Assembly: GCA_945860225.1 (NCBI GenBank)
Contig: CAMAPT010000005.1
Location: 1 to 64,000 of the forward strand
Direction: 5' to 3'
Length of the DNA: 64,000 nt
Source: Chitinophaga pinensis
GTDB lineage: Bacteria > Bacteroidota > Bacteroidia > B-17B0 > Aurantibacillaceae
A program made the position numbers and the translations under genes. This document shows positions 1-64,000 of the stretch, one piece after another. The stretch's first letter is position 1. The number at the start of each line of letters is the position of its first letter. A model generated the notes under the pieces. It was not told the DNA's origin. It was given only the letters and a program-made list of their open reading frames with translations, and did no database searches.

Positions 1-3000
1 ATCTCAACTGGAACAGCCCAAGTAACAGTAGAAGATAAAACAGCCCCTGTATTAAATGTCAACAGCACAATCAACATTGACTTAGATGCAACTGGTAACG
101 CGACAATAACAGCCTCACAAGTAGATAACGGAAGTACAGACGCTTGTGGCGGTAGTCAATCAATTACATTGAGTTTAAGCAAAACGAACTTTGACTGTTC
201 TAATGTAGGTGCGAACACAGTAAGTGTGACTGCAACGGATGCTAAAGGCAACACGACTACAAAAACAGTTACCGTAATCGTCAGCGACAAAGTTAAACCG
301 GTAGTTATCACAAAGGATATAAATGTATTATTGGATGCTAGTGGAAACGCAAGCATTACAGTAAATGATGTAAATAACGGAACATCTGATAACTGTGGTA
401 TTAAAACACTAAGTTTAGATAAAACGGCTTTTAATTGTTCTAATATTGGACCTAATACAATTAAATTAACGGCTATTGATAATAATGGTAATAGTTCGTT
501 TGCTAACGCCAATGTGACTGTTTTAGACAAAACAATTCCGGTAGTTGCAACTAAAAATTTCACTGTTCAATTGGGTGCTGATGGAACAGCTACTGTGCTT
601 CCTACAAGCATTGATAATGGAACAAAAGATTTATGTGGAACATTTACATTATCACTAAGTAAATCGACATTTAATTGCAGTAATATCGGAACGAATACTG
701 TGGTTTTAACTGCTACAGATGGTTCTGGAAACGTTAGTTCAAAATCAGCTACTATTACAGTGCAAGACAAATCAGTACCTGTTGTGAAAGTTAAAAATGT
801 AACAATAGCTTTAGATGCTACAGGTAATGGAATGATTTCTCCTTCGGATATAGATGGTGGATCGTCGGATAATTGTTCATTCACTCTAAGTATTGATAAA
901 AAATTCTTTACGTGTGCCAATATTGGAGCAAATGCTGTTAAATTATCTGCAAGAGATGGTGCTGGAAATATAGCAACTGCAACCGCAACTGTTACAGTAG
1001 TTGACAACATAGCACCGATAGCAAAAGCTAAAGATATTACTTTGAGTTTAACGAGCGCTTCCATTTCTATTACTGCTGCTCAAATAAATGATGGAAGCAC
1101 TGATAATTGTGGTATCAAAACAGTATCCGTATCCCCTTCCGTATTTAATTGTGGTAAAGTAGGTGCCAACACAGTGACATTAACGGTAGTGGATAATAGC
1201 GGAAATATGTCTACGGCGTTATCTGTTGTAAACATTATTAAGCCAGCTCCGACTGTTAAAACTAAAAATGTTGTTTTACAACTTACTGCTAATGGAACAG
1301 TTTCATTAACACCCGCCATTATCAATAATGGAACGACAGATGTTTGTGGAACATTGACTTATAGCGTGAGTCAATCTTCGTTTGATTGTTCAAATGCAGG
1401 AAATAATATCGTCACATTGTTTGCAACCGATGTATTTGGAAACACGGGCTCCGCAACGGCTACAGTTACCGTTCAAGAAAAGGTAGCTCCAGTAGTAAAA
1501 GTGAAGAATATTACCGTAGCCCTGAATGCAAACGGAGCAGCAACAATTACTTCTGCTGATGTAGATAATGGTAGCACAGATAATTGTGGCATCAAAACAT
1601 TGACTTTAGATAAGTCACAATTTACATGTTCAAATGTAGGAGTTAATGTTGTGAAATTAACAGCTGTGGATGGATCGTCCAATTCAGCTACAGGAACATT
1701 AACGGTTACCATCATTGATAATATTCTACCGGTAGCTAAAACGAAAGATATTTCGGTAACGTTAGTTAATGGAACTTATAGTTTAACGCCAGCAATGGTG
1801 AATAACCTAAGTTCAGATAATTGCAGTATCAAATCGATGTCTGTGTCTCCATCAGTATTTAATTGCTCATCTATCGGACAAAATACAGTGACATTAACTG
1901 TAGTAGATAATTCAGGAAATGTTTCTTCTGCTCCTGCATTAGTGAATGTTACAGGTTTAATTCCAAGTTGTTCAATTAGCTTAACGGCTTCGCTTACGGC
2001 GGTGAATAATGATTTAACTAAATTATTCCTTGGTTATGGTCCTAGCACAGTAACTTTAACCGCTAACGGATTAGGAGGAACAACCTTTACACATTCTTGG
2101 TCAGGACCATTTTTAAGTTCTACTTCCGGAAAATCAGTTGTGTTTAAACCAACTTCTGCAGGAACATTTACATTAAATTGTATCACTAAAAATCAATTTG
2201 GATGTGATGCAGCATGTTCTGTTGTTATTTGTGTAAGAGATATCCGTTCTGAAACTACTGGTAAAATTTTAATTTGTCACCAATCTGCTGATGGCATTAA
2301 GAGAACCTTATCGGTTACCGCTGCAGATGCTGCAAAAATGTTGGTTCAATATCCTAGCGACGAATTAGGAGGATGTAAAACATCTTGTGCAACACCTACT
2401 ACTGTAGTTCGTAAGGTTGTCAATATTTCAAATGCGAAATCCTTGTATTCTGTGCCAGGTTATGTAATTGCACAAAATCCGTATACCAATGGAACAGGTT
2501 GGTCGGCTGCCATCTATACGCCATCAGAAATGACTAATAAAGGTGCAATTAAAGGAGTGAATATTTTAAGCAGTCTGCGTTGGAGAATAGACAGAGACAT
2601 GAACTATGGTAGTCAACATCGTATTTATAAAGGAGTAAATATTTACATGTATCATTATGGTAGAAATTTAAGTTTCCCTAATACGAATAAGCCTGGAATT
2701 CCAGCGGGTGCTGTCAAAGTATTCTCGGGGGATTTAGATTTCCAATTACCAGATATAGCTTCTTGTTTTATGGACGTTCAGTTCAATTTATCTGATTTTT
2801 ATTACGATGGGGTAAGTTCAGTGGTAGTGTATATTGAAAAAACGGTTCCAGCTTTATCACCATCTGTTACCGATCCATGGGCTTCATATAATGAAGACAC
2901 TGATAAAAAGAAAATCAGATTCGTAGGAAACTGGAGTGGTATTAATTTTACAACGTCTAATTATAATAGTACATTAAAACAAAATCGCTATCCACAAGTA

Positions 3001-3375
3001 ATATTTAACGAGTCGAATACTGTGGCATTATGTGATCCTAAGATATTTAATGTTTCACCAGTTCCTACACATAAAGTATCTGCACCAGTTGAAAATCTTC
3101 AAACAATTCCTGTAGATCCTGCAATTGCTAATGCAGAAGTTGTGGTGTATCCGAATCCGTCTGCTGATGCATTTAATATTCGTTTGAATTCTCAAAGTAT
3201 GGACGTAATGAATATTAAAGTATATAACATGGCAGGTACTCTAATGTATGAAGGAAATCAATTGAATTCTTCAGAAGTTCATACTTTTGGAAGCCAGTTA
3301 CCTTTAGGATTTTATTTTGTTGAGATACAACAAGGAACTATGAAAAAAGTCATTAAGGTGAATAAAATGAATTAA
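1..3375 (+). CDS. Giant HYR-like repeat surface protein with T9SS type A sorting domain (5' partial)
   Basis: The frame is open from base 1, so the N-terminus lies outside the window; the first internal ATG at 169 is not the real start. Eight tandem repeats of about 80 residues fill roughly bases 1-1950. Each has an N-terminal D-K-x-x-P-V segment, a central DNCG-like motif, an F-x-C-S-N-x-G-x-N motif and a D-x-x-G-N end. The paired cysteines suggest one disulfide per repeat, as in hyalin/Ig-like adhesive modules. An Ig/PKD-like segment follows (about 1960-2250), then a KILICH-type segment (about 2266-2385), then a unique globular region to about 3060. From 3139 a typical T9SS type A domain begins with VVVYPNPS and ends in a basic beta-strand. 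This predicts export by the type IX system and a cell-surface or released location. The adhesin role is inferred from architecture. A strong terminator follows. Confidence 0.85.
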   Translation: MSTGTAQVTVEDKTAPVLNVNSTINIDLDATGNATITASQVDNGSTDACGGSQSITLSLSKTNFDCSNVGANTVSVTATDAKGNTTTKTVTVIVSDKVKPVVITKDINVLLDASGNASITVNDVNNGTSDNCGIKTLSLDKTAFNCSNIGPNTIKLTAIDNNGNSSFANANVTVLDKTIPVVATKNFTVQLGADGTATVLPTSIDNGTKDLCGTFTLSLSKSTFNCSNIGTNTVVLTATDGSGNVSSKSATITVQDKSVPVVKVKNVTIALDATGNGMISPSDIDGGSSDNCSFTLSIDKKFFTCANIGANAVKLSARDGAGNIATATATVTVVDNIAPIAKAKDITLSLTSASISITAAQINDGSTDNCGIKTVSVSPSVFNCGKVGANTVTLTVVDNSGNMSTALSVVNIIKPAPTVKTKNVVLQLTANGTVSLTPAIINNGTTDVCGTLTYSVSQSSFDCSNAGNNIVTLFATDVFGNTGSATATVTVQEKVAPVVKVKNITVALNANGAATITSADVDNGSTDNCGIKTLTLDKSQFTCSNVGVNVVKLTAVDGSSNSATGTLTVTIIDNILPVAKTKDISVTLVNGTYSLTPAMVNNLSSDNCSIKSMSVSPSVFNCSSIGQNTVTLTVVDNSGNVSSAPALVNVTGLIPSCSISLTASLTAVNNDLTKLFLGYGPSTVTLTANGLGGTTFTHSWSGPFLSSTSGKSVVFKPTSAGTFTLNCITKNQFGCDAACSVVICVRDIRSETTGKILICHQSADGIKRTLSVTAADAAKMLVQYPSDELGGCKTSCATPTTVVRKVVNISNAKSLYSVPGYVIAQNPYTNGTGWSAAIYTPSEMTNKGAIKGVNILSSLRWRIDRDMNYGSQHRIYKGVNIYMYHYGRNLSFPNTNKPGIPAGAVKVFSGDLDFQLPDIASCFMDVQFNLSDFYYDGVSSVVVYIEKTVPALSPSVTDPWASYNEDTDKKKIRFVGNWSGINFTTSNYNSTLKQNRYPQVIFNESNTVALCDPKIFNVSPVPTHKVSAPVENLQTIPVDPAIANAEVVVYPNPSADAFNIRLNSQSMDVMNIKVYNMAGTLMYEGNQLNSSEVHTFGSQLPLGFYFVEIQQGTMKKVIKVNKMN

Positions 3376-3399
3376 TCTGATTGAAAAATTAATAGGTTT

Positions 3400-3433
3400 A
3401 AAGAAGTCTGATCCAATTGGGTCAGACTTCTTT
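3400..3433. terminator. Bidirectional intrinsic terminator
   Basis: A near-perfect 15-bp inverted repeat (3400-3414 with 3419-3433, one G-T wobble) encloses an AATT loop. It is flanked by A- and T-rich arms, so it can serve both the T9SS gene on the plus strand and the small gene ending at 3489 on the minus strand. Confidence 0.8.
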
Positions 3434-3488
3434 GTTATTTGGGTCCTGGATGTCGTTATTAAGATATGCCAATTGGTTTATTCAATCA

Positions 3489-3638
3489 TTACTTACAGTT
3501 GCAATCACCATCTTGACATTTTTTTTTGGCAATTGTTTTGTAAATTTTAAAAGCGATATATCCAACTGCCGCGATGAGCAAAGCAATCACAAAAATCTCT
3601 TGTATTAAATCTTTACCGGTATGTATTTCGGAGGTCAT
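3489..3638 (-). CDS. FeoB-associated-type Cys-rich membrane miniprotein
   Basis: A 49-residue protein read on the minus strand. It has a short polar N-terminus, one hydrophobic helix (about residues 11-31, IQEIFVIALLIAAVGYIAF), a basic stretch (KIYKTIAKKK) and a cysteine-rich tail (CQDGDCNCK). This layout matches the FeoB-associated Cys-rich membrane protein family (PF12669-like) of Bacteroidota. Those proteins are presumed to act at the inner membrane in iron uptake, but their function is unproven. No feoB is present in the window. Its ATG overlaps the TGA of the upstream GH16 gene in an ATGA junction, so translation is probably coupled. An ORF of similar size on the opposite strand (3417-3608) is a shadow. 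Confidence 0.75.
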   Translation of the reverse strand: MTSEIHTGKDLIQEIFVIALLIAAVGYIAFKIYKTIAKKKCQDGDCNCK

Positions 3639-4861
3639 AAAATAGATAAAGAATGCGTTAACACTTGATTTGTGAGAGAGATTTTAAGTTGATAGTTCCC
3701 TTTAGGTAAATGATCAAAATTAATAACCTTGTATTTTTTGTGAGTTAGTTCAAACCTGTAAATCTCTTGGTTGAATTCATCAATAATAGTTCCATGTATA
3801 GTACCTAAACGATTTCCTAATATAGAAAAACTATAAGTGTTTTTTAATATAGGTAATAATGTAATGCTCCCTAATTCCTGTTGTAGATTTTTTTTGTGAT
3901 ATACCATTCCTGATTTTCTTTTTAAAGAAGCATGATATAAAGTTTCATTATTGATATTTTTTGAAGTCAATTCAAATAACTGATAATCGTTTTTTTTAAT
4001 AGAGTTGGTGTCTTTTTGAGACCAAACTCTTACATAATCAACTTCAAATTGATTAGGCCATTGAGTGTTTAAATCAGGCCCCGGTTTAAAAGCTTCTCCG
4101 TTTTTTGAAACGGCTGTATTAATGAGTAGATTTTGAGCTGTTTTGAATTCTCCTTCAAAATAGGCAATTGGTTCACCATTTAGGTAAAATTTTACAAAAT
4201 TTGGCTGCCATTCTCCAGAAACGATGTTCCATCCATTGTGGAGCTTTTCAGTAGTTGTGATCCAATCCCCCCAATTTTTTTGCAGATTTAAAAAGCCTCC
4301 TTTAAAATCTTCGCACCCCGAAGGACAGTGAACATCCACATGTAGTTGGTTATGTTTTTCACCTTTTAGTTCCATAAAATCAATTTCTTCGTTAGGTTCA
4401 CCACCAAATAGCCAAAAGGCTGGCCATATTCCCTTTTCTTGGTTTGATTTGAATCGAATTTCGAAATAACCATACTTGTAGCGTTTGTGCGACGAAATCA
4501 TTCCTGCGGTATAATCAACTTCATATTGACCATCGACTACTTTTTTGTGATTTTTTTTCAAGTACTCTGTATTAATTTCCCAATCGTATACAGGAACATT
4601 TACTTTTTCTTTTTTAGCTATAAACGAGGCAACACCATTGTTCAATACAACGTTTTCTTTTGTAAAATGTAAGTCTTGAGCCATAATGGTATTTCCCCAC
4701 GGCATACCGTAGCGCCATTTTTGTTCGTTAATTGTATTTTCATTGAATTCATCTCCATCCTGATAAAACCATTTATAAGAGGTGTCTTTTTTTATCTGCC
4801 ACATGACTTGTGCTTTCATTGTTATTGAGAAAAACAAGCAGAGTAAAACAAAATGGTTCAT
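3635..4861 (-). CDS. Secreted glycoside hydrolase family 16 (laminarinase-like endo-beta-glucanase)
   Basis: A 408-residue protein with a cleavable signal peptide (residues 1-18, ending SITMKAQ). The GH16 fold spans about residues 30-280. The catalytic motif E-I-D-F-M-E is at 159-164, giving nucleophile E159 and acid/base E164, preceded by the GIWPAFWL segment typical of the family. The likely substrate class is beta-1,3(4)-glucan or a related marine/plant polysaccharide, but the exact specificity cannot be read. The last 100 residues form a beta-rich domain ending LPKGNYQLKISL. This resembles the final strands of T9SS sorting domains but lacks the YPNP start, so the secretion route is uncertain. 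It is first in a two-gene unit with the Cys-rich miniprotein (4-bp overlap) and is divergent from the E1 gene. Confidence 0.85.
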   Translation of the reverse strand: MNHFVLLCLFFSITMKAQVMWQIKKDTSYKWFYQDGDEFNENTINEQKWRYGMPWGNTIMAQDLHFTKENVVLNNGVASFIAKKEKVNVPVYDWEINTEYLKKNHKKVVDGQYEVDYTAGMISSHKRYKYGYFEIRFKSNQEKGIWPAFWLFGGEPNEEIDFMELKGEKHNQLHVDVHCPSGCEDFKGGFLNLQKNWGDWITTTEKLHNGWNIVSGEWQPNFVKFYLNGEPIAYFEGEFKTAQNLLINTAVSKNGEAFKPGPDLNTQWPNQFEVDYVRVWSQKDTNSIKKNDYQLFELTSKNINNETLYHASLKRKSGMVYHKKNLQQELGSITLLPILKNTYSFSILGNRLGTIHGTIIDEFNQEIYRFELTHKKYKVINFDHLPKGNYQLKISLTNQVLTHSLSIL

Positions 4862-5014
4862 ATTTTAAAAAAATTATTGAATGTTGGTAAGTAAAAAAGA
4901 GCTTATACGAGTAGATAAAGAAAGCTTTTTTGTTAACTATGTTTTGGTAATTTATTCAACATTTATCCCCAAAAGTAATGCTAAAATTGGTATTTTCGCT
5001 ATAAAATTCCAGGA

Positions 5015-7015
5015 ATGATAACAGCAGAAACCCCTATAAAATTTGATAGACGTAAGCAAAAAGACGATACGTTATTACAATTGTATAAAAATATTTTAAC
5101 ACCTCGTTTAATAGAGGAGAAGATGCTTATTCTTCTTCGTCAGGGCCGCATAGCAAAATGGTTTAGTGGTATTGGACAAGAGGCAATATCTGTTGGAGTG
5201 GCAACCGCCTTGAGTAAAGATGAATTTATTTTGCCAATGCACCGTAATTTAGGCGTGTTTACCACTCGTGGTATTCCAATGAATCGTTTGTTTTGTCAGT
5301 TTCAAGGAAAACCAAGTGGGTTTACACAAGGAAGAGATCGAAGTTTTCACTTCGGAACTCAAGAGTATAATATCGTGGGAATGATTTCTCACTTAGGGCC
5401 GCAACTCGGTGTAGCTGACGGCATTGCTCTTGGAAATAAATTGCGTGAAGAAAAAAAAGTGACCGTAGTTTTTACCGGTGATGGTGGAGCCAGCGAAGGA
5501 GATTTTCATGAGAGTATTAATACAGCGGCCGTATGGGATTTGCCAGTTATTTTTGTGGTAGAAAACAATGGATACGGTTTATCAACTCCCAGCAACGAAC
5601 AATTTCGTTGCAAATCGTTTGCAGACAAAGCCATTGGATACGGTATAGAAGGAATTACAGTTGATGGGAATAATGTCTTGAAAGTTTATGAAACAGTCAA
5701 AAATTTAGCCGAATCTATCAGAGAAAACCCTCGACCAGTTTTGTTGGAATGCGTGTCGTTTCGTATGCGTGGTCATGAGGAGGCATCGGGGACTAAATAT
5801 GTTCCCAAAGAATTATTTGATGTGTGGGGTAGAAAAGACCCAGTTAATAATTTCGAGAAATTTTTGTTAGATGAAGGAGTTTTAACAGAGGAAATCATTG
5901 ATAAAATTCGTTTACAAATTAAGCAAGATATTGATGCTGGTTTAGAATTGGCTTATGCCGAAACGTTGCCAGCACCAAATACAGAAAAAGAATTGGCAGA
6001 AATGTATATGCCTATTGAAGTGGCAGATACATCACATCAATCAGGAACTAAAACCAACAAACGATTGATTGATGCCATTTCGGATGGATTACGTTTAGCG
6101 ATGCGTAAACACCAAAATTTGGTATTAATGGGACAGGATATTGCAGATTATGGAGGAGTATTTAAAATTACCGAAGGTTTTGTAGATGAGTTTGGTAAAG
6201 GACGTGTGCGAAATACGCCTTTGTGTGAGTCTGCTATTTTGGGTGCGGGATTTGGTTTGTCTATAAATAAACACAAGGCCATGGTTGAAATGCAGTTCGC
6301 AGATTTCGTATCAGAAGGAATGACTCAAATCATTAATAACTTAGCTAAATCTCATTACCGTTGGGGACAAAATGCAGATGTGGTGGTACGTATGCCTACT
6401 GGTGCTGGTGTGGCGGCCGGTCCATTTCATAGCCAAAGTAATGAGGCGTGGTTCTTTAAAACTCCTGGATTAAAAATCGCTTATCCGGCGTTTCCGAGTG
6501 ATGCTAAAGGATTATTATTAGCCGCTTTCGAAGATCCAAATCCGGTTATGTTTTTTGAACATAAAGCTTTATACAGAAGTATTGATGAAGATATTTTAGA
6601 CGAGTATTACACCATTCCTTTTGGTAAAGCTCGTTTGGTAAAAGAAGGGACTCAAGCAACCATTGTAACGTATGGTTTAGGAGTTCATTGGGCTTTGGAG
6701 TTATTAAATACGCATCCTGATATTTCGGCTGATTTGGTGGATTTAAGAACTTTAGCTCCATTGGATGTAGAAACCATTTATACCTCTGTGAAAAAAACCG
6801 GTCGAGCATTTATTTTGCACGAAGACACATTAACAGGCGGTATTGGAGGCGAGTTGAGTGCGCTTATTACAGAGCATTGTTTCGAGTATTTAGACGCGCC
6901 TGTGATGCGTGAGGGTAGTTTAGATACACCCGTGCCAATGAATGCAGACTTAGAAATTAACTTCCTTCCTAAAGAACGTTTTAAGGAAAAATTCATGAAA
7001 TTAATCAAGTATTAA
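5015..7015 (+). CDS. Fused alpha/beta E1 component of a branched-chain 2-oxoacid dehydrogenase-type complex
   Basis: A 666-residue fusion. Residues 1-330 are the E1 alpha-like thiamine-diphosphate domain, with the TPP motif starting GDGGASEGDFHE at about residue 155 and ending ENN. Residues 345-666 are the E1 beta-like transketolase C-terminal part (LMGQDIADYGG, then the RMPTGAG region). The enzyme decarboxylates a 2-oxoacid and transfers the acyl group to lipoyl-E2. Fused E1 proteins like this are common in Bacteroidota and are usually annotated as 2-oxoisovalerate dehydrogenase E1; substrate choice cannot be settled from sequence. It is monocistronic, with a strong terminator at 7038. A separate pyruvate-type E1 beta lies at 48906, so the cell has at least two E1 systems. 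Confidence 0.85.
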   Translation: MITAETPIKFDRRKQKDDTLLQLYKNILTPRLIEEKMLILLRQGRIAKWFSGIGQEAISVGVATALSKDEFILPMHRNLGVFTTRGIPMNRLFCQFQGKPSGFTQGRDRSFHFGTQEYNIVGMISHLGPQLGVADGIALGNKLREEKKVTVVFTGDGGASEGDFHESINTAAVWDLPVIFVVENNGYGLSTPSNEQFRCKSFADKAIGYGIEGITVDGNNVLKVYETVKNLAESIRENPRPVLLECVSFRMRGHEEASGTKYVPKELFDVWGRKDPVNNFEKFLLDEGVLTEEIIDKIRLQIKQDIDAGLELAYAETLPAPNTEKELAEMYMPIEVADTSHQSGTKTNKRLIDAISDGLRLAMRKHQNLVLMGQDIADYGGVFKITEGFVDEFGKGRVRNTPLCESAILGAGFGLSINKHKAMVEMQFADFVSEGMTQIINNLAKSHYRWGQNADVVVRMPTGAGVAAGPFHSQSNEAWFFKTPGLKIAYPAFPSDAKGLLLAAFEDPNPVMFFEHKALYRSIDEDILDEYYTIPFGKARLVKEGTQATIVTYGLGVHWALELLNTHPDISADLVDLRTLAPLDVETIYTSVKKTGRAFILHEDTLTGGIGGELSALITEHCFEYLDAPVMREGSLDTPVPMNADLEINFLPKERFKEKFMKLIKY

Positions 7016-7037
7016 TTTCATAAATGAGATAAATGAT

Positions 7038-7071
7038 ATACAGGCGAAAATGAACCCATTTTCGCCTGTAT
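7038..7071 (+). terminator. Intrinsic terminator after E1 gene
   Basis: A perfect 15-bp stem (7038-7052 with 7057-7071) has a 4-base AACC loop and a T-rich tail. It lies 22 bp after the E1 stop codon. Confidence 0.8.
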
Positions 7072-7176
7072 TATTTATGTATTAAATCAAAAATATCTTT
7101 TGAAACAAAACGAAATATTCGATGTTATTAGAATAAACCTTGCTATAAAATCATTCCTATATCTTCATATTTTTTA

Positions 7177-7184
7177 TATTTTTG
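7177..7184 (+). promoter_or_regulatory. Bacteroidota-type -7 box upstream of rpe
   Basis: TATTTTTG matches the TAnnTTTG consensus of the Bacteroidota primary sigma factor and lies 16 bp upstream of the rpe ATG. No clear TTG -33 element is visible at the expected spacing, so the call is tentative. Confidence 0.35.
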
Positions 7185-7200
7185 ACTCCAAAATAATTAT

Positions 7201-7851
7201 ATGCCACACATAGTTGCCCCTTCTGTTTTATCCGCAGATTTTGGAAATCTGCAAAGAGATATAGAACTTATAAATGATTCGGATGCCGATTGGTTTCATA
7301 TCGATATAATGGATGGTGTATTTGTTCCTAATATTTCGTTTGGATTCCCTGTGTTAAAAGCAGTACAAAAACATGCTAAAAAACCGTTGGATGTTCATTT
7401 GATGATTGTAGATCCTGATCGCTACATTCAAGCTTTTAAAGATGCAGGAGCAGCTATTTTAACAGTTCATATAGAAGCGTGTACGCATCTTCACCGTTCT
7501 ATACAGCATATTAAATCGGCCGGTATGAAAGCAGGTGTTGCTTTAAATCCACATACTTCTATTTACTTATTGGAAGACATAATCGCTGATATTGATTTGG
7601 TGTGTTTAATGAGTGTTAATCCTGGTTTTGGAGGACAAAAATTTATTGAAAACACCTATCATAAAGTAGCGGCACTAAAAAAAATGATTACTGATAAAAA
7701 CTCAAAGGCTTTGATTGAAATTGATGGCGGAGTTGACTTACTTAACTATCAAAAATTAATATCAACGGGAGCAGATGTTTTAGTAGCAGGTAATACAGTT
7801 TTTGGAAGCGTGAATCCTAAAGAAACAATCAAACAATTAAAACAAATATAA
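7201..7851 (+). CDS. rpe: Ribulose-phosphate 3-epimerase
   Basis: A 216-residue TIM-barrel enzyme that interconverts D-ribulose 5-phosphate and D-xylulose 5-phosphate in the pentose phosphate pathway. The family motifs are all present: [12 protein letters not shown] at the N-terminus, [12 protein letters not shown] with the metal-binding H-x-D near residue 34, DVHLMI near 65, [10 protein letters not shown] near 140 and EIDGG near 178. Length is normal for the family. A TAnnTTTG box lies directly upstream. The sod gene follows after 22 bp on the same strand, so cotranscription is likely. Confidence 0.95.
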
Positions 7852-7873
7852 ACCCAAAAAACAAATAAATAGT

Positions 7874-8479
7874 ATGTCATTTCAATTACCACAACTACCT
7901 TATGCATTTAATGCACTAGAACCACATATTGATGCAAGAACCATGGAAATTCATCATGGAAAACACCATCAAGCGTATGTTACTAATTTAAATAATGCAA
8001 TTGCAGGAACAGATGCAGAACATTTAAGCATTGAAGAAATTTGTAAAAACATTTCTAAATATCCGATGGCAGTTCGCAACAATGGAGGCGGTCATTTTAA
8101 CCACTCGTTGTTTTGGCAAATTATGGCGCCTAATACCGGTGGTATGCCAACAGGAGAATTAGCAAAAGCTATTGAAACAGATTTAGGTGGTTTCGAAAAA
8201 TTTAAAGCTGATTTTGCTGCAGCTGGTGCAACTCGTTTTGGTTCGGGCTGGGCTTGGTTATGTGTGAAAGATGGAAAATTATGTGTTTGTTCTACGCCTA
8301 ATCAAGATAATCCGTTAATGGATATTGCTGAATGTAAAGGAACCCCAATCTTGGGAATGGATGTTTGGGAACATGCATATTATTTGCATTACCAAAATCG
8401 TCGTCCTGATTACATTTCTGCATTTTTCAATGTAATCAACTGGGCTAAAGTTAGCGAGTTATACGCTGCCGCTAAATAA
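7874..8479 (+). CDS. sodA: Superoxide dismutase, Fe/Mn family
   Basis: A 201-residue cytoplasmic enzyme that dismutates superoxide to hydrogen peroxide and oxygen. The metal ligands are visible as H27 (in HHGKHH), H77 (in HFNHSLFW), D163 and H167 (in [13 protein letters not shown]). The NNGGGHFNH segment and the NQDNPLM segment are more typical of manganese or cambialistic enzymes than of strict iron enzymes, so sodA is the better symbol, but metal use is not certain. It sits 22 bp after rpe and is closed by a hairpin terminator. Confidence 0.93.
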
Positions 8480-8506
8480 TTTTTTTATTTATTTTTAATG
8501 AACAAA

Positions 8507-8530
8507 AAACCACAAGCTTGCTTGTGGTTT
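8507..8530 (+). terminator. Intrinsic terminator after sod
   Basis: A perfect 10-bp stem (8507-8516 with 8521-8530) has loop CTTG, A-rich sequence before it and ATTTG after it. It separates sod from the next gene. Confidence 0.7.
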
Positions 8531-8552
8531 ATTTGTTATGTCCCAGTTTAAA

Positions 8553-9908
8553 ATGATGAATACCATCAAACATATCATCCTGATAATATCACTTCTTACT
8601 GCAACAATTTGTTACGGACAGGACAAGCTGTTGACAACCAAGAAAATCATAAATGAGATAGCAAAAAATAATTACGTAGCCCCATATCCCGACAATTTTA
8701 TAAATTATGAGACACCTCAATACAAACTTTATATTCAATTACAAAAGACAGCAACAACAGATGAACTTTTAAAATACATAGATGACAAACGAGCGGTTGT
8801 GAGAATCTATGCAATAAAGTGTTTGGATGATAGAAAATATCACAAGCTTTTTCAACTAGCAGTTGCACACATTCACGACACCAATAAAGTAAAAGAATCA
8901 GGAGATATTTCAAGGGATGTTTATGTGGGAGATTTCTTCGTTAGCATTAAAAATATTTCCGAAAACGAACGCAGACAACTTGATAGTGTAATTCTATACG
9001 CAGATAATAAACTGTTCTATCTGAACCGATTACTTTCTGAAATTGAACCAAATGAAAAACATTACCAAAGAATAAGTTATTTAGCTGAAAAGAATGAATT
9101 TGCAGTTATTCCTTTAGCTAAATTTAGAAAAAAATCGGACATTGATTTTATATCGAATAAAATATTGAAAAGTTCTTATTTTACACTTGAAGCAATAGAG
9201 ATATTTCCTGTTGAACCATTCAAAAAAACTTTAATAACACTAAGAGAACAAGGGTACAATTACTATGGGACAGAATTTGCAGTTGCAGTTTATAAAGACA
9301 ATTTTTCTGTTGACTATTTTAACACTTCATTAAGTTCTGTAGAAGAAAATGACTTTCAAAAAAAGCAAAGATCAAAATACATTTTTGAAGCCATTTCCAA
9401 ATATAGGGATACAATATTTACAAACCTTTTTTTTAAACTATGGTCAGATTGTTTTATTATTGATACTGTAATTTTTAATTACCTCGCTAATTTAGATAAA
9501 GAAAGATGTTTAAGCCATGCATATAATACCTTGCAAAAGCCCAATAATCTTAATAACAGTACTCTTGTAATATCAACTATGCTTGATTTTTTAATAGCCA
9601 ATGATAGCATTAAAGCAAAGAAAATAATTAAACAAAATATTGATAGTGCAAACGTCCATAAACTGAGCTCCTTTGTTGCAAAAGCAGTTCATTTTAAAGA
9701 CTACGACATTATTAACTCAATGTTTTACAGACTTGAAAATACGAATAACGGCCATATTTATATTCCAATAGTGAAAACCATTTTAGCATATAAAGACAAC
9801 GAATTAAATCGAAAATTGATTAAAATTATAAAACAGAATATAGAGATCAAAGATTGGGTGCTAAAAGAAGTAACAGAAAATTTGGGACTTTATGGATTGA
9901 AATTATGA
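8553..9908 (+). CDS. Secreted helical (HEAT-like) protein of unknown function
   Basis: About 450 residues. I chose an internal ATG pair at 8553/8556 over the ORF start at 8538 because it gives a clean signal peptide (about 20 residues, ending ATICYGQ). The mature part is rich in short alpha-helices with charged Lys/Glu/Asp surfaces. A segment around ELLKYIDDKRAVVRIYAIK resembles HEAT repeats seen in uncharacterised Bacteroidota periplasmic proteins. There are no catalytic motifs or membrane segments. It lies just behind the sod terminator and converges on the next gene with no convincing terminator between them. I do not recognise a specific function. Confidence 0.65.
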   Translation: MMNTIKHIILIISLLTATICYGQDKLLTTKKIINEIAKNNYVAPYPDNFINYETPQYKLYIQLQKTATTDELLKYIDDKRAVVRIYAIKCLDDRKYHKLFQLAVAHIHDTNKVKESGDISRDVYVGDFFVSIKNISENERRQLDSVILYADNKLFYLNRLLSEIEPNEKHYQRISYLAEKNEFAVIPLAKFRKKSDIDFISNKILKSSYFTLEAIEIFPVEPFKKTLITLREQGYNYYGTEFAVAVYKDNFSVDYFNTSLSSVEENDFQKKQRSKYIFEAISKYRDTIFTNLFFKLWSDCFIIDTVIFNYLANLDKERCLSHAYNTLQKPNNLNNSTLVISTMLDFLIANDSIKAKKIIKQNIDSANVHKLSSFVAKAVHFKDYDIINSMFYRLENTNNGHIYIPIVKTILAYKDNELNRKLIKIIKQNIEIKDWVLKEVTENLGLYGLKL

Positions 9909-10034
9909 GAAAAACTAAACATAATAGGACTTTCCAAAAAATGGCGATTTATTGGTAAATTAAGTTTAGTTGAAAGTGAAGTTCTCAGAAATTATCATTT
10001 TCAGTTAGCTGAAAACGTTATCTATAAATTAAAT

Positions 10035-11015
10035 TTAATTGCGGTATTGATACAACAACTTCACAATTCTCAAACTCTTTTGATTTGCTTCCCGGATAAT
10101 GTAGGACGTTAATTTTTTGTTCGAATCTGTCACATAGCTTATTTCTTTGAGCAATTCTCCATTTTTAAAATGCTTTTCAGTTAGCAAGCAGTCATTTTTA
10201 TCGTATTCATAAGTTCTTGACTGTTCGATATCACCATTTGAGTTGCTTTTATAGGCGGCACTGATTAATTGTCCTTTGGGGTTATAAGTAAAAGAGCTGT
10301 ATTGAGTAATCCAAGTTACTGTGTACTGCTCATTAATGTTGATGGGTTGTTTATCTTCATTTAAATTATAAATAATTTCTTTATAAGGCAGGCCTTCATC
10401 GTTGTGGCATATTTTTTTGTATTGGTTTTTACCAGTATAAATGTATTTGAAACTCTCTTCACTCAAGACAACTTGTGCCCCAAGTTTAAAATCTGATTTA
10501 TTTTCCGAAACATTAGTTTCCTTGCATCGTTTCTCTTTTTCTAGTTCCTCATCAGGCGAGTAATCATAATAATAGCTTTCATAAAATAATCCATCTTGAT
10601 GCCTTTTTAATTTTAGTTTATGAGATGAATTATAAAAATAAACTGTGGAAATTGTGTCATACACATATTCGGTTTTGGTATAAGAATGTCCGTTGCTGAT
10701 TTTTTTACGATGACGGTATATCGGTTCAGAGTGATATTCGCGTTGAATAACTTTACTGATAGAGGTATTGTAAAACCGATTTAGCAGACCCTGTGGGTTA
10801 AATTCGTAATACGTGAGTAAGCCTTTATCTTCAGCTACTTGTAAATCTTTTTTATCAATAATATCGTAAGTGATTGATTTGATGTTTTGACTTTTAATAA
10901 AGTCAGAATTAAAAGGCAACTGATTCGCAAAAGCAGATTCGGCTTTTGGAATGAGGGTTTGCGAAAAAAAAGGCAAAGCCAACATAATTAATCCAAAAAA
11001 AAGCAATACTCTCAC
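10035..11015 (-). CDS. Secreted YD-repeat-like protein of unknown function
   Basis: A 326-residue protein with an N-terminal signal peptide (MRVLLFFGLIMLALPFFSQ). The mature part is beta-rich and aromatic, with repeated short segments such as EFNPQGLLNRF, TYNPKGQLISA and YEYDKNDCLLTE. These resemble the Y-D-x-x-G-x-L pattern of YD/RHS-type or MORN-type strands, so an elongated beta structure is likely. There is no catalytic motif. It starts 27 bp after the end of the MBL-fold hydrolase gene and probably shares its transcript, but nothing visible connects their functions. Confidence 0.6.
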   Translation of the reverse strand: MRVLLFFGLIMLALPFFSQTLIPKAESAFANQLPFNSDFIKSQNIKSITYDIIDKKDLQVAEDKGLLTYYEFNPQGLLNRFYNTSISKVIQREYHSEPIYRHRKKISNGHSYTKTEYVYDTISTVYFYNSSHKLKLKRHQDGLFYESYYYDYSPDEELEKEKRCKETNVSENKSDFKLGAQVVLSEESFKYIYTGKNQYKKICHNDEGLPYKEIIYNLNEDKQPININEQYTVTWITQYSSFTYNPKGQLISAAYKSNSNGDIEQSRTYEYDKNDCLLTEKHFKNGELLKEISYVTDSNKKLTSYIIREANQKSLRIVKLLYQYRN

Positions 11016-11042
11016 GCGTATGGTTATTGATATGATGGCAGT

Positions 11043-11681
11043 TTATGTTAAAAACGGATTATTGATTCTTTCAAATCCAATGCTGGTAGGTGCGCCGTGC
11101 CCACTATATACCTTCATATCATCTCCAAGTGGAAATAATTTTTCTTTAATCGATTTTATTAAAGTAGCATGATTGCCCATAGGTAAATCTGTTCGGCCAA
11201 TGCTTCCGTAAAATAAAACATCTCCTCCGATAATGAATTTTTCTTGAGTGTTATAGAAAGAAATGCTTCCGGGTGAGTGACCAGGAGTATGCAATGTTTG
11301 TAATACCGAATCTCCGAATTGTATCACATCTCCTTCCTTAATAAAAGATATTGGCATCGGACTTTGTTCAGCCTGAATACCATACATGTTGGCGGTTGCC
11401 AAATGTTTTTCTATAAAAAATACATCTTCTTGATGTACTTCGGGTAGTAAACCATAGCTATCGAATACAAATTGATTACCATTGATGTGATCAACGTGAG
11501 CATGTGTAAGAATAAGACGTTTAGGAATTAATTGATGTTGTTTAATATATTCTTGTAATTGTTTGTGCTCTGAAGCATTGTTGTTTCCTGGATCTATTAA
11601 AATACATTCTTTGGTTTCGTCTGAAAGAATATAAGTGTTTTCTTGAAAAGGACCAAAGGTGAAATAGTGTATGTTTATCAT
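11043..11681 (-). CDS. MBL-fold metallo-hydrolase (glyoxalase II-like)
   Basis: A 212- to 214-residue cytoplasmic hydrolase of the metallo-beta-lactamase superfamily. Zinc-binding motif T-H-A-H-V-D-H is at about residues 61-67. HTPGHSPGS follows near residue 130, GGDVLF near 154 and SGHGAPT near 195, which together give the usual binuclear metal site. Glyoxalase II-like thioester hydrolysis is the usual guess for this subgroup, but the substrate is not determined. Relatives start at the MINI methionine, so the second ATG (11681) is preferred to 11687. It is the first gene of a probable two-gene minus-strand unit. Confidence 0.85.
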   Translation of the reverse strand: MINIHYFTFGPFQENTYILSDETKECILIDPGNNNASEHKQLQEYIKQHQLIPKRLILTHAHVDHINGNQFVFDSYGLLPEVHQEDVFFIEKHLATANMYGIQAEQSPMPISFIKEGDVIQFGDSVLQTLHTPGHSPGSISFYNTQEKFIIGGDVLFYGSIGRTDLPMGNHATLIKSIKEKLFPLGDDMKVYSGHGAPTSIGFERINNPFLT

Positions 11682-11730
11682 AGCCAATTATCTATTTATT
11701 TGCTAAATTTAAAATTTATTATTCAATTTA

Positions 11731-14700
11731 ATGAGACGGTTATTTATTTTATGGTGTCTTGTTGTATGCATTAAATCGGCTTATTCACAATTCTATTATG
11801 GTTCTCAGTTAGAATTTGGAAAGAATCGCATACAGTACCAATCATTTAATTGGACTTTTTTTGATTTTGATCGTTTTAGGATTTATTTGCACGAAGGAGG
11901 ACAGGAAATTGCGCGTTATGCAGCTATATCAGTAAACAGGCAATTGCCCATTATGGAAAAGCGTTTGGATTATCAAATTGAAGATAAACTAGATGTGATT
12001 GTTTATAATAATCAAAATGATTTTAAACAAAGTAATATTGGATTAGCAACTGAAGATAATGCCAATATTGGAGGGGTGACTAAAATTATAGGGGATAAAA
12101 TTTTTATTTATTTCACGGGTTCTCATGCCGATTTGGATAGGCAAATTAGAGCCGCTTTGGCTGAGTTAATCATTGAACAAATGATGTATGGTGGCAGAAC
12201 GAGAGATGTTGTAAAAAATTCTAATTTATTAACCTTGCCCGATTGGTTTAAGCAAGGATTAATTCGATACATGTCTGAAGGTTGGCACACAGACATAGAT
12301 AACCGCATTATGGATGGCTTGCAACATGATCGGTTTGTAAAAATGAATCAGTTAGTGGGGAAAGAGGCTGCGATGATTGGACATGCTTTATGGTATTATG
12401 TAGCCGAAGAATACGGAGAGGCGGTTATTCCAAATATACTTTATATGACTAAGGTGAGCCGTAATCCGAGCAATGCTTTCTTGTACGTTCTAGGTAATAC
12501 GGTCCAAAACCTGATGTATGAGTTGATGGATAAAATGTCTAAACGGTATTTTGATTTTAAAGATGCCTCCAGAAAAATTCCTGAAACACCGTCCGTTCTT
12601 AAAAAGCAAAAGAAAAATCGCCATTATTATCAACTAAAAATAAGTCCCGATGGCCAACGAATCAGTTACGCTACCAGCGAATTAGGTCAATATAAAGTGT
12701 GGCTACAAAACATTGGCGACAAAAAAAGTAAACGCTTACTTAAGTTACATCCAAAACTAGAACGCATAGAAGATAACACCTATCCGCTTATAGCATGGCA
12801 TCCAAATAATTCTGTGCTAGCGTTTATTTACGAGCAAAAAAATGTTTTGAAATTGCAAACATACGATATGGACACCAAGGAAAAGTTTGTTCGCAATGTC
12901 ACTGGATTTGAGAAAATTAATTCATATTCATTTTCTCATGATGGAAAACGACTCGTTATGAGTGCGGTTAAAAAAGGTAAGGGTCAATCAGATCTTTTTA
13001 TTTACACCTTAAATTCGGGTGGGGTAGAGCAAATTACCAATGATATTTGGGATGATAATCAGCCTGTTTTTGTAGATAATTCTAAAGGCATTGTTTTTCA
13101 TTCAAACCGAACTCATGATACCATTAAGGCCAATGAAGATGCTAAATTGTATCTTAAATTATCCAAAAACAACGATGTGTTTTTTTACAATGCCGTTACA
13201 AAATCAGAGGTATTATACCGAGTTACTAATACGCCCGACGTAGACGAAATCAATCCGCAACAGTATGAGCCGGGAGTTTTAGCTTTTTTGAGTGAGGAAA
13301 ACGGTATTTATAATCGATATGTTGGCACCTTAGATAGCGCCATTGCCTTTGTTGATACCACAGAGCATTACCGTTATTTCTATCATACAAAGCCTATAAC
13401 CAACTATGAAAAAAACATACAAGAATATCATATCAACGCAAAATTTAAAACCTATGCCGAAATTATTACGGAGAATTCAAAACAAAAATTGATAGTAGCC
13501 CCATTAGTTCCATTTGCAGAATTAAGCGATATCGAACTTTCTAATACTTGGTATAAAGGCACCCCTCATCCAAAAATTGCAGACCCCGAAAAAATAATCA
13601 TTACAAACCCTAGCAGACCCGAAGAAAACGCGCGTCCTGATGTGTTGAAATCAAACAACAAAACAACAGATGGAATTGATTTTGAAAATTATGACTTAAA
13701 TGGGGATCTGAAAAAAGAGCCATCCAAAGAAACCAAGCAGTCTGACTATGCGGCCAAGCGTTTGGCGAGTAAAAATTTGCAAGACTCTACTCGCAATAAG
13801 GCTGTAGAATTGCATTTTCCTATTCAGCAAAATTATTACATGAGCTTCAAAACCGATCAGGTGGTTTCTCAATTAGATAATTCTTTTTTAGCAACCAGTT
13901 ATCAACGTTTTGCTGGTGGTTCTAGCCCTGTTTATATTAATCCCGGTTTAAATGCCTTGTTTAAAATTGGGTTAAGTGATTTGTTTGAGGACAAACGCAT
14001 TGTAGCAGGTTTTCGTATAGCAGGTACCCTCGACAATGAGTATTTTTTAAGTTGGGAAGACCGAAGCGCTAAGATTGATAAACAATTGGTACTTCACCGA
14101 CAATCGTTGTTAAAAGTAAATGGCTATGCCGGATTATCTAAAATACAAACACACGATGCGCGGTATACCTGGAAAATACCTTTTAGCGAAGTATCTGCTG
14201 TAAAGTTTTCTGTATTGTACCGAAATGACAGAAGTGTGTTTGCGTCAGTGAGTGATGAGAGTTTACCGAAACCGAATTTGTATGATAATTATGGTGGCGC
14301 AAAGGCTGAATATATTTTTGATAATTCACGAAAAAAAGGCTTGAATTTATACAATGGTATACGAATGAAAGCCTGGGTGGAGTATTGGCGATTAATAAAA
14401 GAGGAACAGCATGATTTGGTAACATTAGGATTTGACGTACGTCACTATGCCAAAATACATAAGGATTTGATTTGGGCAAACCGTTTTGCAGGCGCTTCAT
14501 CTCTGGGTAAGGATCGTTTAATTTATTATTTAGGAGGAGTAGATAGTTGGTTAAATCCAAAATTTAATAACGACATCAACATTGTAAAACCGGAGCAATA
14601 TCAATTTCAAACCTTGGCTACCAATTTAAGAGGGTTTAATCAAAATATCCGAAACGGCAATAATTTTATGGTGCTAAATAGCGAAATTCGTTGGCCAATT

Positions 14701-15018
14701 TTCAAGTATTTAATTAATCAACCAATTCGTTCTGATTTTATTCAAAATTTCCAAATTGTTGGTTTTGGCGATTTGGGCATGGCTTGGTATGGTCAAGATC
14801 CATATAGCGAGGATAACGTATTAAATAAAAATGTGTATGTGGCCAATCCTGTAACGATGACTATTTACCATCAAAAAGAACCGATTGTGGGAGGCTATGG
14901 TTTTGGTCTAAGATCGAAGTTATTAGGCTATTTCATTCGCCTCGATTTTTCGTGGGGAGTAGATGATAAAACCATTCAAAAACGATTAACCTATTTGTCT
15001 CTCACAACAGATTTTTAA
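11731..15018 (+). CDS. Large outer-membrane protein: peptidase-MA-like region, TolB-type beta-propeller, beta-barrel
   Basis: A 1095-residue protein with a signal peptide (ending KSAYSQ). Residues about 40-270 look like a degenerate gluzincin/peptidase-MA-like domain: LPDWFKQGLIRYMSEGW is recognisable but no HEXXH is seen. Residues 290-560 hold WD40-like PD40 blades (ISPDGQRISYATSE, FSHDGKRLVMSA, VFHSNRTHD) as in TolB. After a low-complexity charged linker (about 590-690), residues 700-1095 are rich in alternating aromatic beta-strands and end in a terminal Phe. This is typical of an outer-membrane barrel of the BamA/surface-antigen type. The family is widespread in Bacteroidota and usually labelled TolB-like. 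The function is unknown. The TSUP gene begins 6 bp downstream. Confidence 0.7.
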   Translation: MRRLFILWCLVVCIKSAYSQFYYGSQLEFGKNRIQYQSFNWTFFDFDRFRIYLHEGGQEIARYAAISVNRQLPIMEKRLDYQIEDKLDVIVYNNQNDFKQSNIGLATEDNANIGGVTKIIGDKIFIYFTGSHADLDRQIRAALAELIIEQMMYGGRTRDVVKNSNLLTLPDWFKQGLIRYMSEGWHTDIDNRIMDGLQHDRFVKMNQLVGKEAAMIGHALWYYVAEEYGEAVIPNILYMTKVSRNPSNAFLYVLGNTVQNLMYELMDKMSKRYFDFKDASRKIPETPSVLKKQKKNRHYYQLKISPDGQRISYATSELGQYKVWLQNIGDKKSKRLLKLHPKLERIEDNTYPLIAWHPNNSVLAFIYEQKNVLKLQTYDMDTKEKFVRNVTGFEKINSYSFSHDGKRLVMSAVKKGKGQSDLFIYTLNSGGVEQITNDIWDDNQPVFVDNSKGIVFHSNRTHDTIKANEDAKLYLKLSKNNDVFFYNAVTKSEVLYRVTNTPDVDEINPQQYEPGVLAFLSEENGIYNRYVGTLDSAIAFVDTTEHYRYFYHTKPITNYEKNIQEYHINAKFKTYAEIITENSKQKLIVAPLVPFAELSDIELSNTWYKGTPHPKIADPEKIIITNPSRPEENARPDVLKSNNKTTDGIDFENYDLNGDLKKEPSKETKQSDYAAKRLASKNLQDSTRNKAVELHFPIQQNYYMSFKTDQVVSQLDNSFLATSYQRFAGGSSPVYINPGLNALFKIGLSDLFEDKRIVAGFRIAGTLDNEYFLSWEDRSAKIDKQLVLHRQSLLKVNGYAGLSKIQTHDARYTWKIPFSEVSAVKFSVLYRNDRSVFASVSDESLPKPNLYDNYGGAKAEYIFDNSRKKGLNLYNGIRMKAWVEYWRLIKEEQHDLVTLGFDVRHYAKIHKDLIWANRFAGASSLGKDRLIYYLGGVDSWLNPKFNNDINIVKPEQYQFQTLATNLRGFNQNIRNGNNFMVLNSEIRWPIFKYLINQPIRSDFIQNFQIVGFGDLGMAWYGQDPYSEDNVLNKNVYVANPVTMTIYHQKEPIVGGYGFGLRSKLLGYFIRLDFSWGVDDKTIQKRLTYLSLTTDF

Positions 15019-15024
15019 TTCACT

Positions 15025-15411
15025 ATGCAAGAACAAAAACCGATGACTTTACAAATGATTTTAATTTTATTGGCAGTGGGTTTGGTTGCCGGTTTTTTGA
15101 GCGGCATGGTTGGTATAGGTGGGGGTATTATTATCGTACCCGTTTTGGTGTATTTTTTAGGCTTTACCCAACATCAGGCACAAGGCACCACTTTATTTAT
15201 GTTTTTATTACCAATAGGTATACTAGGAGTCATGAATTATCACAAACAAGGGTATGTGGACTACAAAACGGCACTATTTATATGCTCCACATTTGTATTT
15301 GGAAGTTATTTCGGAAGTAAACTTTCTATTTCATTAGACCAAAAAACCATCAAACAAATCTTTGGAGCAATTATTATTGTGTTGGGACTTAAAATGTTAC
15401 TAGGAAAGTAA
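15025..15411 (+). CDS. Half-size TauE/SafE (TSUP) family membrane transporter
   Basis: A 128-residue inner-membrane protein with about four hydrophobic segments. The TSUP family signature is clear: a glycine-rich first helix (LSGMVGIGGGIIIVPVL) followed by QAQGTTLF. Full-length sulfite/sulfonate exporters of this family contain two such halves (about 250 residues), so this half-size form probably works as a homodimer. The substrate is unknown. It starts 6 bp after the large outer-membrane protein gene and is closed by a strong terminator, so the two are probably one transcript. Confidence 0.8.
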   Translation: MQEQKPMTLQMILILLAVGLVAGFLSGMVGIGGGIIIVPVLVYFLGFTQHQAQGTTLFMFLLPIGILGVMNYHKQGYVDYKTALFICSTFVFGSYFGSKLSISLDQKTIKQIFGAIIIVLGLKMLLGK

Positions 15412-15423
15412 CTTAATTAAGCA

Positions 15424-15452
15424 AAGAGGCTGTCCTTTTGAGACAGCCTCTT
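15424..15452. terminator. Bidirectional intrinsic terminator, GGCTGTC/GACAGCC type
   Basis: A perfect 11-bp stem (15424-15434 with 15442-15452) lies between convergent genes. Its core GGCTGTC/GACAGCC recurs in the terminators at 49911 and, less perfectly, at 26057. Confidence 0.8.
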
Positions 15453-15477
15453 AAAACGGATATTTGATATATTAATA

Positions 15478-16401
15478 TTATACCAAGGAAATATCAAATT
15501 GAACTAAATCTACAAATTCCTGAACTCTGTTTGCCACATCTTCTTGAGATAAGCCGATTAATCGTTCTGTGCCAAATTTTTCAACTGTAAAACTAGCCAT
15601 TGCTGAACCAAAAATAATAGCACGTTTCATGTTTTCGAAACTAACATCTTGGGTTTTAGCTAAGTATCCTATAAAACCACCTGCAAAACTATCGCCAGCA
15701 CCAGTTGGGTCAAATACTTCTTCTAAAGGTAAAGCCGGTGCAAAAAACACTTCATCTTTATTAAATAATAAAGCGCCATGTTCTCCTTTTTTGATCACTA
15801 AAGCTTTTGGTCCCATTGCCAAGATTTTTTTTGCGGCTTTTACCAAAGAATATTCTCCTGACAATTGTCGTGCTTCCGAATCATTAATGGTTAATACATC
15901 TACTCCTTTTAAGGTTTCTAACAAATCAGACATCGCAATATCCATCCAAAAGTTCATCGTATCTAATACAATTAGTTTCGGACGTTTAGATAATTGAGAC
16001 AATACGTTTTGTTGAACAGCAGGAGATAAGTTGCCTAACATTAAAAAGTCGCAATTCTTATAGCTTTCAGGTACTTTTGGGTCAAAATCGGCTAACACAT
16101 TTAATTGAGTATCTAAAGTATCGCGAGAGTTCATGTCGTTATGGTAACGTCCGCTCCAAAAGAAAGATTTTTCACCTTTTTTGATTTGTAAACCATCCAA
16201 ATTAACCCCTTGTGTTTTTAAAGTATCCAAAAAATCACCGGGAAAATCGTCGCCCACCACCGATACTAGGTCGATATGGTTAGTAAAATAAGAAGATGCT
16301 AAAGCAATGTAACTTGCCGCTCCTCCTACTATTTTATCTGTTTTGCCAAAAGGCGTTTCAATGGCATCGAATGCAACTGTACCTACAACTAAAAGACTCA
16401 T
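15478..16401 (-). CDS. PfkB/ribokinase-family sugar or nucleoside kinase
   Basis: A 307-residue cytoplasmic kinase. The family anchors are present: GGAASYIALASSYF near residue 26, a mid-protein LTINDSEARQL segment near 170, and the signature DPTGAGDSFAGG at 231-242 with catalytic base D237 and the anion hole. It transfers phosphate from ATP to a sugar or nucleoside hydroxyl. The exact substrate cannot be read, though relatives in Bacteroidota are often annotated simply as sugar kinase. The gene is transcribed alone, convergent with the TSUP gene through a shared terminator and divergent from tRNA-Asn. Confidence 0.88.
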   Translation of the reverse strand: MSLLVVGTVAFDAIETPFGKTDKIVGGAASYIALASSYFTNHIDLVSVVGDDFPGDFLDTLKTQGVNLDGLQIKKGEKSFFWSGRYHNDMNSRDTLDTQLNVLADFDPKVPESYKNCDFLMLGNLSPAVQQNVLSQLSKRPKLIVLDTMNFWMDIAMSDLLETLKGVDVLTINDSEARQLSGEYSLVKAAKKILAMGPKALVIKKGEHGALLFNKDEVFFAPALPLEEVFDPTGAGDSFAGGFIGYLAKTQDVSFENMKRAIIFGSAMASFTVEKFGTERLIGLSQEDVANRVQEFVDLVQFDISLV

Positions 16402-16432
16402 AAAAAAAGATTAAAAATTTTTTGTAAATATA

Positions 16433-16463
16433 TTGTTTATTTACAAAATAGATATTAAATTTG
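16433..16463 (+). promoter_or_regulatory. Probable promoter of tRNA-Asn
   Basis: TTG (16433-16435), a 20-bp spacer, then TAAATTTG (16456-16463) fits the Bacteroidota TTG-N17-23-TAnnTTTG pattern. The tRNA starts about 90 bp further on, so a processed 5' leader is implied. Confidence 0.45.
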
Positions 16464-16556
16464 TGCTCTCAATTAAACTAGATAATTAAAACTACTAAAT
16501 TGAGAAAGTTCTTTAAATTGATAAGCTATACTAAATTAAAATAGTATTAACCATAT

Positions 16557-16630
16557 TCCTTCTTAGCTCAGCTGGTTAGAGCACATGACTGTTAATCATG
16601 GGGTCCCTGGTTCGAGCCCAGGAGAGGGAG
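16557..16630 (+). tRNA. tRNA-Asn (anticodon GTT)
   Basis: A full cloverleaf can be drawn. The acceptor is TCCTTCT with AGAGGGA (one T-G wobble). The D stem is GCTC/GAGC. The anticodon stem CATGA/TCATG carries C-T-GTT-A-A with GTT at 16591-16593. The T stem is CCTGG/CCAGG around TTCGAGC. The discriminator is G; the 3' CCA is not encoded. Its 3' portion is duplicated about 390 bp downstream, flanking a GIY-YIG gene. Confidence 0.95.
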
Positions 16631-16684
16631 CAATAAAAGCCTTTGAAACGCCTAGTTTTAAAGGCTTTTTTGTTGTATGGCTTT
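16575..16684 (+). repeat. Direct repeat copy A: tRNA-Asn 3' part, terminator and GIY-YIG start codon
   Basis: This segment runs from GTTAGAG in the tRNA D arm through the rest of the tRNA, the terminator hairpin and the first codons (ATGGCTTT) of the GIY-YIG gene. It recurs, diverged and with a replaced variable region, at 16963-17080. The two copies bracket the GIY-YIG reading frame exactly. Confidence 0.8.
16635..16671 (+). terminator. Intrinsic terminator after tRNA-Asn
   Basis: A stem of about 15 bp (16635-16649 with 16655-16669, one wobble) has a 5-base loop and a six-T run. It is duplicated at 17031. Confidence 0.75.
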
Positions 16685-16967
16685 TTATATTTACATCTTA
16701 TATTCTCCTGTTGCTAACAAATATTATATTGGGTTTTCAGAAAATCCTGAAAAACGCTTATTAGAACATAATAATCCCATTCATTCTAAATTCACGTCCA
16801 AATATATTCCTTGGGAGTTAAAAACATTTTTCTTGGCCTCTAATAATAAGGGAGACGTAATGAAAATTGAACGTTATATTAAAAACATGAAGAGTAGAAA
16901 GTACACTGAAAATTTAATTTCAGACATAGCTGAGCAGGCCCGAATTTGTCGATTATTTAAAAGTTAG
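16677..16967 (+). CDS. GIY-YIG family endonuclease, small tRNA-linked homing-like element
   Basis: A 96-residue single-domain GIY-YIG nuclease (UPF0213/COG2827-like). It has Y-I-Y-I-L-Y-S at residues 4-10, YYIGFS at 16-21, the conserved Arg in EKRLLEHN near residue 27 and the metal-binding Glu in KIERYI near 64. The family cuts DNA and is found both as stand-alone genes and as homing endonucleases. Here the start codon lies a few bases past the tRNA-Asn terminator, inside direct repeat copy A. The stop codon TAG lies inside copy B, in sequence derived from the tRNA D arm. This placement suggests a selfish element that inserts at a tRNA gene while regenerating it. Expression probably depends on read-through of the tRNA terminator or an unseen promoter. 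Confidence 0.85.
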   Translation: MAFYIYILYSPVANKYYIGFSENPEKRLLEHNNPIHSKFTSKYIPWELKTFFLASNNKGDVMKIERYIKNMKSRKYTENLISDIAEQARICRLFKS

Positions 16968-17080
16968 AGTATTTGACTGTTAATCATTCCCGATGGTTCG
17001 GGATGGTTCGAGCCCAGGAGAGGAAGCAATAAAAGCCTTTGAAACACCTAGTTTTAAAGGCTTTTTTGTTTTATGGCTTT
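16963..17080 (+). repeat. Direct repeat copy B: degenerate tRNA-Asn 3' part plus terminator
   Basis: This copy repeats 16575-16684 with substitutions. It keeps TGACTGTTAATCAT with the GTT anticodon, GGTTCGAGCCCAGGAGAG, the terminator hairpin and ATGGCTTT. It lacks the tRNA 5' half. The variable region plus the 5' T stem is replaced by a 17-base segment containing TCCCGATGGTTCGGGA, an imperfect palindrome. It cannot fold as a functional tRNA because the acceptor 5' strand, the D arm and a paired T stem are missing. Confidence 0.8.
17031..17067 (+). terminator. Duplicate intrinsic terminator after GIY-YIG gene
   Basis: The stem AAAAGCCTTT/AAAGGCTTTT with inner AAAC/GTTT pairing and a six-T run is a near-identical copy of the tRNA-Asn terminator at 16635. 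Confidence 0.7.
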
Positions 17081-17409
17081 CCTCCCTCAAAGGGCTTTGA
17101 GTGGGATTTTTAGCCAAAAAAGTACTCATTTTCTGCAAAAACTCTGCGCATGATTTTCTATTAAATTGATAAATTAATCCATTGATTTTAAAAAGGCATT
17201 TCCAAAAAAACAGTATCTTCTACTAGAAACTTGAAATACACGGGAAATTGCTTAATCGTGATTTGATATTATTATCTCAATTATACTCAGTTAAATACTT
17301 TAAGACACATGCACGACACATTTTTCTTTAGTAAACATGTTAAAATGCTAACTGTAGTATGTGGCGCATATTGCATACTATAAATAGCTTTACTAGGTTG
17401 ATATTTAAC
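17081..17409. other. Intergenic region upstream of the XRE gene
   Basis: About 330 bp with no supported gene. It opens with a small hairpin (CTCAAA at 17086-17091 with TTTGAG at 17096-17101). The remainder is AT-rich. A 7-bp inverted repeat at 17355-17380 is the only regulatory-looking element. It probably contains the promoter of the XRE/TPR unit. Confidence 0.5.
17355..17380. promoter_or_regulatory. Candidate operator (inverted repeat) upstream of the XRE gene
   Basis: TAGTATG (17355-17361) and CATACTA (17374-17380) form a perfect 7-bp inverted repeat with a 12-bp spacer, 29 bp before the XRE start codon. Position and symmetry suit an autoregulatory site for the dimeric XRE protein; no second copy was seen before hsdM. 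Confidence 0.35.
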
Positions 17410-17634
17410 ATGAGTAAGAGAAAAGTTTTAGTGCAATTTGGGGAAAAAGTCAGAGAGTTAAGAAAGGAGAAAGGTCTTTCGCAAGAAGAACTTTCTTATA
17501 AATCAGACTTACATAGAACGTACATAGGTATGATTGAAAGAGCTGAAAAAAACATTACGCTTGTTAATATTGAAAAAATTGCAAAGGGTCTAAATGTTGA
17601 ATTAAAAGATTTTTTTAATTCAACTAAAAAATAA
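17410..17634 (+). CDS. XRE-family HTH regulator (R-M controller/C-protein-like)
   Basis: A 74-residue single-domain regulator starting MSKRKVLVQFGEKVRELRKE. I prefer the ATG at 17410 to an upstream in-frame codon at 17359, because the latter lies inside the candidate operator and adds an unrelated N-terminus. The helix-turn-helix is SQEELSYKSDLHRTYIGMIE, followed by NITLVNIEKIAKGL, a layout shared with C proteins of restriction-modification systems and with phage-type repressors. It is 13 bp upstream of the TPR/HEXXH gene, so they form one operon. It may control that gene, itself, and perhaps hsdMSR 2.3 kb downstream. The regulatory targets are inferred. Confidence 0.85.
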   Translation: MSKRKVLVQFGEKVRELRKEKGLSQEELSYKSDLHRTYIGMIERAEKNITLVNIEKIAKGLNVELKDFFNSTKK

Positions 17635-17647
17635 TACTGATAAATAA

Positions 17648-19621
17648 ATGCAAATCACACATAAAATAAACGAATTTCTTTTTACAATTTTCCCTGAATT
17701 AAAGGGGGGGGGTAACGAATTAATAATCAGTGCTTTAGAAAAGTATTACACGTATGGGCCTTTCAAGCCTACTGTAACAATTCATAAAGATTGGGTGAAT
17801 ATTGAAATTGATAATCAATCAATAATATCCCAAGATACAGAATACAGGAAAACTGTATCACTTTGCGAAAAAGGTAAATATTCTGAAGCAAAACCAATCT
17901 TAAAAAAACTTATTGAAAAAAATCCAACCAATTCGGAATACTACCGAATTATGGGGCAAATATTATCTGATGAAGGAGACCAAGAAGAAGCGATAAACTG
18001 TTTAATTGACGCTTTGCGTTGGGACTCTAAAAATGGTTGGGCATTGCTTATGATGGGAAACATCTTTGCAAAATTCAAAGATGATGTTCCTACTGCAATG
18101 AAATATTATGATCAAGCATTAATTGCAAATCCGAATGACAATATCACGATAAATAATATTGGGGCTAATTTAATGCAGCAAGGTAAACTTGAAGAAGCAA
18201 AAAAATATTTTCGGGAAGCCATTAAAATAAATGATAAATATCCAAATACTCATTTTGCTTTAGGAATGATTGCTGAAACTGAAGATGACTCGCAGTCTGC
18301 TTTTTACAGCACCATTCAAGCAATTAAGTTAAATAAGAATAAAGATGTTCTTTATCAAAATTCAGTAAGGCAAGCATTTGAAATTGCTAAGAAAATAATT
18401 GCAACTAATACAGGTAAAAAGATTTTTCGAGAATACAGACACAAACTTGAATTTGAAGGTGACAGACGAATTGATATTGTGCAAGACGAAGAAATACCGA
18501 CCGCTGCAAAATTTGAGTTTGCAGAGAATTATGAAAGAGAAGTTCATACTGTAAGATATAAACCAAGCTATCCGGCAGTTGAACATCTTATAATGCATGA
18601 ATTAGTTCATTTAGATTTTGTAATTCAGGCGAGAAAGGACGATTTAAATCAGTTATTCATTTCAAATCAAAGTCACAAAACGCAATTTATTGGAGGGCTT
18701 GAGCCAACAATTAAGAAATTCAATAAAATGGGAATTTCTGAAAAATCAATTGCAGACTATTGCTCAAACTTGTTTGAAGGGATGAATCGTCAAATTTTCA
18801 ATACTCCAATAGACGTATTCATTGAACAATTTTTATTTACCGAATTCCCTGATCTAAGGGCGTATCAATTTGTATCACTTTACACAATGTTACAGGAAGG
18901 TTTAAAAGCAGTAACTGATCAAAAAATTATTGAGCTATCGCCTAACGACATCATTTCAAAAAGTAAGGTTTACAATATTGTGAATGCAATACAATTTAAA
19001 GAATTGTTTGGTTTGGATTTTATTAAGGATTTTAATGCAACAACTGTTGAACTTAAAATGGCAACAGATTTTTATGAAGAATACCTTCAATACAAAGATG
19101 ATAAAGAACCGGCAGAAGAATATGAATTGGTATTGCATTGGGCTGAAGATTTAAAACTGGATAAAAACTTTGAATTAGTTAGTGAGATAGAATTCAGAAC
19201 CAAGCGAACTAACATTGATAACCTATTATCTTCAATAGAAAAAGATCCTTTTGATTTGGAATCCAAAGATCCTTACAAGGAACGAGAGATGGATAAATTC
19301 CAAAAATCAGAAGAGGCAAATGGAATCAACATGGAGGTAGTAATGTTTATGGTTGATGCTTTACAATTTTTTGAAGGAAAACCAATTAATGAAATAAAGA
19401 AAATAGCAGTTGAAATTGCTATGCAGGGCACTCAAGGTTATCGTCCAGACAAAGACAATTACAGAATCAGTTCAATCAAAGATAAAATATTTTCCGGCTA
19501 TCACATTTTAGCATATTACTATGTCAGTTGGGCTTTGGCAATACCTGAAATGCTGAAGCAGTTGCAATTACCGTACGATGAAGAATATAAAATGGCTTTT
19601 AAAATGCATAAATCAAACTAG
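17648..19621 (+). CDS. TPR-repeat protein with HEXXH zinc-peptidase motif; possible phase-variable gene
   Basis: A 657-residue cytoplasmic protein without a signal peptide. Residues about 45-240 form at least four TPR-type helical repeats (for example AKPILKKLIEKNPTNSEYYR and AMKYYDQALIANPNDN). Residues about 255-420 contain LIMHELVHLDFV with an H-E-L-V-H zinc motif at 317-321, reminiscent of ImmA/IrrE- or M48-like gluzincins. The C-terminal 240 residues are helical and charged, with no recognised domain. It is preceded by an XRE regulator (13 bp), as XRE/ImmA-type pairs often are, and followed by a MazG-like remnant and hsdMSR. A run of nine G (17704-17712) at codons 19-22 could switch the gene by slippage. 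Function is unknown; a stress or anti-phage role is inferred from context. Confidence 0.75.
   Translation: MQITHKINEFLFTIFPELKGGGNELIISALEKYYTYGPFKPTVTIHKDWVNIEIDNQSIISQDTEYRKTVSLCEKGKYSEAKPILKKLIEKNPTNSEYYRIMGQILSDEGDQEEAINCLIDALRWDSKNGWALLMMGNIFAKFKDDVPTAMKYYDQALIANPNDNITINNIGANLMQQGKLEEAKKYFREAIKINDKYPNTHFALGMIAETEDDSQSAFYSTIQAIKLNKNKDVLYQNSVRQAFEIAKKIIATNTGKKIFREYRHKLEFEGDRRIDIVQDEEIPTAAKFEFAENYEREVHTVRYKPSYPAVEHLIMHELVHLDFVIQARKDDLNQLFISNQSHKTQFIGGLEPTIKKFNKMGISEKSIADYCSNLFEGMNRQIFNTPIDVFIEQFLFTEFPDLRAYQFVSLYTMLQEGLKAVTDQKIIELSPNDIISKSKVYNIVNAIQFKELFGLDFIKDFNATTVELKMATDFYEEYLQYKDDKEPAEEYELVLHWAEDLKLDKNFELVSEIEFRTKRTNIDNLLSSIEKDPFDLESKDPYKEREMDKFQKSEEANGINMEVVMFMVDALQFFEGKPINEIKKIAVEIAMQGTQGYRPDKDNYRISSIKDKIFSGYHILAYYYVSWALAIPEMLKQLQLPYDEEYKMAFKMHKSN
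17704..17712 (+). repeat. G9 homopolymer tract inside the 5' coding region
   Basis: Nine consecutive G bases lie in codons 19-22 (Lys-Gly-Gly-Gly) of the TPR/HEXXH gene. With ten G the frame reads GGG then TAA at once. With eight G it reads GTA ACG AAT TAA. Either one-base change therefore truncates the protein to about 25 residues or fewer. Such a tract stands out in AT-rich DNA and is the classic form of a slipped-strand contingency switch. Confidence 0.7.
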
Positions 19622-19623
19622 TA

Positions 19624-19791
19624 ATGAAAGAAAATGATGAAATCATAGAATTACTTCTAAAATTCAGAAATGAAAGAGATTGGGAGTAATTCCACAATTT
19701 AAAAGATTTAGCCCTTGCAATTAATGGTGAGGTAGGTGAATTACTTGAATTTTTTCCCGACTTGTTTAGCTGTATTTATTTAATATTATAG
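19624..19791 (+). pseudogene. Broken MazG-like nucleotide pyrophosphohydrolase gene
   Basis: Starting 2 bp after the TPR gene, the frame reads MKENDEIIELLLKFRNERDWE, stop (TAA at 19687-19689), then FHNLKDLALAINGEVGELLE. This matches the N-terminus of short MazG-like NTP pyrophosphohydrolases (R-D-W-E-Q-F-H-x-P-K-D-L-A-x-A, E-x-x-E-L-L-E). The stop sits exactly where the family has Gln, so a single CAA to TAA change would explain it. Similarity ends after the E-x-x-E-L-L-E metal-binding helix and the frame closes at 19791, so the 3' half is also lost. It was probably once part of the XRE/TPR operon. Confidence 0.7.
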
Positions 19792-19896
19792 GTGATGGCT
19801 ACTGTATATCGTAAATGTGTTGTATAAAACAAACCTATTCTGTTGGTTGTACCAAAATACAGACTGTTTTTTTATATTTACAACTAAAACATACCT

Positions 19897-21372
19897 ATGA
19901 TAACAGGAGAATTAAAATCACAAGTAGATAAAATTTGGGAGTCTTTTTGGACAGGAGGCATCTCAAACCCATTAACCGTAATTGAGCAATTTACCTATTT
20001 GCTATTTATTAGAAGGCTTGATGAAATCCAGTTGTTGGAAGAGAAGAAAGCAAGCATGATTAAGAAGCCTATTGCAAATCCTATTTTCACAGCTAAGCAG
20101 CAAGAACTAAGATGGAGCTCTTTTAAAAATAAAGACCCTGAAACCATGTATTCCCTTTTTACAAAAGTAAAAGAAGGTAGCCTTAATATTTTTGAGCACA
20201 TGAAACAAACAGGCTCAACAGCAGGTGTGTTTGCTCAGTATATGAAAGATGCCAGCTTTGAAATTAAAAAGCCAAGGCTGTTAGATCAGGTTGTTCAGAT
20301 GATTGATAAAATCAAAATGGAAGACAGAGATACCAAAGGTGATTTGTATGAATACATGTTGTCTAAAATTGCAACAGCAGGCACCAATGGTCAGTTCAGG
20401 TCTCCAAGACACATCATTAAAATGATGGTAGATTTGGTAGAACCTAAGCAAGATGATAAAATGTGTGACCCCTCATCAGGCACTTGTGGATTTTTGGTAG
20501 CTGCCGGAGAGTATATGCATGATAAACACCCTGATTGGTTTAATGACAAAAAATTTAGAGAGCATTACAACAACCACATGTTTTCAGGTGTTGAGTTTGA
20601 TAACACCATGTTAAGAATAGGTGCTATGAACCTGCAACTACATGGTATTGAAAACCCAAATCTTATTGGTAAGGATGCCTTAAGTGAAGCTAATGGTGAT
20701 ATTAGAGACGAATACACCCTCATCTTAGCTAATCCTCCATTTAAAGGAAGCTTAGATTATGATGCAGTTGAAACCTCTTTACTTAAAATAGTAGAAACTA
20801 AAAAAACAGAATTATTGTTTTTAGCACTCATGTTAAGGATGCTTAAAACAGGAGGTAGATGTGCGGTGATTATACCTGATGGAGTGTTGTTTGGTAGCAG
20901 TAATGCACACAAGCAAATAAGAAAAGAAATTATTGAAAACAATAAATTAGAAGCCATCATCTCTATGCCAAGTGGTGTGTTTAAGCCATATGCAGGGGTT
21001 AGCACAGCTATTATGATATTTACTAAAACAGGCAATGGTGGTACAGATAATGTGTGGTTTTATGATATGCAAGCTGATGGTTATAGCTTAGATGATAAAC
21101 GCGCTGAGGTAAAAGATAATGACATAGCAGATATAATTAAAAGATACCATAACCGCAAAGCAGAGATTAAAAGAAAGAGAACTGATAAAAGTTTTATGGT
21201 ACCCTTTGCAGAAATTAAAGCTAATGACTGGGACTTAAGCATAAACCGTTATAAAGAAGTAGTACATACAGAAGTGGTTTATTCTTCTCCTGCTAACATT
21301 ATTAAAGAGATAAAAGGCTTAGACCAAGATAGAGCTAAAGCATTACAAACCTTAGAGAAATTATTGAAATGA
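19897..21372 (+). CDS. hsdM: Type I restriction-modification system, DNA methyltransferase subunit (N6-adenine)
   Basis: A 491-residue modification subunit. It has an HsdM N-terminal helical domain (about 5-130) followed by the N6-adenine methyltransferase domain. The SAM-binding motif DPSSGTCGF starts at residue 191 and the catalytic motif NPPF at residue 279. It methylates adenine in the target defined by HsdS and is needed for both modification and restriction complexes. The gene overlaps hsdS by 4 bp (ATGA), a sign of translational coupling. Arginine codons are almost all AGA/AGG, unlike the CGN-containing neighbours outside the island, which suggests acquisition by transfer. It starts about 105 bp after the MazG-like remnant. 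Confidence 0.95.
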   Translation: MITGELKSQVDKIWESFWTGGISNPLTVIEQFTYLLFIRRLDEIQLLEEKKASMIKKPIANPIFTAKQQELRWSSFKNKDPETMYSLFTKVKEGSLNIFEHMKQTGSTAGVFAQYMKDASFEIKKPRLLDQVVQMIDKIKMEDRDTKGDLYEYMLSKIATAGTNGQFRSPRHIIKMMVDLVEPKQDDKMCDPSSGTCGFLVAAGEYMHDKHPDWFNDKKFREHYNNHMFSGVEFDNTMLRIGAMNLQLHGIENPNLIGKDALSEANGDIRDEYTLILANPPFKGSLDYDAVETSLLKIVETKKTELLFLALMLRMLKTGGRCAVIIPDGVLFGSSNAHKQIRKEIIENNKLEAIISMPSGVFKPYAGVSTAIMIFTKTGNGGTDNVWFYDMQADGYSLDDKRAEVKDNDIADIIKRYHNRKAEIKRKRTDKSFMVPFAEIKANDWDLSINRYKEVVHTEVVYSSPANIIKEIKGLDQDRAKALQTLEKLLK

Positions 21373-22517
21373 GCTATACCGCATATAGACTAGATGATAT
21401 CTGTGATGTTATAACCTGTGGTGTTGCTAAGAGACCAGATTATGTTGAAAGTGGAGTGCCATTTCTTTCATCCTTAAATGTAAAAGAAAACAAGTTCATT
21501 TTAAAAACTTATAAGTTTATCTCACAAGCTGATCATTTAAAATTGACAAAATATGCTAAGCCTGAAAAGGGAGACATTCTTTATACAAGGGTCGGTTCAT
21601 TTGGAGAAGCAGCTGTTATTGATTTAGACTTTGAGTTTTCTGTTTTTGTAAGTTTAACCTTAATAAAGCCTAAAAGAAGCCTAGTAAATAGTATATATTT
21701 AATGTGGTATCTTAATTCTCCTAAGGTTAGAGAGTTTGCAAAAAATAATACAAGTGGGATTGGTGTTCAAAATCTCAATGTAGGTGTTGTTAGGGAGTAC
21801 AAAATTTTATTACCACTACTTGCAACCCAACAAAAAATAGCAGCCATATTAGATGCAGCAGATGAGTTAAGGCAAAAAGATAAAGCCCTTGTTGCAAAAT
21901 ATGATGAGCTTACACAAGCCCTGTTTTTAGATATGTTTGGAGCTGGCATTGGTGAAAATATAGAGCTTGGTAAAATAATAAAACTTATTGGTGGAGGTAC
22001 TCCAAGTAAGATGATTGAAGAATATTGGAAAGGGACAATACCTTGGGCAAGTGTAAAAGATTTAAAGTCTGATATTCTAAAATCCACAATTGATCATATT
22101 ACTGAGGAAGCAGTTAAAAATAGTGCAACAAATATTATTCCTGCTGGTAGTTTAATCATAGCAACAAGAATGGCAGTTGGTAAGGCTGTAATTTGTGAAC
22201 AAGACACTGCTATAAATCAAGATTTAAAAGCAGTTAAAATCATTGGAGATGCTAATGTGAAATTTCTACAGCATTTTTTTAAATCTAAAGAGACATATTT
22301 TGACTCAATATCATCTGGCGCTACAGTTAAAGGAATAAAAATTGAGCATATTACAAAATTAAAAGTGCCTATTCCTCCAATCAAACTCCAAAACCAATTT
22401 GCAGAAAGAGTAAAGGCAATAGAAGAACAAAAAAATATAGCACAAGCAAGTGCACTAAAATCAGAAGAATTGTTTAACAGCCTATTACAAAAGGCATTTA
22501 ATGGAGAGTTAGTATGA
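21369..22517 (+). CDS. hsdS: Type I restriction-modification system, specificity subunit
   Basis: A 382-residue subunit with the usual two-fold layout. Target recognition domain 1 covers about residues 1-150. A conserved helical spacer follows, with PLLATQQKIAAILDAADELRQKDKALVAKY. Target recognition domain 2 (about 195-345) includes the typical GGGTPSK and IPWASVKDLK segments. A second helical arm ends AFNGEL. The two domains recognise the halves of a bipartite DNA site, which cannot be read from sequence. The gene is intact, single and lacks visible inverted repeats or homopolymer switches, so no shufflon-type variation is evident. It overlaps hsdM and hsdR by 4 bp each. Confidence 0.95.
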   Translation: MSYTAYRLDDICDVITCGVAKRPDYVESGVPFLSSLNVKENKFILKTYKFISQADHLKLTKYAKPEKGDILYTRVGSFGEAAVIDLDFEFSVFVSLTLIKPKRSLVNSIYLMWYLNSPKVREFAKNNTSGIGVQNLNVGVVREYKILLPLLATQQKIAAILDAADELRQKDKALVAKYDELTQALFLDMFGAGIGENIELGKIIKLIGGGTPSKMIEEYWKGTIPWASVKDLKSDILKSTIDHITEEAVKNSATNIIPAGSLIIATRMAVGKAVICEQDTAINQDLKAVKIIGDANVKFLQHFFKSKETYFDSISSGATVKGIKIEHITKLKVPIPPIKLQNQFAERVKAIEEQKNIAQASALKSEELFNSLLQKAFNGELV

Positions 22518-25500
22518 GTAACTTTAAATTTCTTCAAAAAGAGTGGACCTCCCTTTACAGCAAAATTATTATTGCTGAAGAAAGAGCATACACAGAACCT
22601 GTTTACACAGCTAGTACTTGCAGGTTAGTGCTTGAGGAAAGCATGCACCTATTATACTCTATTGAGCATTTTGATAAACCCTTTAATACAGAACTCGTAA
22701 ATTTAATGAGTGAGGAATCTGTAAAAAGAGCAGTACCTACTCAGCTATTAGATGGGTTACACATTGTTAGAAAAACAGGTAACAATGCTGCACATTTTGG
22801 TAACAGAATTACAAGTAAAGAAGCTGTTATTAGCCTTCGCTATATTTATGCATACCTAAAATGGTTTGCACTTAATTATAGTAAAACAGCACTTGAGCTA
22901 CCACAACTATTTGATGAAGCCTTAATACCGGCAGCAGGAGATAAACACAGGCAGTTAAAAGAGTTACAAGCAGAACAAGAAAAAGCACAACAAGCCTTAC
23001 TGCTGCAAATACAAAAACTCAATGAAGAAAAAGATAAGCTCCTAGAAAAAGCAAAAGAAAGTGAAGCTACTTTATCAGAGTATAAAGCAAAAGAAAGTCA
23101 AGCAAAAGAAATACTTAAAGCACAAAAACAGTCAAGGTTAAAACCTATCAGTACAGAGTTTACAGAAGCTCAAACAAGGCAGCATTTAATTGACATTGAT
23201 TTAAAATCTGTAGGATGGTATTTATTGCATAATGGTAAAGACACAGAATACCCAGTTACAGGAATGCCTGTTACAGCAGATAACCCAAAAGGAAATGGTT
23301 TTGTAGATTATGTGTTGTGGGATGATAATGGTAAACCGTTAGCATTAATTGAAGCTAAAAGAACAAGCAAAGATGTTGAGGTAGGAAAACACCAGGCAGT
23401 TTTATATGCCAATTGCCTTGAGCAAATGCATGGGCAAAGACCTGTTATATTTTATACCAATGGATATGAAACCAAACTATGGGATGATGCATTTTACAGT
23501 GCTCCAAGAAGAGTGTATGGATTTTATACTAAGGATGAATTGCAGTGGCTTATACAAAAAAGAACCACTATACAAGATATTAGAAAAGCAACCATAAACA
23601 CAGGTATTGCAGGCAGACCTTATCAGTTAGAAGCTATACAACGCGTAGCAGAAACTTTTGTAACAGATAATGCTAAAGGTATATGTGGTAACAAAAGAAG
23701 AGCCTTATTAGTAATGGCAACAGGCTCAGGTAAAACCAGAACTGCAGCTGCCATGGTAGATGTACTCATAAAAAATAATTGGGTAAAAAGAGTCTTGTTT
23801 TTAGCAGATAGAAATGCCTTAGTAAGACAAGCTAAAAATAATTTCTCAGAATATTTACCTGAACTATCTTCTATAGATTTAACTGAAAACAAAGAAAATG
23901 AAACCACTAGGTTAGTGTTTAGCACCTATCCTAGCATGATGAATAAAATAGATAATGCTAAAAATGGAGATGAACGCTTTTATGGTGTAGGGCATTTTGA
24001 TTTAATTATTATAGATGAAGCACATAGGTCAATCTATAACAGATATAAAGCCATCTTTGATTATTTTGATGCCTGTATAGTAGGTTTAACAGCTACTCCT
24101 AAAGATGGAATAGATCATAATACCTTTGAACTGTTTGGCTGTAGTAATGAAGACCCCACTTTCCTATATGAACTAAACCAAGCAGTACCCACCTATTTAT
24201 CTCCGTACAAAAACATTGATATAAAATCTAAATTTTTAAGAGAAGGCATAAAGTATAAGGATTTATCTCCTACAGATAAGGCTAAGTATGAAGACACATT
24301 TATAGATAGAACTACTGGGCTGTTTCCTGAAGAAATAAGATCTAATGCCATGAATAAATGGCTGTTTAATGAAGATACAGTCAATAAAGTATTAGATGCC
24401 TTAATGGAAAAAGGCTTAAAGATTGAAGGAGGGGATAAAATCGGTAGGACAATCATATTTGCAGTCAATCAAAACCATGCTAAGTTTATTGTAGACTGTT
24501 TTACCAAAAGATACCCTGAGCAACCTGCTGGCTTTATAGCTATGATACATAATGAAGTATCACACGCGCAAAGTTTAATAGATGCATTTTGTGATCAGTA
24601 TAAAGAAAATAATCCTCAGATAGCAGTATCAGTAGATATGATGGATACAGGCATTGATGCTCCTAGAGTATTAAACTTAGTGTTTTTTAAAGTAGTAAGG
24701 TCTTATGCTAAGTTTTGGCAGATGATTGGTAGAGGCACCAGATTATGCCCTGATGTATTCGGACCAAATCACCCAAAGGATTACTTTTTAATATTTGATG
24801 TATGTGGTAACTTCAATTTTTTTGAAGCAGCAAAAGAAAAAGATGACACTAAAATTGCTAAGCCCATTACTCAACAATTATTTGAATCAAGATTGCATTT
24901 AAGCAGGCTGTTAATAGAAGATGGAGGGACAGAAGAGGTAGAATTAGCCAATACCCTGAGAGATACATTACATTCCTCTATAGCTCAACTAGACAAAAAT
25001 CGCTTTCAAGTGGGTATGCATTTAAAGCATGTTGATGAGTTTAGTAAAAGAGCTAGATGGAACACTATTGACTCACATGACATTCATCTTATTGAAGAAC
25101 ATTTATCAGAATTACCTGTACCGGAAACAATCAATGAACTAGCTAGAAGATTTGACTTAATGATGGTAAAACTCCAAACAGCCACACTCATGCTCAATTA
25201 TAGCAAAAAGAAGTATGAGAATAACCTGATGGAAATTGCAGAAGGCTTAAGTACAAAATATACCATAGCAGATATTTTGAGGTCAAAACCCTTAATTGAA
25301 TCTCTTAAAGAACCTGAATTTTATAAAGCCCTATCACAAAAAAAATTAGAGGAAATTAGGGAAGAGATAAGGGAACTTGTACAATATTTAGATAGCTCTA
25401 GTAAACCTGCCTTCTACACCAATCTATTAGATACAGATTTTACTATTACAGTAAGTGAGCCTGACATGAGTGTAAATTATGGCACTTTATATCGCAAGAG

Positions 25501-25951
25501 AGTAGAGAGTTATATTAGAGAGAATAAACATAATGTAGTCATATCAAAGCTTTCTACTAACTTACCAATTACAGCCCAAGAGTTGAGCCTATTAGAGAAA
25601 GTTTTATTTGATGGCACAGACAGAGGCAGTAGAGAAGATTTTGTGAAAGAGTTTGGAGAAGCCCCATTAGGTGTTTTTATCAGAAGCATTATTGGACTTG
25701 ATATTAAAGCAGCCCAAGAAGCATTTGCATACTTTTTAACAGCAGGAAAATTAAGAGCTGATCAAATGACGTTCATTCAAAATATAATCAGCTACCTAAC
25801 TAAAAATGGCACTATAGAGCCAAGTATGTTATTTGAACCTCCCTTTACGGATATTAATGATCAAGGATTGATGGGAGTGTTTGATGATGGTGCATCTCAT
25901 AAGATTATCAATATCATAGAGCAAATAAATGATAATGCAATTGGGGCTTAG
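22514..25951 (+). CDS. hsdR: Type I restriction endonuclease, translocating subunit
   Basis: A 1145-residue motor and nuclease subunit. Residues 1-120 resemble a DUF4145-type helical domain, followed by a Lys/Glu/Gln coiled coil (about 140-205). The PD-(D/E)xK nuclease core shows D265 and E280-A-K282 in VDYVLWDDNGKPLALIEAK. The SF2 translocase follows, with Walker A GSGKT at 404-408, DEAH at 501-504, a GLTATP motif and IGRGTRLCP (motif VI). The C-terminus is helical and likely binds HsdM. It cleaves unmodified DNA after ATP-driven translocation. All catalytic residues are present, so the operon looks functional. It ends the island; no tRNA-Asn repeat is visible at this side. Confidence 0.95.
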   Translation: MSNFKFLQKEWTSLYSKIIIAEERAYTEPVYTASTCRLVLEESMHLLYSIEHFDKPFNTELVNLMSEESVKRAVPTQLLDGLHIVRKTGNNAAHFGNRITSKEAVISLRYIYAYLKWFALNYSKTALELPQLFDEALIPAAGDKHRQLKELQAEQEKAQQALLLQIQKLNEEKDKLLEKAKESEATLSEYKAKESQAKEILKAQKQSRLKPISTEFTEAQTRQHLIDIDLKSVGWYLLHNGKDTEYPVTGMPVTADNPKGNGFVDYVLWDDNGKPLALIEAKRTSKDVEVGKHQAVLYANCLEQMHGQRPVIFYTNGYETKLWDDAFYSAPRRVYGFYTKDELQWLIQKRTTIQDIRKATINTGIAGRPYQLEAIQRVAETFVTDNAKGICGNKRRALLVMATGSGKTRTAAAMVDVLIKNNWVKRVLFLADRNALVRQAKNNFSEYLPELSSIDLTENKENETTRLVFSTYPSMMNKIDNAKNGDERFYGVGHFDLIIIDEAHRSIYNRYKAIFDYFDACIVGLTATPKDGIDHNTFELFGCSNEDPTFLYELNQAVPTYLSPYKNIDIKSKFLREGIKYKDLSPTDKAKYEDTFIDRTTGLFPEEIRSNAMNKWLFNEDTVNKVLDALMEKGLKIEGGDKIGRTIIFAVNQNHAKFIVDCFTKRYPEQPAGFIAMIHNEVSHAQSLIDAFCDQYKENNPQIAVSVDMMDTGIDAPRVLNLVFFKVVRSYAKFWQMIGRGTRLCPDVFGPNHPKDYFLIFDVCGNFNFFEAAKEKDDTKIAKPITQQLFESRLHLSRLLIEDGGTEEVELANTLRDTLHSSIAQLDKNRFQVGMHLKHVDEFSKRARWNTIDSHDIHLIEEHLSELPVPETINELARRFDLMMVKLQTATLMLNYSKKKYENNLMEIAEGLSTKYTIADILRSKPLIESLKEPEFYKALSQKKLEEIREEIRELVQYLDSSSKPAFYTNLLDTDFTITVSEPDMSVNYGTLYRKRVESYIRENKHNVVISKLSTNLPITAQELSLLEKVLFDGTDRGSREDFVKEFGEAPLGVFIRSIIGLDIKAAQEAFAYFLTAGKLRADQMTFIQNIISYLTKNGTIEPSMLFEPPFTDINDQGLMGVFDDGASHKIINIIEQINDNAIGA

Positions 25952-26056
25952 TGTTTTTGATTGTATGTTCAGAAGATAACCTCTTATTATAACATCATAA
26001 ACAAAGGTTGATGTAACCTAGCTGCAAAGGTTGCAACGAATAAACGTAAAAAACAA

Positions 26057-26080
26057 AAGGCCGTCTAAAAAGACAGCCTT
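26057..26080. terminator. Intrinsic terminator between hsdR and the flavin reductase-like gene
   Basis: A 10-bp stem with one mismatch (26057-26066 with 26071-26080) and an AAAA loop lies between convergent genes. It belongs to the same GGCTGTC/GACAGCC hairpin family as 15424 and 49911. Confidence 0.6.
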
Positions 26081-26121
26081 ATGCATCAAAATACGGTAAA
26101 CGTTTCAAAAAATGATTTTGC

Positions 26122-26967
26122 TTAGTTCAATAGCACACACCATGCTTCGTGTACTTTGTTAGTGTCTAGTAATACTTTGGCATACTGATGTTTTTCAGTA
26201 TCATTTTTAAACGAAGTCGTTAAGGTTTTCGAAAAGTTTTCAATTTCTTGTGAAGTCGGTAATACTTCAATATTTCCTAACTGACCTAAATTATTACCGG
26301 TCAAAACCGAACTATTTCTAATATGTTGTGGTATCACGTCAATGCCGATACCAATGGTAGTAATAGGCTTTTCAATTTCAAATAAGGCATCGCCATGGGC
26401 GCGGCAATACCAATTTCCTCCCATACGGGCAACTAAATCAATTTTTTGTTGATCAATCAATTTTTTCTCGTCTAAGATAGCTTCGTCAATATGAATTTTT
26501 ACTATTTCGCACATTACTAAATTGCAATTGCCAATTTCTTTCAATTCAAACACTTTGCATTCTAGTTGCACCGGGCTTTCTTTCACACGCATTGGTTTAA
26601 CCAAATCGGATGCGATGGCGGTGAAACCTGCTTTGGTAAATTCACTTGTGCCTTTTGGATAAGGACTGCTAGCCAAGCTCATTTGGTGAACCATATTGTA
26701 GTTTACAATATTAATAACGCACTCAGGCACTTCTTTGATATTTAAATGGGTGTCTTTAGCTTGTCCGGTTCTTCCACTTAGGTTCGGAGAAAAAATGGCA
26801 ATAGGAGGTTTAGCAGAAAATACATTAAAAAAACTAAAAGGAGCCAAATTATGATTGCCCTGAGCATCAACGGTGCTCGCAAAACAAATTGGTCGTGGCC
26901 CTACACCACCCAATAAATATTGGTGTAATAAGGGCATTGGAATTTCAGTTGGAATAATAGAAAGCAT
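26122..26967 (-). CDS. Flavin reductase-like (FMN-binding split-barrel) protein
   Basis: A 281-residue cytoplasmic protein of the flavin reductase-like domain family. The N-terminal half holds the split-barrel FMN-binding segments (GGVGPRPICFASTVDAQGNHN, NLAPFSFFNVFSAKPPIAIF, then SLASSPYPKGTSEFTKAG). These proteins bind FMN and reduce it with NAD(P)H or act as related flavoprotein oxidoreductases. The electron acceptor here is unknown. The C-terminal 90 residues are specific to this longer Bacteroidota subgroup. It is a single gene bounded by a terminator towards hsdR and divergent from the next gene, and appears to be core DNA flanking the island. Confidence 0.82.
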   Translation of the reverse strand: MLSIIPTEIPMPLLHQYLLGGVGPRPICFASTVDAQGNHNLAPFSFFNVFSAKPPIAIFSPNLSGRTGQAKDTHLNIKEVPECVINIVNYNMVHQMSLASSPYPKGTSEFTKAGFTAIASDLVKPMRVKESPVQLECKVFELKEIGNCNLVMCEIVKIHIDEAILDEKKLIDQQKIDLVARMGGNWYCRAHGDALFEIEKPITTIGIGIDVIPQHIRNSSVLTGNNLGQLGNIEVLPTSQEIENFSKTLTTSFKNDTEKHQYAKVLLDTNKVHEAWCVLLN

Positions 26968-27099
26968 ATAAATTAATGATTAATGTTTAAGAAATGGATA
27001 AATTTTGATATAAAAATGAACACTCAATAATAAACATTTTTTGTAAAATAAAGTTGATGGGTTTAGAAGTAATTGTTACTTTTAAATGCATCAAGACCC

Positions 27100-29568
27100 A
27101 TGAACCAAAGACATTGTATTTATAGTTTAGTTCTGTTTTTGTTTTACATCAATCATTTTTTTTCGCAAAATTATACCATTTCCGGAAAAGTGTTTGATGC
27201 CGATTCTAAAGAACCTTTGCCCTTTGTACCCGTTCTTATTAAGGGCACTTCGGCAGGGGCTACCACCGATTTTGATGGGAATTATTCTATTACAACTTCG
27301 CTTAAGGGCGATTCAGTAGTTGCATCTTATGTGAGCTATAAAAAATTAGCACGGCCAATTAAATATGGCGAAACCCAAATCGTTAATATGCCAATGGTTT
27401 TGGAGGGAGTTAATTTGTTGGAAGTTGTGGTAAAAGCAGGAGAAAATCCTGCCCACCGCATCATTCGAAATATAATTGCCAATAAACCCTATAATAATAA
27501 ACGCAAACTCGATGCGTATCAATACGAATCGTACAATAAAGTGGAGTTTGATTTAAACCGTATCCCGAAAGAAATGCAAGAAAAACGCATTTTTAGACCC
27601 ATCAAATTTATTTTTGATAATGTGGATAGTGCCTATTCAGGAGAAAAACCTTCCTTGCCCATTTTTATCACCGAATCTTTGTCTGAATTATATTACCGCA
27701 GCAATCCTAATCTGAAAAAAGAAGTCATTAAAGCCAGTAAGGTGACGGGTATCGAAAATACCAGTATTACTTCCGTAATGGGCGATATGTATCAAAATAT
27801 CAATATTTACGATAATCATATTTTGGTTTTTGGGAAAGATTTTGTGAGTCCTATTTCTGATAATGGCCTTTTTTATTACAAATATTACTTAGAAGACAGT
27901 TTGTTTATTGGTAATACGCGTTGTTATCAAATTCGTTTTAAATCTAAGCGCCCACAAGAATTGTGCTTTAGCGGTAATATGTGGATAGCAGACACGACTT
28001 GGGCTGTAAAACGATTGGAAATGAACATTCCAAAGGATGCTAATATTAATTTTATAAATGCAGCCGCTATTGTTCAGGAATTTACAAAACTGGATAGTGC
28101 CTGGATGTTAAGTAAAGACCGGCTCGTGATTGACTTTGCAGTCACAAAAAATCAGGTGGGTATTTATGGTCGCAAAACAACATCTTACAAGAACTTTAAA
28201 ATTAATGAACCTAAAGAGGTGAAATTTTACGAGTTGGGGGATAAAATTGTAGTAGAAGACAATGCCACCAAACAATCTGAGGCATTTTGGAATACCAATA
28301 GACACGATAGTTTGTCGGCCAGAGAAAAGCAAATTTATCACATGATAGATACCATCAAAACATTACCAGTTTACAAAACATGGGTCGATTTTTTCACCAT
28401 TTTCGTCTCTGGATATAAGGTGGTCAATAATTTTGAAATTGGCCCTTATTTTAATTTAATTAGCTATAATAAGGTCGAGGGTGTACGACTTCGGTTTGGA
28501 GGTAGAACAAGCACTAAATTTAGCCGTTGGTATGAATTACAAGGATATGTAGCGTATGGTTTAAATGACGAAAAATTTAAGTATAGCCTCGGTTTTAAAA
28601 GTTTTTTAACCAAAAAACCACACCGTCAGCTCGTGGGAATGACGTATAAAAGTGATTACGAAATTTTAGGTCAAAGTCAAAATGGTTTTTCACAAGATAA
28701 TCTCTTTGCTTCCTTATTTCGAACCAGTCCGCTAACTAATTTAACCCGCGTAGATCAAACTTTTGCTTGGTACGAAAGGGAATGGATGGAAGGTTTGACA
28801 TCTAAAGTGACGTTGGCAGGCAGAACAATTACCCCTTTGTTGGCAAATGCCTATAAATACCAAAAAGGAGATGGAAGCATTGCAACTAAAGAAAACATAA
28901 AAAATACCGAAGTGAGATTGAATGTGAGATTTGCCTATAAAGAAAAAAATGTGGGTTCAGATTTTACTCGTATTAGTTTAGGTACCAAATGGCCCGTTAT
29001 GCAATTTAATTATGCTAAATCGTTACAAAATGCGTTTCGAGGAGAGTACGACTATCAAAAAGTGGTGCTTAATTTAAGTGACCGCGTGCGTTTAATTTCA
29101 TTACTTGGATATACAGACTATACCGCCGAAGTGGGAAAAATAGTTGGTGTTGTACCTTATCCTTTAATGGAATTGCATGGTGGTAACGAAACTTATGTTT
29201 ACGATTACATGTCGTTTAATATGATGAAGTACTATGAATTTGCAAGTGATCAATACGCTTCAATTGGTTTGTTCCACCATTTCGAAGGCTTGTTTTTAAA
29301 TAAAATGCCTTTAATTAAGAAGTTGAAATGGAGGGAGGTTGTGACTTGCAAAGTATTATGGGGAAGTGCCAATGAAAAGAACAGAAAAACCTTGTTATAT
29401 CCGTCCACTTTAAAAGTATTAAATCATGAGCCCTATGTGGAGGTAAGTGCTGGCGTAGAAAATATTTTGAAGGTTTTTAGGATAGATGCTTTTTGGCGAT
29501 CAACGTACCTTCTACCTCGAGCTATTGATAATTTTGGCTTAAAATGTGGATTTCAGTTATCTTTTTAG
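27100..29568 (+). CDS. CarboxypepD_reg-like / DUF5686-type outer-membrane protein
   Basis: About 822 residues. I chose the ATG at 27100 rather than a TTG at 27073, because it begins a clean signal peptide (MNQRHCIYSLVLFLFYINHF, ending FFSQ). Residues about 25-110 are a carboxypeptidase-regulatory-like beta-sandwich (TISGKVFDADSKEPLPFVPV, then GATTDFDGNYSI), as on SusC-type receptors. The rest matches the DUF5686 family: a soluble part with repeated basic/aromatic strands, then a long series of amphipathic strands (about 450-822) ending in Phe, consistent with an outer-membrane barrel. There is no TonB plug motif. The transported ligand or role is unknown. Confidence 0.8.
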   Translation: MNQRHCIYSLVLFLFYINHFFSQNYTISGKVFDADSKEPLPFVPVLIKGTSAGATTDFDGNYSITTSLKGDSVVASYVSYKKLARPIKYGETQIVNMPMVLEGVNLLEVVVKAGENPAHRIIRNIIANKPYNNKRKLDAYQYESYNKVEFDLNRIPKEMQEKRIFRPIKFIFDNVDSAYSGEKPSLPIFITESLSELYYRSNPNLKKEVIKASKVTGIENTSITSVMGDMYQNINIYDNHILVFGKDFVSPISDNGLFYYKYYLEDSLFIGNTRCYQIRFKSKRPQELCFSGNMWIADTTWAVKRLEMNIPKDANINFINAAAIVQEFTKLDSAWMLSKDRLVIDFAVTKNQVGIYGRKTTSYKNFKINEPKEVKFYELGDKIVVEDNATKQSEAFWNTNRHDSLSAREKQIYHMIDTIKTLPVYKTWVDFFTIFVSGYKVVNNFEIGPYFNLISYNKVEGVRLRFGGRTSTKFSRWYELQGYVAYGLNDEKFKYSLGFKSFLTKKPHRQLVGMTYKSDYEILGQSQNGFSQDNLFASLFRTSPLTNLTRVDQTFAWYEREWMEGLTSKVTLAGRTITPLLANAYKYQKGDGSIATKENIKNTEVRLNVRFAYKEKNVGSDFTRISLGTKWPVMQFNYAKSLQNAFRGEYDYQKVVLNLSDRVRLISLLGYTDYTAEVGKIVGVVPYPLMELHGGNETYVYDYMSFNMMKYYEFASDQYASIGLFHHFEGLFLNKMPLIKKLKWREVVTCKVLWGSANEKNRKTLLYPSTLKVLNHEPYVEVSAGVENILKVFRIDAFWRSTYLLPRAIDNFGLKCGFQLSF

Positions 29569-29635
29569 TAGGTATTCAATACTGCAAGCCCAAGTTCAAT
29601 TTACATTTTTTAAGTTCACTTCCTATATCTTTCAT

Positions 29636-29643
29636 TATCTTTG
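29636..29643 (+). promoter_or_regulatory. Bacteroidota-type -7 box upstream of lptB
   Basis: TATCTTTG matches TAnnTTTG and lies 20 bp before the lptB ATG. A convincing TTG -33 element is not visible. Confidence 0.35.
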
Positions 29644-29663
29644 ATTGATTTTAGTTAATTTAA

Positions 29664-30389
29664 ATGATACTACGCTCAGAAAATTTAGTCAAGAGATATA
29701 AAAGCAGAACAGTTGCCAATAATGTGAGTGTTCAGGTAGAACAGGGAGAAATTGTTGGATTGTTAGGGCCGAACGGAGCCGGAAAAACCACCTCATTTTA
29801 TATGATTGTTGGTATGGTAAAACCTAATTCTGGTAAAATATTTTTGGATGATAAAGACATTACCAATGAGCCAATGTATCGTCGAGCACAGTTAGGGGTA
29901 GGGTACCTACCACAAGAAGCTTCGGTATTCAGAAAATTAAGTATTGAAGATAATTTGCGCGCTGTATTACAAATGACCAAGTTAACTGCGGCAGAGCAAG
30001 ATTATAAAGTGGAAAGTTTACTCGACGAATTTGCTTTACACCATGTGCGTAAAAATTTGGGAGATCAATTGTCGGGAGGAGAAAGACGAAGAACTGAAAT
30101 TGCCAGAGCTTTAGCAACCGATCCAAAATTTATATTGCTAGATGAACCTTTTGCGGGCGTAGATCCAATTGCTGTGGAAGATATACAAAGTGTAGTCAGA
30201 AAGTTAAAAGACAAAAACATCGGTATTTTAATTACCGATCACAACGTTCATGAAACGCTGAATATTACCGATAGAACCTATCTTTTATACGCAGGACAAG
30301 TCATTAAATCGGGTTCTGCTGAAGATTTAGCAAATGATGAAATGGTAAGAAAAGTATACCTAGGTAACAATTTTGAATTAAGAAAATAA
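29664..30389 (+). CDS. lptB: Lipopolysaccharide export ABC transporter ATPase
   Basis: A 241-residue cytoplasmic ATPase. Walker [10 protein letters not shown] is near residue 35, the Q-loop region reads YLPQEASVF, the signature LSGGERRR is near 137 and Walker [14 protein letters not shown] is near 157. [10 protein letters not shown] carries the switch His. Length and the SIEDN/LLDEF segments are characteristic of LptB, which powers LPS extraction from the inner membrane with LptFG. No lptFG or lptC lies nearby. The Nramp gene follows after 21 bp, so cotranscription is possible without an obvious functional link. Confidence 0.92.
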
Positions 30390-30410
30390 TCTGTTCGAAT
30401 CGGTTAAAAT

Positions 30411-32276
30411 ATGTCCAATCAAATCCATAAATCTTTAGATGAAGTAAATGCGTCGGTAAATACGAGCAACAGATTTGGATTTAAAAAACTGTTGGCATTT
30501 ATTGGCCCCGCTTACATGATTAGTGTCGGTTATATGGATCCCGGTAATTGGGCCACCGATATTGAAGGCGGTAGCAAATACGGATACAGTTTAATTTGGA
30601 TTTTGGTAATGAGCAATTTAATTGCTTTATTACTCCAGAGCCATTGTGTGAGGTTAGGAGTTGTGTCAGGAAGAGATTTGGCTCAAGCCTCTAAAGACCA
30701 TTATTCTAAGTTCATCAATTATTTTTTATACGCTTTGGCAGAAATTGCCATAGCGGCCTGCGATTTGGCCGAAGTAGTTGGTATGGCCATAGGAATTCAT
30801 TTGTTGTTCCCCTCCATCAGCATTTTAGGGGGAGTTTGCATAACGGTGTTAGATAGTTTTATATTACTATTTCTGTTGAATTCGGGGATTAAAAAATTAG
30901 AAGCTTTTATTATTTCTTTGGTGGCCATTATAGGGGTATCCTTTTTTATTCAGTTATTAATTGCTAAGCCCGATATGGTAGAAATTTCAAAAGGATTGAT
31001 TCCGGGATTTGCTAATGAAAATGCTTTATACATTGCCATTGGTATTATTGGAGCTACGGTGATGCCTCATAATTTATATTTACATTCTTCGCTTGTTCAA
31101 ACTCGTCAGTTTGACCGTACTCCGGTTGAAATAAAAAAAGCCATTCGTTTTAATGTGATAGATAGTGCAGTCGCTTTAAATTTAGCCTTGTTTGTAAATG
31201 CGGCAATCTTAATTATAGCAGCCACTACTTTTTATAACACAGGAGTAGAAGTTTCGGAAATACAGGACGCACACAAAATGATGGCACCGATGCTTGGAAG
31301 CACTTTAGCTCCATTATTATTTGCCATTGCATTAATAGCCGCCGGACAAAGTTCTACCATTACTGGTACTTTGGCCGGACAAGTGATTATGGAGGGTTAT
31401 TTGAATTTACGTTTACAACCTTGGATTCGTCGATTATTGACCCGTTTAATCGCTATTGTTCCGGCATTTTTAACAATCTATTTTTTAGGGGAAGAAAAAA
31501 CGGGAGATCTTTTGGTTTTAAGTCAAGTGATACTGAGTTTACAATTAGGTTTCGCAATTATTCCTCTTATACATTTTGTGAGTAATAAAACCCAAATGGG
31601 AAAATTTGCTATCCCATTGTGGCAAAAAATAGCTTCCTGGATTTCAGTTTCCGTCATCGTATTTTTAAACTGTCAAATGTTGTTTAATAAGGTAAACGAA
31701 TGGCTTCGTGATTCAGATTATGTCTTATTAATTAGTTTTCTTGTTGTGCCGTTTATGTTGATGTGTTTGGCTATTTTATTATTTATCACATTCGAGCCTT
31801 TATTCAGCAAATCAAAAAAAACGTCCTCTCCACAATTTCATGGTCATGTTCCTAAAATTTTATTTGAATCACCAAAAGCTTATTCGTCTATAGCCATAAC
31901 GGTTGATTTTAGCAGTAGTGATAGTAAAGCTATTAATAAAGCCTTACAGCTAGGCGGTTTTCAGGCTCATTATGTGTTGATTCATGTATTAGAAACTGCC
32001 AACGCTGTTATGTATGGTGCCGAAACCAATGATTATGAAAGAAATGAGGATAGCGAAAATTTGTTGGCCTATAAAAATCAATTAATTGAACGTGGTTATC
32101 ATTGCGAATTTAAACTGGGTTTTGGAAGGCCTAAGTCTGTTATTCCTGATTTGGTAAAAGGTGTTGATTTGCTGGTTATGGGAACTCATGGTCATACCGT
32201 AATTAAAGACTTGCTTTTTGGTACTACAGTCGAAAGTGTAAGGCATAAAATAGACATCCCTCTTGTCTTGGTATAA
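30411..32276 (+). CDS. Nramp-family divalent metal transporter fused to a C-terminal universal stress domain
   Basis: A 621-residue inner-membrane protein. Residues 25-460 form an Nramp core of about 11 helices, with metal-binding motifs DPGNW in helix 1 (YMDPGNWATDIEGG) and MPHNLYLHSS in helix 6, plus GQSSTITGTLAGQ. Residues about 480-621 are a UspA-like cytoplasmic domain with the nucleotide-binding pattern VMGTHGHTVIKDLLFGTT and a terminal PLVLV. It should import Mn2+ or Fe2+ coupled to protons. The Usp domain may sense nucleotides and regulate transport, which is inferred. I found no MntR-type operator. It is likely cotranscribed with lptB. Confidence 0.88.
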   Translation: MSNQIHKSLDEVNASVNTSNRFGFKKLLAFIGPAYMISVGYMDPGNWATDIEGGSKYGYSLIWILVMSNLIALLLQSHCVRLGVVSGRDLAQASKDHYSKFINYFLYALAEIAIAACDLAEVVGMAIGIHLLFPSISILGGVCITVLDSFILLFLLNSGIKKLEAFIISLVAIIGVSFFIQLLIAKPDMVEISKGLIPGFANENALYIAIGIIGATVMPHNLYLHSSLVQTRQFDRTPVEIKKAIRFNVIDSAVALNLALFVNAAILIIAATTFYNTGVEVSEIQDAHKMMAPMLGSTLAPLLFAIALIAAGQSSTITGTLAGQVIMEGYLNLRLQPWIRRLLTRLIAIVPAFLTIYFLGEEKTGDLLVLSQVILSLQLGFAIIPLIHFVSNKTQMGKFAIPLWQKIASWISVSVIVFLNCQMLFNKVNEWLRDSDYVLLISFLVVPFMLMCLAILLFITFEPLFSKSKKTSSPQFHGHVPKILFESPKAYSSIAITVDFSSSDSKAINKALQLGGFQAHYVLIHVLETANAVMYGAETNDYERNEDSENLLAYKNQLIERGYHCEFKLGFGRPKSVIPDLVKGVDLLVMGTHGHTVIKDLLFGTTVESVRHKIDIPLVLV

Positions 32277-32348
32277 TATAATTTTCATTTAATTCATGTA
32301 ATCAAAATTGGAATTATATTTTTACATAATTTTTTAATCGGAAAATCA

Positions 32349-33470
32349 GTGCAAATTGTTGTAAATACTCGCCTCTTAATTAAAGATAAATTAGATGGTA
32401 TTGGTTGGTTTAGTTATCAAACACTTAAGCAACTTACCCAAAAAAATCCGGATGTTCATTTCGTGTTTTTATTCGATAGAGATTACGACGAAGCGTTTGT
32501 TTTTTCAGATAATATTACGCCTTTAGTCTTAGGCCCACAAGCCAGACACCCTTTTTTATACTATGCGTGGTTTCATGTTTCGGTAAAAAATGTATTAAAT
32601 CGTTTAAAACCCGATTTGTTTTTGTCGCCCGATGGATTTTTATCATTAGGAGCAACCTGCAAACAATTGCCGGTCATTCATGATATTAATTTTTTACACA
32701 ATCCAAAAGATTTAAAACCTCTTACCAGTAAATACTATAATTACTTTTTTCCGAAATATGCTAAGTTAGGCACTCGCATAGCCACGGTTTCAGAATACAG
32801 TAAACAAGATATTTCCGAAAATTATCAAATTCAGTCTGATAAAATAGATGTTGTTTATAATGGTATTAACGAAGGATACAAGCCGTTATCTGAGAATAAT
32901 AAGCAAGATACAAGAACACGTTATTCGCAAGGTAAACCCTATTTTTTGTTTGTGGGTTCCCAGAGTCCAAGAAAAAATTTAGTTCGCTTAATCGAAGCCT
33001 TTGATAAATTTAAAGAACAATCTCAATCAGATTTTAAATTATTATTGGTAGGTGCTGTTTATGCGAGCGAAAGCACCGTTAAGAAACAAATAGATGCCTC
33101 TAAATTTAAACAGGATATTGTGTTTGCCGGAAGACAAAAGCAAGAAGAGTTAGAAAAAATAATGGCAAGTGCCTTTGCCCTCACGTTCGTTCCTTATTTC
33201 GAAGGGTTTGGTATTCCAATTGTGGAAGCTTTGCAATGTGAAATACCTGTTATATGCAGTAATACCACCAGCATGCCCGAAATTATTGGTAATGCAGGAT
33301 TATTAGTTGATCCTTTTGATACCAATAGCATTAGTGAAGCCATGTTAACCTTATATCGAAATGAGTCATTGCGTATACAATGTATTCAAAATGGGATTGA
33401 ACAAAAACAAAAATTTTCTTGGGATAAATCAGCAAACCTGCTTTGGAACAGCATGATGAAGTGTTTATGA
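32349..33470 (+). CDS. Glycosyltransferase family 1 (GT4-like, GT-B fold)
   Basis: A 373-residue enzyme with a GTG start, supported because the GTG begins the first beta-strand (QIVVNTRLLIKDKLDGIGWF). The C-terminal half has the GT4 nucleotide-sugar site: FLFVGSQSPRKNLVRLIEAF near residue 200 and PYFEGFGIPIVEALQCEIPV near 285 with the E-x7-E motif, then SNTTSMPEIIGNAGLLVDPFD. It transfers a sugar in a retaining reaction, probably to a surface polysaccharide or glycolipid. The acceptor is unknown. Its TGA overlaps the ATG of the next gene (ATGA), so the two are translated together. Confidence 0.88.
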   Translation: MQIVVNTRLLIKDKLDGIGWFSYQTLKQLTQKNPDVHFVFLFDRDYDEAFVFSDNITPLVLGPQARHPFLYYAWFHVSVKNVLNRLKPDLFLSPDGFLSLGATCKQLPVIHDINFLHNPKDLKPLTSKYYNYFFPKYAKLGTRIATVSEYSKQDISENYQIQSDKIDVVYNGINEGYKPLSENNKQDTRTRYSQGKPYFLFVGSQSPRKNLVRLIEAFDKFKEQSQSDFKLLLVGAVYASESTVKKQIDASKFKQDIVFAGRQKQEELEKIMASAFALTFVPYFEGFGIPIVEALQCEIPVICSNTTSMPEIIGNAGLLVDPFDTNSISEAMLTLYRNESLRIQCIQNGIEQKQKFSWDKSANLLWNSMMKCL

Positions 33471-34939
33471 GTTTTTTGATTAGTAAATCGGCTTTTATTA
33501 AAGCTGAACAGTGTATTAAACACTTTTTTTTATATAAAAATCATCCGTACCTGCGAGATTCGATTTCAAGAGATAAACAATTTATTTTTAAGCGAGGAAC
33601 AGATGTCGGCATTTATGCACAACAATTATTTCCCGGCGGTATGGATGTGACTGAGGGGGAAAAAAGAGATCAGGAGCTTTTTGCACAAAAAACCAAGCAA
33701 TTAATAGAACAAGGCGTAAAAACCATTTACGAAGCCACGTTTATTTACGATGATTTATTGGTAATGGTTGATATACTTCACCTTCACGAAGGGGAATGGA
33801 AGGCTTATGAAGTGAAGAGTTCATTAAAAATAACCGATACTTATGTAAAAGATGCCTGTTTTCAGTATTATGTGATCAAAAATTGTTTGCCAAATCTAGT
33901 TGATTTTAGCTTGTTGACTTTAAATCCAAAGTATTTGAAGGAAGAAAATATCGAAATCGACAAATTATTCAAAACAACTTCTATTTTAAAAGATGCCATC
34001 AACAACAATGATTATTTTTCTCATAAAATTGCTTTGGCAAAATTATCTTTAGAGCAAAATAAAATTCCGGATATCAAGATTGGAACACATTGTTTTCAAC
34101 CCTACGAGTGTGATTTTTTGGGCAGTTGTTGGAAAAATATCAAAGAACCCAATTCGGTATTGATGTTAGGCAAATTAACCAAGCAGGCCATGTTTGACTT
34201 ATATGACCAGGGAATTAGACAAATTGATGACATAGATTTAAATTATGTTCAGCATAAGGAAGTAAAAATTCAGGTAAAGGCAGTCATTGAGCAAAAAGAA
34301 CAGCTTTTTAAAGATGAAATCAAACAATTTATGTCGGCAATTAAGTTGCCGGTATGTAGCCTAGATATTGAAGTTTGGCAACCTGCTATACCTTACTATA
34401 CTGGCACTAGGCCATTTCAACAAATTCCGTTTCTGTTTTCCATGATACATGAAGAGCAGGGTAAAATCAATCAATACAGTTATTTTAAGCCTATAGAAGA
34501 GGATTTAAGAAAGGAGTTTTTGGAACGAATTTTATTTATGACGAAAGATTTTCAAACTATTTTGATGTTTGACAAATCACTAGAAGAAACTGTATTAAAT
34601 CAATTAGCAGAATTATACCCGGAGTATAAACATGATATTATGCAATTAAAACATAAAATCATTGACTTAGCCGAACCGATCAAAAAAGGGAATTATTACC
34701 ATCCTGCCATGCAAGGAAATTTTACATTAAAAAGCTTGGCTCCATTGGTAAATCAAGAGTCCGGATTTAACGACTTGGATATACAATCTGGAATCAGCGC
34801 AATGTATATATACGAAAGCTTACTTGAAAAAAATGCCATAGAAGCGGAACAAATTAAACAACAATTAATAGATTATTGTGAAATGGACGCTTTAATTACC
34901 TATCAATTAATGACATTTTTTAACCATAAACTAGACTAA
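33467..34939 (+). CDS. DUF2779 protein with RecB/Cas4-like PD-(D/E)xK nuclease domain
   Basis: About 490 residues. The start at 33467 (MSFLISKSAFIKAEQC) overlaps the previous stop codon and is preferred to an upstream codon at 33443. It opens with the DUF2779 hallmark S-K-S-x-F-x-x-A-x-Q-C. A PD-(D/E)xK core follows (MVDILHLHEGEWKAYEVKSS; D and E-V-K). A cysteine cluster THCFQPYECDFLGSCW comes next. With the N-terminal Cys this gives four cysteines, as in Cas4/AddB iron-sulfur nucleases. Residues about 300-490 carry the family motif LDIEVWQPAIPYYTGTRPFQ, which resembles a DEDD exonuclease core. Activity on DNA or RNA is inferred. Confidence 0.82.
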   Translation: MSFLISKSAFIKAEQCIKHFFLYKNHPYLRDSISRDKQFIFKRGTDVGIYAQQLFPGGMDVTEGEKRDQELFAQKTKQLIEQGVKTIYEATFIYDDLLVMVDILHLHEGEWKAYEVKSSLKITDTYVKDACFQYYVIKNCLPNLVDFSLLTLNPKYLKEENIEIDKLFKTTSILKDAINNNDYFSHKIALAKLSLEQNKIPDIKIGTHCFQPYECDFLGSCWKNIKEPNSVLMLGKLTKQAMFDLYDQGIRQIDDIDLNYVQHKEVKIQVKAVIEQKEQLFKDEIKQFMSAIKLPVCSLDIEVWQPAIPYYTGTRPFQQIPFLFSMIHEEQGKINQYSYFKPIEEDLRKEFLERILFMTKDFQTILMFDKSLEETVLNQLAELYPEYKHDIMQLKHKIIDLAEPIKKGNYYHPAMQGNFTLKSLAPLVNQESGFNDLDIQSGISAMYIYESLLEKNAIEAEQIKQQLIDYCEMDALITYQLMTFFNHKLD

Positions 34940-34961
34940 AGAACAACTAGCGCTCATTGCA

Positions 34962-36146
34962 TTATTCCACATAAAATGCTAATCCCTTTAGGTATTCGCC
35001 TTCCGGAAAATTGGGCGTAATGATATGGTCAGCTGGTTGAGATAAGGTATGTAATAATTTGATGTGTCTCCGAGATTCAATGGCTGCGGCCGTAACGGTG
35101 TTGTAAAATAATTTTTTATCAATAACACCCGAACAAGAAAACGTAAATAAAATACCACCTTTTTTGATGTTTTGAAGCGCCATTTGATTCAAACGTTTAT
35201 ATCCAATCACGGCATTATGCGATACATCTCTACTTTTGGCAAATGCCGGTGGGTCTAAAATAATAATATCATAATTTTTGCCATAATCTTTTAAGTAATC
35301 AAAGGTGTCCACTGCAAACCCCTGATGATTAGAAACAGAATTCAAAACGGCGTTTTGTTGACATAAGTCGATGGCTTTTGCACTAGCATCTACCGAATCA
35401 ATTTGCGAACAACCATGTTTTGCAGCATACATCGAAAATCCTCCGGTGTATGAAAACGTGTTAAGCACTCGTTTCCCTTTGCTATAAGTCCCTAAAAGAG
35501 CTCTATTTTCGCGTTGATCGATAAAAAAGCCTGTTTTTTGACCATTAATAAAATCAATATAAAACTTAACACCATTTTCAACCACCACTAAATCGCTATC
35601 GCATGAGCCAAATAAAAATTCATTTTTTAGGCCGGATGAATAATTAGAAGGCAATGTTTCAGCGCTTTTGTCGTAAACGCTTTTTAAAGCATTTCCATAT
35701 ATTTTTTTTAACGCCTCGGTAATATCCAATCGACATTTGTGCATGCCAATACTATGTGCCTGAAATACAATATGGCCATTATAGTAATCCATAATTAGTC
35801 CCGGACATCCGTCGCCTTCTCCAAATACGAGTCTGTACACATTGGTATCTGGATGATTCGCTAAATTTAAAAACTGGCGGTATAAATAGGATTTTTCTAT
35901 TTTTTTAATCCAAAAATCAATGGTGATTTGTTGTTTGCTAAATGAGATAATTCGTGCAGTAATACTTCCTTTTTGATATTGGGCCATACCCAAAAATTGT
36001 TGCTTGGCCGAATAAATTTCAACAATGTCTCCATCATTAATATTGGCATCTTGAGTTTTTACGGCTCCCGAAAAAACCCATGGATGAAAACGAAGAACAG
36101 GCAATTCTTTGCCATTATGTAAAGTTAATCTTGGGTATGCTATCAT
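34962..36146 (-). CDS. RlmI-like class I SAM-dependent rRNA (cytosine-C5) methyltransferase
   Basis: A 394-residue protein with an N-terminal PUA-type RNA-binding domain (about 1-80; HPWVFSGAVKTQDANI, then GDIVEIYSA). A central EEHUD-like region follows, then a Rossmann methyltransferase. The SAM motif VLNTFSYTGGFSMYAAKHGC is near residue 235, SVDASAKAI comes next, and catalytic motif IV DIIILDPPAFAKS is near 285. The closest characterised relative is RlmI, which makes 23S rRNA m5C1962. Assignment to that exact position is an inference from family membership. The gene is convergent with the DUF2779 gene across 22 bp with no clear terminator. Confidence 0.87.
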   Translation of the reverse strand: MIAYPRLTLHNGKELPVLRFHPWVFSGAVKTQDANINDGDIVEIYSAKQQFLGMAQYQKGSITARIISFSKQQITIDFWIKKIEKSYLYRQFLNLANHPDTNVYRLVFGEGDGCPGLIMDYYNGHIVFQAHSIGMHKCRLDITEALKKIYGNALKSVYDKSAETLPSNYSSGLKNEFLFGSCDSDLVVVENGVKFYIDFINGQKTGFFIDQRENRALLGTYSKGKRVLNTFSYTGGFSMYAAKHGCSQIDSVDASAKAIDLCQQNAVLNSVSNHQGFAVDTFDYLKDYGKNYDIIILDPPAFAKSRDVSHNAVIGYKRLNQMALQNIKKGGILFTFSCSGVIDKKLFYNTVTAAAIESRRHIKLLHTLSQPADHIITPNFPEGEYLKGLAFYVE

Positions 36147-36236
36147 AGCGCAAATGTATTGTATTTATGCGTTCTTTTTGGGTAGGAAAGTAAATATTTT
36201 GAGTATTTTTAGCGCGTATATAATTTTACATTTCTT

Positions 36237-36566
36237 ATGACTACTTCACAAATCACTTTAAAAATTACTGTTGATGAAAATCATCTACCTCATAAAATTG
36301 AATGGGAAGCACCAGATGCCAACGAAGGGAGTATATGCAAAAGCATGATGCTAGCTTTGTGGGATGAAAAAGAAAATAACACCATGCGCATTGACTTATG
36401 GACCAAAGATATGAGCGTTGATGAAATGAAAAAATTTTTTCATCAAAACATTATGACGCTTACAGATACGTATTTGAAAGCCACTAACGATGAAGCTACT
36501 GTGAAAGAGTTAAGAGAATATATGAGTGGCCTTGGCAAACGGATGGGTGTTTTAGCATCTAATTAA
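36237..36566 (+). CDS. gldC: Gliding motility protein GldC homologue
   Basis: A 109-residue cytoplasmic protein without signal or membrane segment. The sequence TTSQITLKITVDENHLPHKI, then WEAPDANEGSICKSMMLALWD and RIDLWTKDMSVDEMKKFFHQ matches GldC. GldC is a small protein found with the gliding/T9SS gene set of Bacteroidota, where its mechanistic role is poorly defined. Presence here, together with three T9SS cargo proteins, supports an active type IX secretion system, although the core gldKLMN genes are outside the window. The S41 protease gene follows after 17 bp and probably shares the transcript. Confidence 0.88.
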   Translation: MTTSQITLKITVDENHLPHKIEWEAPDANEGSICKSMMLALWDEKENNTMRIDLWTKDMSVDEMKKFFHQNIMTLTDTYLKATNDEATVKELREYMSGLGKRMGVLASN

Positions 36567-36583
36567 CCATTCTGCATCGAGCC

Positions 36584-38029
36584 ATGAAAAGCTACTGGAC
36601 TTTATTATTTTTAATTATAACGAGTTGTAGCTTTTCTCAAAAACGCGCGTTCGATTTTCAAAAAACATATAGCGTTCAGCAAATTCTTGAAGATATAGAT
36701 TATACAGAACGCTATTTAACCAAATTTCATCCCAATCCTTATCAATATATTCGTCAAGATTCGCTTCATCAGTTTGTTGCTAATTTAAAAACCAAAATCG
36801 ACTCGCCTTTAACAGAGCTTCAAGTAAGGTTTTTAATTAAACAAATTGTAGCAAAAATTGGATGTGGTCATACGGATGTGGGGGCTTCAAAACAGTATAC
36901 AAAAGCCATAAAAAACACAAGTCGATTAGTTTTGCCACTAAATGTTGTGTTGACCGATTCAAGTCAATTGGTTATCCTCAATAATTTATCGTCCGATTCA
37001 ACTATTAAGGCAGGAGATGAAATTGTAGGTATGGATGGTTTTTCTACAAAACAAATTATTAAAACCATCTATGCTATTCTGACTTCAGATGGGTATAATG
37101 AAACGTACAAAAGACAAGTTATCCAAAATGATTGGTTTAAGTATTATTACTCCTTTTGTTTTGGGTTTAAGTCACAGTATTCATTAACAATCAAACATCA
37201 GGACAATCATCTTAGCGAGCATCAATTAGAGGCTATTTCATCTTTGAAAGACACGCTTATTTTACCAAAAAAAGATTCGGTAACGTGTATTCGTAAAATA
37301 AAAACGTGTTCGTATTCTATTTTAAAAACAGATACTCAAATGGCAGTGATAGATATAGATGGTTTTAGGGGTAAGCATTGGAGACCGTTTTTTAGACGAA
37401 CATTTCAAGATCTTAAATATCGCCATATTAAGCATTTGGTAATTGATGTAAGGGATAATGGTGGTGGAAAAATATACGATGGACTTTATATGCTTTCTTA
37501 TTTAATAAATCAAAAACTGATATTAAGTTTTGACCGAAAACCGGATGGGATTTTTTTTAATCCAAAATTCAAAATGTCTATTGGGAGTAGGGTAGCCCCT
37601 TTTGCATTTAGTACGTTAATGCCTTGGTGGCCTAAAAATGGACGATTAAGACATTATTTTGTGGTATTGCCCAAAAAACGATATCAGTTTGAAGGTCATA
37701 TTTATGTATTAATGAATGGGAAAACCTTCTCAATGAGCGCAATTAGCGCTACGTATTTGAAATATAAGGCAAATGCGATGACTATAGGTGAAGAAACAGG
37801 AGGAAGCGTGTCGGGTAGCAATGCCGTGATTAGTGGGCGAATTGTGTTGCCAAATAGTAAACTGCAAGTGTATATACCTATATATCATATTTACCATGAT
37901 ATTGATATAAAAGAAAATGGTCAAGGTTTACTTCCTGACCATTCCACCTATTACTCAAAACAGGATATATTAAAGGGATTAGATAAAGATTTACTAAAAG
38001 TAAAAGAATTAGTAAAAACAACTAACTAA
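36584..38029 (+). CDS. Exported S41-family (C-terminal processing-like) protease
   Basis: A 481-residue protein with an N-terminal signal peptide (MKSYWTLLFLIITSCSFSQ); the Cys in ITSC could also be a lipobox. The S41 fold is indicated by VIDVRDNGGGKIYDG (about residues 287-301) and by KTFSMSAISATYLKY, where the Ser of T-F-S-M-S-A is the candidate nucleophile, followed by GEETGGSVSGSNA. A PDZ domain is not obvious. Such proteins cleave periplasmic or outer-membrane substrates; the target is unknown. Its end overlaps the convergent DUF6952 gene by 8 bp. Confidence 0.8.
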   Translation: MKSYWTLLFLIITSCSFSQKRAFDFQKTYSVQQILEDIDYTERYLTKFHPNPYQYIRQDSLHQFVANLKTKIDSPLTELQVRFLIKQIVAKIGCGHTDVGASKQYTKAIKNTSRLVLPLNVVLTDSSQLVILNNLSSDSTIKAGDEIVGMDGFSTKQIIKTIYAILTSDGYNETYKRQVIQNDWFKYYYSFCFGFKSQYSLTIKHQDNHLSEHQLEAISSLKDTLILPKKDSVTCIRKIKTCSYSILKTDTQMAVIDIDGFRGKHWRPFFRRTFQDLKYRHIKHLVIDVRDNGGGKIYDGLYMLSYLINQKLILSFDRKPDGIFFNPKFKMSIGSRVAPFAFSTLMPWWPKNGRLRHYFVVLPKKRYQFEGHIYVLMNGKTFSMSAISATYLKYKANAMTIGEETGGSVSGSNAVISGRIVLPNSKLQVYIPIYHIYHDIDIKENGQGLLPDHSTYYSKQDILKGLDKDLLKVKELVKTTN

Positions 38030-38264
38030 TACTATTTCTAACCCTTTGGCTGAAATCTCTCAGAGCTTGATTGAAAGGAACCGCATGATGATCCATTTTG
38101 TCTTTTATATAAATAGAAGCTAAAATATGTGTCAGGCATTCTCCTTCATCGTCTCCCTCTACTTCAATGGCTAGTTTTTGCTCTTCCAGTATAGCCGTTT
38201 CAGCATCTTTTAATTGGGTTAAAGTATAATTCTCTACTAATTTTTTAATAGCGGGTATTTTCAT
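38022..38264 (-). CDS. DUF6952-type small conserved protein
   Basis: An 80-residue acidic cytoplasmic protein (MKIPAIKKLVENYTLTQLKD, then EVEGDDEGECLTHILASIYI). It matches a small Bacteroidota family of unknown function that I recall as DUF6952 and that is usually found next to a thioredoxin-like gene, as it is here. It lies about 180 bp downstream of the thioredoxin gene on the same strand. The single Cys in DDEGECLTH is not a CxxC motif. A role with the thioredoxin in redox balance is only suggested by proximity. Confidence 0.72.
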   Translation of the reverse strand: MKIPAIKKLVENYTLTQLKDAETAILEEQKLAIEVEGDDEGECLTHILASIYIKDKMDHHAVPFNQALRDFSQRVRNSIS

Positions 38265-38318
38265 TTTTCTAGTATGGTGTTTAAATTAGTGATGAAATGT
38301 GATTGCGAATGTGATATA

Positions 38319-38440
38319 ATTCGAGGCATGAAGAAATTCGTAACTAGATTCGTTTTCGATTTCCATCAAATTAGCATATTCGTATTTCGTTCGGAATTCA
38401 ATTTAAATATTCGTAATTAATTCGTAATCAAGTGTATTCG
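38319..38440. repeat. Cluster of ATTCG motifs between thioredoxin and DUF6952 genes
   Basis: The pentamer ATTCG occurs seven times in about 120 bp (38319, 38336, 38348, 38378, 38409, 38420, 38436), several times as ATTCGTAA. Spacing is irregular. This is far above chance for such a short stretch. It may be a degenerate satellite-like filler or a protein-binding array. Confidence 0.5.
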
Positions 38441-38443
38441 ACA

Positions 38444-38761
38444 TTACTTCCTTAAATCATCTAACATTTTTTGTAAATATTCTTCTTTGCTAGTGGCAGT
38501 TCCTTCTAGTAAAACACCATGTTTAAAACTGGCCAAATAAGGTAAGTTATCCACGCCTCCTAATTTTCGGGCCAATTCATTTTCCTCGGCATTGACTTCC
38601 AAAAATACTACATCCGTATTTTTTTCATCATTAGCATGACGTTTAAATTTTGGAGCAAACAATTTGCAAGAACCACACCAGTCGGCATAATATTTTACAA
38701 TAACTTGATGGTTTCCTTTAATAATTTCTTCGAAATGAGAGTCGGTAGCGGTTTGTAGCAT
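38444..38761 (-). CDS. Thioredoxin family protein
   Basis: A 105-residue cytoplasmic protein with the thioredoxin fold. The active site is WCGSC (C29 and C32) in KYYADWCGSCKLFAPKF, and the cis-Pro segment is VDNLPYLASFKHG. It reduces disulfides in client proteins; the WCGSC variant and the short length resemble the Bacteroidota thioredoxin-like group rather than canonical WCGPC TrxA. It is followed on the same strand by the DUF6952 gene after an ATTCG-rich spacer and is divergent from the T9SS cargo gene. Confidence 0.88.
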   Translation of the reverse strand: MLQTATDSHFEEIIKGNHQVIVKYYADWCGSCKLFAPKFKRHANDEKNTDVVFLEVNAEENELARKLGGVDNLPYLASFKHGVLLEGTATSKEEYLQKMLDDLRK

Positions 38762-38898
38762 AGGTATTTATTTTTAGGTCTGTGAAAAAATATTAAGCAA
38801 ATAACATAAAAAAACGCGAAAAGTTGTAAATAAAAATATTTTTTGGATTTAAATAATAAATACATAATATTGTTGCTTAAAATTAATAATTTAATAAT

Positions 38899-40296
38899 AT
38901 GAAAAAAAATCTACTAGCAATTACAGCTGTTGCAATGCTTGCGGTAACAAGTTTTGCTCAAAATCAGCGTGTGAAAACACAGACTTTACCGTCTAAATTC
39001 GTGTCTCCTGAAATGCCAATGGTGATGGATGTTGAAAACAACACACAAAGCACTTCAGCTTCAAATAATTTGAAAGCAAATACTACTACAGCGTTAGATA
39101 CTAACGTGTATTGGTCTATCAAAAATTATTACTTAACTCCTTCGACATTCCCTTACAGTACTACTTTTTCTATGCCAAATCCTAGAGCGAACTTTCCTGT
39201 AACTCATTTTGGGTCAATTTATCAAAATGGTTCTACTATCAAAGCAAAAGGAGCGGGTATAAGATTAGCAAGAAATAAAAATTCTGTAAGTCCAAGTGTT
39301 GACGTAACTGTTTTGTTATGTAAAATGGTAACAGTTGGTACAGGTACTAACCAATCTTTAGAGCCTGAATTTCCTGGATTAGATTCAATTACAGTAGCTG
39401 TTACAGGTACTACTACAACTACCAAATATGCATTGTTTAATCAACCTCAAACTTTAAACGATAACTTTGCCTTAATTGTAAAAAAAGCAATTACAGCTCA
39501 ACCGGAAGATACATTTAAAGTTTCTGGATTCTATTCAGCAACAGCGAGTGGATTTACTGTTTCAACTTGGGATTATGATGAACAAGCTTTATTCGGAAGA
39601 TTTACAGGTGACGCTAACATTTACAATATTGGAAAATATGAGCAAAATGTTCGTTTAATTTACGAAACAGATTTAACATCTTCATTTACTTCTGTTAATT
39701 CTGGCTCTTGTGCTCCGGTTACTTATACTAGCGCAGCTAATTCTCCTGATATTTTCATTAACCCAACTTTCAACTGGAATGCGTTTAAAGAAGCATTCAA
39801 CCCAACTTCAACTGTTCAAGGTACTGTTGATGTAGTTCCTGCAGCTAAACCAGTTTTTGAGTGGAATGTTGGAAATGGAAGTCCTGATAGAACTGGATTT
39901 AATACTATCGCAGATTATACAGCTGGTTCTTACACAATTTCTTTAACTTCTAATTTTGCTGGTTATAGTTTTTGGGTAATGGGCGGTGCTCCTCGTCAAA
40001 AAGCAGAAGTGGCTACTGAAGCAATTACAGTTGATGCTTGTACTGGTTTAAATACATTAAGTACTTCTAATTTTGTAGTGTATCCTAACCCATCTAATGG
40101 AGTTATTGCTATCAAAAATTTAACTAACAACTCTACAGTTGAATTAGTAAATATTTTAGGAGAAGTTATTTACAAAGGAAAAGTATCTGGTGATGCTACT
40201 ACTTTAGATTTCTCTAGCTTACCAACAGCTAACTACTACTTAAAAGTAACTAACGCTGAAGGTCAATCTACAGTAAAAAAATTACAATTCAACTAA
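38899..40296 (+). CDS. T9SS type A sorting domain protein, unknown surface role
   Basis: A 465-residue exported protein. The signal peptide is MKKNLLAITAVAMLAVTSFAQ. A Thr/Ser/Asn-rich beta region of no recognised family fills residues about 25-385. The C-terminus is a clear T9SS type A domain starting NFVVYPNPSNGVIAIKNL and ending TNAEGQSTVKKLQFN. It is therefore likely anchored at or released from the surface by the type IX system. It is a single gene with its own strong terminator, and codon choice (many GCT, ACT, GTT) suggests fair expression. The function is unknown. Confidence 0.82.
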   Translation: MKKNLLAITAVAMLAVTSFAQNQRVKTQTLPSKFVSPEMPMVMDVENNTQSTSASNNLKANTTTALDTNVYWSIKNYYLTPSTFPYSTTFSMPNPRANFPVTHFGSIYQNGSTIKAKGAGIRLARNKNSVSPSVDVTVLLCKMVTVGTGTNQSLEPEFPGLDSITVAVTGTTTTTKYALFNQPQTLNDNFALIVKKAITAQPEDTFKVSGFYSATASGFTVSTWDYDEQALFGRFTGDANIYNIGKYEQNVRLIYETDLTSSFTSVNSGSCAPVTYTSAANSPDIFINPTFNWNAFKEAFNPTSTVQGTVDVVPAAKPVFEWNVGNGSPDRTGFNTIADYTAGSYTISLTSNFAGYSFWVMGGAPRQKAEVATEAITVDACTGLNTLSTSNFVVYPNPSNGVIAIKNLTNNSTVELVNILGEVIYKGKVSGDATTLDFSSLPTANYYLKVTNAEGQSTVKKLQFN

Positions 40297-40316
40297 TTCT
40301 TTGAATTGCTAACTTT

Positions 40317-40346
40317 AAAAACCCTTGAATTTATTCAAGGGTTTTT
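40317..40346 (+). terminator. Intrinsic terminator after T9SS cargo gene
   Basis: A perfect 13-bp stem (40317-40329 with 40334-40346) has a 4-base loop; its 3' arm ends in a run of seven T (40342-40348). Confidence 0.85.
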
Positions 40347-40437
40347 TTATGTCTATTTGTTACCTTTGCAAGGTATTTTACTCAGTAAGGTAGTGTTATT
40401 TTAAAAATATGTTTTCACATTAGCCCCCTCATCATTT

Positions 40438-40905
40438 ATGCAACGCATTTGGATTTACACTTTTAGCAAAGAATTAGATACGACTCAATTAACGGATATG
40501 AATCAGCGTTGTCAATATTTTGTAGAACATTGGACAGCACATGATGTGAATTTAGATGCTTCGTATGAAATACATAAGCAACGATTGTTAATTTTTAAAG
40601 TTGATGAAGCAAATTACAATGCGAGTGGTTGCAGTATTGATAAGCAAGTACGTTTTGTCAAAGAATTGGAACAGCTTTATGCCATCGAATTACTAAATCG
40701 CTTATTAGTAGCTTATGAGCATGGAGATGAAGTAAAAGTAGTAAAGCAAAGCCAAATTGCAGAATTATTAGCTTCAGGCACAATTAACGAGCAAACCATC
40801 ATTTACAATAATACCATTACAAATTCTACCGAATTAGATACTAATTGGAAAGTTCCTTTACAGCAAACATGGCTTTCTAAATACCTTCCAACTCCAAAAC
40901 AGTAA
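40438..40905 (+). CDS. Conserved Bacteroidota protein, often mislabelled ABC transporter ATPase
   Basis: A 155-residue cytoplasmic protein (MQRIWIYTFSKELDTTQLTD, then SGCSIDKQVRFVKELEQLYA). I recognise the RxWIYxxxxxLT and ASGCSID pattern of a Bacteroidota-specific family that appears in databases as ABC transporter ATPase. There is no Walker A, signature or Walker B motif here, so that name is not supported by the sequence. No catalytic motif is evident. A TAnnTTTG-like box (TACCTTTG, 40361-40368) lies about 70 bp upstream. The O-antigen ligase-like gene follows after 40 bp. Confidence 0.7.
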   Translation: MQRIWIYTFSKELDTTQLTDMNQRCQYFVEHWTAHDVNLDASYEIHKQRLLIFKVDEANYNASGCSIDKQVRFVKELEQLYAIELLNRLLVAYEHGDEVKVVKQSQIAELLASGTINEQTIIYNNTITNSTELDTNWKVPLQQTWLSKYLPTPKQ

Positions 40906-40945
40906 TTCTTCGAAAGTTAGGAATCAACCTATCTAGCAATAAATA

Positions 40946-42562
40946 ATGGTTAATGACGTTATTGCACAAACACCTTTTATGCTTCCTTCTGTTTGGCATC
41001 GATACCTCTTTTTGTTTGGGTTAATTAGTTTGGCCGGAGGTATGTTGTTTGGAGCAGTTCCCACAAGTGTTCCTCAGTTTATATTGTTGGGTAATTGGTT
41101 ACTCGAAAAAAATTACCATCAAAAATGGCAACAATTAAAATCAAATCACATTTTTTGGATTCTAGCCTCTTTATTTATACTGCATATTTTTGGTATGACT
41201 TACACCCAAAATATGCAAAAGGGGCTCGATGAATTGAGAATTAAGTTGCCTTTATTGATTTTGCCATTAGTACTTTTTTCATCCCCAACAATTACAGATA
41301 AGGAATTTAAATTCACATTAAGAGTTTTCTTTTTTGGGGTATTGTTGAGCTCTATATATTGTTATTTGGTTTATGCCGGATTTACCAAAAAAACCATCAT
41401 TGATATTCGTCAGGCATCCGTTTTTATGTCTCATATCCGGTATTCTATATGCATTGCATTTGCTATTATGGGCCTTCTCTATTTTACTATCAAAGCATCT
41501 AAACCAATTATAAAGCTTATAAAATTAGTTGTAGTCGCGTGGTTATTATATTTCATGATTCAATTACAAATGGCTACCGGACTGATTTGTTTGGCATTGG
41601 TAGGTTGTTTGTTGAGTATAGTTTATGTTATGAAACATTGTTCAAGAACTATTCTATTTACTTTTTTTATATGCATTGCTTTATGTGTATTTGTTATAGT
41701 GAAAAAAAGTATGACAAGCCTTGCAGTGTTTGAATCCAATCCAAATTCTTCGAAAAACCTGCCATTAAAAACAACTAGAAATGGAAGATATTATAAACAT
41801 GACACATCGTTTGAAATAGCAGAAAATGGCAATTTAATCTTAATAAATATATGTGATGAAGAATTGAATAACGAATGGAACAAGAGAAGTACAATAGATT
41901 ACAATGGAGCAGATAAAAAAGGAAATGCTTTACGATATACATTATGGAGATATCTCGCAAGTAAGGGTTATCTAAAAGATTCAGTTGGGGTTAATTTACT
42001 AACAAATGAGGATATTATTAAAATTGAAAAAGGCCAAACTAATTATCAATTTGATATAAATAGTGGGCTTGTTTCAAAATGGAGAGAACTTATATGGGGA
42101 TATAAATTATATAAAAGTGGAGCAAATCCATCGGGTCAAAGTTTAAATATGCGCCTGGAATTTTGGAAAACCGGATGGAATATTGTTAAACTACATCCAT
42201 GGTTTGGCGTTGGAACCGGAGACATACAAGATTCTTACAATCAAATGTACACGTTATTAAATTCGAATCTTGATGTTGTTTGGCGTTTGAGAAGTCATAA
42301 CCAATATTTGGCTATTACAGTTGCCTTTGGGGTTTTCGGATTAGTCATTTTTTTAGTGTATTTACTGTATCCTGCCTTCACCTTAAAAAATGATATACAC
42401 GAATTATACTGGCCATTTTTCTTGATGTTTCTTTTATCATTTCTAACAGAAGACACACTAGAAACACAAGCCGGTGTAACTTCTTTCATCTTTTTTCAAA
42501 CCTTGTTTTTATGGATGGCCAATCATCGAGCTAAAATAAGTGGTCATTATAAAACAACATAA
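40946..42562 (+). CDS. O-antigen ligase-like polytopic membrane protein (WaaL/Wzy-type)
   Basis: A 538-residue inner-membrane protein with about 10-11 hydrophobic helices. A large periplasmic loop (about residues 255-405) precedes the conserved SLNMRLEFWKTGWNIVKLHP and GVGTGDIQDSY segments. The R-x-x-F/W-x-x-G/A-W-x-x-I pattern followed by G-x-G-x-G is typical of the O-antigen ligase/Wzy family in Bacteroidota. It would polymerise or ligate undecaprenyl-linked glycans on the periplasmic side. No other O-antigen genes adjoin, apart from a glycosyltransferase about 8 kb upstream. Ligase versus polymerase cannot be distinguished. Confidence 0.8.
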   Translation: MVNDVIAQTPFMLPSVWHRYLFLFGLISLAGGMLFGAVPTSVPQFILLGNWLLEKNYHQKWQQLKSNHIFWILASLFILHIFGMTYTQNMQKGLDELRIKLPLLILPLVLFSSPTITDKEFKFTLRVFFFGVLLSSIYCYLVYAGFTKKTIIDIRQASVFMSHIRYSICIAFAIMGLLYFTIKASKPIIKLIKLVVVAWLLYFMIQLQMATGLICLALVGCLLSIVYVMKHCSRTILFTFFICIALCVFVIVKKSMTSLAVFESNPNSSKNLPLKTTRNGRYYKHDTSFEIAENGNLILINICDEELNNEWNKRSTIDYNGADKKGNALRYTLWRYLASKGYLKDSVGVNLLTNEDIIKIEKGQTNYQFDINSGLVSKWRELIWGYKLYKSGANPSGQSLNMRLEFWKTGWNIVKLHPWFGVGTGDIQDSYNQMYTLLNSNLDVVWRLRSHNQYLAITVAFGVFGLVIFLVYLLYPAFTLKNDIHELYWPFFLMFLLSFLTEDTLETQAGVTSFIFFQTLFLWMANHRAKISGHYKTT

Positions 42563-42651
42563 GAGTTTCATGATTTGGTCATATTCTTTTATAACTAAAA
42601 ACAGTTGAATCATTTTCCAAGGTCACTGATTTTTTTAGTAATTTCGTCGTT

Positions 42652-44085
42652 ATGACAACAATATCAAAAAAAAATCAATACGATAGCAAACATAGTTTAG
42701 CCATCATTTGCAATGCTTTCAAAAATAAAACGGAATATGCTTTAACAAAAGAACAAGCCGATTATATTTCAAATCAAATAAAAACAAATGACAAAAAATT
42801 CATTACAATCAATGATTTGAATCGATTAGTTTTCGTGATTTTGGTAGATGAAAAGAATAATCATTACAACACACTAGAGGCTATTCGTAAGCATGGTTCT
42901 TCTATTACAGATCAGTTAAATGCTGAAAAAAGAACGCATGTTGCACTTGTCAGCGAATTATCAAGTTCCGATTATGTAGTAGCATTAGCAGAAGGTATTG
43001 CTCTTTCTAATTATCAATTTATAAAACATAAGCCTAGCGCTAAGAAAAATGTCAATTCGCTTACAACTATTAGCGTAATAGATGAAAAAATACCTAGTCA
43101 GCAGTTAGTCAATTTATCTACTGCCATTGATGCCACATTAAAAGCCCGTGATTTGGTTAATGAGCCTGTTAATGTTTTAAATGCTACTGATTTGGCCAAT
43201 GCTTTTAAAGCGATGGGAAAACAGGCAGGGTTTAAAGTTGAGGTTCTCACTAAATCGAAAATTACGCAATTAAAAATGGGCGGATTATTAGCCGTTAACC
43301 AAGGTAGTGTTGATCCTCCAACTTTTTCTATCATGGAATACAAGCCTAAAAATCCAAAAAACAAAAAGCCTTATGTGTTAGTTGGTAAAGGTGTTGTTTA
43401 TGATACAGGAGGTTTAAGTTTAAAGCCTACGCCCAATAGCATGGATTTAATGAAATGTGATATGGCTGGTGCCGCCGCGGTTGGATGTACCATGTATGCT
43501 ATTGCCAAAGCAAAATTAGATGTTCATGTCATTGCTTTGGTACCCGCTACCGATAATCGTCCTGGATTTAATGCGTTTGCGCCGGGCGACATTATTACGA
43601 TGATGGATGGTAGTACGGTTGAAATGCTCAATTCAGACGCAGAAGGGCGCATGATATTGGCTGACGCTTTGCATTATGCTAAACGTTACAAACCAGAAAT
43701 GTTGATAGAATTATCCACTTTAACTGGAGCAGCAGCTGCAGCAATTGGTCAGTATGGAATTGTATGTATGGGAACAGCTACAGATGAACAAAAAACAAAA
43801 TTGACAGTAAGTGGTTTACGCATGCATGAGCGCTTAGCAGAATTTCCATTTTGGGATGAATACGATGAATTATTGAAATCTGATATTGCCGATCAAAAAA
43901 ATTTGGGAGGACCTTATGGAGGCGCCATCACAGCTGGAAAATTTTTGGTGAAATACACGGATTACCCTTACATGCATTTTGATATTGCAGGTCCTGCATT
44001 TGTAACAGCTAAAGATAGTTATAGAGGTAAAGGAGGAACTGGTTATGGTGTAAGGTTATTATTCGACTTTTTCTCTAATTTATAA
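42652..44085 (+). CDS. pepA: Leucyl aminopeptidase, M17 family
   Basis: A 477-residue cytoplasmic metallo-exopeptidase that removes N-terminal residues from peptides. The C-terminal catalytic domain shows the di-zinc site: GKGVVYDTGGLSLKP near residue 244, MKCDMAGAAAVG with the metal Asp near 266, and the M17 signature NTDAEGR in the form NSDAEGRMILADAL near 325. The poorly conserved N-terminal domain (1-170) is normal for the family. A TAATTTCG segment just upstream is close to the -7 consensus. It is likely transcribed alone. Confidence 0.93.
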   Translation: MTTISKKNQYDSKHSLAIICNAFKNKTEYALTKEQADYISNQIKTNDKKFITINDLNRLVFVILVDEKNNHYNTLEAIRKHGSSITDQLNAEKRTHVALVSELSSSDYVVALAEGIALSNYQFIKHKPSAKKNVNSLTTISVIDEKIPSQQLVNLSTAIDATLKARDLVNEPVNVLNATDLANAFKAMGKQAGFKVEVLTKSKITQLKMGGLLAVNQGSVDPPTFSIMEYKPKNPKNKKPYVLVGKGVVYDTGGLSLKPTPNSMDLMKCDMAGAAAVGCTMYAIAKAKLDVHVIALVPATDNRPGFNAFAPGDIITMMDGSTVEMLNSDAEGRMILADALHYAKRYKPEMLIELSTLTGAAAAAIGQYGIVCMGTATDEQKTKLTVSGLRMHERLAEFPFWDEYDELLKSDIADQKNLGGPYGGAITAGKFLVKYTDYPYMHFDIAGPAFVTAKDSYRGKGGTGYGVRLLFDFFSNL

Positions 44086-44217
44086 GATGCTTTTGAGCAA
44101 AATTGAAAGTGTTTTTTATGTTACCATGTAAAACATCTTTGAAAAGGCTCTATTTATTTTATAAGTTATAATAGTATTTAAATCAATGCGATTGCAAATC
44201 AAGTAAATATTCACACC

Positions 44218-45270
44218 ATGGTAGAAAACAAAATAGTTGTAGGTATATCTCAAGGAGACTTAAATGGCATAGGGTTGGAAATTATTCTAAAAACCTTATC
44301 AGAGACAAGTTTGTCAGATATCTGTATCCCGGTTTTATTTAGTTCTCAAAAAACAGTATCCTATTTTAGGAAAATGTTAAATATGGATGAATTTAACTTT
44401 AATCCTTTAAAAGATTTTAATCAGATACATACAAAAAAACCAAACGTATATATTTGTTACGAAGAGGAAGTGACGATTGAAATGGGTAAGCCAACGGCAC
44501 TGAGTGGTAAGTATGCCAAATTATCATTAGAAGCTGCAACCCAAGCTTTATTGGAAAAAAAGATAGATGTATTGGTGACAGCGCCTATTAATAAACACAA
44601 TATGAATGAAGCAGGTTTTAATTATCCTGGACATACTGAATATTTGGGTGAAAAGCTCGGAGGTAAACCTTTAATGTTATTGTGTTCAGGTGATTTACGC
44701 GTAGCTGTAGTTACAGGTCATGTACCGTTGAAGCAGGTGTCTGAAAAAATTACATTTGAAACTGTATCTTCGAAATTAAATCAATTACATACTTCTTTGG
44801 TTAAAGATTTTGGAATTCGTAAACCGAAAATTGCGGTATTAGGATTAAATCCTCATGCCGGAGAAAATGGGACTATTGGTGATGAAGAAAAAAAAGTTAT
44901 TATTCCTGCTATTGATAAAGCTAAAGAAACGATGCTAGTTTTTGGGCCGTATTCAGCAGATGGTTTTTTTGGTAATAATACTCACCAACAATTTGATGGA
45001 GTATTGGCTATGTACCACGATCAAGGCTTAATTCCTTTTAAAACAATGGCTTTTGGTCATGGAGTTAACTTTACAGCTGGTTTAGATTTTGTTCGTACTT
45101 CGCCAGACCACGGTACGGCCTATGAAATAGCTGGTAAGCAAGTGGCTGACGAATCTTCTTTTAGAGATGCGATGTATGCGGCCATTGATATTTATAGAAA
45201 AAGGGAGCTATATCATGAAATTTCAGCAAACCCTTTAACTTTTTCTCCAATTAAAAAAGAAAGAGGTTAA
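44218..45270 (+). CDS. pdxA: 4-hydroxythreonine-4-phosphate dehydrogenase
   Basis: A 350-residue NAD-dependent enzyme of the DXP-dependent pyridoxal phosphate pathway. Family motifs are clear: ISQGDLNGIGLEI at the N-terminus, VTAPINKHNM near 120, PGHTEYLGEKLG with the metal His near 140, GLNPHAGENG near 208, MYHDQGLIPFKT near 263 and RTSPDHGTAYEIAGK near 290. Length fits. The aldehyde dehydrogenase-like gene follows after 22 bp on the same strand and may be cotranscribed. Confidence 0.95.
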   Translation: MVENKIVVGISQGDLNGIGLEIILKTLSETSLSDICIPVLFSSQKTVSYFRKMLNMDEFNFNPLKDFNQIHTKKPNVYICYEEEVTIEMGKPTALSGKYAKLSLEAATQALLEKKIDVLVTAPINKHNMNEAGFNYPGHTEYLGEKLGGKPLMLLCSGDLRVAVVTGHVPLKQVSEKITFETVSSKLNQLHTSLVKDFGIRKPKIAVLGLNPHAGENGTIGDEEKKVIIPAIDKAKETMLVFGPYSADGFFGNNTHQQFDGVLAMYHDQGLIPFKTMAFGHGVNFTAGLDFVRTSPDHGTAYEIAGKQVADESSFRDAMYAAIDIYRKRELYHEISANPLTFSPIKKERG

Positions 45271-45292
45271 TGAGTGTTACCTCATTTATCTG

Positions 45293-46180
45293 ATGCGGAA
45301 AATGCATAGGATTGATATTTTAAAAACGTATAAACTATTTGTTGGCGGAAAATTCCCACGAACAGAAAGTGGGCGTTATTACCCTTTGAAACTAAAAAAC
45401 AATCGAATAGTCAATATGTGTTTATCCTCTCGTAAGGATTTTAAAAATGCGGTTTCATCAGCGCGTTTAGCTTTTGGGAATTGGAGTTTACGGACTGCTT
45501 TTAACCGCAGTCAAATCTTATACCGTATAGCAGAAATTTTAGAAGGACGTAAAGAACAGTTTATCTCAGAATTAAAACAATTGGGATATTCGGGTGCAAA
45601 AGCAAAACAGGAAGTTGACCAAAGTATTGATCGATTGGTATATTATGCTGGATGGTGCGATAAGTACCAATGCTTATTTAGTTCTGTTAATCCTGTCTCA
45701 TCATCTCATTTAAATATTTCTATATCTGAACCAATGGGTGTTGTAGCTGCGTTGGCTGATGAAAGAACAGCGTTGTTAGGGTTAGTGTCAATCGTGGCTC
45801 CGTGTATTGCAGGTGGTAATACTTGTATTGTCTTGTCCTCTCAAAATAAAGCAACTTGCGCTATTACTTTTGCTGAGGTTATTGCTACTAGCGATGTACC
45901 AGCGGGTGTTGTTAATATATTGACAGGCACCCGAAAAGAATTGCATACTCATTTTTCATCACACATGGATGTGAATGCTTTAATTGTTTGTAATCATGAA
46001 AAAGAGATTAATCAGGCTATTAGAGAACAATCTTCATTAAATCTAAAACGCGTATTTTATTGGCTAAAGGATTGGAGTGATACAAAAGAACAAGGTCCAT
46101 ATTATATTTTAGATTTGCAGGAAGTTAAAACAAGCTGGCATCCTATTGATCAGGTTGGACTTTCAGGTGTCAGTTATTAG
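45293..46180 (+). CDS. Truncated aldehyde dehydrogenase-like protein lacking catalytic residues
   Basis: A 295-residue protein corresponding to the NAD-binding half of an aldehyde dehydrogenase. EPMGVVAALADERTALLGL aligns with the EPWGVVGxxxPWN region. IAGGNTCIVLSSQNKAT aligns with the GNxVVLKPS strand but has no Lys. VPAGVVNILTG is well kept. After residue 235 similarity fades. The ELGGK Glu and the catalytic Cys are absent, and the protein ends before the oligomerisation arm. There is no frameshift that would restore them. It is therefore a pseudoenzyme or a divergent partner subunit of a full ALDH encoded elsewhere. It lies 22 bp after pdxA; ATG 45293 or 45302 is possible. Confidence 0.7.
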   Translation: MRKMHRIDILKTYKLFVGGKFPRTESGRYYPLKLKNNRIVNMCLSSRKDFKNAVSSARLAFGNWSLRTAFNRSQILYRIAEILEGRKEQFISELKQLGYSGAKAKQEVDQSIDRLVYYAGWCDKYQCLFSSVNPVSSSHLNISISEPMGVVAALADERTALLGLVSIVAPCIAGGNTCIVLSSQNKATCAITFAEVIATSDVPAGVVNILTGTRKELHTHFSSHMDVNALIVCNHEKEINQAIREQSSLNLKRVFYWLKDWSDTKEQGPYYILDLQEVKTSWHPIDQVGLSGVSY

Positions 46181-46201
46181 TGCTAGGGAATCTATTAAAC
46201 A

Positions 46202-46230
46202 GTAATGGCCACTATTTAAGTGACCATTAC
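46202..46230. terminator. Bidirectional intrinsic terminator between convergent genes
   Basis: A 12-bp stem with one mismatch (46202-46213 with 46219-46230) and a 5-base loop lies between the ALDH-like gene and the nuclease gene. Confidence 0.6.
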
Positions 46231-46259
46231 ATAATAATTTATAGATTGAGAAAAAGTGA

Positions 46260-46871
46260 TTAGGACTGTTTTCTTGTATTGATTTCATCTCTTATTTTAG
46301 AAGCAAGTTCGTACTGTTCTTCGTCCAAGGCAATCTGTAATAAATTTTTTAGTTCTTCAGTTGATTTTGACTGATATTCACTTTCAGGATTGGAAGGAAC
46401 AGAAACTTCTTCAGTGGGAGAAGGTGTTGTATTTTGGGCAGAAGGCAATGTTTCATCATCCAAAACAATACCTGCTGATTTTAAAATAAACTCGTAAGTA
46501 AAAATAGGACAATTAAAGCGAACAGCTAAGGCAATGGCATCACTGGTTCTAGCATCAATCTCCACTTCTTTAGTTCCATCTGTACAAACTAATTTAGCGT
46601 AAAAAATACCTTCTACCAAGTTATAAATCAATACTTCGGTTACTTCAATAGAAAATGTTTCAGAAAATGCTTTAAACAAATCATGTGTTAAAGGACGCGT
46701 AGGAGTCATTTTTTCTAGTTCAATTGCAATAGCCTGAGCCTCAAATCCTCCAATAATAATTGGTAATCGACGACTTCCCTTACTTTCACCTAAAACGAGT
46801 GCGTACGCACCACTTTGTGTTTGACTGTATGATAACCCAACAATTTCTAACCTTACTTTCTTCATTCCCAT
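46260..46871 (-). CDS. Bifunctional nuclease family (DUF151) protein with C-terminal UVR motif
   Basis: A 203-residue cytoplasmic protein. Residues 1-135 are the BFN/DUF151 domain (VRLEIVGLSYSQTQSGAYAL, LPIIIGGFEAQAIAIELE, then DARTSDAIALAVRFNCPIFT). A Pro/Ser-rich linker follows (about 140-168). The C-terminal LLQIALDEEQYELASKIRDE is a UvrB/UvrC-type UVR helix pair. Members have been described as non-specific nucleases, but a catalytic role for this one is not certain. It is the last gene of an etfB-etfA-nuclease unit with gaps of 42 and 35 bp. Confidence 0.85.
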   Translation of the reverse strand: MGMKKVRLEIVGLSYSQTQSGAYALVLGESKGSRRLPIIIGGFEAQAIAIELEKMTPTRPLTHDLFKAFSETFSIEVTEVLIYNLVEGIFYAKLVCTDGTKEVEIDARTSDAIALAVRFNCPIFTYEFILKSAGIVLDDETLPSAQNTTPSPTEEVSVPSNPESEYQSKSTEELKNLLQIALDEEQYELASKIRDEINTRKQS

Positions 46872-46906
46872 TTTTATGAAACCCTAATATATTAAAAAAG
46901 GTTGAA

Positions 46907-47887
46907 TTAGTTTTGATTTGCTTTGAATTTTTTTACCGCTTCTACTAATTTTGGTACAATCGTGAAAGCATCTCCTACAATGCCATAGTCGGCCGATTTG
47001 AAGAAAGGCGCTTCTTTATCACTATTAATAACCACAATCGTTTTACTTCCATTTACACCAGCTAAATGTTGAATAGCACCTGAAATTCCGATGGCGATAT
47101 ATAAATTAGGACGGATAGCTACCCCAGTTTGTCCAACGTGTTCATGATGTGGTCTCCAATGCATATCAGCAACTGGTCGAGAACATGCCGTTGTGGCTTT
47201 TAATTCTTTTGCTAATTCCTCAACCATTCCCCAATTTTCAGGACCTTTTAAGCCTCTTCCTGCAGAAACCACTAATTCAGCTTCCGGTAAAGGCATCATA
47301 CCTCCTACATCAGTTGATTTTTTTTCTTTGATAACAATTTTAGAATTCACTGTGCTTAAATTAACCGAAAAATCAATGATAGAGGCTTGATTTTCTCCTA
47401 ATTTAACTGGAAATGAATTTGGTAATAAAGAAATGATTTTGATATCACTGTTAATAGAATAAGCCGCAGTTGCTTTCCCTGAAAATACATTTTTTGTAAC
47501 TTCTAATGATTCTCCGTTAACAATCGGATAATCTACTGCACCTGCTACTAATCCTGCTTTTAAGCGTGCCGATAAACGAGGGGCTACTGCTTTACCTGTG
47601 ATGTCGAATGAAAAAATGACAATTTTTGCTCCTTCTGATTTAGCAGCTTCTTCTACCGTGGCAGAAATTAACATACTATCAAGGGTAACTAAAGCCTCAT
47701 TTTTAACAGATAAAATCTTTTTAGCGCCTGCTTTTCCAATTTCATCTAATTGAGCTGAATCAGCATTAATGGCTAAAGCTGTTACAGTTGAATTTGTTAA
47801 TTCAGCTATTTTAGATGCGTAGTTTACTGCCTCTAAGGATGCTTTTTTTACTTTTCCTTTATTAATCTCTGTATATACTAATATCAT
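46907..47887 (-). CDS. etfA: Electron transfer flavoprotein, alpha subunit
   Basis: A 326-residue FAD-binding subunit. The N-terminal adenine-nucleotide-hydrolase-like domain is followed by the highly conserved C-terminal FAD domain: VSAGRGLKGPENWGMVEELA, then CSRPVADMHWRPHHEHVGQTG and GISGAIQHLAGVNGSKTIVV. ETF collects electrons from acyl-CoA and other dehydrogenases and passes them to the quinone pool through ETF-quinone oxidoreductase. It lies 42 bp after etfB in the same operon. Confidence 0.95.
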   Translation of the reverse strand: MILVYTEINKGKVKKASLEAVNYASKIAELTNSTVTALAINADSAQLDEIGKAGAKKILSVKNEALVTLDSMLISATVEEAAKSEGAKIVIFSFDITGKAVAPRLSARLKAGLVAGAVDYPIVNGESLEVTKNVFSGKATAAYSINSDIKIISLLPNSFPVKLGENQASIIDFSVNLSTVNSKIVIKEKKSTDVGGMMPLPEAELVVSAGRGLKGPENWGMVEELAKELKATTACSRPVADMHWRPHHEHVGQTGVAIRPNLYIAIGISGAIQHLAGVNGSKTIVVINSDKEAPFFKSADYGIVGDAFTIVPKLVEAVKKFKANQN

Positions 47888-47929
47888 TGTTCAGGATTTG
47901 TTAATGTTTATGGCACTTAGGTTTACTAA

Positions 47930-48673
47930 TTAAATAACTTTTGCTTCCGTATGTAATAAGTTAACTAATTCATCAATTTGATTTTCATCAAGCATTTTAC
48001 ACGTTGTTCTGCCTGGAGATAATTTATATGATTTGATGTGAGTTAATGATGATGAATCATTGGCAGAAACAACTGTTAATGGTTTTGTGCGAGCACTCAT
48101 AATACCCTTCATGTTTGGAATACGTTGTTCTGCCATTCCTTTTGAACATGAAACCACTAAAGGTAATTCGCATTCAACAATTTGGGTTCCGCCATCTACA
48201 TCATGTTCGGCAGTTGCACAATTGCCATTTAAGTCAAATTTGGTAGCTAATGAAACAAACGGTAAATCCATAAATCCGGCAATCATTCCTCCAACAGATG
48301 ACCCATTATAATTAATGGTTTCTTTTCCTGTCATGATTAAATCATATTGATTTTCTGATGCATATTTAGCAATTTGTTCAGCAACAAAGTATGCATCAGG
48401 TCCTTCAGCGTCAATACGAACTCCATCATCAGCTCCTAAAGCGAACCCTTTTCTAATGGTCGCATCACTATCTGATAATCCTACATGAATCAATGTTACT
48501 TTTTCTGCTTTTCCCGCTTCTTTTAATTCAAGTGCCCTAACGAGCGCATACCATTCATCGTATGGATTAATGATAAATTGAACACCAGCGGTATTAAATG
48601 CGGTGTCGCCATTCGTAAATGCTATCTTGGTAGTTGTATCAGGAACGTTGCTAATAGGAACTAGTATTTTCAT
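47930..48673 (-). CDS. etfB: Electron transfer flavoprotein, beta subunit
   Basis: A 247-residue subunit that binds AMP structurally and forms the ETF heterodimer with EtfA. Family segments are visible: KILVPISNVPDTTTKIAF, then NPYDEWYALVRALELKEAGK and MTGKETINYNGSSVGGMIAG. Length is normal. It is the first gene of the etfB-etfA-nuclease operon. A well-matched Bacteroidota promoter lies 24-52 bp upstream, and the divergent gene is pdhB. Confidence 0.95.
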   Translation of the reverse strand: MKILVPISNVPDTTTKIAFTNGDTAFNTAGVQFIINPYDEWYALVRALELKEAGKAEKVTLIHVGLSDSDATIRKGFALGADDGVRIDAEGPDAYFVAEQIAKYASENQYDLIMTGKETINYNGSSVGGMIAGFMDLPFVSLATKFDLNGNCATAEHDVDGGTQIVECELPLVVSCSKGMAEQRIPNMKGIMSARTKPLTVVSANDSSSLTHIKSYKLSPGRTTCKMLDENQIDELVNLLHTEAKVI

Positions 48674-48696
48674 TTTAATTTTTTTTAAAAGGTTGG

Positions 48697-48725
48697 CAAA
48701 TTTACAAAATAAGACTGTAATTCAA
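48697..48725 (-). promoter_or_regulatory. Promoter of the etfB-etfA-nuclease operon
   Basis: On the minus strand, TTG (48725-48723), an 18-bp spacer and TAAATTTG (48704-48697) match the Bacteroidota consensus. The predicted transcript start is about 15 bp before the etfB ATG. Confidence 0.6.
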
Positions 48726-48877
48726 TAAAATAAACAGTCAAAAATCGATATTGTTTTTGAAAATACTACAGTCTTTTTATGGTTTTTTGTAAGATATATT
48801 TTTTGGAGTAAGCTTTGAAAAAAGAGGAGATTAAAGTATATTTTTTCATACTATTTTTAATTAAATCGGTTTTTGTT

Positions 48878-48885
48878 TACATTTG
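48878..48885 (+). promoter_or_regulatory. -7 box upstream of pdhB
   Basis: TACATTTG is a perfect TAnnTTTG match 20 bp before the pdhB ATG. No good -33 TTG is seen in the T-rich sequence upstream. Confidence 0.4.
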
Positions 48886-48905
48886 AAGCATACATAATTA
48901 ATGAT

Positions 48906-49889
48906 ATGAGAACAATAGAATTTAGGGAAGCTTTAAGGGAAGCAATGAACGAAGAAATGCGTCGCGACGAATCCATTTTTTTGATGGGAGAAGAAGTGGC
49001 TGAATACAATGGGGCTTATAAGGTAAGTAAAGGAATGTTAGCTGAATTTGGGCCAAAGAGAATCATCGATACTCCTATTGCAGAGCTTGGATTTGCCGGT
49101 ATTGGTGTTGGAGCAGCGGTAAATGGTTTGCGACCTATTGTTGAATTTATGACCTTTAATTTTTCATTAGTAGCTATTGATCAGGTGATTAATGCAGCCG
49201 CTAAATTTTTAAGTATGAGTGGCGGACAGTACAATTGTCCAATTGTATTTAGAGGCCCAACAGCTAGTGCGGGTATGTTGAGTTCACAACATTCTCAGGC
49301 TTTTGAAAATTGGTTTGCAAATTGTCCTGGATTAAAAGTTATTGTGCCTTCGAATGGTTACGATGCGAAAGGATTATTAAAATCAGCTATTCGTGATAAC
49401 GATCCAGTAATTTTTATGGAAAGTGAACAAATGTATGGCGATAAATGTGAAGTTCCAGATGGAGAGTATATTATTCCTATTGGTTTAGCAGATATCAAAA
49501 AGGAAGGAAAGGATGTTACCATTGTTTCTTTTGGTAAAATTATGAAAGTGGCTTTAGCTGCTGCCGCTGAGTTAGAGAAAGAAGGAATCAATGCTGAGGT
49601 TATTGATTTAAGAACTGTGCGACCGATAGATTATCAAACAATTATATCGTCAGTTAAAAAAACAAACCGTTTAGTTATTGTAGAAGAGGCTTGGCCCTTG
49701 GCAAGTATTTCAAGCGAAATTACATTTAGGGTGCAAAAAGATGCGTTTGATTATTTAGACGCGCCTATTCGTCGTATAACTGCGGCAGATGTACCATTGC
49801 CTTATGCTCCAACATTAATTGAAGCGTCTTTACCAAGTGTTGTGAAAACAGTTAAAGCTGTTAAAGATGTGTTGTATCAAAAAGCATAA
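48906..49889 (+). CDS. pdhB: Pyruvate dehydrogenase E1 component, beta subunit
   Basis: A 327-residue protein from the ATG at 48906 (MRTIEFREALREAMNEEM). An upstream in-frame TTG at 48873 is rejected because it would precede the -7 box. It is the transketolase-like beta half of a heterotetrameric E1: FLMGEEVAEYNGAYKVSKG, then TPIAELGFAGIGVGAA with the TPP-activating Glu and IVFRGPTASAGMLSSQHSQ. The best fit is pyruvate dehydrogenase E1 beta, which with PdhA decarboxylates pyruvate. pdhA and the E2/E3 genes are not in the window. A 15-bp-stem terminator follows. Confidence 0.92.
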   Translation: MRTIEFREALREAMNEEMRRDESIFLMGEEVAEYNGAYKVSKGMLAEFGPKRIIDTPIAELGFAGIGVGAAVNGLRPIVEFMTFNFSLVAIDQVINAAAKFLSMSGGQYNCPIVFRGPTASAGMLSSQHSQAFENWFANCPGLKVIVPSNGYDAKGLLKSAIRDNDPVIFMESEQMYGDKCEVPDGEYIIPIGLADIKKEGKDVTIVSFGKIMKVALAAAAELEKEGINAEVIDLRTVRPIDYQTIISSVKKTNRLVIVEEAWPLASISSEITFRVQKDAFDYLDAPIRRITAADVPLPYAPTLIEASLPSVVKTVKAVKDVLYQKA

Positions 49890-49910
49890 ATAAATAAAAT
49901 TATATAAATA

Positions 49911-49944
49911 AAATAGGCTGTCTCATTTTTGAGACAGCCTATTT
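49911..49944. terminator. Bidirectional intrinsic terminator, GGCTGTC/GACAGCC type
   Basis: A perfect 15-bp stem (49911-49925 with 49930-49944) and a TTTT loop lie between convergent pdhB and clpP. The core sequence matches the terminator at 15424. Confidence 0.85.
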
Positions 49945-49977
49945 TGTTAAGTGACTATTTGATTTACGCTTGTAAGA

Positions 49978-50658
49978 TTATTTTTTCTCTAATACTTCAT
50001 CAATCATACCATAATCTTTCGCTTCTTGTGCCGTCATCCAGTAATCTCTATCGCTATCAGCCCATACTTTTTCATACGTTTGACCGCTATGCGTTGCAAT
50101 AATGTCGTATAATTCCTTTTTTAATTTTTGGATTTCACGAGCTGTAATTTCGATATCAGATGCTTGTCCTTCTGCTCCACCCAAAGGTTGGTGTATCATC
50201 ACACGAGCATGTTTTAAAGCGGTGCGTTTGCCTTTTGTTCCGGCACATTGTAAAACAGCTCCCATACTTGCAGCCATACCTGTACAGATGGTAGCAACAT
50301 CTGGTTTAATAATTTGCATGGTATCATAAATTCCTAATCCTGCATAAACAGATCCTCCAGGAGAATTTAGATAAATTTGAATGTCTTTCTTTGAATCAAC
50401 TGATTCTAAGAACAATAATTGAGCTTGAACAATATTTGCAACTTGATCATTGATACCAGTTCCTAAGAAAATAATTCTATCCATCATTAAACGAGAGAAA
50501 ACATCCAAAACGGACACATTTAATTGTCTTTCCTCGATAATATTTGGAGTTAAGTTTCGGATACCAGGAGCAATGGCAGATACGTAGCCGTCATATGTTA
50601 AGCTGCTGATGCCAACATGTTTTGTGGCATATTTTTTAAATTCGTTTTGATCAAACAT
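49978..50658 (-). CDS. clpP: ATP-dependent Clp protease proteolytic subunit
   Basis: A 226-residue serine protease. The catalytic triad is Ser131 in GMAASMGA, His156 in VMIHQPLGG and Asp205 in DSDRDYWM. The handle-region sequence [15 protein letters not shown] is standard. ClpP forms a tetradecameric chamber that degrades proteins delivered by ClpX or other AAA+ unfoldases. clpX is not adjacent in this window. The extra 30 residues at the N-terminus (with [13 protein letters not shown]) are common in Bacteroidota. A strong promoter match lies directly upstream. Confidence 0.95.
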
Positions 50659-50683
50659 AATTTAGGTGTTTTTAGTTGTTAGA

Positions 50684-50714
50684 CAAATGTAGTTGTTGGA
50701 TTTTGTAAAGCAAA
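50684..50714 (-). promoter_or_regulatory. Promoter of clpP
   Basis: On the minus strand, TTTG (50714-50711), a 19-bp spacer and TACATTTG (50691-50684) are a perfect match to the Bacteroidota primary promoter. The -7 box ends 25 bp before the clpP ATG. Confidence 0.65.
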
Positions 50715-50848
50715 TTATAAAAGCCAAAAAGTTGTTAACGCTGAAACGTCAGTAAACGCTTTGTCTTGGAGGGTGTATCTTATCTATAATGTGCTCAATT
50801 TTAGGCGTCTCATATTTCTGAAAAATCACTTTCTTTGTATAAAAAACA

Positions 50849-52474
50849 TTGAAAAATATTTTTGTATGTATATTGATGTTATTGTTGGCAGTTCGCTGCG
50901 CACAAATAACTCCATTAACGGGTGGGCAGAAAGATACAACTCCTCCAAAGCCCCTTTACTTTTCACAGCCAAATGCTTCAATAAATTTTAAAGAAAAATT
51001 TATTGAAATAGAATTTGATGAATTCATTTCATTAAAAGATGTGGCTAATCAGTTGATAGTAACACCGCAGATAAAACAAATTCCTACAATTCAATTGCAT
51101 GGAAAAAAACTCAGAATTGAATTTAATGATACATTGGCCAGTAATACGACTTATAAGTTAGCATTTGGCAATTCTATTTCTGATTTAAATGAATCAAACG
51201 TATTACGAAATTTTGAATATGTTTTTTCCACCGGAACTGTTTTGGATAGTTTGACGATCAATGGACAAATACTTAATTCAACAAATAAAAAACCTGTTTC
51301 TCAAGTATCGATAGGATTATATGATATCCATGCGAATGATAGTATTGTGTATAAAAATAAACCATTATATGTTTCCACAACCAACGAAGATGGGAAATTC
51401 ACATTCGGGTATTTACCAAACAAAACATTTAAAATAGTCGGTATAAAAGACGATAATCATAATTGGTTATATGATGGGTCGGAAGAGCAAATTGCTTTTT
51501 CTAATACACCTATTAATCCGATAAATTCACCAAGTGTTGGACTTACATTATTTAGCGAACTTCCAAACAAATTATTCGTTAAAAAATCATTTTCTTCAGA
51601 ATATGGAAAAGCATTAATTATTTACAATCGGCCCACTTCTGCCATTAAATCTTTGAAAGGACAAGGAGTGATTGATTATCTGCAAAATAAAAGGAAAGAT
51701 TCATTGAATATATTTTATGATAAGAAGTTTGATACTTTAAAAGTCGTTGTTCAATATGAGTCACACGCAGCTGATACATTGATGGTTCGTATTCCTTCAG
51801 AAAGTTTTTTTGTAGATCAGTTTAAACGTAAAAAAATAACCTACAATTTAAAACCCGATTTTGGAAAGATTGTTCCTTTTTTTGACAAACCGGGCTTTGC
51901 ATTAAATATGCCAATTCCGTCCTCGAAAATTAATTATAGTAAGATGTATTTATTTGAACAACATGATACGATAGTAACAAAAATACCTTTTACAATTTTA
52001 TCTGATAAAAATTTAACGACAGCATTTAAAATAAATACTGTTTTAAAACCAGAAACAAATTACACACTATCTATAGGAGCTTTTGCCTTGTTGGATGATG
52101 ATCAACGAGCGAATGACTCTATTGCATTTTCTTTTAAAACTAATACTAGTGATGATTATGCAAAGTTGAATATGAAATTATTATTCCCAAAAAAAGAACA
52201 CTATATCGTGATGTTGTTTAATGATAAAGATCAATTAGTTAATGAAAAAACGATAACATTTTCTTTGACATCTACATCTGAAAAAAGTATTCAATACGAA
52301 CATTTAATTCCTGGTTCTTATTTTGTTAGAGTTATTGAAGATGCCAATAAAAATGGGGTTTTCGACACAGGAGATTACTTTTTACAAAAACAACCTGAAT
52401 GTATTTATATTCGTTCTGCTCCTATTCAATTGATGGCTGGTTGGGAAATAGAAACTGAATGGTTGGTTGAATAA
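50849..52474 (+). CDS. Lipoprotein with N-terminal Ig-like (Big_5/SbsA-type) domain
   Basis: A 541-residue lipoprotein with a TTG start (50849), the only in-frame start that yields the signal peptide MKNIFVCILMLLLAVRC. The cysteine of AVRC (residue 17) is the likely lipidated residue. The mature N-terminus CAQITPLTGGQKDTTPPKPL is characteristic of Bacteroidota Ig-like domain lipoproteins. An Ig-like domain covers about residues 30-130 (IEIEFDEFISLKDVANQLIV), followed by further beta-sandwich repeats (TINGQI, NEDGKFTFGYLP). A role at the outer membrane is likely; the ligand is unknown. It is divergent from clpP. Confidence 0.78.
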   Translation: MKNIFVCILMLLLAVRCAQITPLTGGQKDTTPPKPLYFSQPNASINFKEKFIEIEFDEFISLKDVANQLIVTPQIKQIPTIQLHGKKLRIEFNDTLASNTTYKLAFGNSISDLNESNVLRNFEYVFSTGTVLDSLTINGQILNSTNKKPVSQVSIGLYDIHANDSIVYKNKPLYVSTTNEDGKFTFGYLPNKTFKIVGIKDDNHNWLYDGSEEQIAFSNTPINPINSPSVGLTLFSELPNKLFVKKSFSSEYGKALIIYNRPTSAIKSLKGQGVIDYLQNKRKDSLNIFYDKKFDTLKVVVQYESHAADTLMVRIPSESFFVDQFKRKKITYNLKPDFGKIVPFFDKPGFALNMPIPSSKINYSKMYLFEQHDTIVTKIPFTILSDKNLTTAFKINTVLKPETNYTLSIGAFALLDDDQRANDSIAFSFKTNTSDDYAKLNMKLLFPKKEHYIVMLFNDKDQLVNEKTITFSLTSTSEKSIQYEHLIPGSYFVRVIEDANKNGVFDTGDYFLQKQPECIYIRSAPIQLMAGWEIETEWLVE

Positions 52475-52778
52475 TTTTGTTTAAACATATTTAGTTTGAT
52501 GAATGAATGTTTTTCTGCTTTAATAAAAAGCATACTTCAAAAAAACAGTTCCATTGTATGCATTATTATTTTTTTCTATGATATACTAGTGATTCTTTGA
52601 AACGCCCGTCGAATAAGGCTTTTAGGGTATGACATACTTGACTCTTAGAGTGTTTTAATGAGCGTAAAAACATAAATGGTTTTAACATTTTTCTGTTGAT
52701 AAAATAACTACTTGAAAACTAATTAGCGTTGATAAATTTATTTACTTCGTGTAAACAAAAATCTTAAAACTAAAAACC
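52475..52778. other. Long AT-rich intergenic leader before the histone-like gene
   Basis: About 300 bp with no supported ORF or RNA gene. TTG (52712-52714), an 18-bp spacer and TAAATTTA (52733-52740) is a near-match to the Bacteroidota promoter and would start a short leader for the histone-like gene. No terminator is evident after the preceding lipoprotein gene. Confidence 0.4.
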
Positions 52779-53084
52779 ATGGCAACAACTAAAAAAGCAG
52801 CGGCTCCTAAAAAAGCAGCGGCTCCTAAGAAAGCAGCAGCTCCTAAGAAAGCAGCAGCTCCTAAGAAAGCAGCAGCTCCTAAGAAAGCAGCGGCTCCTAA
52901 GAAAGCAGCAGCTCCTAAAAAGGCAGCGGCTCCTAAGAAAGCAGCGGCTCCTAAAAAGGTAGCAGCTAAGAAAGCAGCTGTTAAAAAAGTAGCAGCCCCT
53001 AAAAAAGCAGCACCTAAGAAAGCAGCGGCTCCTAAGAAAGCAGCAGCTCCTAAAAAGGCAGCAGCTCCTAAGAAAAAGTCTTAA
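52779..53084 (+). CDS. Histone H1-like Lys/Ala/Pro-repeat DNA-binding protein
   Basis: A 101-residue, extremely basic protein made almost only of Lys, Ala and Pro. After MATTKK come nine perfect AAAPKK hexapeptides, a variant stretch (VAAKKAAVKKVAAPKKAAPKK), three more AAAPKK units and KKS. The composition resembles the C-terminal tail of histone H1 and bacterial H1-like proteins, which bind DNA non-specifically and condense it. A nucleoid role is inferred from this. The absence of hydrophobic residues rules out a folded globular core. The gene is monocistronic with two tandem terminators, which suggests strong transcription that must be contained. Confidence 0.8.
   Translation: MATTKKAAAPKKAAAPKKAAAPKKAAAPKKAAAPKKAAAPKKAAAPKKAAAPKKAAAPKKVAAKKAAVKKVAAPKKAAPKKAAAPKKAAAPKKAAAPKKKS
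52797..53079 (+). repeat. 18-bp coding tandem repeat (AAAPKK units)
   Basis: About nine head-to-tail copies plus three later copies of an 18-bp unit of the type GCAGCGGCTCCTAAGAAA, with only synonymous changes (GCA/GCG, AAA/AAG). In-frame copy-number change by recombination or slippage would alter protein length without breaking the gene. Confidence 0.85.
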
Positions 53085-53090
53085 TTTAAT

Positions 53091-53112
53091 CCCCGCATTA
53101 GCGGGGTTTTTT
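53091..53112 (+). terminator. First terminator of the histone-like gene
   Basis: CCCCGC (53091-53096) and GCGGGG (53101-53106) with an ATTA loop and six T form a compact GC-rich intrinsic terminator 7 bp after the stop codon. Confidence 0.85.
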
Positions 53113-53134
53113 ATTTTAAAAACATAATTATTTT

Positions 53135-53161
53135 AAAATGCCACGATAAGGTGGCATTTTT
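53135..53161 (+). terminator. Second tandem terminator of the histone-like gene
   Basis: A perfect 10-bp stem (53135-53144 with 53151-53160), a 6-base loop and a T-rich end lie about 23 bp after the first terminator. Confidence 0.7.
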
Positions 53162-53345
53162 ATTTTCAAGAAATCGTTACTTACCAAAATGCAAACATGA
53201 TGAAGATTAGAATAAAATTTTAAGGCTTTTTATAAATCTAATCAATTCAAATAAATACAATTTTAAAAAATCAAATGAGGTTATAATTAAATTTTATTTT
53301 TAGTATTCTTAATGTAGTTTTGGATGAATTAAATCAATTAAGGTT

Positions 53346-53924
53346 ATGAAATTATTCGTTATGAGCCATTTGGTAGATGTAAAGCAACGCATTTGCTATT
53401 CAAAAAATATAATATTAGTGTTGTCAATGTTATTACTTTCATTAGCTATAGCATCTTGTTCTGATAATGAAAAAGAACAAACTATTGAAGTGCCAGCCGG
53501 AATGGTAGTTTGTGATTTAAGTAAATTTGGAAAGCAATTTTCTATTTTTATACCAGATACCTCCAACTCTAAGTTGGAGATAGTTGAGCAAAGTTGGGGA
53601 GCATTAGAAATAAAAGTAGGAAAAGAGTTTCATATCTCTGTTACTGAAGATCCGGGCGATATTGAATTGCGTAAAAGTGATATCAAGTCAAATGATGTGA
53701 ATGTTTTTAAATCTTATTTGACAGAAGAGCCTTTGTGTATTTTGTGGGAAAGTCAAATTATTAAACCTGAATACCATTTTTATGCTATAAAAAATAATGG
53801 AGAAACTTCTTATGTATTTGAAGATGTAGTTCCTTTAGACGGAAATCCATTGAGTAAAGAAGCCATACAAAAAATGGTATTTTCTGCTAAAAATATTATT
53901 GAAAATAAAAAACGCCATAACTAG
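53346..53924 (+). CDS. Small lipoprotein of unknown function
   Basis: A 192-residue protein. After a short polar N-terminus, a hydrophobic segment and lipobox (IILVLSMLLLSLAIASC) place the lipidated Cys near residue 38. A start at the later ATG (53361) would shorten the leader. The mature part is acidic with scattered beta-strands (MVVCDLSKFGKQFSIFIPDT) and has no known domain. alkB begins 5 bp downstream, so the two genes are probably cotranscribed without an obvious functional link. Confidence 0.65.
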   Translation: MKLFVMSHLVDVKQRICYSKNIILVLSMLLLSLAIASCSDNEKEQTIEVPAGMVVCDLSKFGKQFSIFIPDTSNSKLEIVEQSWGALEIKVGKEFHISVTEDPGDIELRKSDIKSNDVNVFKSYLTEEPLCILWESQIIKPEYHFYAIKNNGETSYVFEDVVPLDGNPLSKEAIQKMVFSAKNIIENKKRHN

Positions 53925-53929
53925 GTTGC

Positions 53930-54535
53930 ATGTTTGATTTGTTTTCAAATAATCAAATTTCTAATTTGCTTCCTTATGATGGAAACGCCATATATCATGG
54001 AGTGATTATGCCAATAGCAGAAGCTAATCGCTATTATAATGAATTGTATAATAACATTAACTGGCGCTATGATGATATGGTACTTTTTGGCAAACATATT
54101 GTCACGAATAGAAAAGTAGCCTTATATGCCGATAAGCCCTATAGTTACTCCTATTCAAATACAACCAAGATGGCTTTACCATGGGTTTATCCTTTGCTGG
54201 AACTTAAGACTATAGTAGAACAAAAAACAGACACTCTTTATAATGCCTGCTTATTAAATTTTTATCATAATGGTAGCGAGGTAATGGGGTGGCATAGTGA
54301 CGATGAGATGGAATTACAAGGAGGTGCCTCAATCGCTTCATTGAGTTTTGGCGCTGAACGAAATTTTTCATTTAAACACAAAAAGTCACAAGCTCATATT
54401 TCTTTGATACTTGAAAACGGAAGTTTATTAGAGATGAAAGAAGACACTCAAAAACATTGGGTACACCGTTTACCTTTGAATAAGTTGGTCAAACGGCCAC
54501 GTATTAATTTAACTTTTAGGCGTTTTTCGGATTAA
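53930..54535 (+). CDS. alkB: AlkB-family 2-oxoglutarate/Fe(II)-dependent dioxygenase
   Basis: A 201-residue cytoplasmic enzyme that oxidatively removes alkyl groups from damaged bases. The iron ligands are visible as H122 and D124 in MGWHSDDE and H179 in HWVHRLP. The 2-oxoglutarate-binding R-x-N-x-T-F-R motif appears as RPRINLTFRRF at the C-terminus. NFYHNGSEVMGWH is the typical AlkB strand. Its subgroup is closer to ALKBH2/3-like enzymes than to E. coli AlkB, so single- or double-stranded DNA repair is likely. It lies 5 bp after a small lipoprotein gene. Confidence 0.9.
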   Translation: MFDLFSNNQISNLLPYDGNAIYHGVIMPIAEANRYYNELYNNINWRYDDMVLFGKHIVTNRKVALYADKPYSYSYSNTTKMALPWVYPLLELKTIVEQKTDTLYNACLLNFYHNGSEVMGWHSDDEMELQGGASIASLSFGAERNFSFKHKKSQAHISLILENGSLLEMKEDTQKHWVHRLPLNKLVKRPRINLTFRRFSD

Positions 54536-54606
54536 TTAAGTCAAGAGAAAATTGTTTTTTTCGGAATAGCATTTCCAAAAATATTGGATATTATAACATG
54601 AAAAAT

Positions 54607-54633
54607 AAAAAGGTTCGCATCGCGAACCTTTTT
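54607..54633. terminator. Bidirectional intrinsic terminator
   Basis: A perfect stem of 12 bp (AAAAAGGTTCGC with GCGAACCTTTTT) and a 3-base loop lie between convergent alkB and the DUF2795 gene. Confidence 0.85.
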
Positions 54634-54635
54634 AT

Positions 54636-54857
54636 TTAATATTCATCTTCGTTAAAAAAGAAATCATCTTTGGTTGGGTAATCTGGCCAAATTTCTTCAA
54701 TGGTTTCGTAAGCTTCACCTTCATCTTCCATTTCTTGTAAATTTTCGATTACTTCCATTGGCGCACCAGATCGAATAGAAAAATCTATTAACTCATCCTT
54801 AGTTGCCGGCCAAGGCGCATCTTCCAACCATGATGCTAATTCTAATGTCCAATACAT
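54636..54857 (-). CDS. DUF2795 small acidic protein
   Basis: A 73-residue acidic protein (MYWTLELASWLEDAPWPATK, then DELIDFSIRSGAPMEVIENL). It matches the DUF2795 family, in which the L-x-x-A-x-W/P-A-T-K-x-E-L-I-D-x-A pattern is conserved. Function is unknown. Its stop codon lies only 2-3 bp beyond the terminator hairpin. A TATTTTTG box occurs upstream on the minus strand, but without a matching -33 element. Confidence 0.75.
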   Translation of the reverse strand: MYWTLELASWLEDAPWPATKDELIDFSIRSGAPMEVIENLQEMEDEGEAYETIEEIWPDYPTKDDFFFNEDEY

Positions 54858-54979
54858 AATTTAAAAGTTTTTAATTTTCAGCAAAAATAAAAAAATAATT
54901 GAATTAAGCTAATGATTAAATAAAAAAACAAAATATTGTTTTTTAAAATTTAATGTTTTGATAATCAAATATTTAAATA

Positions 54980-55834
54980 TTAAATTTTGAATGTTTTTTC
55001 AAATAAGGGCGTATCTTTTCCAACTAAAACAAGTTTATAGTCACCTTTTTTTAATGCAGAGATATTAAAGTTTGCTCTGTAATCTGTGTCATTCACCAAT
55101 AACCATTTTCCGAAAATTTCAGATACTTTTTGCCCATTAGAATCTAAAATATAGCAGTATGAATAACAAGGTTCTGTAATTTGATAATTGATAGTTGCCT
55201 TAAATCTAATGGGATGATCGGTTACAGAGCCCGTATTGGATACATGAGCTCTTTTTAAAAGCGTGTACCAAGGCAAAGGTTCTCCTTTTATATTGGCTAC
55301 AAATGAGCGTAATAGTGTAGCAATAGAGTCGTTGCTGCTCGTGATATTAGCGGTTTCTTTTTTATCACTAATTGCCCACACGCTGTATTGTTCTGTATTT
55401 GAGTCAATTTTATGATTATTTAAATAACGAGCTAAACATACAAGCGCGCTATCAGCCATTTTGCCCAATGTGTATGGTGCCCCGCTTTGTGGCCCACCTT
55501 TAGATGCTTCGCAGCAGTAGCCTTTTATATCAAATGTTTTTGTTTGTTTGGGTTTTAAGACCAATACTTCCTCGTGTGCTACCAAAATATCTTGATAGTC
55601 GTTTTTTCCGGCATCCGAGTTAAATCGCCATCCGGCAGGTATAATAATGGCCAAAGAGTCTTTAAGTAAATTGGACACCAAATAATCGAGCGCTAAACCA
55701 CCTTTACAAACGGCTTTTGCTTTGATGTATTTTTTATCAAACGCTTTTTGAAGCGATACACACGTTTTACTATCTATTTTTCCTCCAATGCCAAGGCTTA
55801 TAATAGCTGCGAATATGAATTGCTTCGTTTTCAT
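54980..55834 (-). CDS. Exported Cys-containing protein of unknown function
   Basis: A 284-residue protein with a short signal-like N-terminus (MKTKQFIFAAIISLGIGG). The mature part contains several Cys (KTCVSLQK, AVCKGG, GYCCEASKGG, PCYSYCY) that could form disulfides in the periplasm. A segment IIPAGWRFNSD is followed by EEVLVLKPKQTKTFDIKGYC, which reads like an Ig/cupredoxin-like beta-domain. The C-terminal 80 residues (FNISALKKGDYKLVLVGKDT) resemble a T9SS/Ig-type strand end but lack the YPNP start. I do not recognise the family. Confidence 0.6.
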   Translation of the reverse strand: MKTKQFIFAAIISLGIGGKIDSKTCVSLQKAFDKKYIKAKAVCKGGLALDYLVSNLLKDSLAIIIPAGWRFNSDAGKNDYQDILVAHEEVLVLKPKQTKTFDIKGYCCEASKGGPQSGAPYTLGKMADSALVCLARYLNNHKIDSNTEQYSVWAISDKKETANITSSNDSIATLLRSFVANIKGEPLPWYTLLKRAHVSNTGSVTDHPIRFKATINYQITEPCYSYCYILDSNGQKVSEIFGKWLLVNDTDYRANFNISALKKGDYKLVLVGKDTPLFEKTFKI

Positions 55835-56164
55835 AGATTTAGATTTTATTGTTTTACTTCTGAAATTATTTTTACTCTAGTTTGACAATAGTTACTGGGT
55901 ATTAAATAGGTTTTTTTTGGCTTTTAGTTATATAATGCAGTTACATTGCTTTAGTTACACTTTTTGTAATACTATTTTAAGTATAATCTAAGATGCTTTT
56001 ATGCTTCGGGTAATTAATTCAAAACACATGCCTAGTATCTTAAATCTTAGGTGTTTTTATGAAGTTGTCATCTTCTTTATTTAGAAGAGAGTCATGGGTA
56101 TCCATAAAAATTTCTATATCCTAAACAAAAAATTATCTTTGTCATTCGCATCAATAAAACCATC
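55835..56164. other. Intergenic region upstream of leuS
   Basis: About 330 bp, divergent promoter region. It contains an imperfect hairpin near 56020-56055 (AAAACAC ... GTGTTTT arms) and the leuS -7 box at 56134. No ORF, T-box or other riboswitch signature was seen. Confidence 0.4.
56134..56141 (+). promoter_or_regulatory. -7 box of leuS promoter
   Basis: TATCTTTG matches TAnnTTTG, 23 bp before the leuS ATG. The -33 region is not a clear TTG. Confidence 0.4.
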
Positions 56165-58981
56165 ATGGAATATAATTTTAAAGAGATTGAACGCAATTGG
56201 CAGGCCTATTGGGCAAATAATAAAACCTTTGCTGCACAGAATAATTCGGATAAAGAAAAATATTATGTATTGGATATGTTCCCTTACCCATCTGGGGCAG
56301 GGCTTCATGTTGGTCATCCATTAGGTTACATTGCCTCTGATATCGTGTCTCGTTACAAACGCCATAAAGGGTTTAATGTTCTTCATCCAATGGGTTATGA
56401 TAGTTTTGGTTTGCCGGCTGAACAATATGCGATACAAACAGGTCAGCACCCTGTTATTACGACTCAACAAAATATAGCACGTTATCGTGAACAATTGGAT
56501 AAAATGGGTTTTTCTTTTGATTGGGATAGAGAAGTTAGAACATCGAACCCGGATTATTATAAATGGACACAATGGATATTTATACAAATTTTTAATTCTT
56601 GGTACAATCCGCGTACTAATAAAGCTGAATCGATTCAAACTTTGATTTCTATTTTAGAAACAGAGGGTTGCAAAGGAATTGATCATGATATTTTAACCGG
56701 AGATATTGAAAAAGAAGTGCCCGCTTTTACCGCATCAGAATGGAAAGACTTTGATGAAAAAAAACGCAGTGATATACTCATGAATTTTCGGTTGGCATAT
56801 CTAGGCGAGTCTTATGTGAATTGGTGCCCTGCCTTAGGAACTGTGTTAGCAAATGATGAAATTAAAGATGGGTTGAGTGAACGCGGCGGACATCCCGTAG
56901 AACGAAAGATGATGAAACAATGGAGCATGCGTATTACAAAATATGCTCAACGCTTGTTGGATGGATTAGATGAGTTGGATTGGACTGAAAGTTTAAAAGA
57001 GGCACAACGAAATTGGATTGGAAAAAGTGAAGGATCTAGTTTGAAATTTAAAGTATATGATGAAAAACAAACCAATGCTTCATCTTTCATTGAAGTATTT
57101 ACGACTAGACCAGATACAGTGTTTGGAGTGTCTTTTATCACATTGGCGCCCGAAAACGATTTAGTAGCATCTTTAACAACACCTGAGCAAAGAGCAGCTA
57201 TTGAGGATTACATCATTCAGTCTAAGAACAGAAGTGAGCGTGAACGTCAGGCTGAAGTCACAAAGATAACAGGAGTATTTACTGGTTCATACGTCTTACA
57301 TCCATTTACTGGCAAACAAATTCCAATTTGGATTGGTGATTATGTGCTTGTTGGATATGGTACAGGGGCTGTGATGGCAGTTCCTGCTCATGATTCGAGG
57401 GATTATGCTTTTGCAAAACAGTTTAATTTACCAATTCAGGAAGTTGTTTCAGGTGGAAATATCGAAATCGAATCTTATGATGCGAAGGAAGGAAAAATTA
57501 TTAATTCCGATTTTTTAAATGGATTGGATGTAAAAGAAGCGATTAAAAAAGCCATTGCAGAAATTGAAGTGAGAGGATTAGGAAAAGGTAAAGTTAATTT
57601 TAGGCTAAGAGATGCCGTGTTTGGCCGACAACGTTATTGGGGAGAGCCTATTCCGGTGTATTATAAAAATGATGTACCTTATGCCTTAGATGAAAATGAG
57701 CTGCCGCTTATTCTTCCTGAAGTCGATAAATATTTACCCACTGAAGATGGAGAACCGCCTTTGGCTAGAGCTTCGTCGGCATGGAAATATAAAAATGAAT
57801 TTGATTATGAACATAGTACCATGCCGGGTTGGGCTGGTAGTTCTTGGTATTTTCTGAGATATATGGATGCTCAAAATGAATCTACTTTTGCCGATAAAAA
57901 ATTATCTGACTACTGGAAGCAAGTTGATTTATATGTTGGTGGAAGTGAACATGCTACTGGTCATTTACTATACGTGCGCTTTTGGACGAAATTTTTGAAA
58001 GATCTTGGTTTCATTGATATTGATGAACCGGCAAAAAAATTAATTAACCAAGGTATGATACAAGGCAGAAGTAATTTTGTGTATCGTGTAAATGGTACTA
58101 ACAAATTTGTTTCAAATGGATTGAAAAAAGAATATCAAACAACAGCTCTTCATACCGATGTTAATATTGTGGATAATGATGTGTTAGACACAGAGGCCTT
58201 TAAAAAATGGAGACCTGATTATCATGATGCTGAATTTATTTTGGAAGATGGTAAGTATATCTGTGGTGTTGAAATTGAAAAAATGTCAAAATCAAAATTC
58301 AACGTGGTATCACCCGATGATATTTGTGCAAAGTATGGCGCCGATACGCTTCGTTTGTATGAAATGTTTTTAGGGCCTTTGGAACAAAGTAAGCCATGGA
58401 ATACCAATGGCATAACTGGTGTTCATGGTTTCTTGAAAAAATTATGGCGATTGTTTTTTGCTCAGCCTGCAAATGGTCAAGGAGAAGGGGCGTTAATTGT
58501 TACGGAGGATGAACCAACTAAAGGCGAATTAAAAACGTTGCATAAAACCATTAAAAAAATAACAGAAGATATCGAACGTTTTTCATTTAATACATCCATC
58601 AGTAACTTTATGATTTGCGTGAATGAATTGACGGACGCTAAATGCCATAAAAAAGCAATTCTGGAGCCCTTATTGATTTGTTTATCACCCTATGCGCCGC
58701 ATATTACGGAAGAACTATGGAAACAACTAGGACATACTCAAAGTATTGCACTTGCTCCTTTCCCTCAGTATAATGAAACTTTTTTGGTTGACGATACGGT
58801 TAATTACCCGGTATCATTTAATGGCAAAGTGAAATTTACATTGGCATTAGCAGCTTCATTAAGTGTACAAGAGGTTGAAACAATTGTCATGGATAATGAA
58901 CAGACGACTAAATTGTTAGATGGAAAACAACCAAAAAAAGTAATTGTGGTTCATAAAAAAATAGTGAATATGGTCGTTTAA
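56165..58981 (+). CDS. leuS: Leucyl-tRNA synthetase
   Basis: A 938-residue class I synthetase that charges tRNA-Leu. The HIGH-type motif is H48-V-G-H51 in [14 protein letters not shown], and the KMSKS loop is K706-M-S-K-S. The CP1 editing domain (about 260-440) carries [12 protein letters not shown] and [15 protein letters not shown], so post-transfer editing should be intact. The anticodon-binding and C-terminal domains follow. Length is normal for Bacteroidota enzymes, which have an extra insertion around residues 140-190. It is monocistronic, with its own -7 box and terminator. Confidence 0.96.
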
Positions 58982-58987
58982 TGATTT

Positions 58988-59025
58988 AAAAAAGGAGAAA
59001 TTCTAATAGAATTTGCTCCTTTTTT
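58988..59025 (+). terminator. Intrinsic terminator after leuS
   Basis: The stem AAAAAAGGAG/CTCCTTTTTT with inner AAATTCT/AGAATTT pairing and one bulged G lies directly after the leuS stop. Confidence 0.75.
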
Positions 59026-59052
59026 CATTAAAAATCAATAATACTCATTCGT

Positions 59053-59841
59053 ATGATGCAAGACCTTACTATCACAACCATCCAAACTCATTTATATTGG
59101 GAGGATATTGATAAAAATTTAGCGCATTTTGATTTAAAAATTGAAGAAATAGTTGGCCCAACTGATATCATTATATTACCCGAAATGTTTTCAACCGGTT
59201 TTATGATGAAACCGGAAGAATTAGCCGAATGGCATGGCGGGAAAGCCTTCAGTTGGATGCAGAAAAAAGCATTTGAAAAGCAGTGTGTTGTAGTTGGTAG
59301 TTTGTCGGTAAAAGATGAATCGAATTTTTACAATCGATTGTATTGGGTGAATCCTGATGGCAGTTATCAATATTACGATAAGCGCCATTTGTTTAGGATG
59401 GGTAACGAACATTTGCATTATACAGGTGGCAATAAAAAAATAATTATAGAATATAAAGGCTGGAAAATATGCCCATTGGTTTGTTACGACTTACGATTTC
59501 CGATTTGGAGTAGAAATACCAAAGCTAATTCTTATGACATACTGATATATGTCGCGAATTGGCCGGAAGTACGCTCGTACCCATGGAAACAACTATTGGT
59601 GGCAAGAGCCATTGAAAATCAGGTTTATGTAGTGGGTGTGAACCGAATAGGAAACGATGGAAAAGGGATAGCGCATTCTGGTGATTCTTGCTGCATTAAT
59701 CCTAAAGGAGATGTAATGACGATTACCAAAGCAAACGAGGATAAAACTGAAACCATAACCTTATCATACTCTTTTTTGAATGAATTTAGAAAGGTTTTCC
59801 CGGTGATGTTAGATGGAGATGATTTTGAGATAATGGATTAA
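59053..59841 (+). CDS. Nitrilase-family amidohydrolase (omega-amidase/YafV-like)
   Basis: A 262-residue cytoplasmic C-N hydrolase with the complete triad: E44 in LPEMFSTGF, K110 in YDKRHLFRMG and C144 in VCYDLRFPIWSRN. This sub-pattern fits the omega-amidase group (YafV/Nit2-like), which hydrolyses 2-oxoglutaramate and related amides, including toxic products of transamination. Assignment to an exact substrate is inferred. Two adjacent ATGs (59053, 59056) are possible. It lies between leuS and the giant T9SS gene with a small hairpin terminator after it. Confidence 0.88.
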   Translation: MMQDLTITTIQTHLYWEDIDKNLAHFDLKIEEIVGPTDIIILPEMFSTGFMMKPEELAEWHGGKAFSWMQKKAFEKQCVVVGSLSVKDESNFYNRLYWVNPDGSYQYYDKRHLFRMGNEHLHYTGGNKKIIIEYKGWKICPLVCYDLRFPIWSRNTKANSYDILIYVANWPEVRSYPWKQLLVARAIENQVYVVGVNRIGNDGKGIAHSGDSCCINPKGDVMTITKANEDKTETITLSYSFLNEFRKVFPVMLDGDDFEIMD

Positions 59842-59911
59842 ATGTCCTATTTTTTTAAACATAACACGCATATTATTTTAATTTTTCCAAACTTGTTATA
59901 TATTTATAGTC

Positions 59912-59934
59912 CTCCTATTTATTAGGAGTTTTAT
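59912..59934 (+). terminator. Small hairpin terminator after the amidase gene
   Basis: CTCCTA (59912-59917) and TAGGAG (59923-59928) with a 5-base loop and a following TTTTATT form a modest intrinsic terminator about 70 bp after the stop codon. Confidence 0.5.
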
Positions 59935-59963
59935 TATTATTTACAATACGGATAGAGTTATAT

Positions 59964-62900
59964 ATGGTTAAATTTTTATTTGGAAATCGTACATTTCGTT
60001 TAAGTGGGTTAGTAGCCTTCCTTTGTTTTCTTTTTTTAGTAAAATCTGCTGAAGCTCAAAGAACTGCCAGTGCTTCAGGTAGTTGGACAAATACTGCTAC
60101 TTGGGGAGGTGCTTCTGTGCCAACTTCAGCGGACGCAGTAACTATTAATTCTGGTATAACGGTAACAGTTGATGCTCCTGGGGCGCAGTGTGCTAGTATA
60201 GCTTTTGTTACAGCTGCGGCAAACAATGGATTAATTATGAACTCAGGAACTTCTTTAAACGTTACTGGTAATATTACCTTGCCTAGACCTAGTACTGGTT
60301 TTAATACAAGTGTTGATGTGGACGCAGGTAATTTAGTTGTTGGAGGAAATATAGCTTTAGCTGGTACCTCTGGTAGTGGTGGGACTAGATTAACAAAAAT
60401 TACACTTAGCACAGGTACTATTTCTGTTACAGGTAATATAACTTCTGCGGGTATTGAATCCCAAGTAATCTTTTCTGGAGCTGGAATAGTGAATGTTGGA
60501 GGTTCCTTCTTATCTTCTGCTGCAAAGGGTACATTAACTCCAAGTTCGGGTACTGTTAATTATAATGGTGCAGCTCAAACAATAACGGCTTTCACGTATA
60601 ATCATTTAAATTTATCGGGTTCGGGTGCTAAAACTCACGCTACAGGAACGACAGTAGGTGGAAATTTAAATTTAAGTGGTTCTGCTACCATGTTAACTAC
60701 GGCAGCTATAGCAGTTACTGGCAGTGTTACTTTGTCCGGAACTTCAAATATGACAAATTCTACAGGAGCATTAACGGTGGGTGGTGATTTATTGATTAAT
60801 TCCGGAAGTACTTTTCAAGCAAATGTTACAGGATTAAATATAGCTGGTGTAACTTCCGTGAACGGAACATTGCAAATAAACGCAGGAGCAACAAAAACAT
60901 TTACAGGTTTAATAACCATTTATAATGGAGGTGTTTTGCAAATGATGGCAGGTAGCCCATCGCCAACAACAGCTAGTTATTCATATCAACCAGGTTCAAC
61001 ATTATTGTATAGTGGTGCAACAGCAAAAACAGCAGGTTCTGAATGTCCCGCAACAATTCCTGATGATGTAACATTAAAAATATCTAATACTGGTGGTGTT
61101 ACATTAGGTACTAAAACAATTGGCGGTGGAACAAGTGGAGTTTTAGAAATTGTAGATGATGGTTTGGTGAGCGCAACCTCAACAATTACTTATGATTATG
61201 GCTCAACTCTCCTTTATAGTGGAACCGCGGCAAATACTAGTACAAATATTGAATGGTCATCACCTGCTAATGTGATCATTAATAATACGGGTGGTGTTAC
61301 TTTAGGGGCTGCTAAGTCTTTATCAGGTGTCATTACCTTTTCAAATGGAATATTAACAACTACAGCAACAAATTCATTAAGTATTACAAATACAGATGTA
61401 ACGGCTATTGTTGGCGGCTCCACCTCAAGTTATATTAGTGGTCCTTTATCATGGAATTTACCTACTATTTCGACCAGTGGTTCTACTTATGTATTTCCAA
61501 TCGGTAAAGGGGCTTGTGGTTATTTACCTTTAGAAGTTAAAGACCCTTTTACAACCCGAGATATTACTTTAAAAGTGGAAGCCTTTTGTGCTTCAGCAGG
61601 AGGCACAAGAGATGCGACTCTTGTTAGTTCTAGTACAACAGAATATTGGAGTTTTGTTGCACCAGCAATTACTCAATTCCAAAATGCTTCATTTTCATTA
61701 ACAAAAGCTGCTGGGAGAACACATAATGTAATTGGTATGAGTACCACAAAAACTGGCGTGTATACTTCTATTTGTGGTACAATAAGTGGAAATTCAATAA
61801 TTAATTCTAATACAATTACCGGCCCTACAAGATTTTTTATAATGGCAACTGATATAAATCCAGTAACATCTGTATCTGCAACACAGTCGGCGGCAGATGC
61901 TCTTACTGTTTCATGGACTGCCGCTTCTGGTTATAATAGTGGTTCACAAACCACACTTGTTTTTGTAAAACCAACTAGTGCTGTTACTCAGGGTGTACCA
62001 TCCAATGATCCAAGTAGTTATACAGCAGCCTCTGCAATAGGTTCAGGAACGGCCTACGAAAATGATGCTAATGCTTATTGTGTTTATAAGGGTGATGGTA
62101 CAAGCGCTACAGTTACTGGATTAACTCAAGGAGTTACTTATCATGTATTAGTATATACAGTTTACGACGCTTTAACTTGTTCAAGATATGAATATTCATC
62201 CTCAGCTGTATCTTCAAAATTGATTCATGTTCCTGTGAAATATTATGTAAATAATACTTCTTTAACAGGAGATATTTATTGTACGGCAGTTGGTTCTTCT
62301 ACAAATAATGGATTGTCACCATCTACTCCATTAAATTCTTTATCTACTGTTTTGTCAAATTATAGTGCCTCAATTAGTTATGGTGACAGTATTTTTGTAG
62401 ATGCCGGAACTTATTCGGATGTCAATTTATCTAGCCCTAATGAAGGGGCGGTAATTATAGGTGCTGGATACGCTAAGACTAATTTTAATAACTCAGGTAC
62501 AAATTATTTCATGCGAATTAACGATAATAATACAGTTTTGTCTTCCATGTCTATAAGTAATTTTAATGAAACGAGTGGCACAGGTCAAACATTGGGTATA
62601 GAGTCAAATGTGACAGGCGTAAAAATAATAAACACGGTTATTTATTATGAAACTGGTTCAAATTTTGCCGCTGGTTATCCTATACAAGTGCAATCAGGAG
62701 CGGAGGTAAGCTTTTCTGGTGGAGGAGCAGCGTGTACAAAAGGAGGAGGAACGAGTGCCGGAGGGGGTATAGGTGTAAATAGTGCGACTGTATCTGTTGA
62801 AAATTATTTATTCTATGCTAATGAACAATCTTTTCAACATGGAGGCGCCATGAATATTAGTGGTGGTAATGTAACTGTTCGTAATACTGCTTTTAAATAC

Positions 62901-63980
62901 AATAAGTTAGCATCAGATAAATTGGGGTCGGCAATGTATGTTACTGCAGGAACAGTAAATGTTTATGATTCTGATTTTTCTGATAACAGTACTGGTTTAA
63001 GTGCAGATATTCCGGGCGGTTCTATTTTAATAACAGGAGGTGCCGTCAGAATTACTCGTTCTAAAATCATGAATCATACACAAACAGGTAGTAGTAGATC
63101 AAAAGGAGCCGGCATAGCAGTTACTGGTGGTACAGTTACCATTGATTCTTGTTATTTCTCAGGTAACATCGGAAAAACTTCAGTCGCTACAGATGTCTAT
63201 GTCGAAGGTGGGGTTACTTTGGCTCGATATAACACATTTGCATCTTCATCGTTTCAAATTGGAAGAGGGGCTGGCACATTTACAATTGAGTATTCTGGTA
63301 ATCCGTCTTCTAATGGAACGATTACTAAAACAAATACGATAACCACAACTTATACCCCTAGTCCTTCTGTTCCAACTTATACCGGCTCTTGTTCATCTTC
63401 TATTTCATCTTTTACCATTTTACCTATTGAGTTAACTCAGTTTAATGGTGATTGCAGTGATGGACATGTTTTATTAACTTGGCAAACCGCCACCGAAAAA
63501 AACAATAAACTATTTACCATAGAGCGGTCGTTGAATGGAGTTGATTTTAACGTCATAGGTTCAGTAGCTGGTTCTGGCAATAGTTTGCAGTTACGCAATT
63601 ATAAATTTGTGGATGCCGATGATACAAATGGCATTGTTTATTATCGATTGAGCCAGGAAGATTACGATGGTAAACAAAGTCAATCCAACATCATCAGTGT
63701 TGATAAATCTTGTCAATCACCAGCAGAGCCGGAAATAGTTCTTTATCCAAATCCAACACAACAAAACGTGACCATCGACGTGAAGTTATTACGCTCGTCT
63801 CAGGTGGCAATAGAGGTGATGGATGCCATCGGTAGAACCGTTAAATCTATACAGATGAAGCGCTATGATGAGGGTATACAATCAATTGACATGAACTTAG
63901 ATGAAGTGGCAAAAGGTATTTATTTCTTAAATGTGGTGGTTAACGAACAGCGTTTCACACAAAAATTCGTAAAATTATAA
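59964..63980 (+). CDS. Giant parallel-beta-helix surface protein with T9SS type A sorting domain
   Basis: A 1338-residue exported protein. The signal peptide is at residues 1-31 (ending KSAEAQ). A G8-like start (ASGSWTNTATWGGASVPTSA) is followed by a long Gly/Ser/Thr/Asn-rich region of short repeats (VTGNIT, GGNLNLSGSAT), which suggests stacked beta-helix rungs. Around residues 630-750 is a fibronectin-III-like module (PVTSVSATQSAADALTVSWT). Residues about 770-1110 look like a pectate-lyase-type right-handed beta-helix (STNNGLSPSTPLNSLSTVL). The last 80 residues are a T9SS type A domain starting IVLYPNPTQQNVTIDV. A large adhesin-like surface role is inferred; no catalytic residues can be assigned. 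Confidence 0.82.
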   Translation: MVKFLFGNRTFRLSGLVAFLCFLFLVKSAEAQRTASASGSWTNTATWGGASVPTSADAVTINSGITVTVDAPGAQCASIAFVTAAANNGLIMNSGTSLNVTGNITLPRPSTGFNTSVDVDAGNLVVGGNIALAGTSGSGGTRLTKITLSTGTISVTGNITSAGIESQVIFSGAGIVNVGGSFLSSAAKGTLTPSSGTVNYNGAAQTITAFTYNHLNLSGSGAKTHATGTTVGGNLNLSGSATMLTTAAIAVTGSVTLSGTSNMTNSTGALTVGGDLLINSGSTFQANVTGLNIAGVTSVNGTLQINAGATKTFTGLITIYNGGVLQMMAGSPSPTTASYSYQPGSTLLYSGATAKTAGSECPATIPDDVTLKISNTGGVTLGTKTIGGGTSGVLEIVDDGLVSATSTITYDYGSTLLYSGTAANTSTNIEWSSPANVIINNTGGVTLGAAKSLSGVITFSNGILTTTATNSLSITNTDVTAIVGGSTSSYISGPLSWNLPTISTSGSTYVFPIGKGACGYLPLEVKDPFTTRDITLKVEAFCASAGGTRDATLVSSSTTEYWSFVAPAITQFQNASFSLTKAAGRTHNVIGMSTTKTGVYTSICGTISGNSIINSNTITGPTRFFIMATDINPVTSVSATQSAADALTVSWTAASGYNSGSQTTLVFVKPTSAVTQGVPSNDPSSYTAASAIGSGTAYENDANAYCVYKGDGTSATVTGLTQGVTYHVLVYTVYDALTCSRYEYSSSAVSSKLIHVPVKYYVNNTSLTGDIYCTAVGSSTNNGLSPSTPLNSLSTVLSNYSASISYGDSIFVDAGTYSDVNLSSPNEGAVIIGAGYAKTNFNNSGTNYFMRINDNNTVLSSMSISNFNETSGTGQTLGIESNVTGVKIINTVIYYETGSNFAAGYPIQVQSGAEVSFSGGGAACTKGGGTSAGGGIGVNSATVSVENYLFYANEQSFQHGGAMNISGGNVTVRNTAFKYNKLASDKLGSAMYVTAGTVNVYDSDFSDNSTGLSADIPGGSILITGGAVRITRSKIMNHTQTGSSRSKGAGIAVTGGTVTIDSCYFSGNIGKTSVATDVYVEGGVTLARYNTFASSSFQIGRGAGTFTIEYSGNPSSNGTITKTNTITTTYTPSPSVPTYTGSCSSSISSFTILPIELTQFNGDCSDGHVLLTWQTATEKNNKLFTIERSLNGVDFNVIGSVAGSGNSLQLRNYKFVDADDTNGIVYYRLSQEDYDGKQSQSNIISVDKSCQSPAEPEIVLYPNPTQQNVTIDVKLLRSSQVAIEVMDAIGRTVKSIQMKRYDEGIQSIDMNLDEVAKGIYFLNVVVNEQRFTQKFVKL

Positions 63981-64000
63981 TGCAATATTTTCGAATCAAA

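Follow-up and report, generated by a model that had tools for sequence, protein, structure and literature searches.

The window, i.e., the whole stretch of DNA that was analysed (64,000 nucleotides), harbors a gene for a 657-aa protein that combines a short N-terminal alpha/beta region, a TPR array (about residues 60-250) and a C-terminal HEXXH domain (Table 1). A small regulator gene of the XRE/C-protein-like HTH type (HTH_3, E=1.7e-14; PADLOC Control_protein, 5e-25, and capH, 3.5e-10) ends 13 nt before it; the start of this regulator was taken at the ATG in the 17411-17413 region, and the listed open reading frame starts at 17359. The TPR/HEXXH gene is followed by a decayed MazG-like gene, whose homology to intact copies ends near 19755, and by the three genes of a Type I restriction-modification system. 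Further upstream, the 3′ end of a tRNA-Asn gene is duplicated 396 bp downstream: this end and the sequence after it recur as a 77-nt direct repeat (96% identical), and a small GIY-YIG open reading frame lies between the tRNA gene and its repeat. The repeat is plausibly an integration scar at the edge of a defence island.

Table 1. Features around the TPR/HEXXH gene, in window coordinates
Feature	Position	Strand	Remarks
tRNA-Asn	16557-16631
GIY-YIG ORF	16677-16967
Direct repeat of tRNA-Asn 3′ end	17004-17080
XRE/C-protein-like HTH regulator	17412-17634	+
TPR/HEXXH gene	17648-19621	+	657 aa
G9 tract	17704-17712	+	codons 19-22 of the TPR/HEXXH gene
Stops 3′ of the tract, both alternative frames	17713-17725	+	+1: immediate TAA; -1: GTA ACG AAT TAA
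Decayed MazG-like gene	19624-19755	+	TAA for CAA at codon 22 (19687-19689)
hsdM, Type I methyltransferase	19897-21372	+
hsdS, Type I specificity subunit	21369-22517	+
hsdR, Type I restriction subunit	22514-25951	+

In the C-terminal region of the TPR/HEXXH protein, the H317-E318-x-x-H321 motif and E393 are invariant across 29 sequences. This pattern suggests a gluzincin-type metallopeptidase with putative peptidase activity. The region has no match among the peptidase families of Pfam, PADLOC and NCBIfam, including M78, and a fold search with the predicted C-terminal domain alone gave no PDB match below E=0.9; with the full-length model, TPR proteins are among the best matches shown. Against the PADLOC families there is no full-length match, and weak partial hits fall in the TPR region only (PDC-M16B, PDC-M71B). 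No relatives of the gene were found in viral contigs, and a plasmid search gave two full-length matches of about 40% identity. Searches of open-licence full-text papers gave no account of the gene family, of its MazG association or of a Bacteroidota switch based on a G tract; as evidence of novelty this is weak.

Among 60 related genomes, the TPR/HEXXH gene has one close match and hsdM has none. Both genes thus look horizontally acquired, and a separate acquisition of the Type I system is probable, since hsdM is without a close match in these relatives.

The G tract in the window and among homologues

The tract comprises the third base of codon 19 (AAG), codons 20 and 21 (GGG GGG) and the first two bases of codon 22 (GGT). 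The initial annotation had read a run of nine G's at this site and claimed that one G more or less leaves a clean OFF state. Re-reading of the sequence confirms the run, and recomputed products agree with the rest of the claim: G9 yields the full 657 aa, G10 meets a stop after 22 codons and G8 after 24, and changes of two G's end likewise (G7 after 21 codons, G11 after 25). As in contingency loci, the tract is a pure simple repeat within the 5′ part of a coding region. The same annotation regarded long G runs as rare in AT-rich DNA. G9 is the sole run of eight or more G's in the 2.9-Mb source genome, but 5 of 100 dinucleotide-shuffled versions of the window also contain a G9, and runs of eight or more G's are present in nearly all of 40 related genomes (one to tens in each, more than 1000 in one). 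Taken alone, the window tract is therefore only mildly unusual.

A protein search of genome contigs gave 56 loci encoding relatives, 52 of them with a readable 5′ end. An uninterrupted run occurs at the same codon, just after an FPEL motif, in 28 of these 52, and its length is G7, G8, G9, G10, G11 or G13, where a constant G9 in all relatives had been named beforehand as the result that would speak against a switch. Across the 721 kb of homologous loci there are 32 runs of at least seven G's or C's, of which 28 are this tract and four lie elsewhere; because 28 of 32 occupy one codon position, the recurrence exceeds chance. The tract is absent in the other 24 homologues, and no run of seven or more G's stands at the tract site in 21 further loci with more distant homologues, so the gene family evidently works without it. 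Three tractless alleles (L006, L008, L060) are nested in the tract clade, with up to 89% DNA identity to tract alleles, and tract presence requires 8 changes on the tree (quick maximum-likelihood). Because of these nested alleles and the tractless distant loci, the tract is best described as a feature of one subfamily that was lost repeatedly or gained more than once. The distant tractless homologues are found in many of the sampled genomes of one genus (g90, family f39; L084, L085, L087-L098 and others), far oftener than elsewhere. Two single loci may be recorded here as well. In L047, a second G9 run (91-99) lies in frame in the 3′ part of another gene. The L020 contig begins (1-10) a few bases past the expected tract position, and mixed lengths could have broken the assembly there.

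The run could be an accident of GGG codons that encode a functional glycine stretch, constant in each lineage. Every in-frame allele does encode a Gly-rich stretch after FPEL, and the single genome examined has one length. However, 13 alleles are out of frame, which largely refutes this explanation, and relatives up to 89% identical in DNA have no run, so that the glycines appear dispensable; in the tractless relatives they are replaced by unrelated residues such as KKGD, and not by the mixed Gly codons that the initial annotation had set as a refuting result. Moreover, although GGG is the rarest Gly codon in the rest of the tract genes (15%), none of the tracts is interrupted, and the longest G run elsewhere in these genes is 5. 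A functional glycine stretch was rejected on the close tractless relatives and is extremely improbable; it seems to be the G run itself, rather than the glycines, that is kept. In an AlphaFold2 model, the tract-encoded residues 19-22 form a loop between two helices, and because of this predicted position length changes should be tolerated there.

Frame states of the tract alleles

For the 28 tract loci and the window, 16 alleles are in frame (ON: the window, L003, L004, L005, L007, L015, L016, L023, L024, L027, L032, L039, L044, L047, L054, L055) and 13 are out of frame (OFF: L009, L010, L011, L012, L013, L017, L018, L022, L029, L048, L051, L052, L058), a scoring that assumes the ATG used as start and, for L029, relies on the frame offset. 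Out-of-frame lengths lead to a stop within 21-30 codons in every tract allele recomputed (all but L029), with the exception of one shift of L044, which runs 48-49 codons. The in-frame share exceeds one third (16/29, one-sided p=0.013, with related alleles treated as independent), an excess that fits selection for function.

These alleles are consensus assemblies, mostly metagenome-assembled genomes with one genome per species, and some homopolymer lengths may be wrong. Homopolymers being error-prone, the OFF alleles might be sequencing or assembly errors in a gene that is always ON. This is very unlikely: many different projects contributed the 13 OFF alleles, among which is that of an isolate, Pedobacter puniceum HX-22-1 (L009, G10), and lengths differ even among ON alleles (G7, G8, G9, G11, G13), so that real length change has happened. 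State also differs between close relatives. L048 (G8, OFF) and L055 (G9, ON) are 93% identical with near-identical flanks and are one G apart, and L005 (G13, ON) and L052 (G9, OFF) are 97.5% identical. On the tree, tract alleles must have changed between ON and OFF at least 11 times, and neither state clusters more than it does with shuffled labels; this scatter supports reversible, high-frequency switching within a population only indirectly.

Where an OFF gene is fully covered, 633-638 codons beyond the tract remain open, and the alternative frames contain 40-81 stops in the three genes counted. Most ON/OFF pairs have a dN/dS of 0.06-0.12; the value is 0.22 for L048/L055 and 0.50 for L005/L052, a short and very close pair with few changes. 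OFF alleles thus appear, for the most part, not to be dead genes, their otherwise intact frame being under purifying selection. A second frameshift occurs in one allele of each state, near residue 125 in L058 (OFF) and near residue 513 in L044 (ON).

Purifying selection on OFF genes would also be explained by steady low expression. RNA polymerase can slip on long G runs, and transcriptional slippage or a programmed frameshift could let OFF DNA make some full-length protein, the tract then tuning dose. At a programmed site one would expect a single length, whereas lengths here run from G7 to G13 with ON and OFF scattered on the tree, and the alternative frames stop immediately. Dose tuning is consequently unlikely as the sole account, and it may coexist with phase variation at the DNA level.

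Length variation at a conserved site, and ON and OFF frames with the rest of the gene mostly intact, are further properties of contingency loci, and the window G9 is very probably the slippage site of such a locus. The ON/OFF switch by slipped-strand mispairing that the initial annotation had offered as a candidate thus gains support from the G7-G13 variation and from the 16 ON and 13 OFF alleles. Slipped-strand phase variation of the gene family, mostly in Bacteroidota, is supported by these comparisons; for the source organism's own population, we infer switching. Replication slippage would add or remove G's, and only every third length would give the full protein: in frame, the 657-aa TPR/HEXXH protein would be made (ON), and one or two G's off, translation would stop after 21-25 codons (OFF).

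Operons headed by the TPR/HEXXH gene

The gene had been described as lying beside a defence operon. Defence genes do adjoin it, but the gene itself heads such operons. In 28 loci it is closely followed, usually as the next gene, by a MazG-like gene (typically 109 aa; Pfam MazG-like, E=9e-20). MazG-like enzymes count among the domains for which DefensePredictor predicts a role in defence (PMC13092281). A Schlafen-group-3 helicase is present in 22 loci, in most of which it follows MazG and has a GIY-YIG or other N-terminal domain, and MazG with the Schlafen-type helicase is the commonest partner of the family; the alternative, an McrB-like ATPase with a DUF2357/PD-(D/E)XK protein, follows in 6-7 loci. 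In L033 (10368-16128), the TPR and MazG genes are followed in the same gene row by two Schlafen-group-3 helicase genes (10368-12572 and 14254-16128).

Other contexts are diverse. BREX genes are neighbours in three loci (BrxB/BrxC in L035, BrxC in L014, and BrxL/PglZ convergent with the gene in L019), and the gene heads or adjoins Type III systems (L045, L021, L017) and Type I genes (L041, L022, L044). It occurs with an HKD-SNF2 helicase and a IIG/PglX-like methylase in L030, and with a DrmMI-like methylase and an SspC-like protein in L038. Of the 52 loci, 11 have an XRE regulator no more than 41 nt before the gene, and these regulators belong to three different types; L018 and L058 carry a close homologue of the window's regulator immediately before the TPR/HEXXH gene. 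In relatives, the genes of the core operon mostly lie tightly together, spaced by -14 to +4. The TPR/HEXXH gene is therefore a recurrent head gene of many defence operons, a strong pattern rather than a tested statistic.

An ancestral association with hsdMSR was considered for the window and rejected, given the lack of a close hsdM in the 60 relatives and the commonest partner named above. The window module might instead be a relic, a TPR gene without a working partner in which switching has no effect. Its MazG-like gene has a nonsense codon and has lost its 3′ end, no Schlafen-type or McrBC-like gene follows the TPR gene, and the Type I system next to it is the probable separate acquisition; since the usual MazG partner is a pseudogene, the window copy may be partly decayed or drifting. 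Against this, the 657-aa frame is intact and in the ON state, and family members occur in operons without a recognisable MazG gene, some with Type I genes after them (L041, L022). A relic is accordingly conceivable at this locus, though rather unlikely.

The gene heads a modular operon: an XRE regulator, the TPR/HEXXH protein, a MazG-like enzyme and, last, a nuclease or restriction system of one of several kinds that can replace each other. Under the phase-variation reading, switching of this head gene would place operon activity under bet-hedging. The direct route would be through the protein itself, as a required sensor or regulatory protease of the operon: the TPR region may sense infection or damage, and the protein may activate the operon by proteolysis. 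By analogy with XRE-metallopeptidase pairs, such a sensor or regulatory protease is the favoured role, taken as a working hypothesis. Polarity probably adds to the effect, because downstream genes overlap or nearly abut the head gene in relatives. As the gene heads a compact operon with nuclease or restriction neighbours, OFF probably silences or de-regulates defence. The tract, its differing lengths in relatives, the ON and OFF frames, the upkeep of OFF genes and the operon contexts are read from sequence, whereas reversibility within a population, the protein's biochemical role and an effect on the window Type I system are all things we infer.

More generally, one transferable phase-variable TPR/HEXXH gene could be a control module of general use, inserted ahead of defence systems that are unrelated to each other (Schlafen-type helicase-nucleases, McrBC-like systems, Type I and III restriction-modification, and BREX), giving heritable ON/OFF bet-hedging; this broad proposal is tentative, a possibility that on balance we hold as doubtful. 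Defence systems are costly to the cells that carry them; random switching of a head gene that they share would account for the coexistence of protected and unprotected cells in one population. Phase variation in Bacteroidota is best known from DNA inversions. The alleles described here are evidence for a homopolymer switch that is conserved across many genera of this phylum and attached to immunity genes, and they draw attention to a TPR/HEXXH protein family, as yet uncharacterised, whose genes repeatedly lead defence operons of very different kinds. The ON and OFF relatives, some of them isolates, form a list for direct testing.

Comparison with known systems

CapH/CapP and ImmR/ImmA-type pairs consist of an XRE repressor and a HEXXH metallopeptidase that control defence or mobile elements. 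The window shows a similar arrangement, in which a small XRE regulator immediately precedes a HEXXH protein and the two lead a defence operon. In contrast to these pairs, its HEXXH domain matches neither a peptidase family, ImmA/IrrE (M78) among them, nor a PDB fold at the threshold given above, and an XRE gene is directly upstream in only 11 of 52 loci and the window. The XRE-metallopeptidase analogy thus fails on sequence and fold, and it serves as a working hypothesis.

In phase-variable Type I and III restriction-modification genes and in phasevarions, slipped-strand mispairing in simple repeats turns expression on and off (PMC12707154). The repeat lies in the mod or hsd genes of those systems, whereas the G run of the window lies in the gene upstream of hsdMSR. 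The only run of seven or more G's in the window is the tract itself, with none in hsdM, hsdS or hsdR; as far as G runs are concerned, the methyltransferase and specificity genes are thus without the repeat that characterizes phasevarions, and an assignment of the tract to the Type I genes was rejected.

The closest precedent is pglX of Streptomyces coelicolor, part of Pgl/BREX-family phage defence, which has 8 G's in the wild type and 7 in inactive derivatives (PMC4365076). This tract switches phage resistance on and off, at reported frequencies of 1e-2 to 1e-4 (PMC4365076). In both cases a G tract lies inside a defence gene. However, the pglX tract is in the methyltransferase gene of a single actinobacterial system, whereas the window tract lies in a TPR/HEXXH head gene that several unrelated defence systems have in common, for the most part in Bacteroidota. 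That a defence gene can vary in phase through a homopolymer is already established, both by pglX and by the Type I and III systems; the novelty lies in the gene family, in the range of defence systems that it accompanies and in the mostly Bacteroidota setting.
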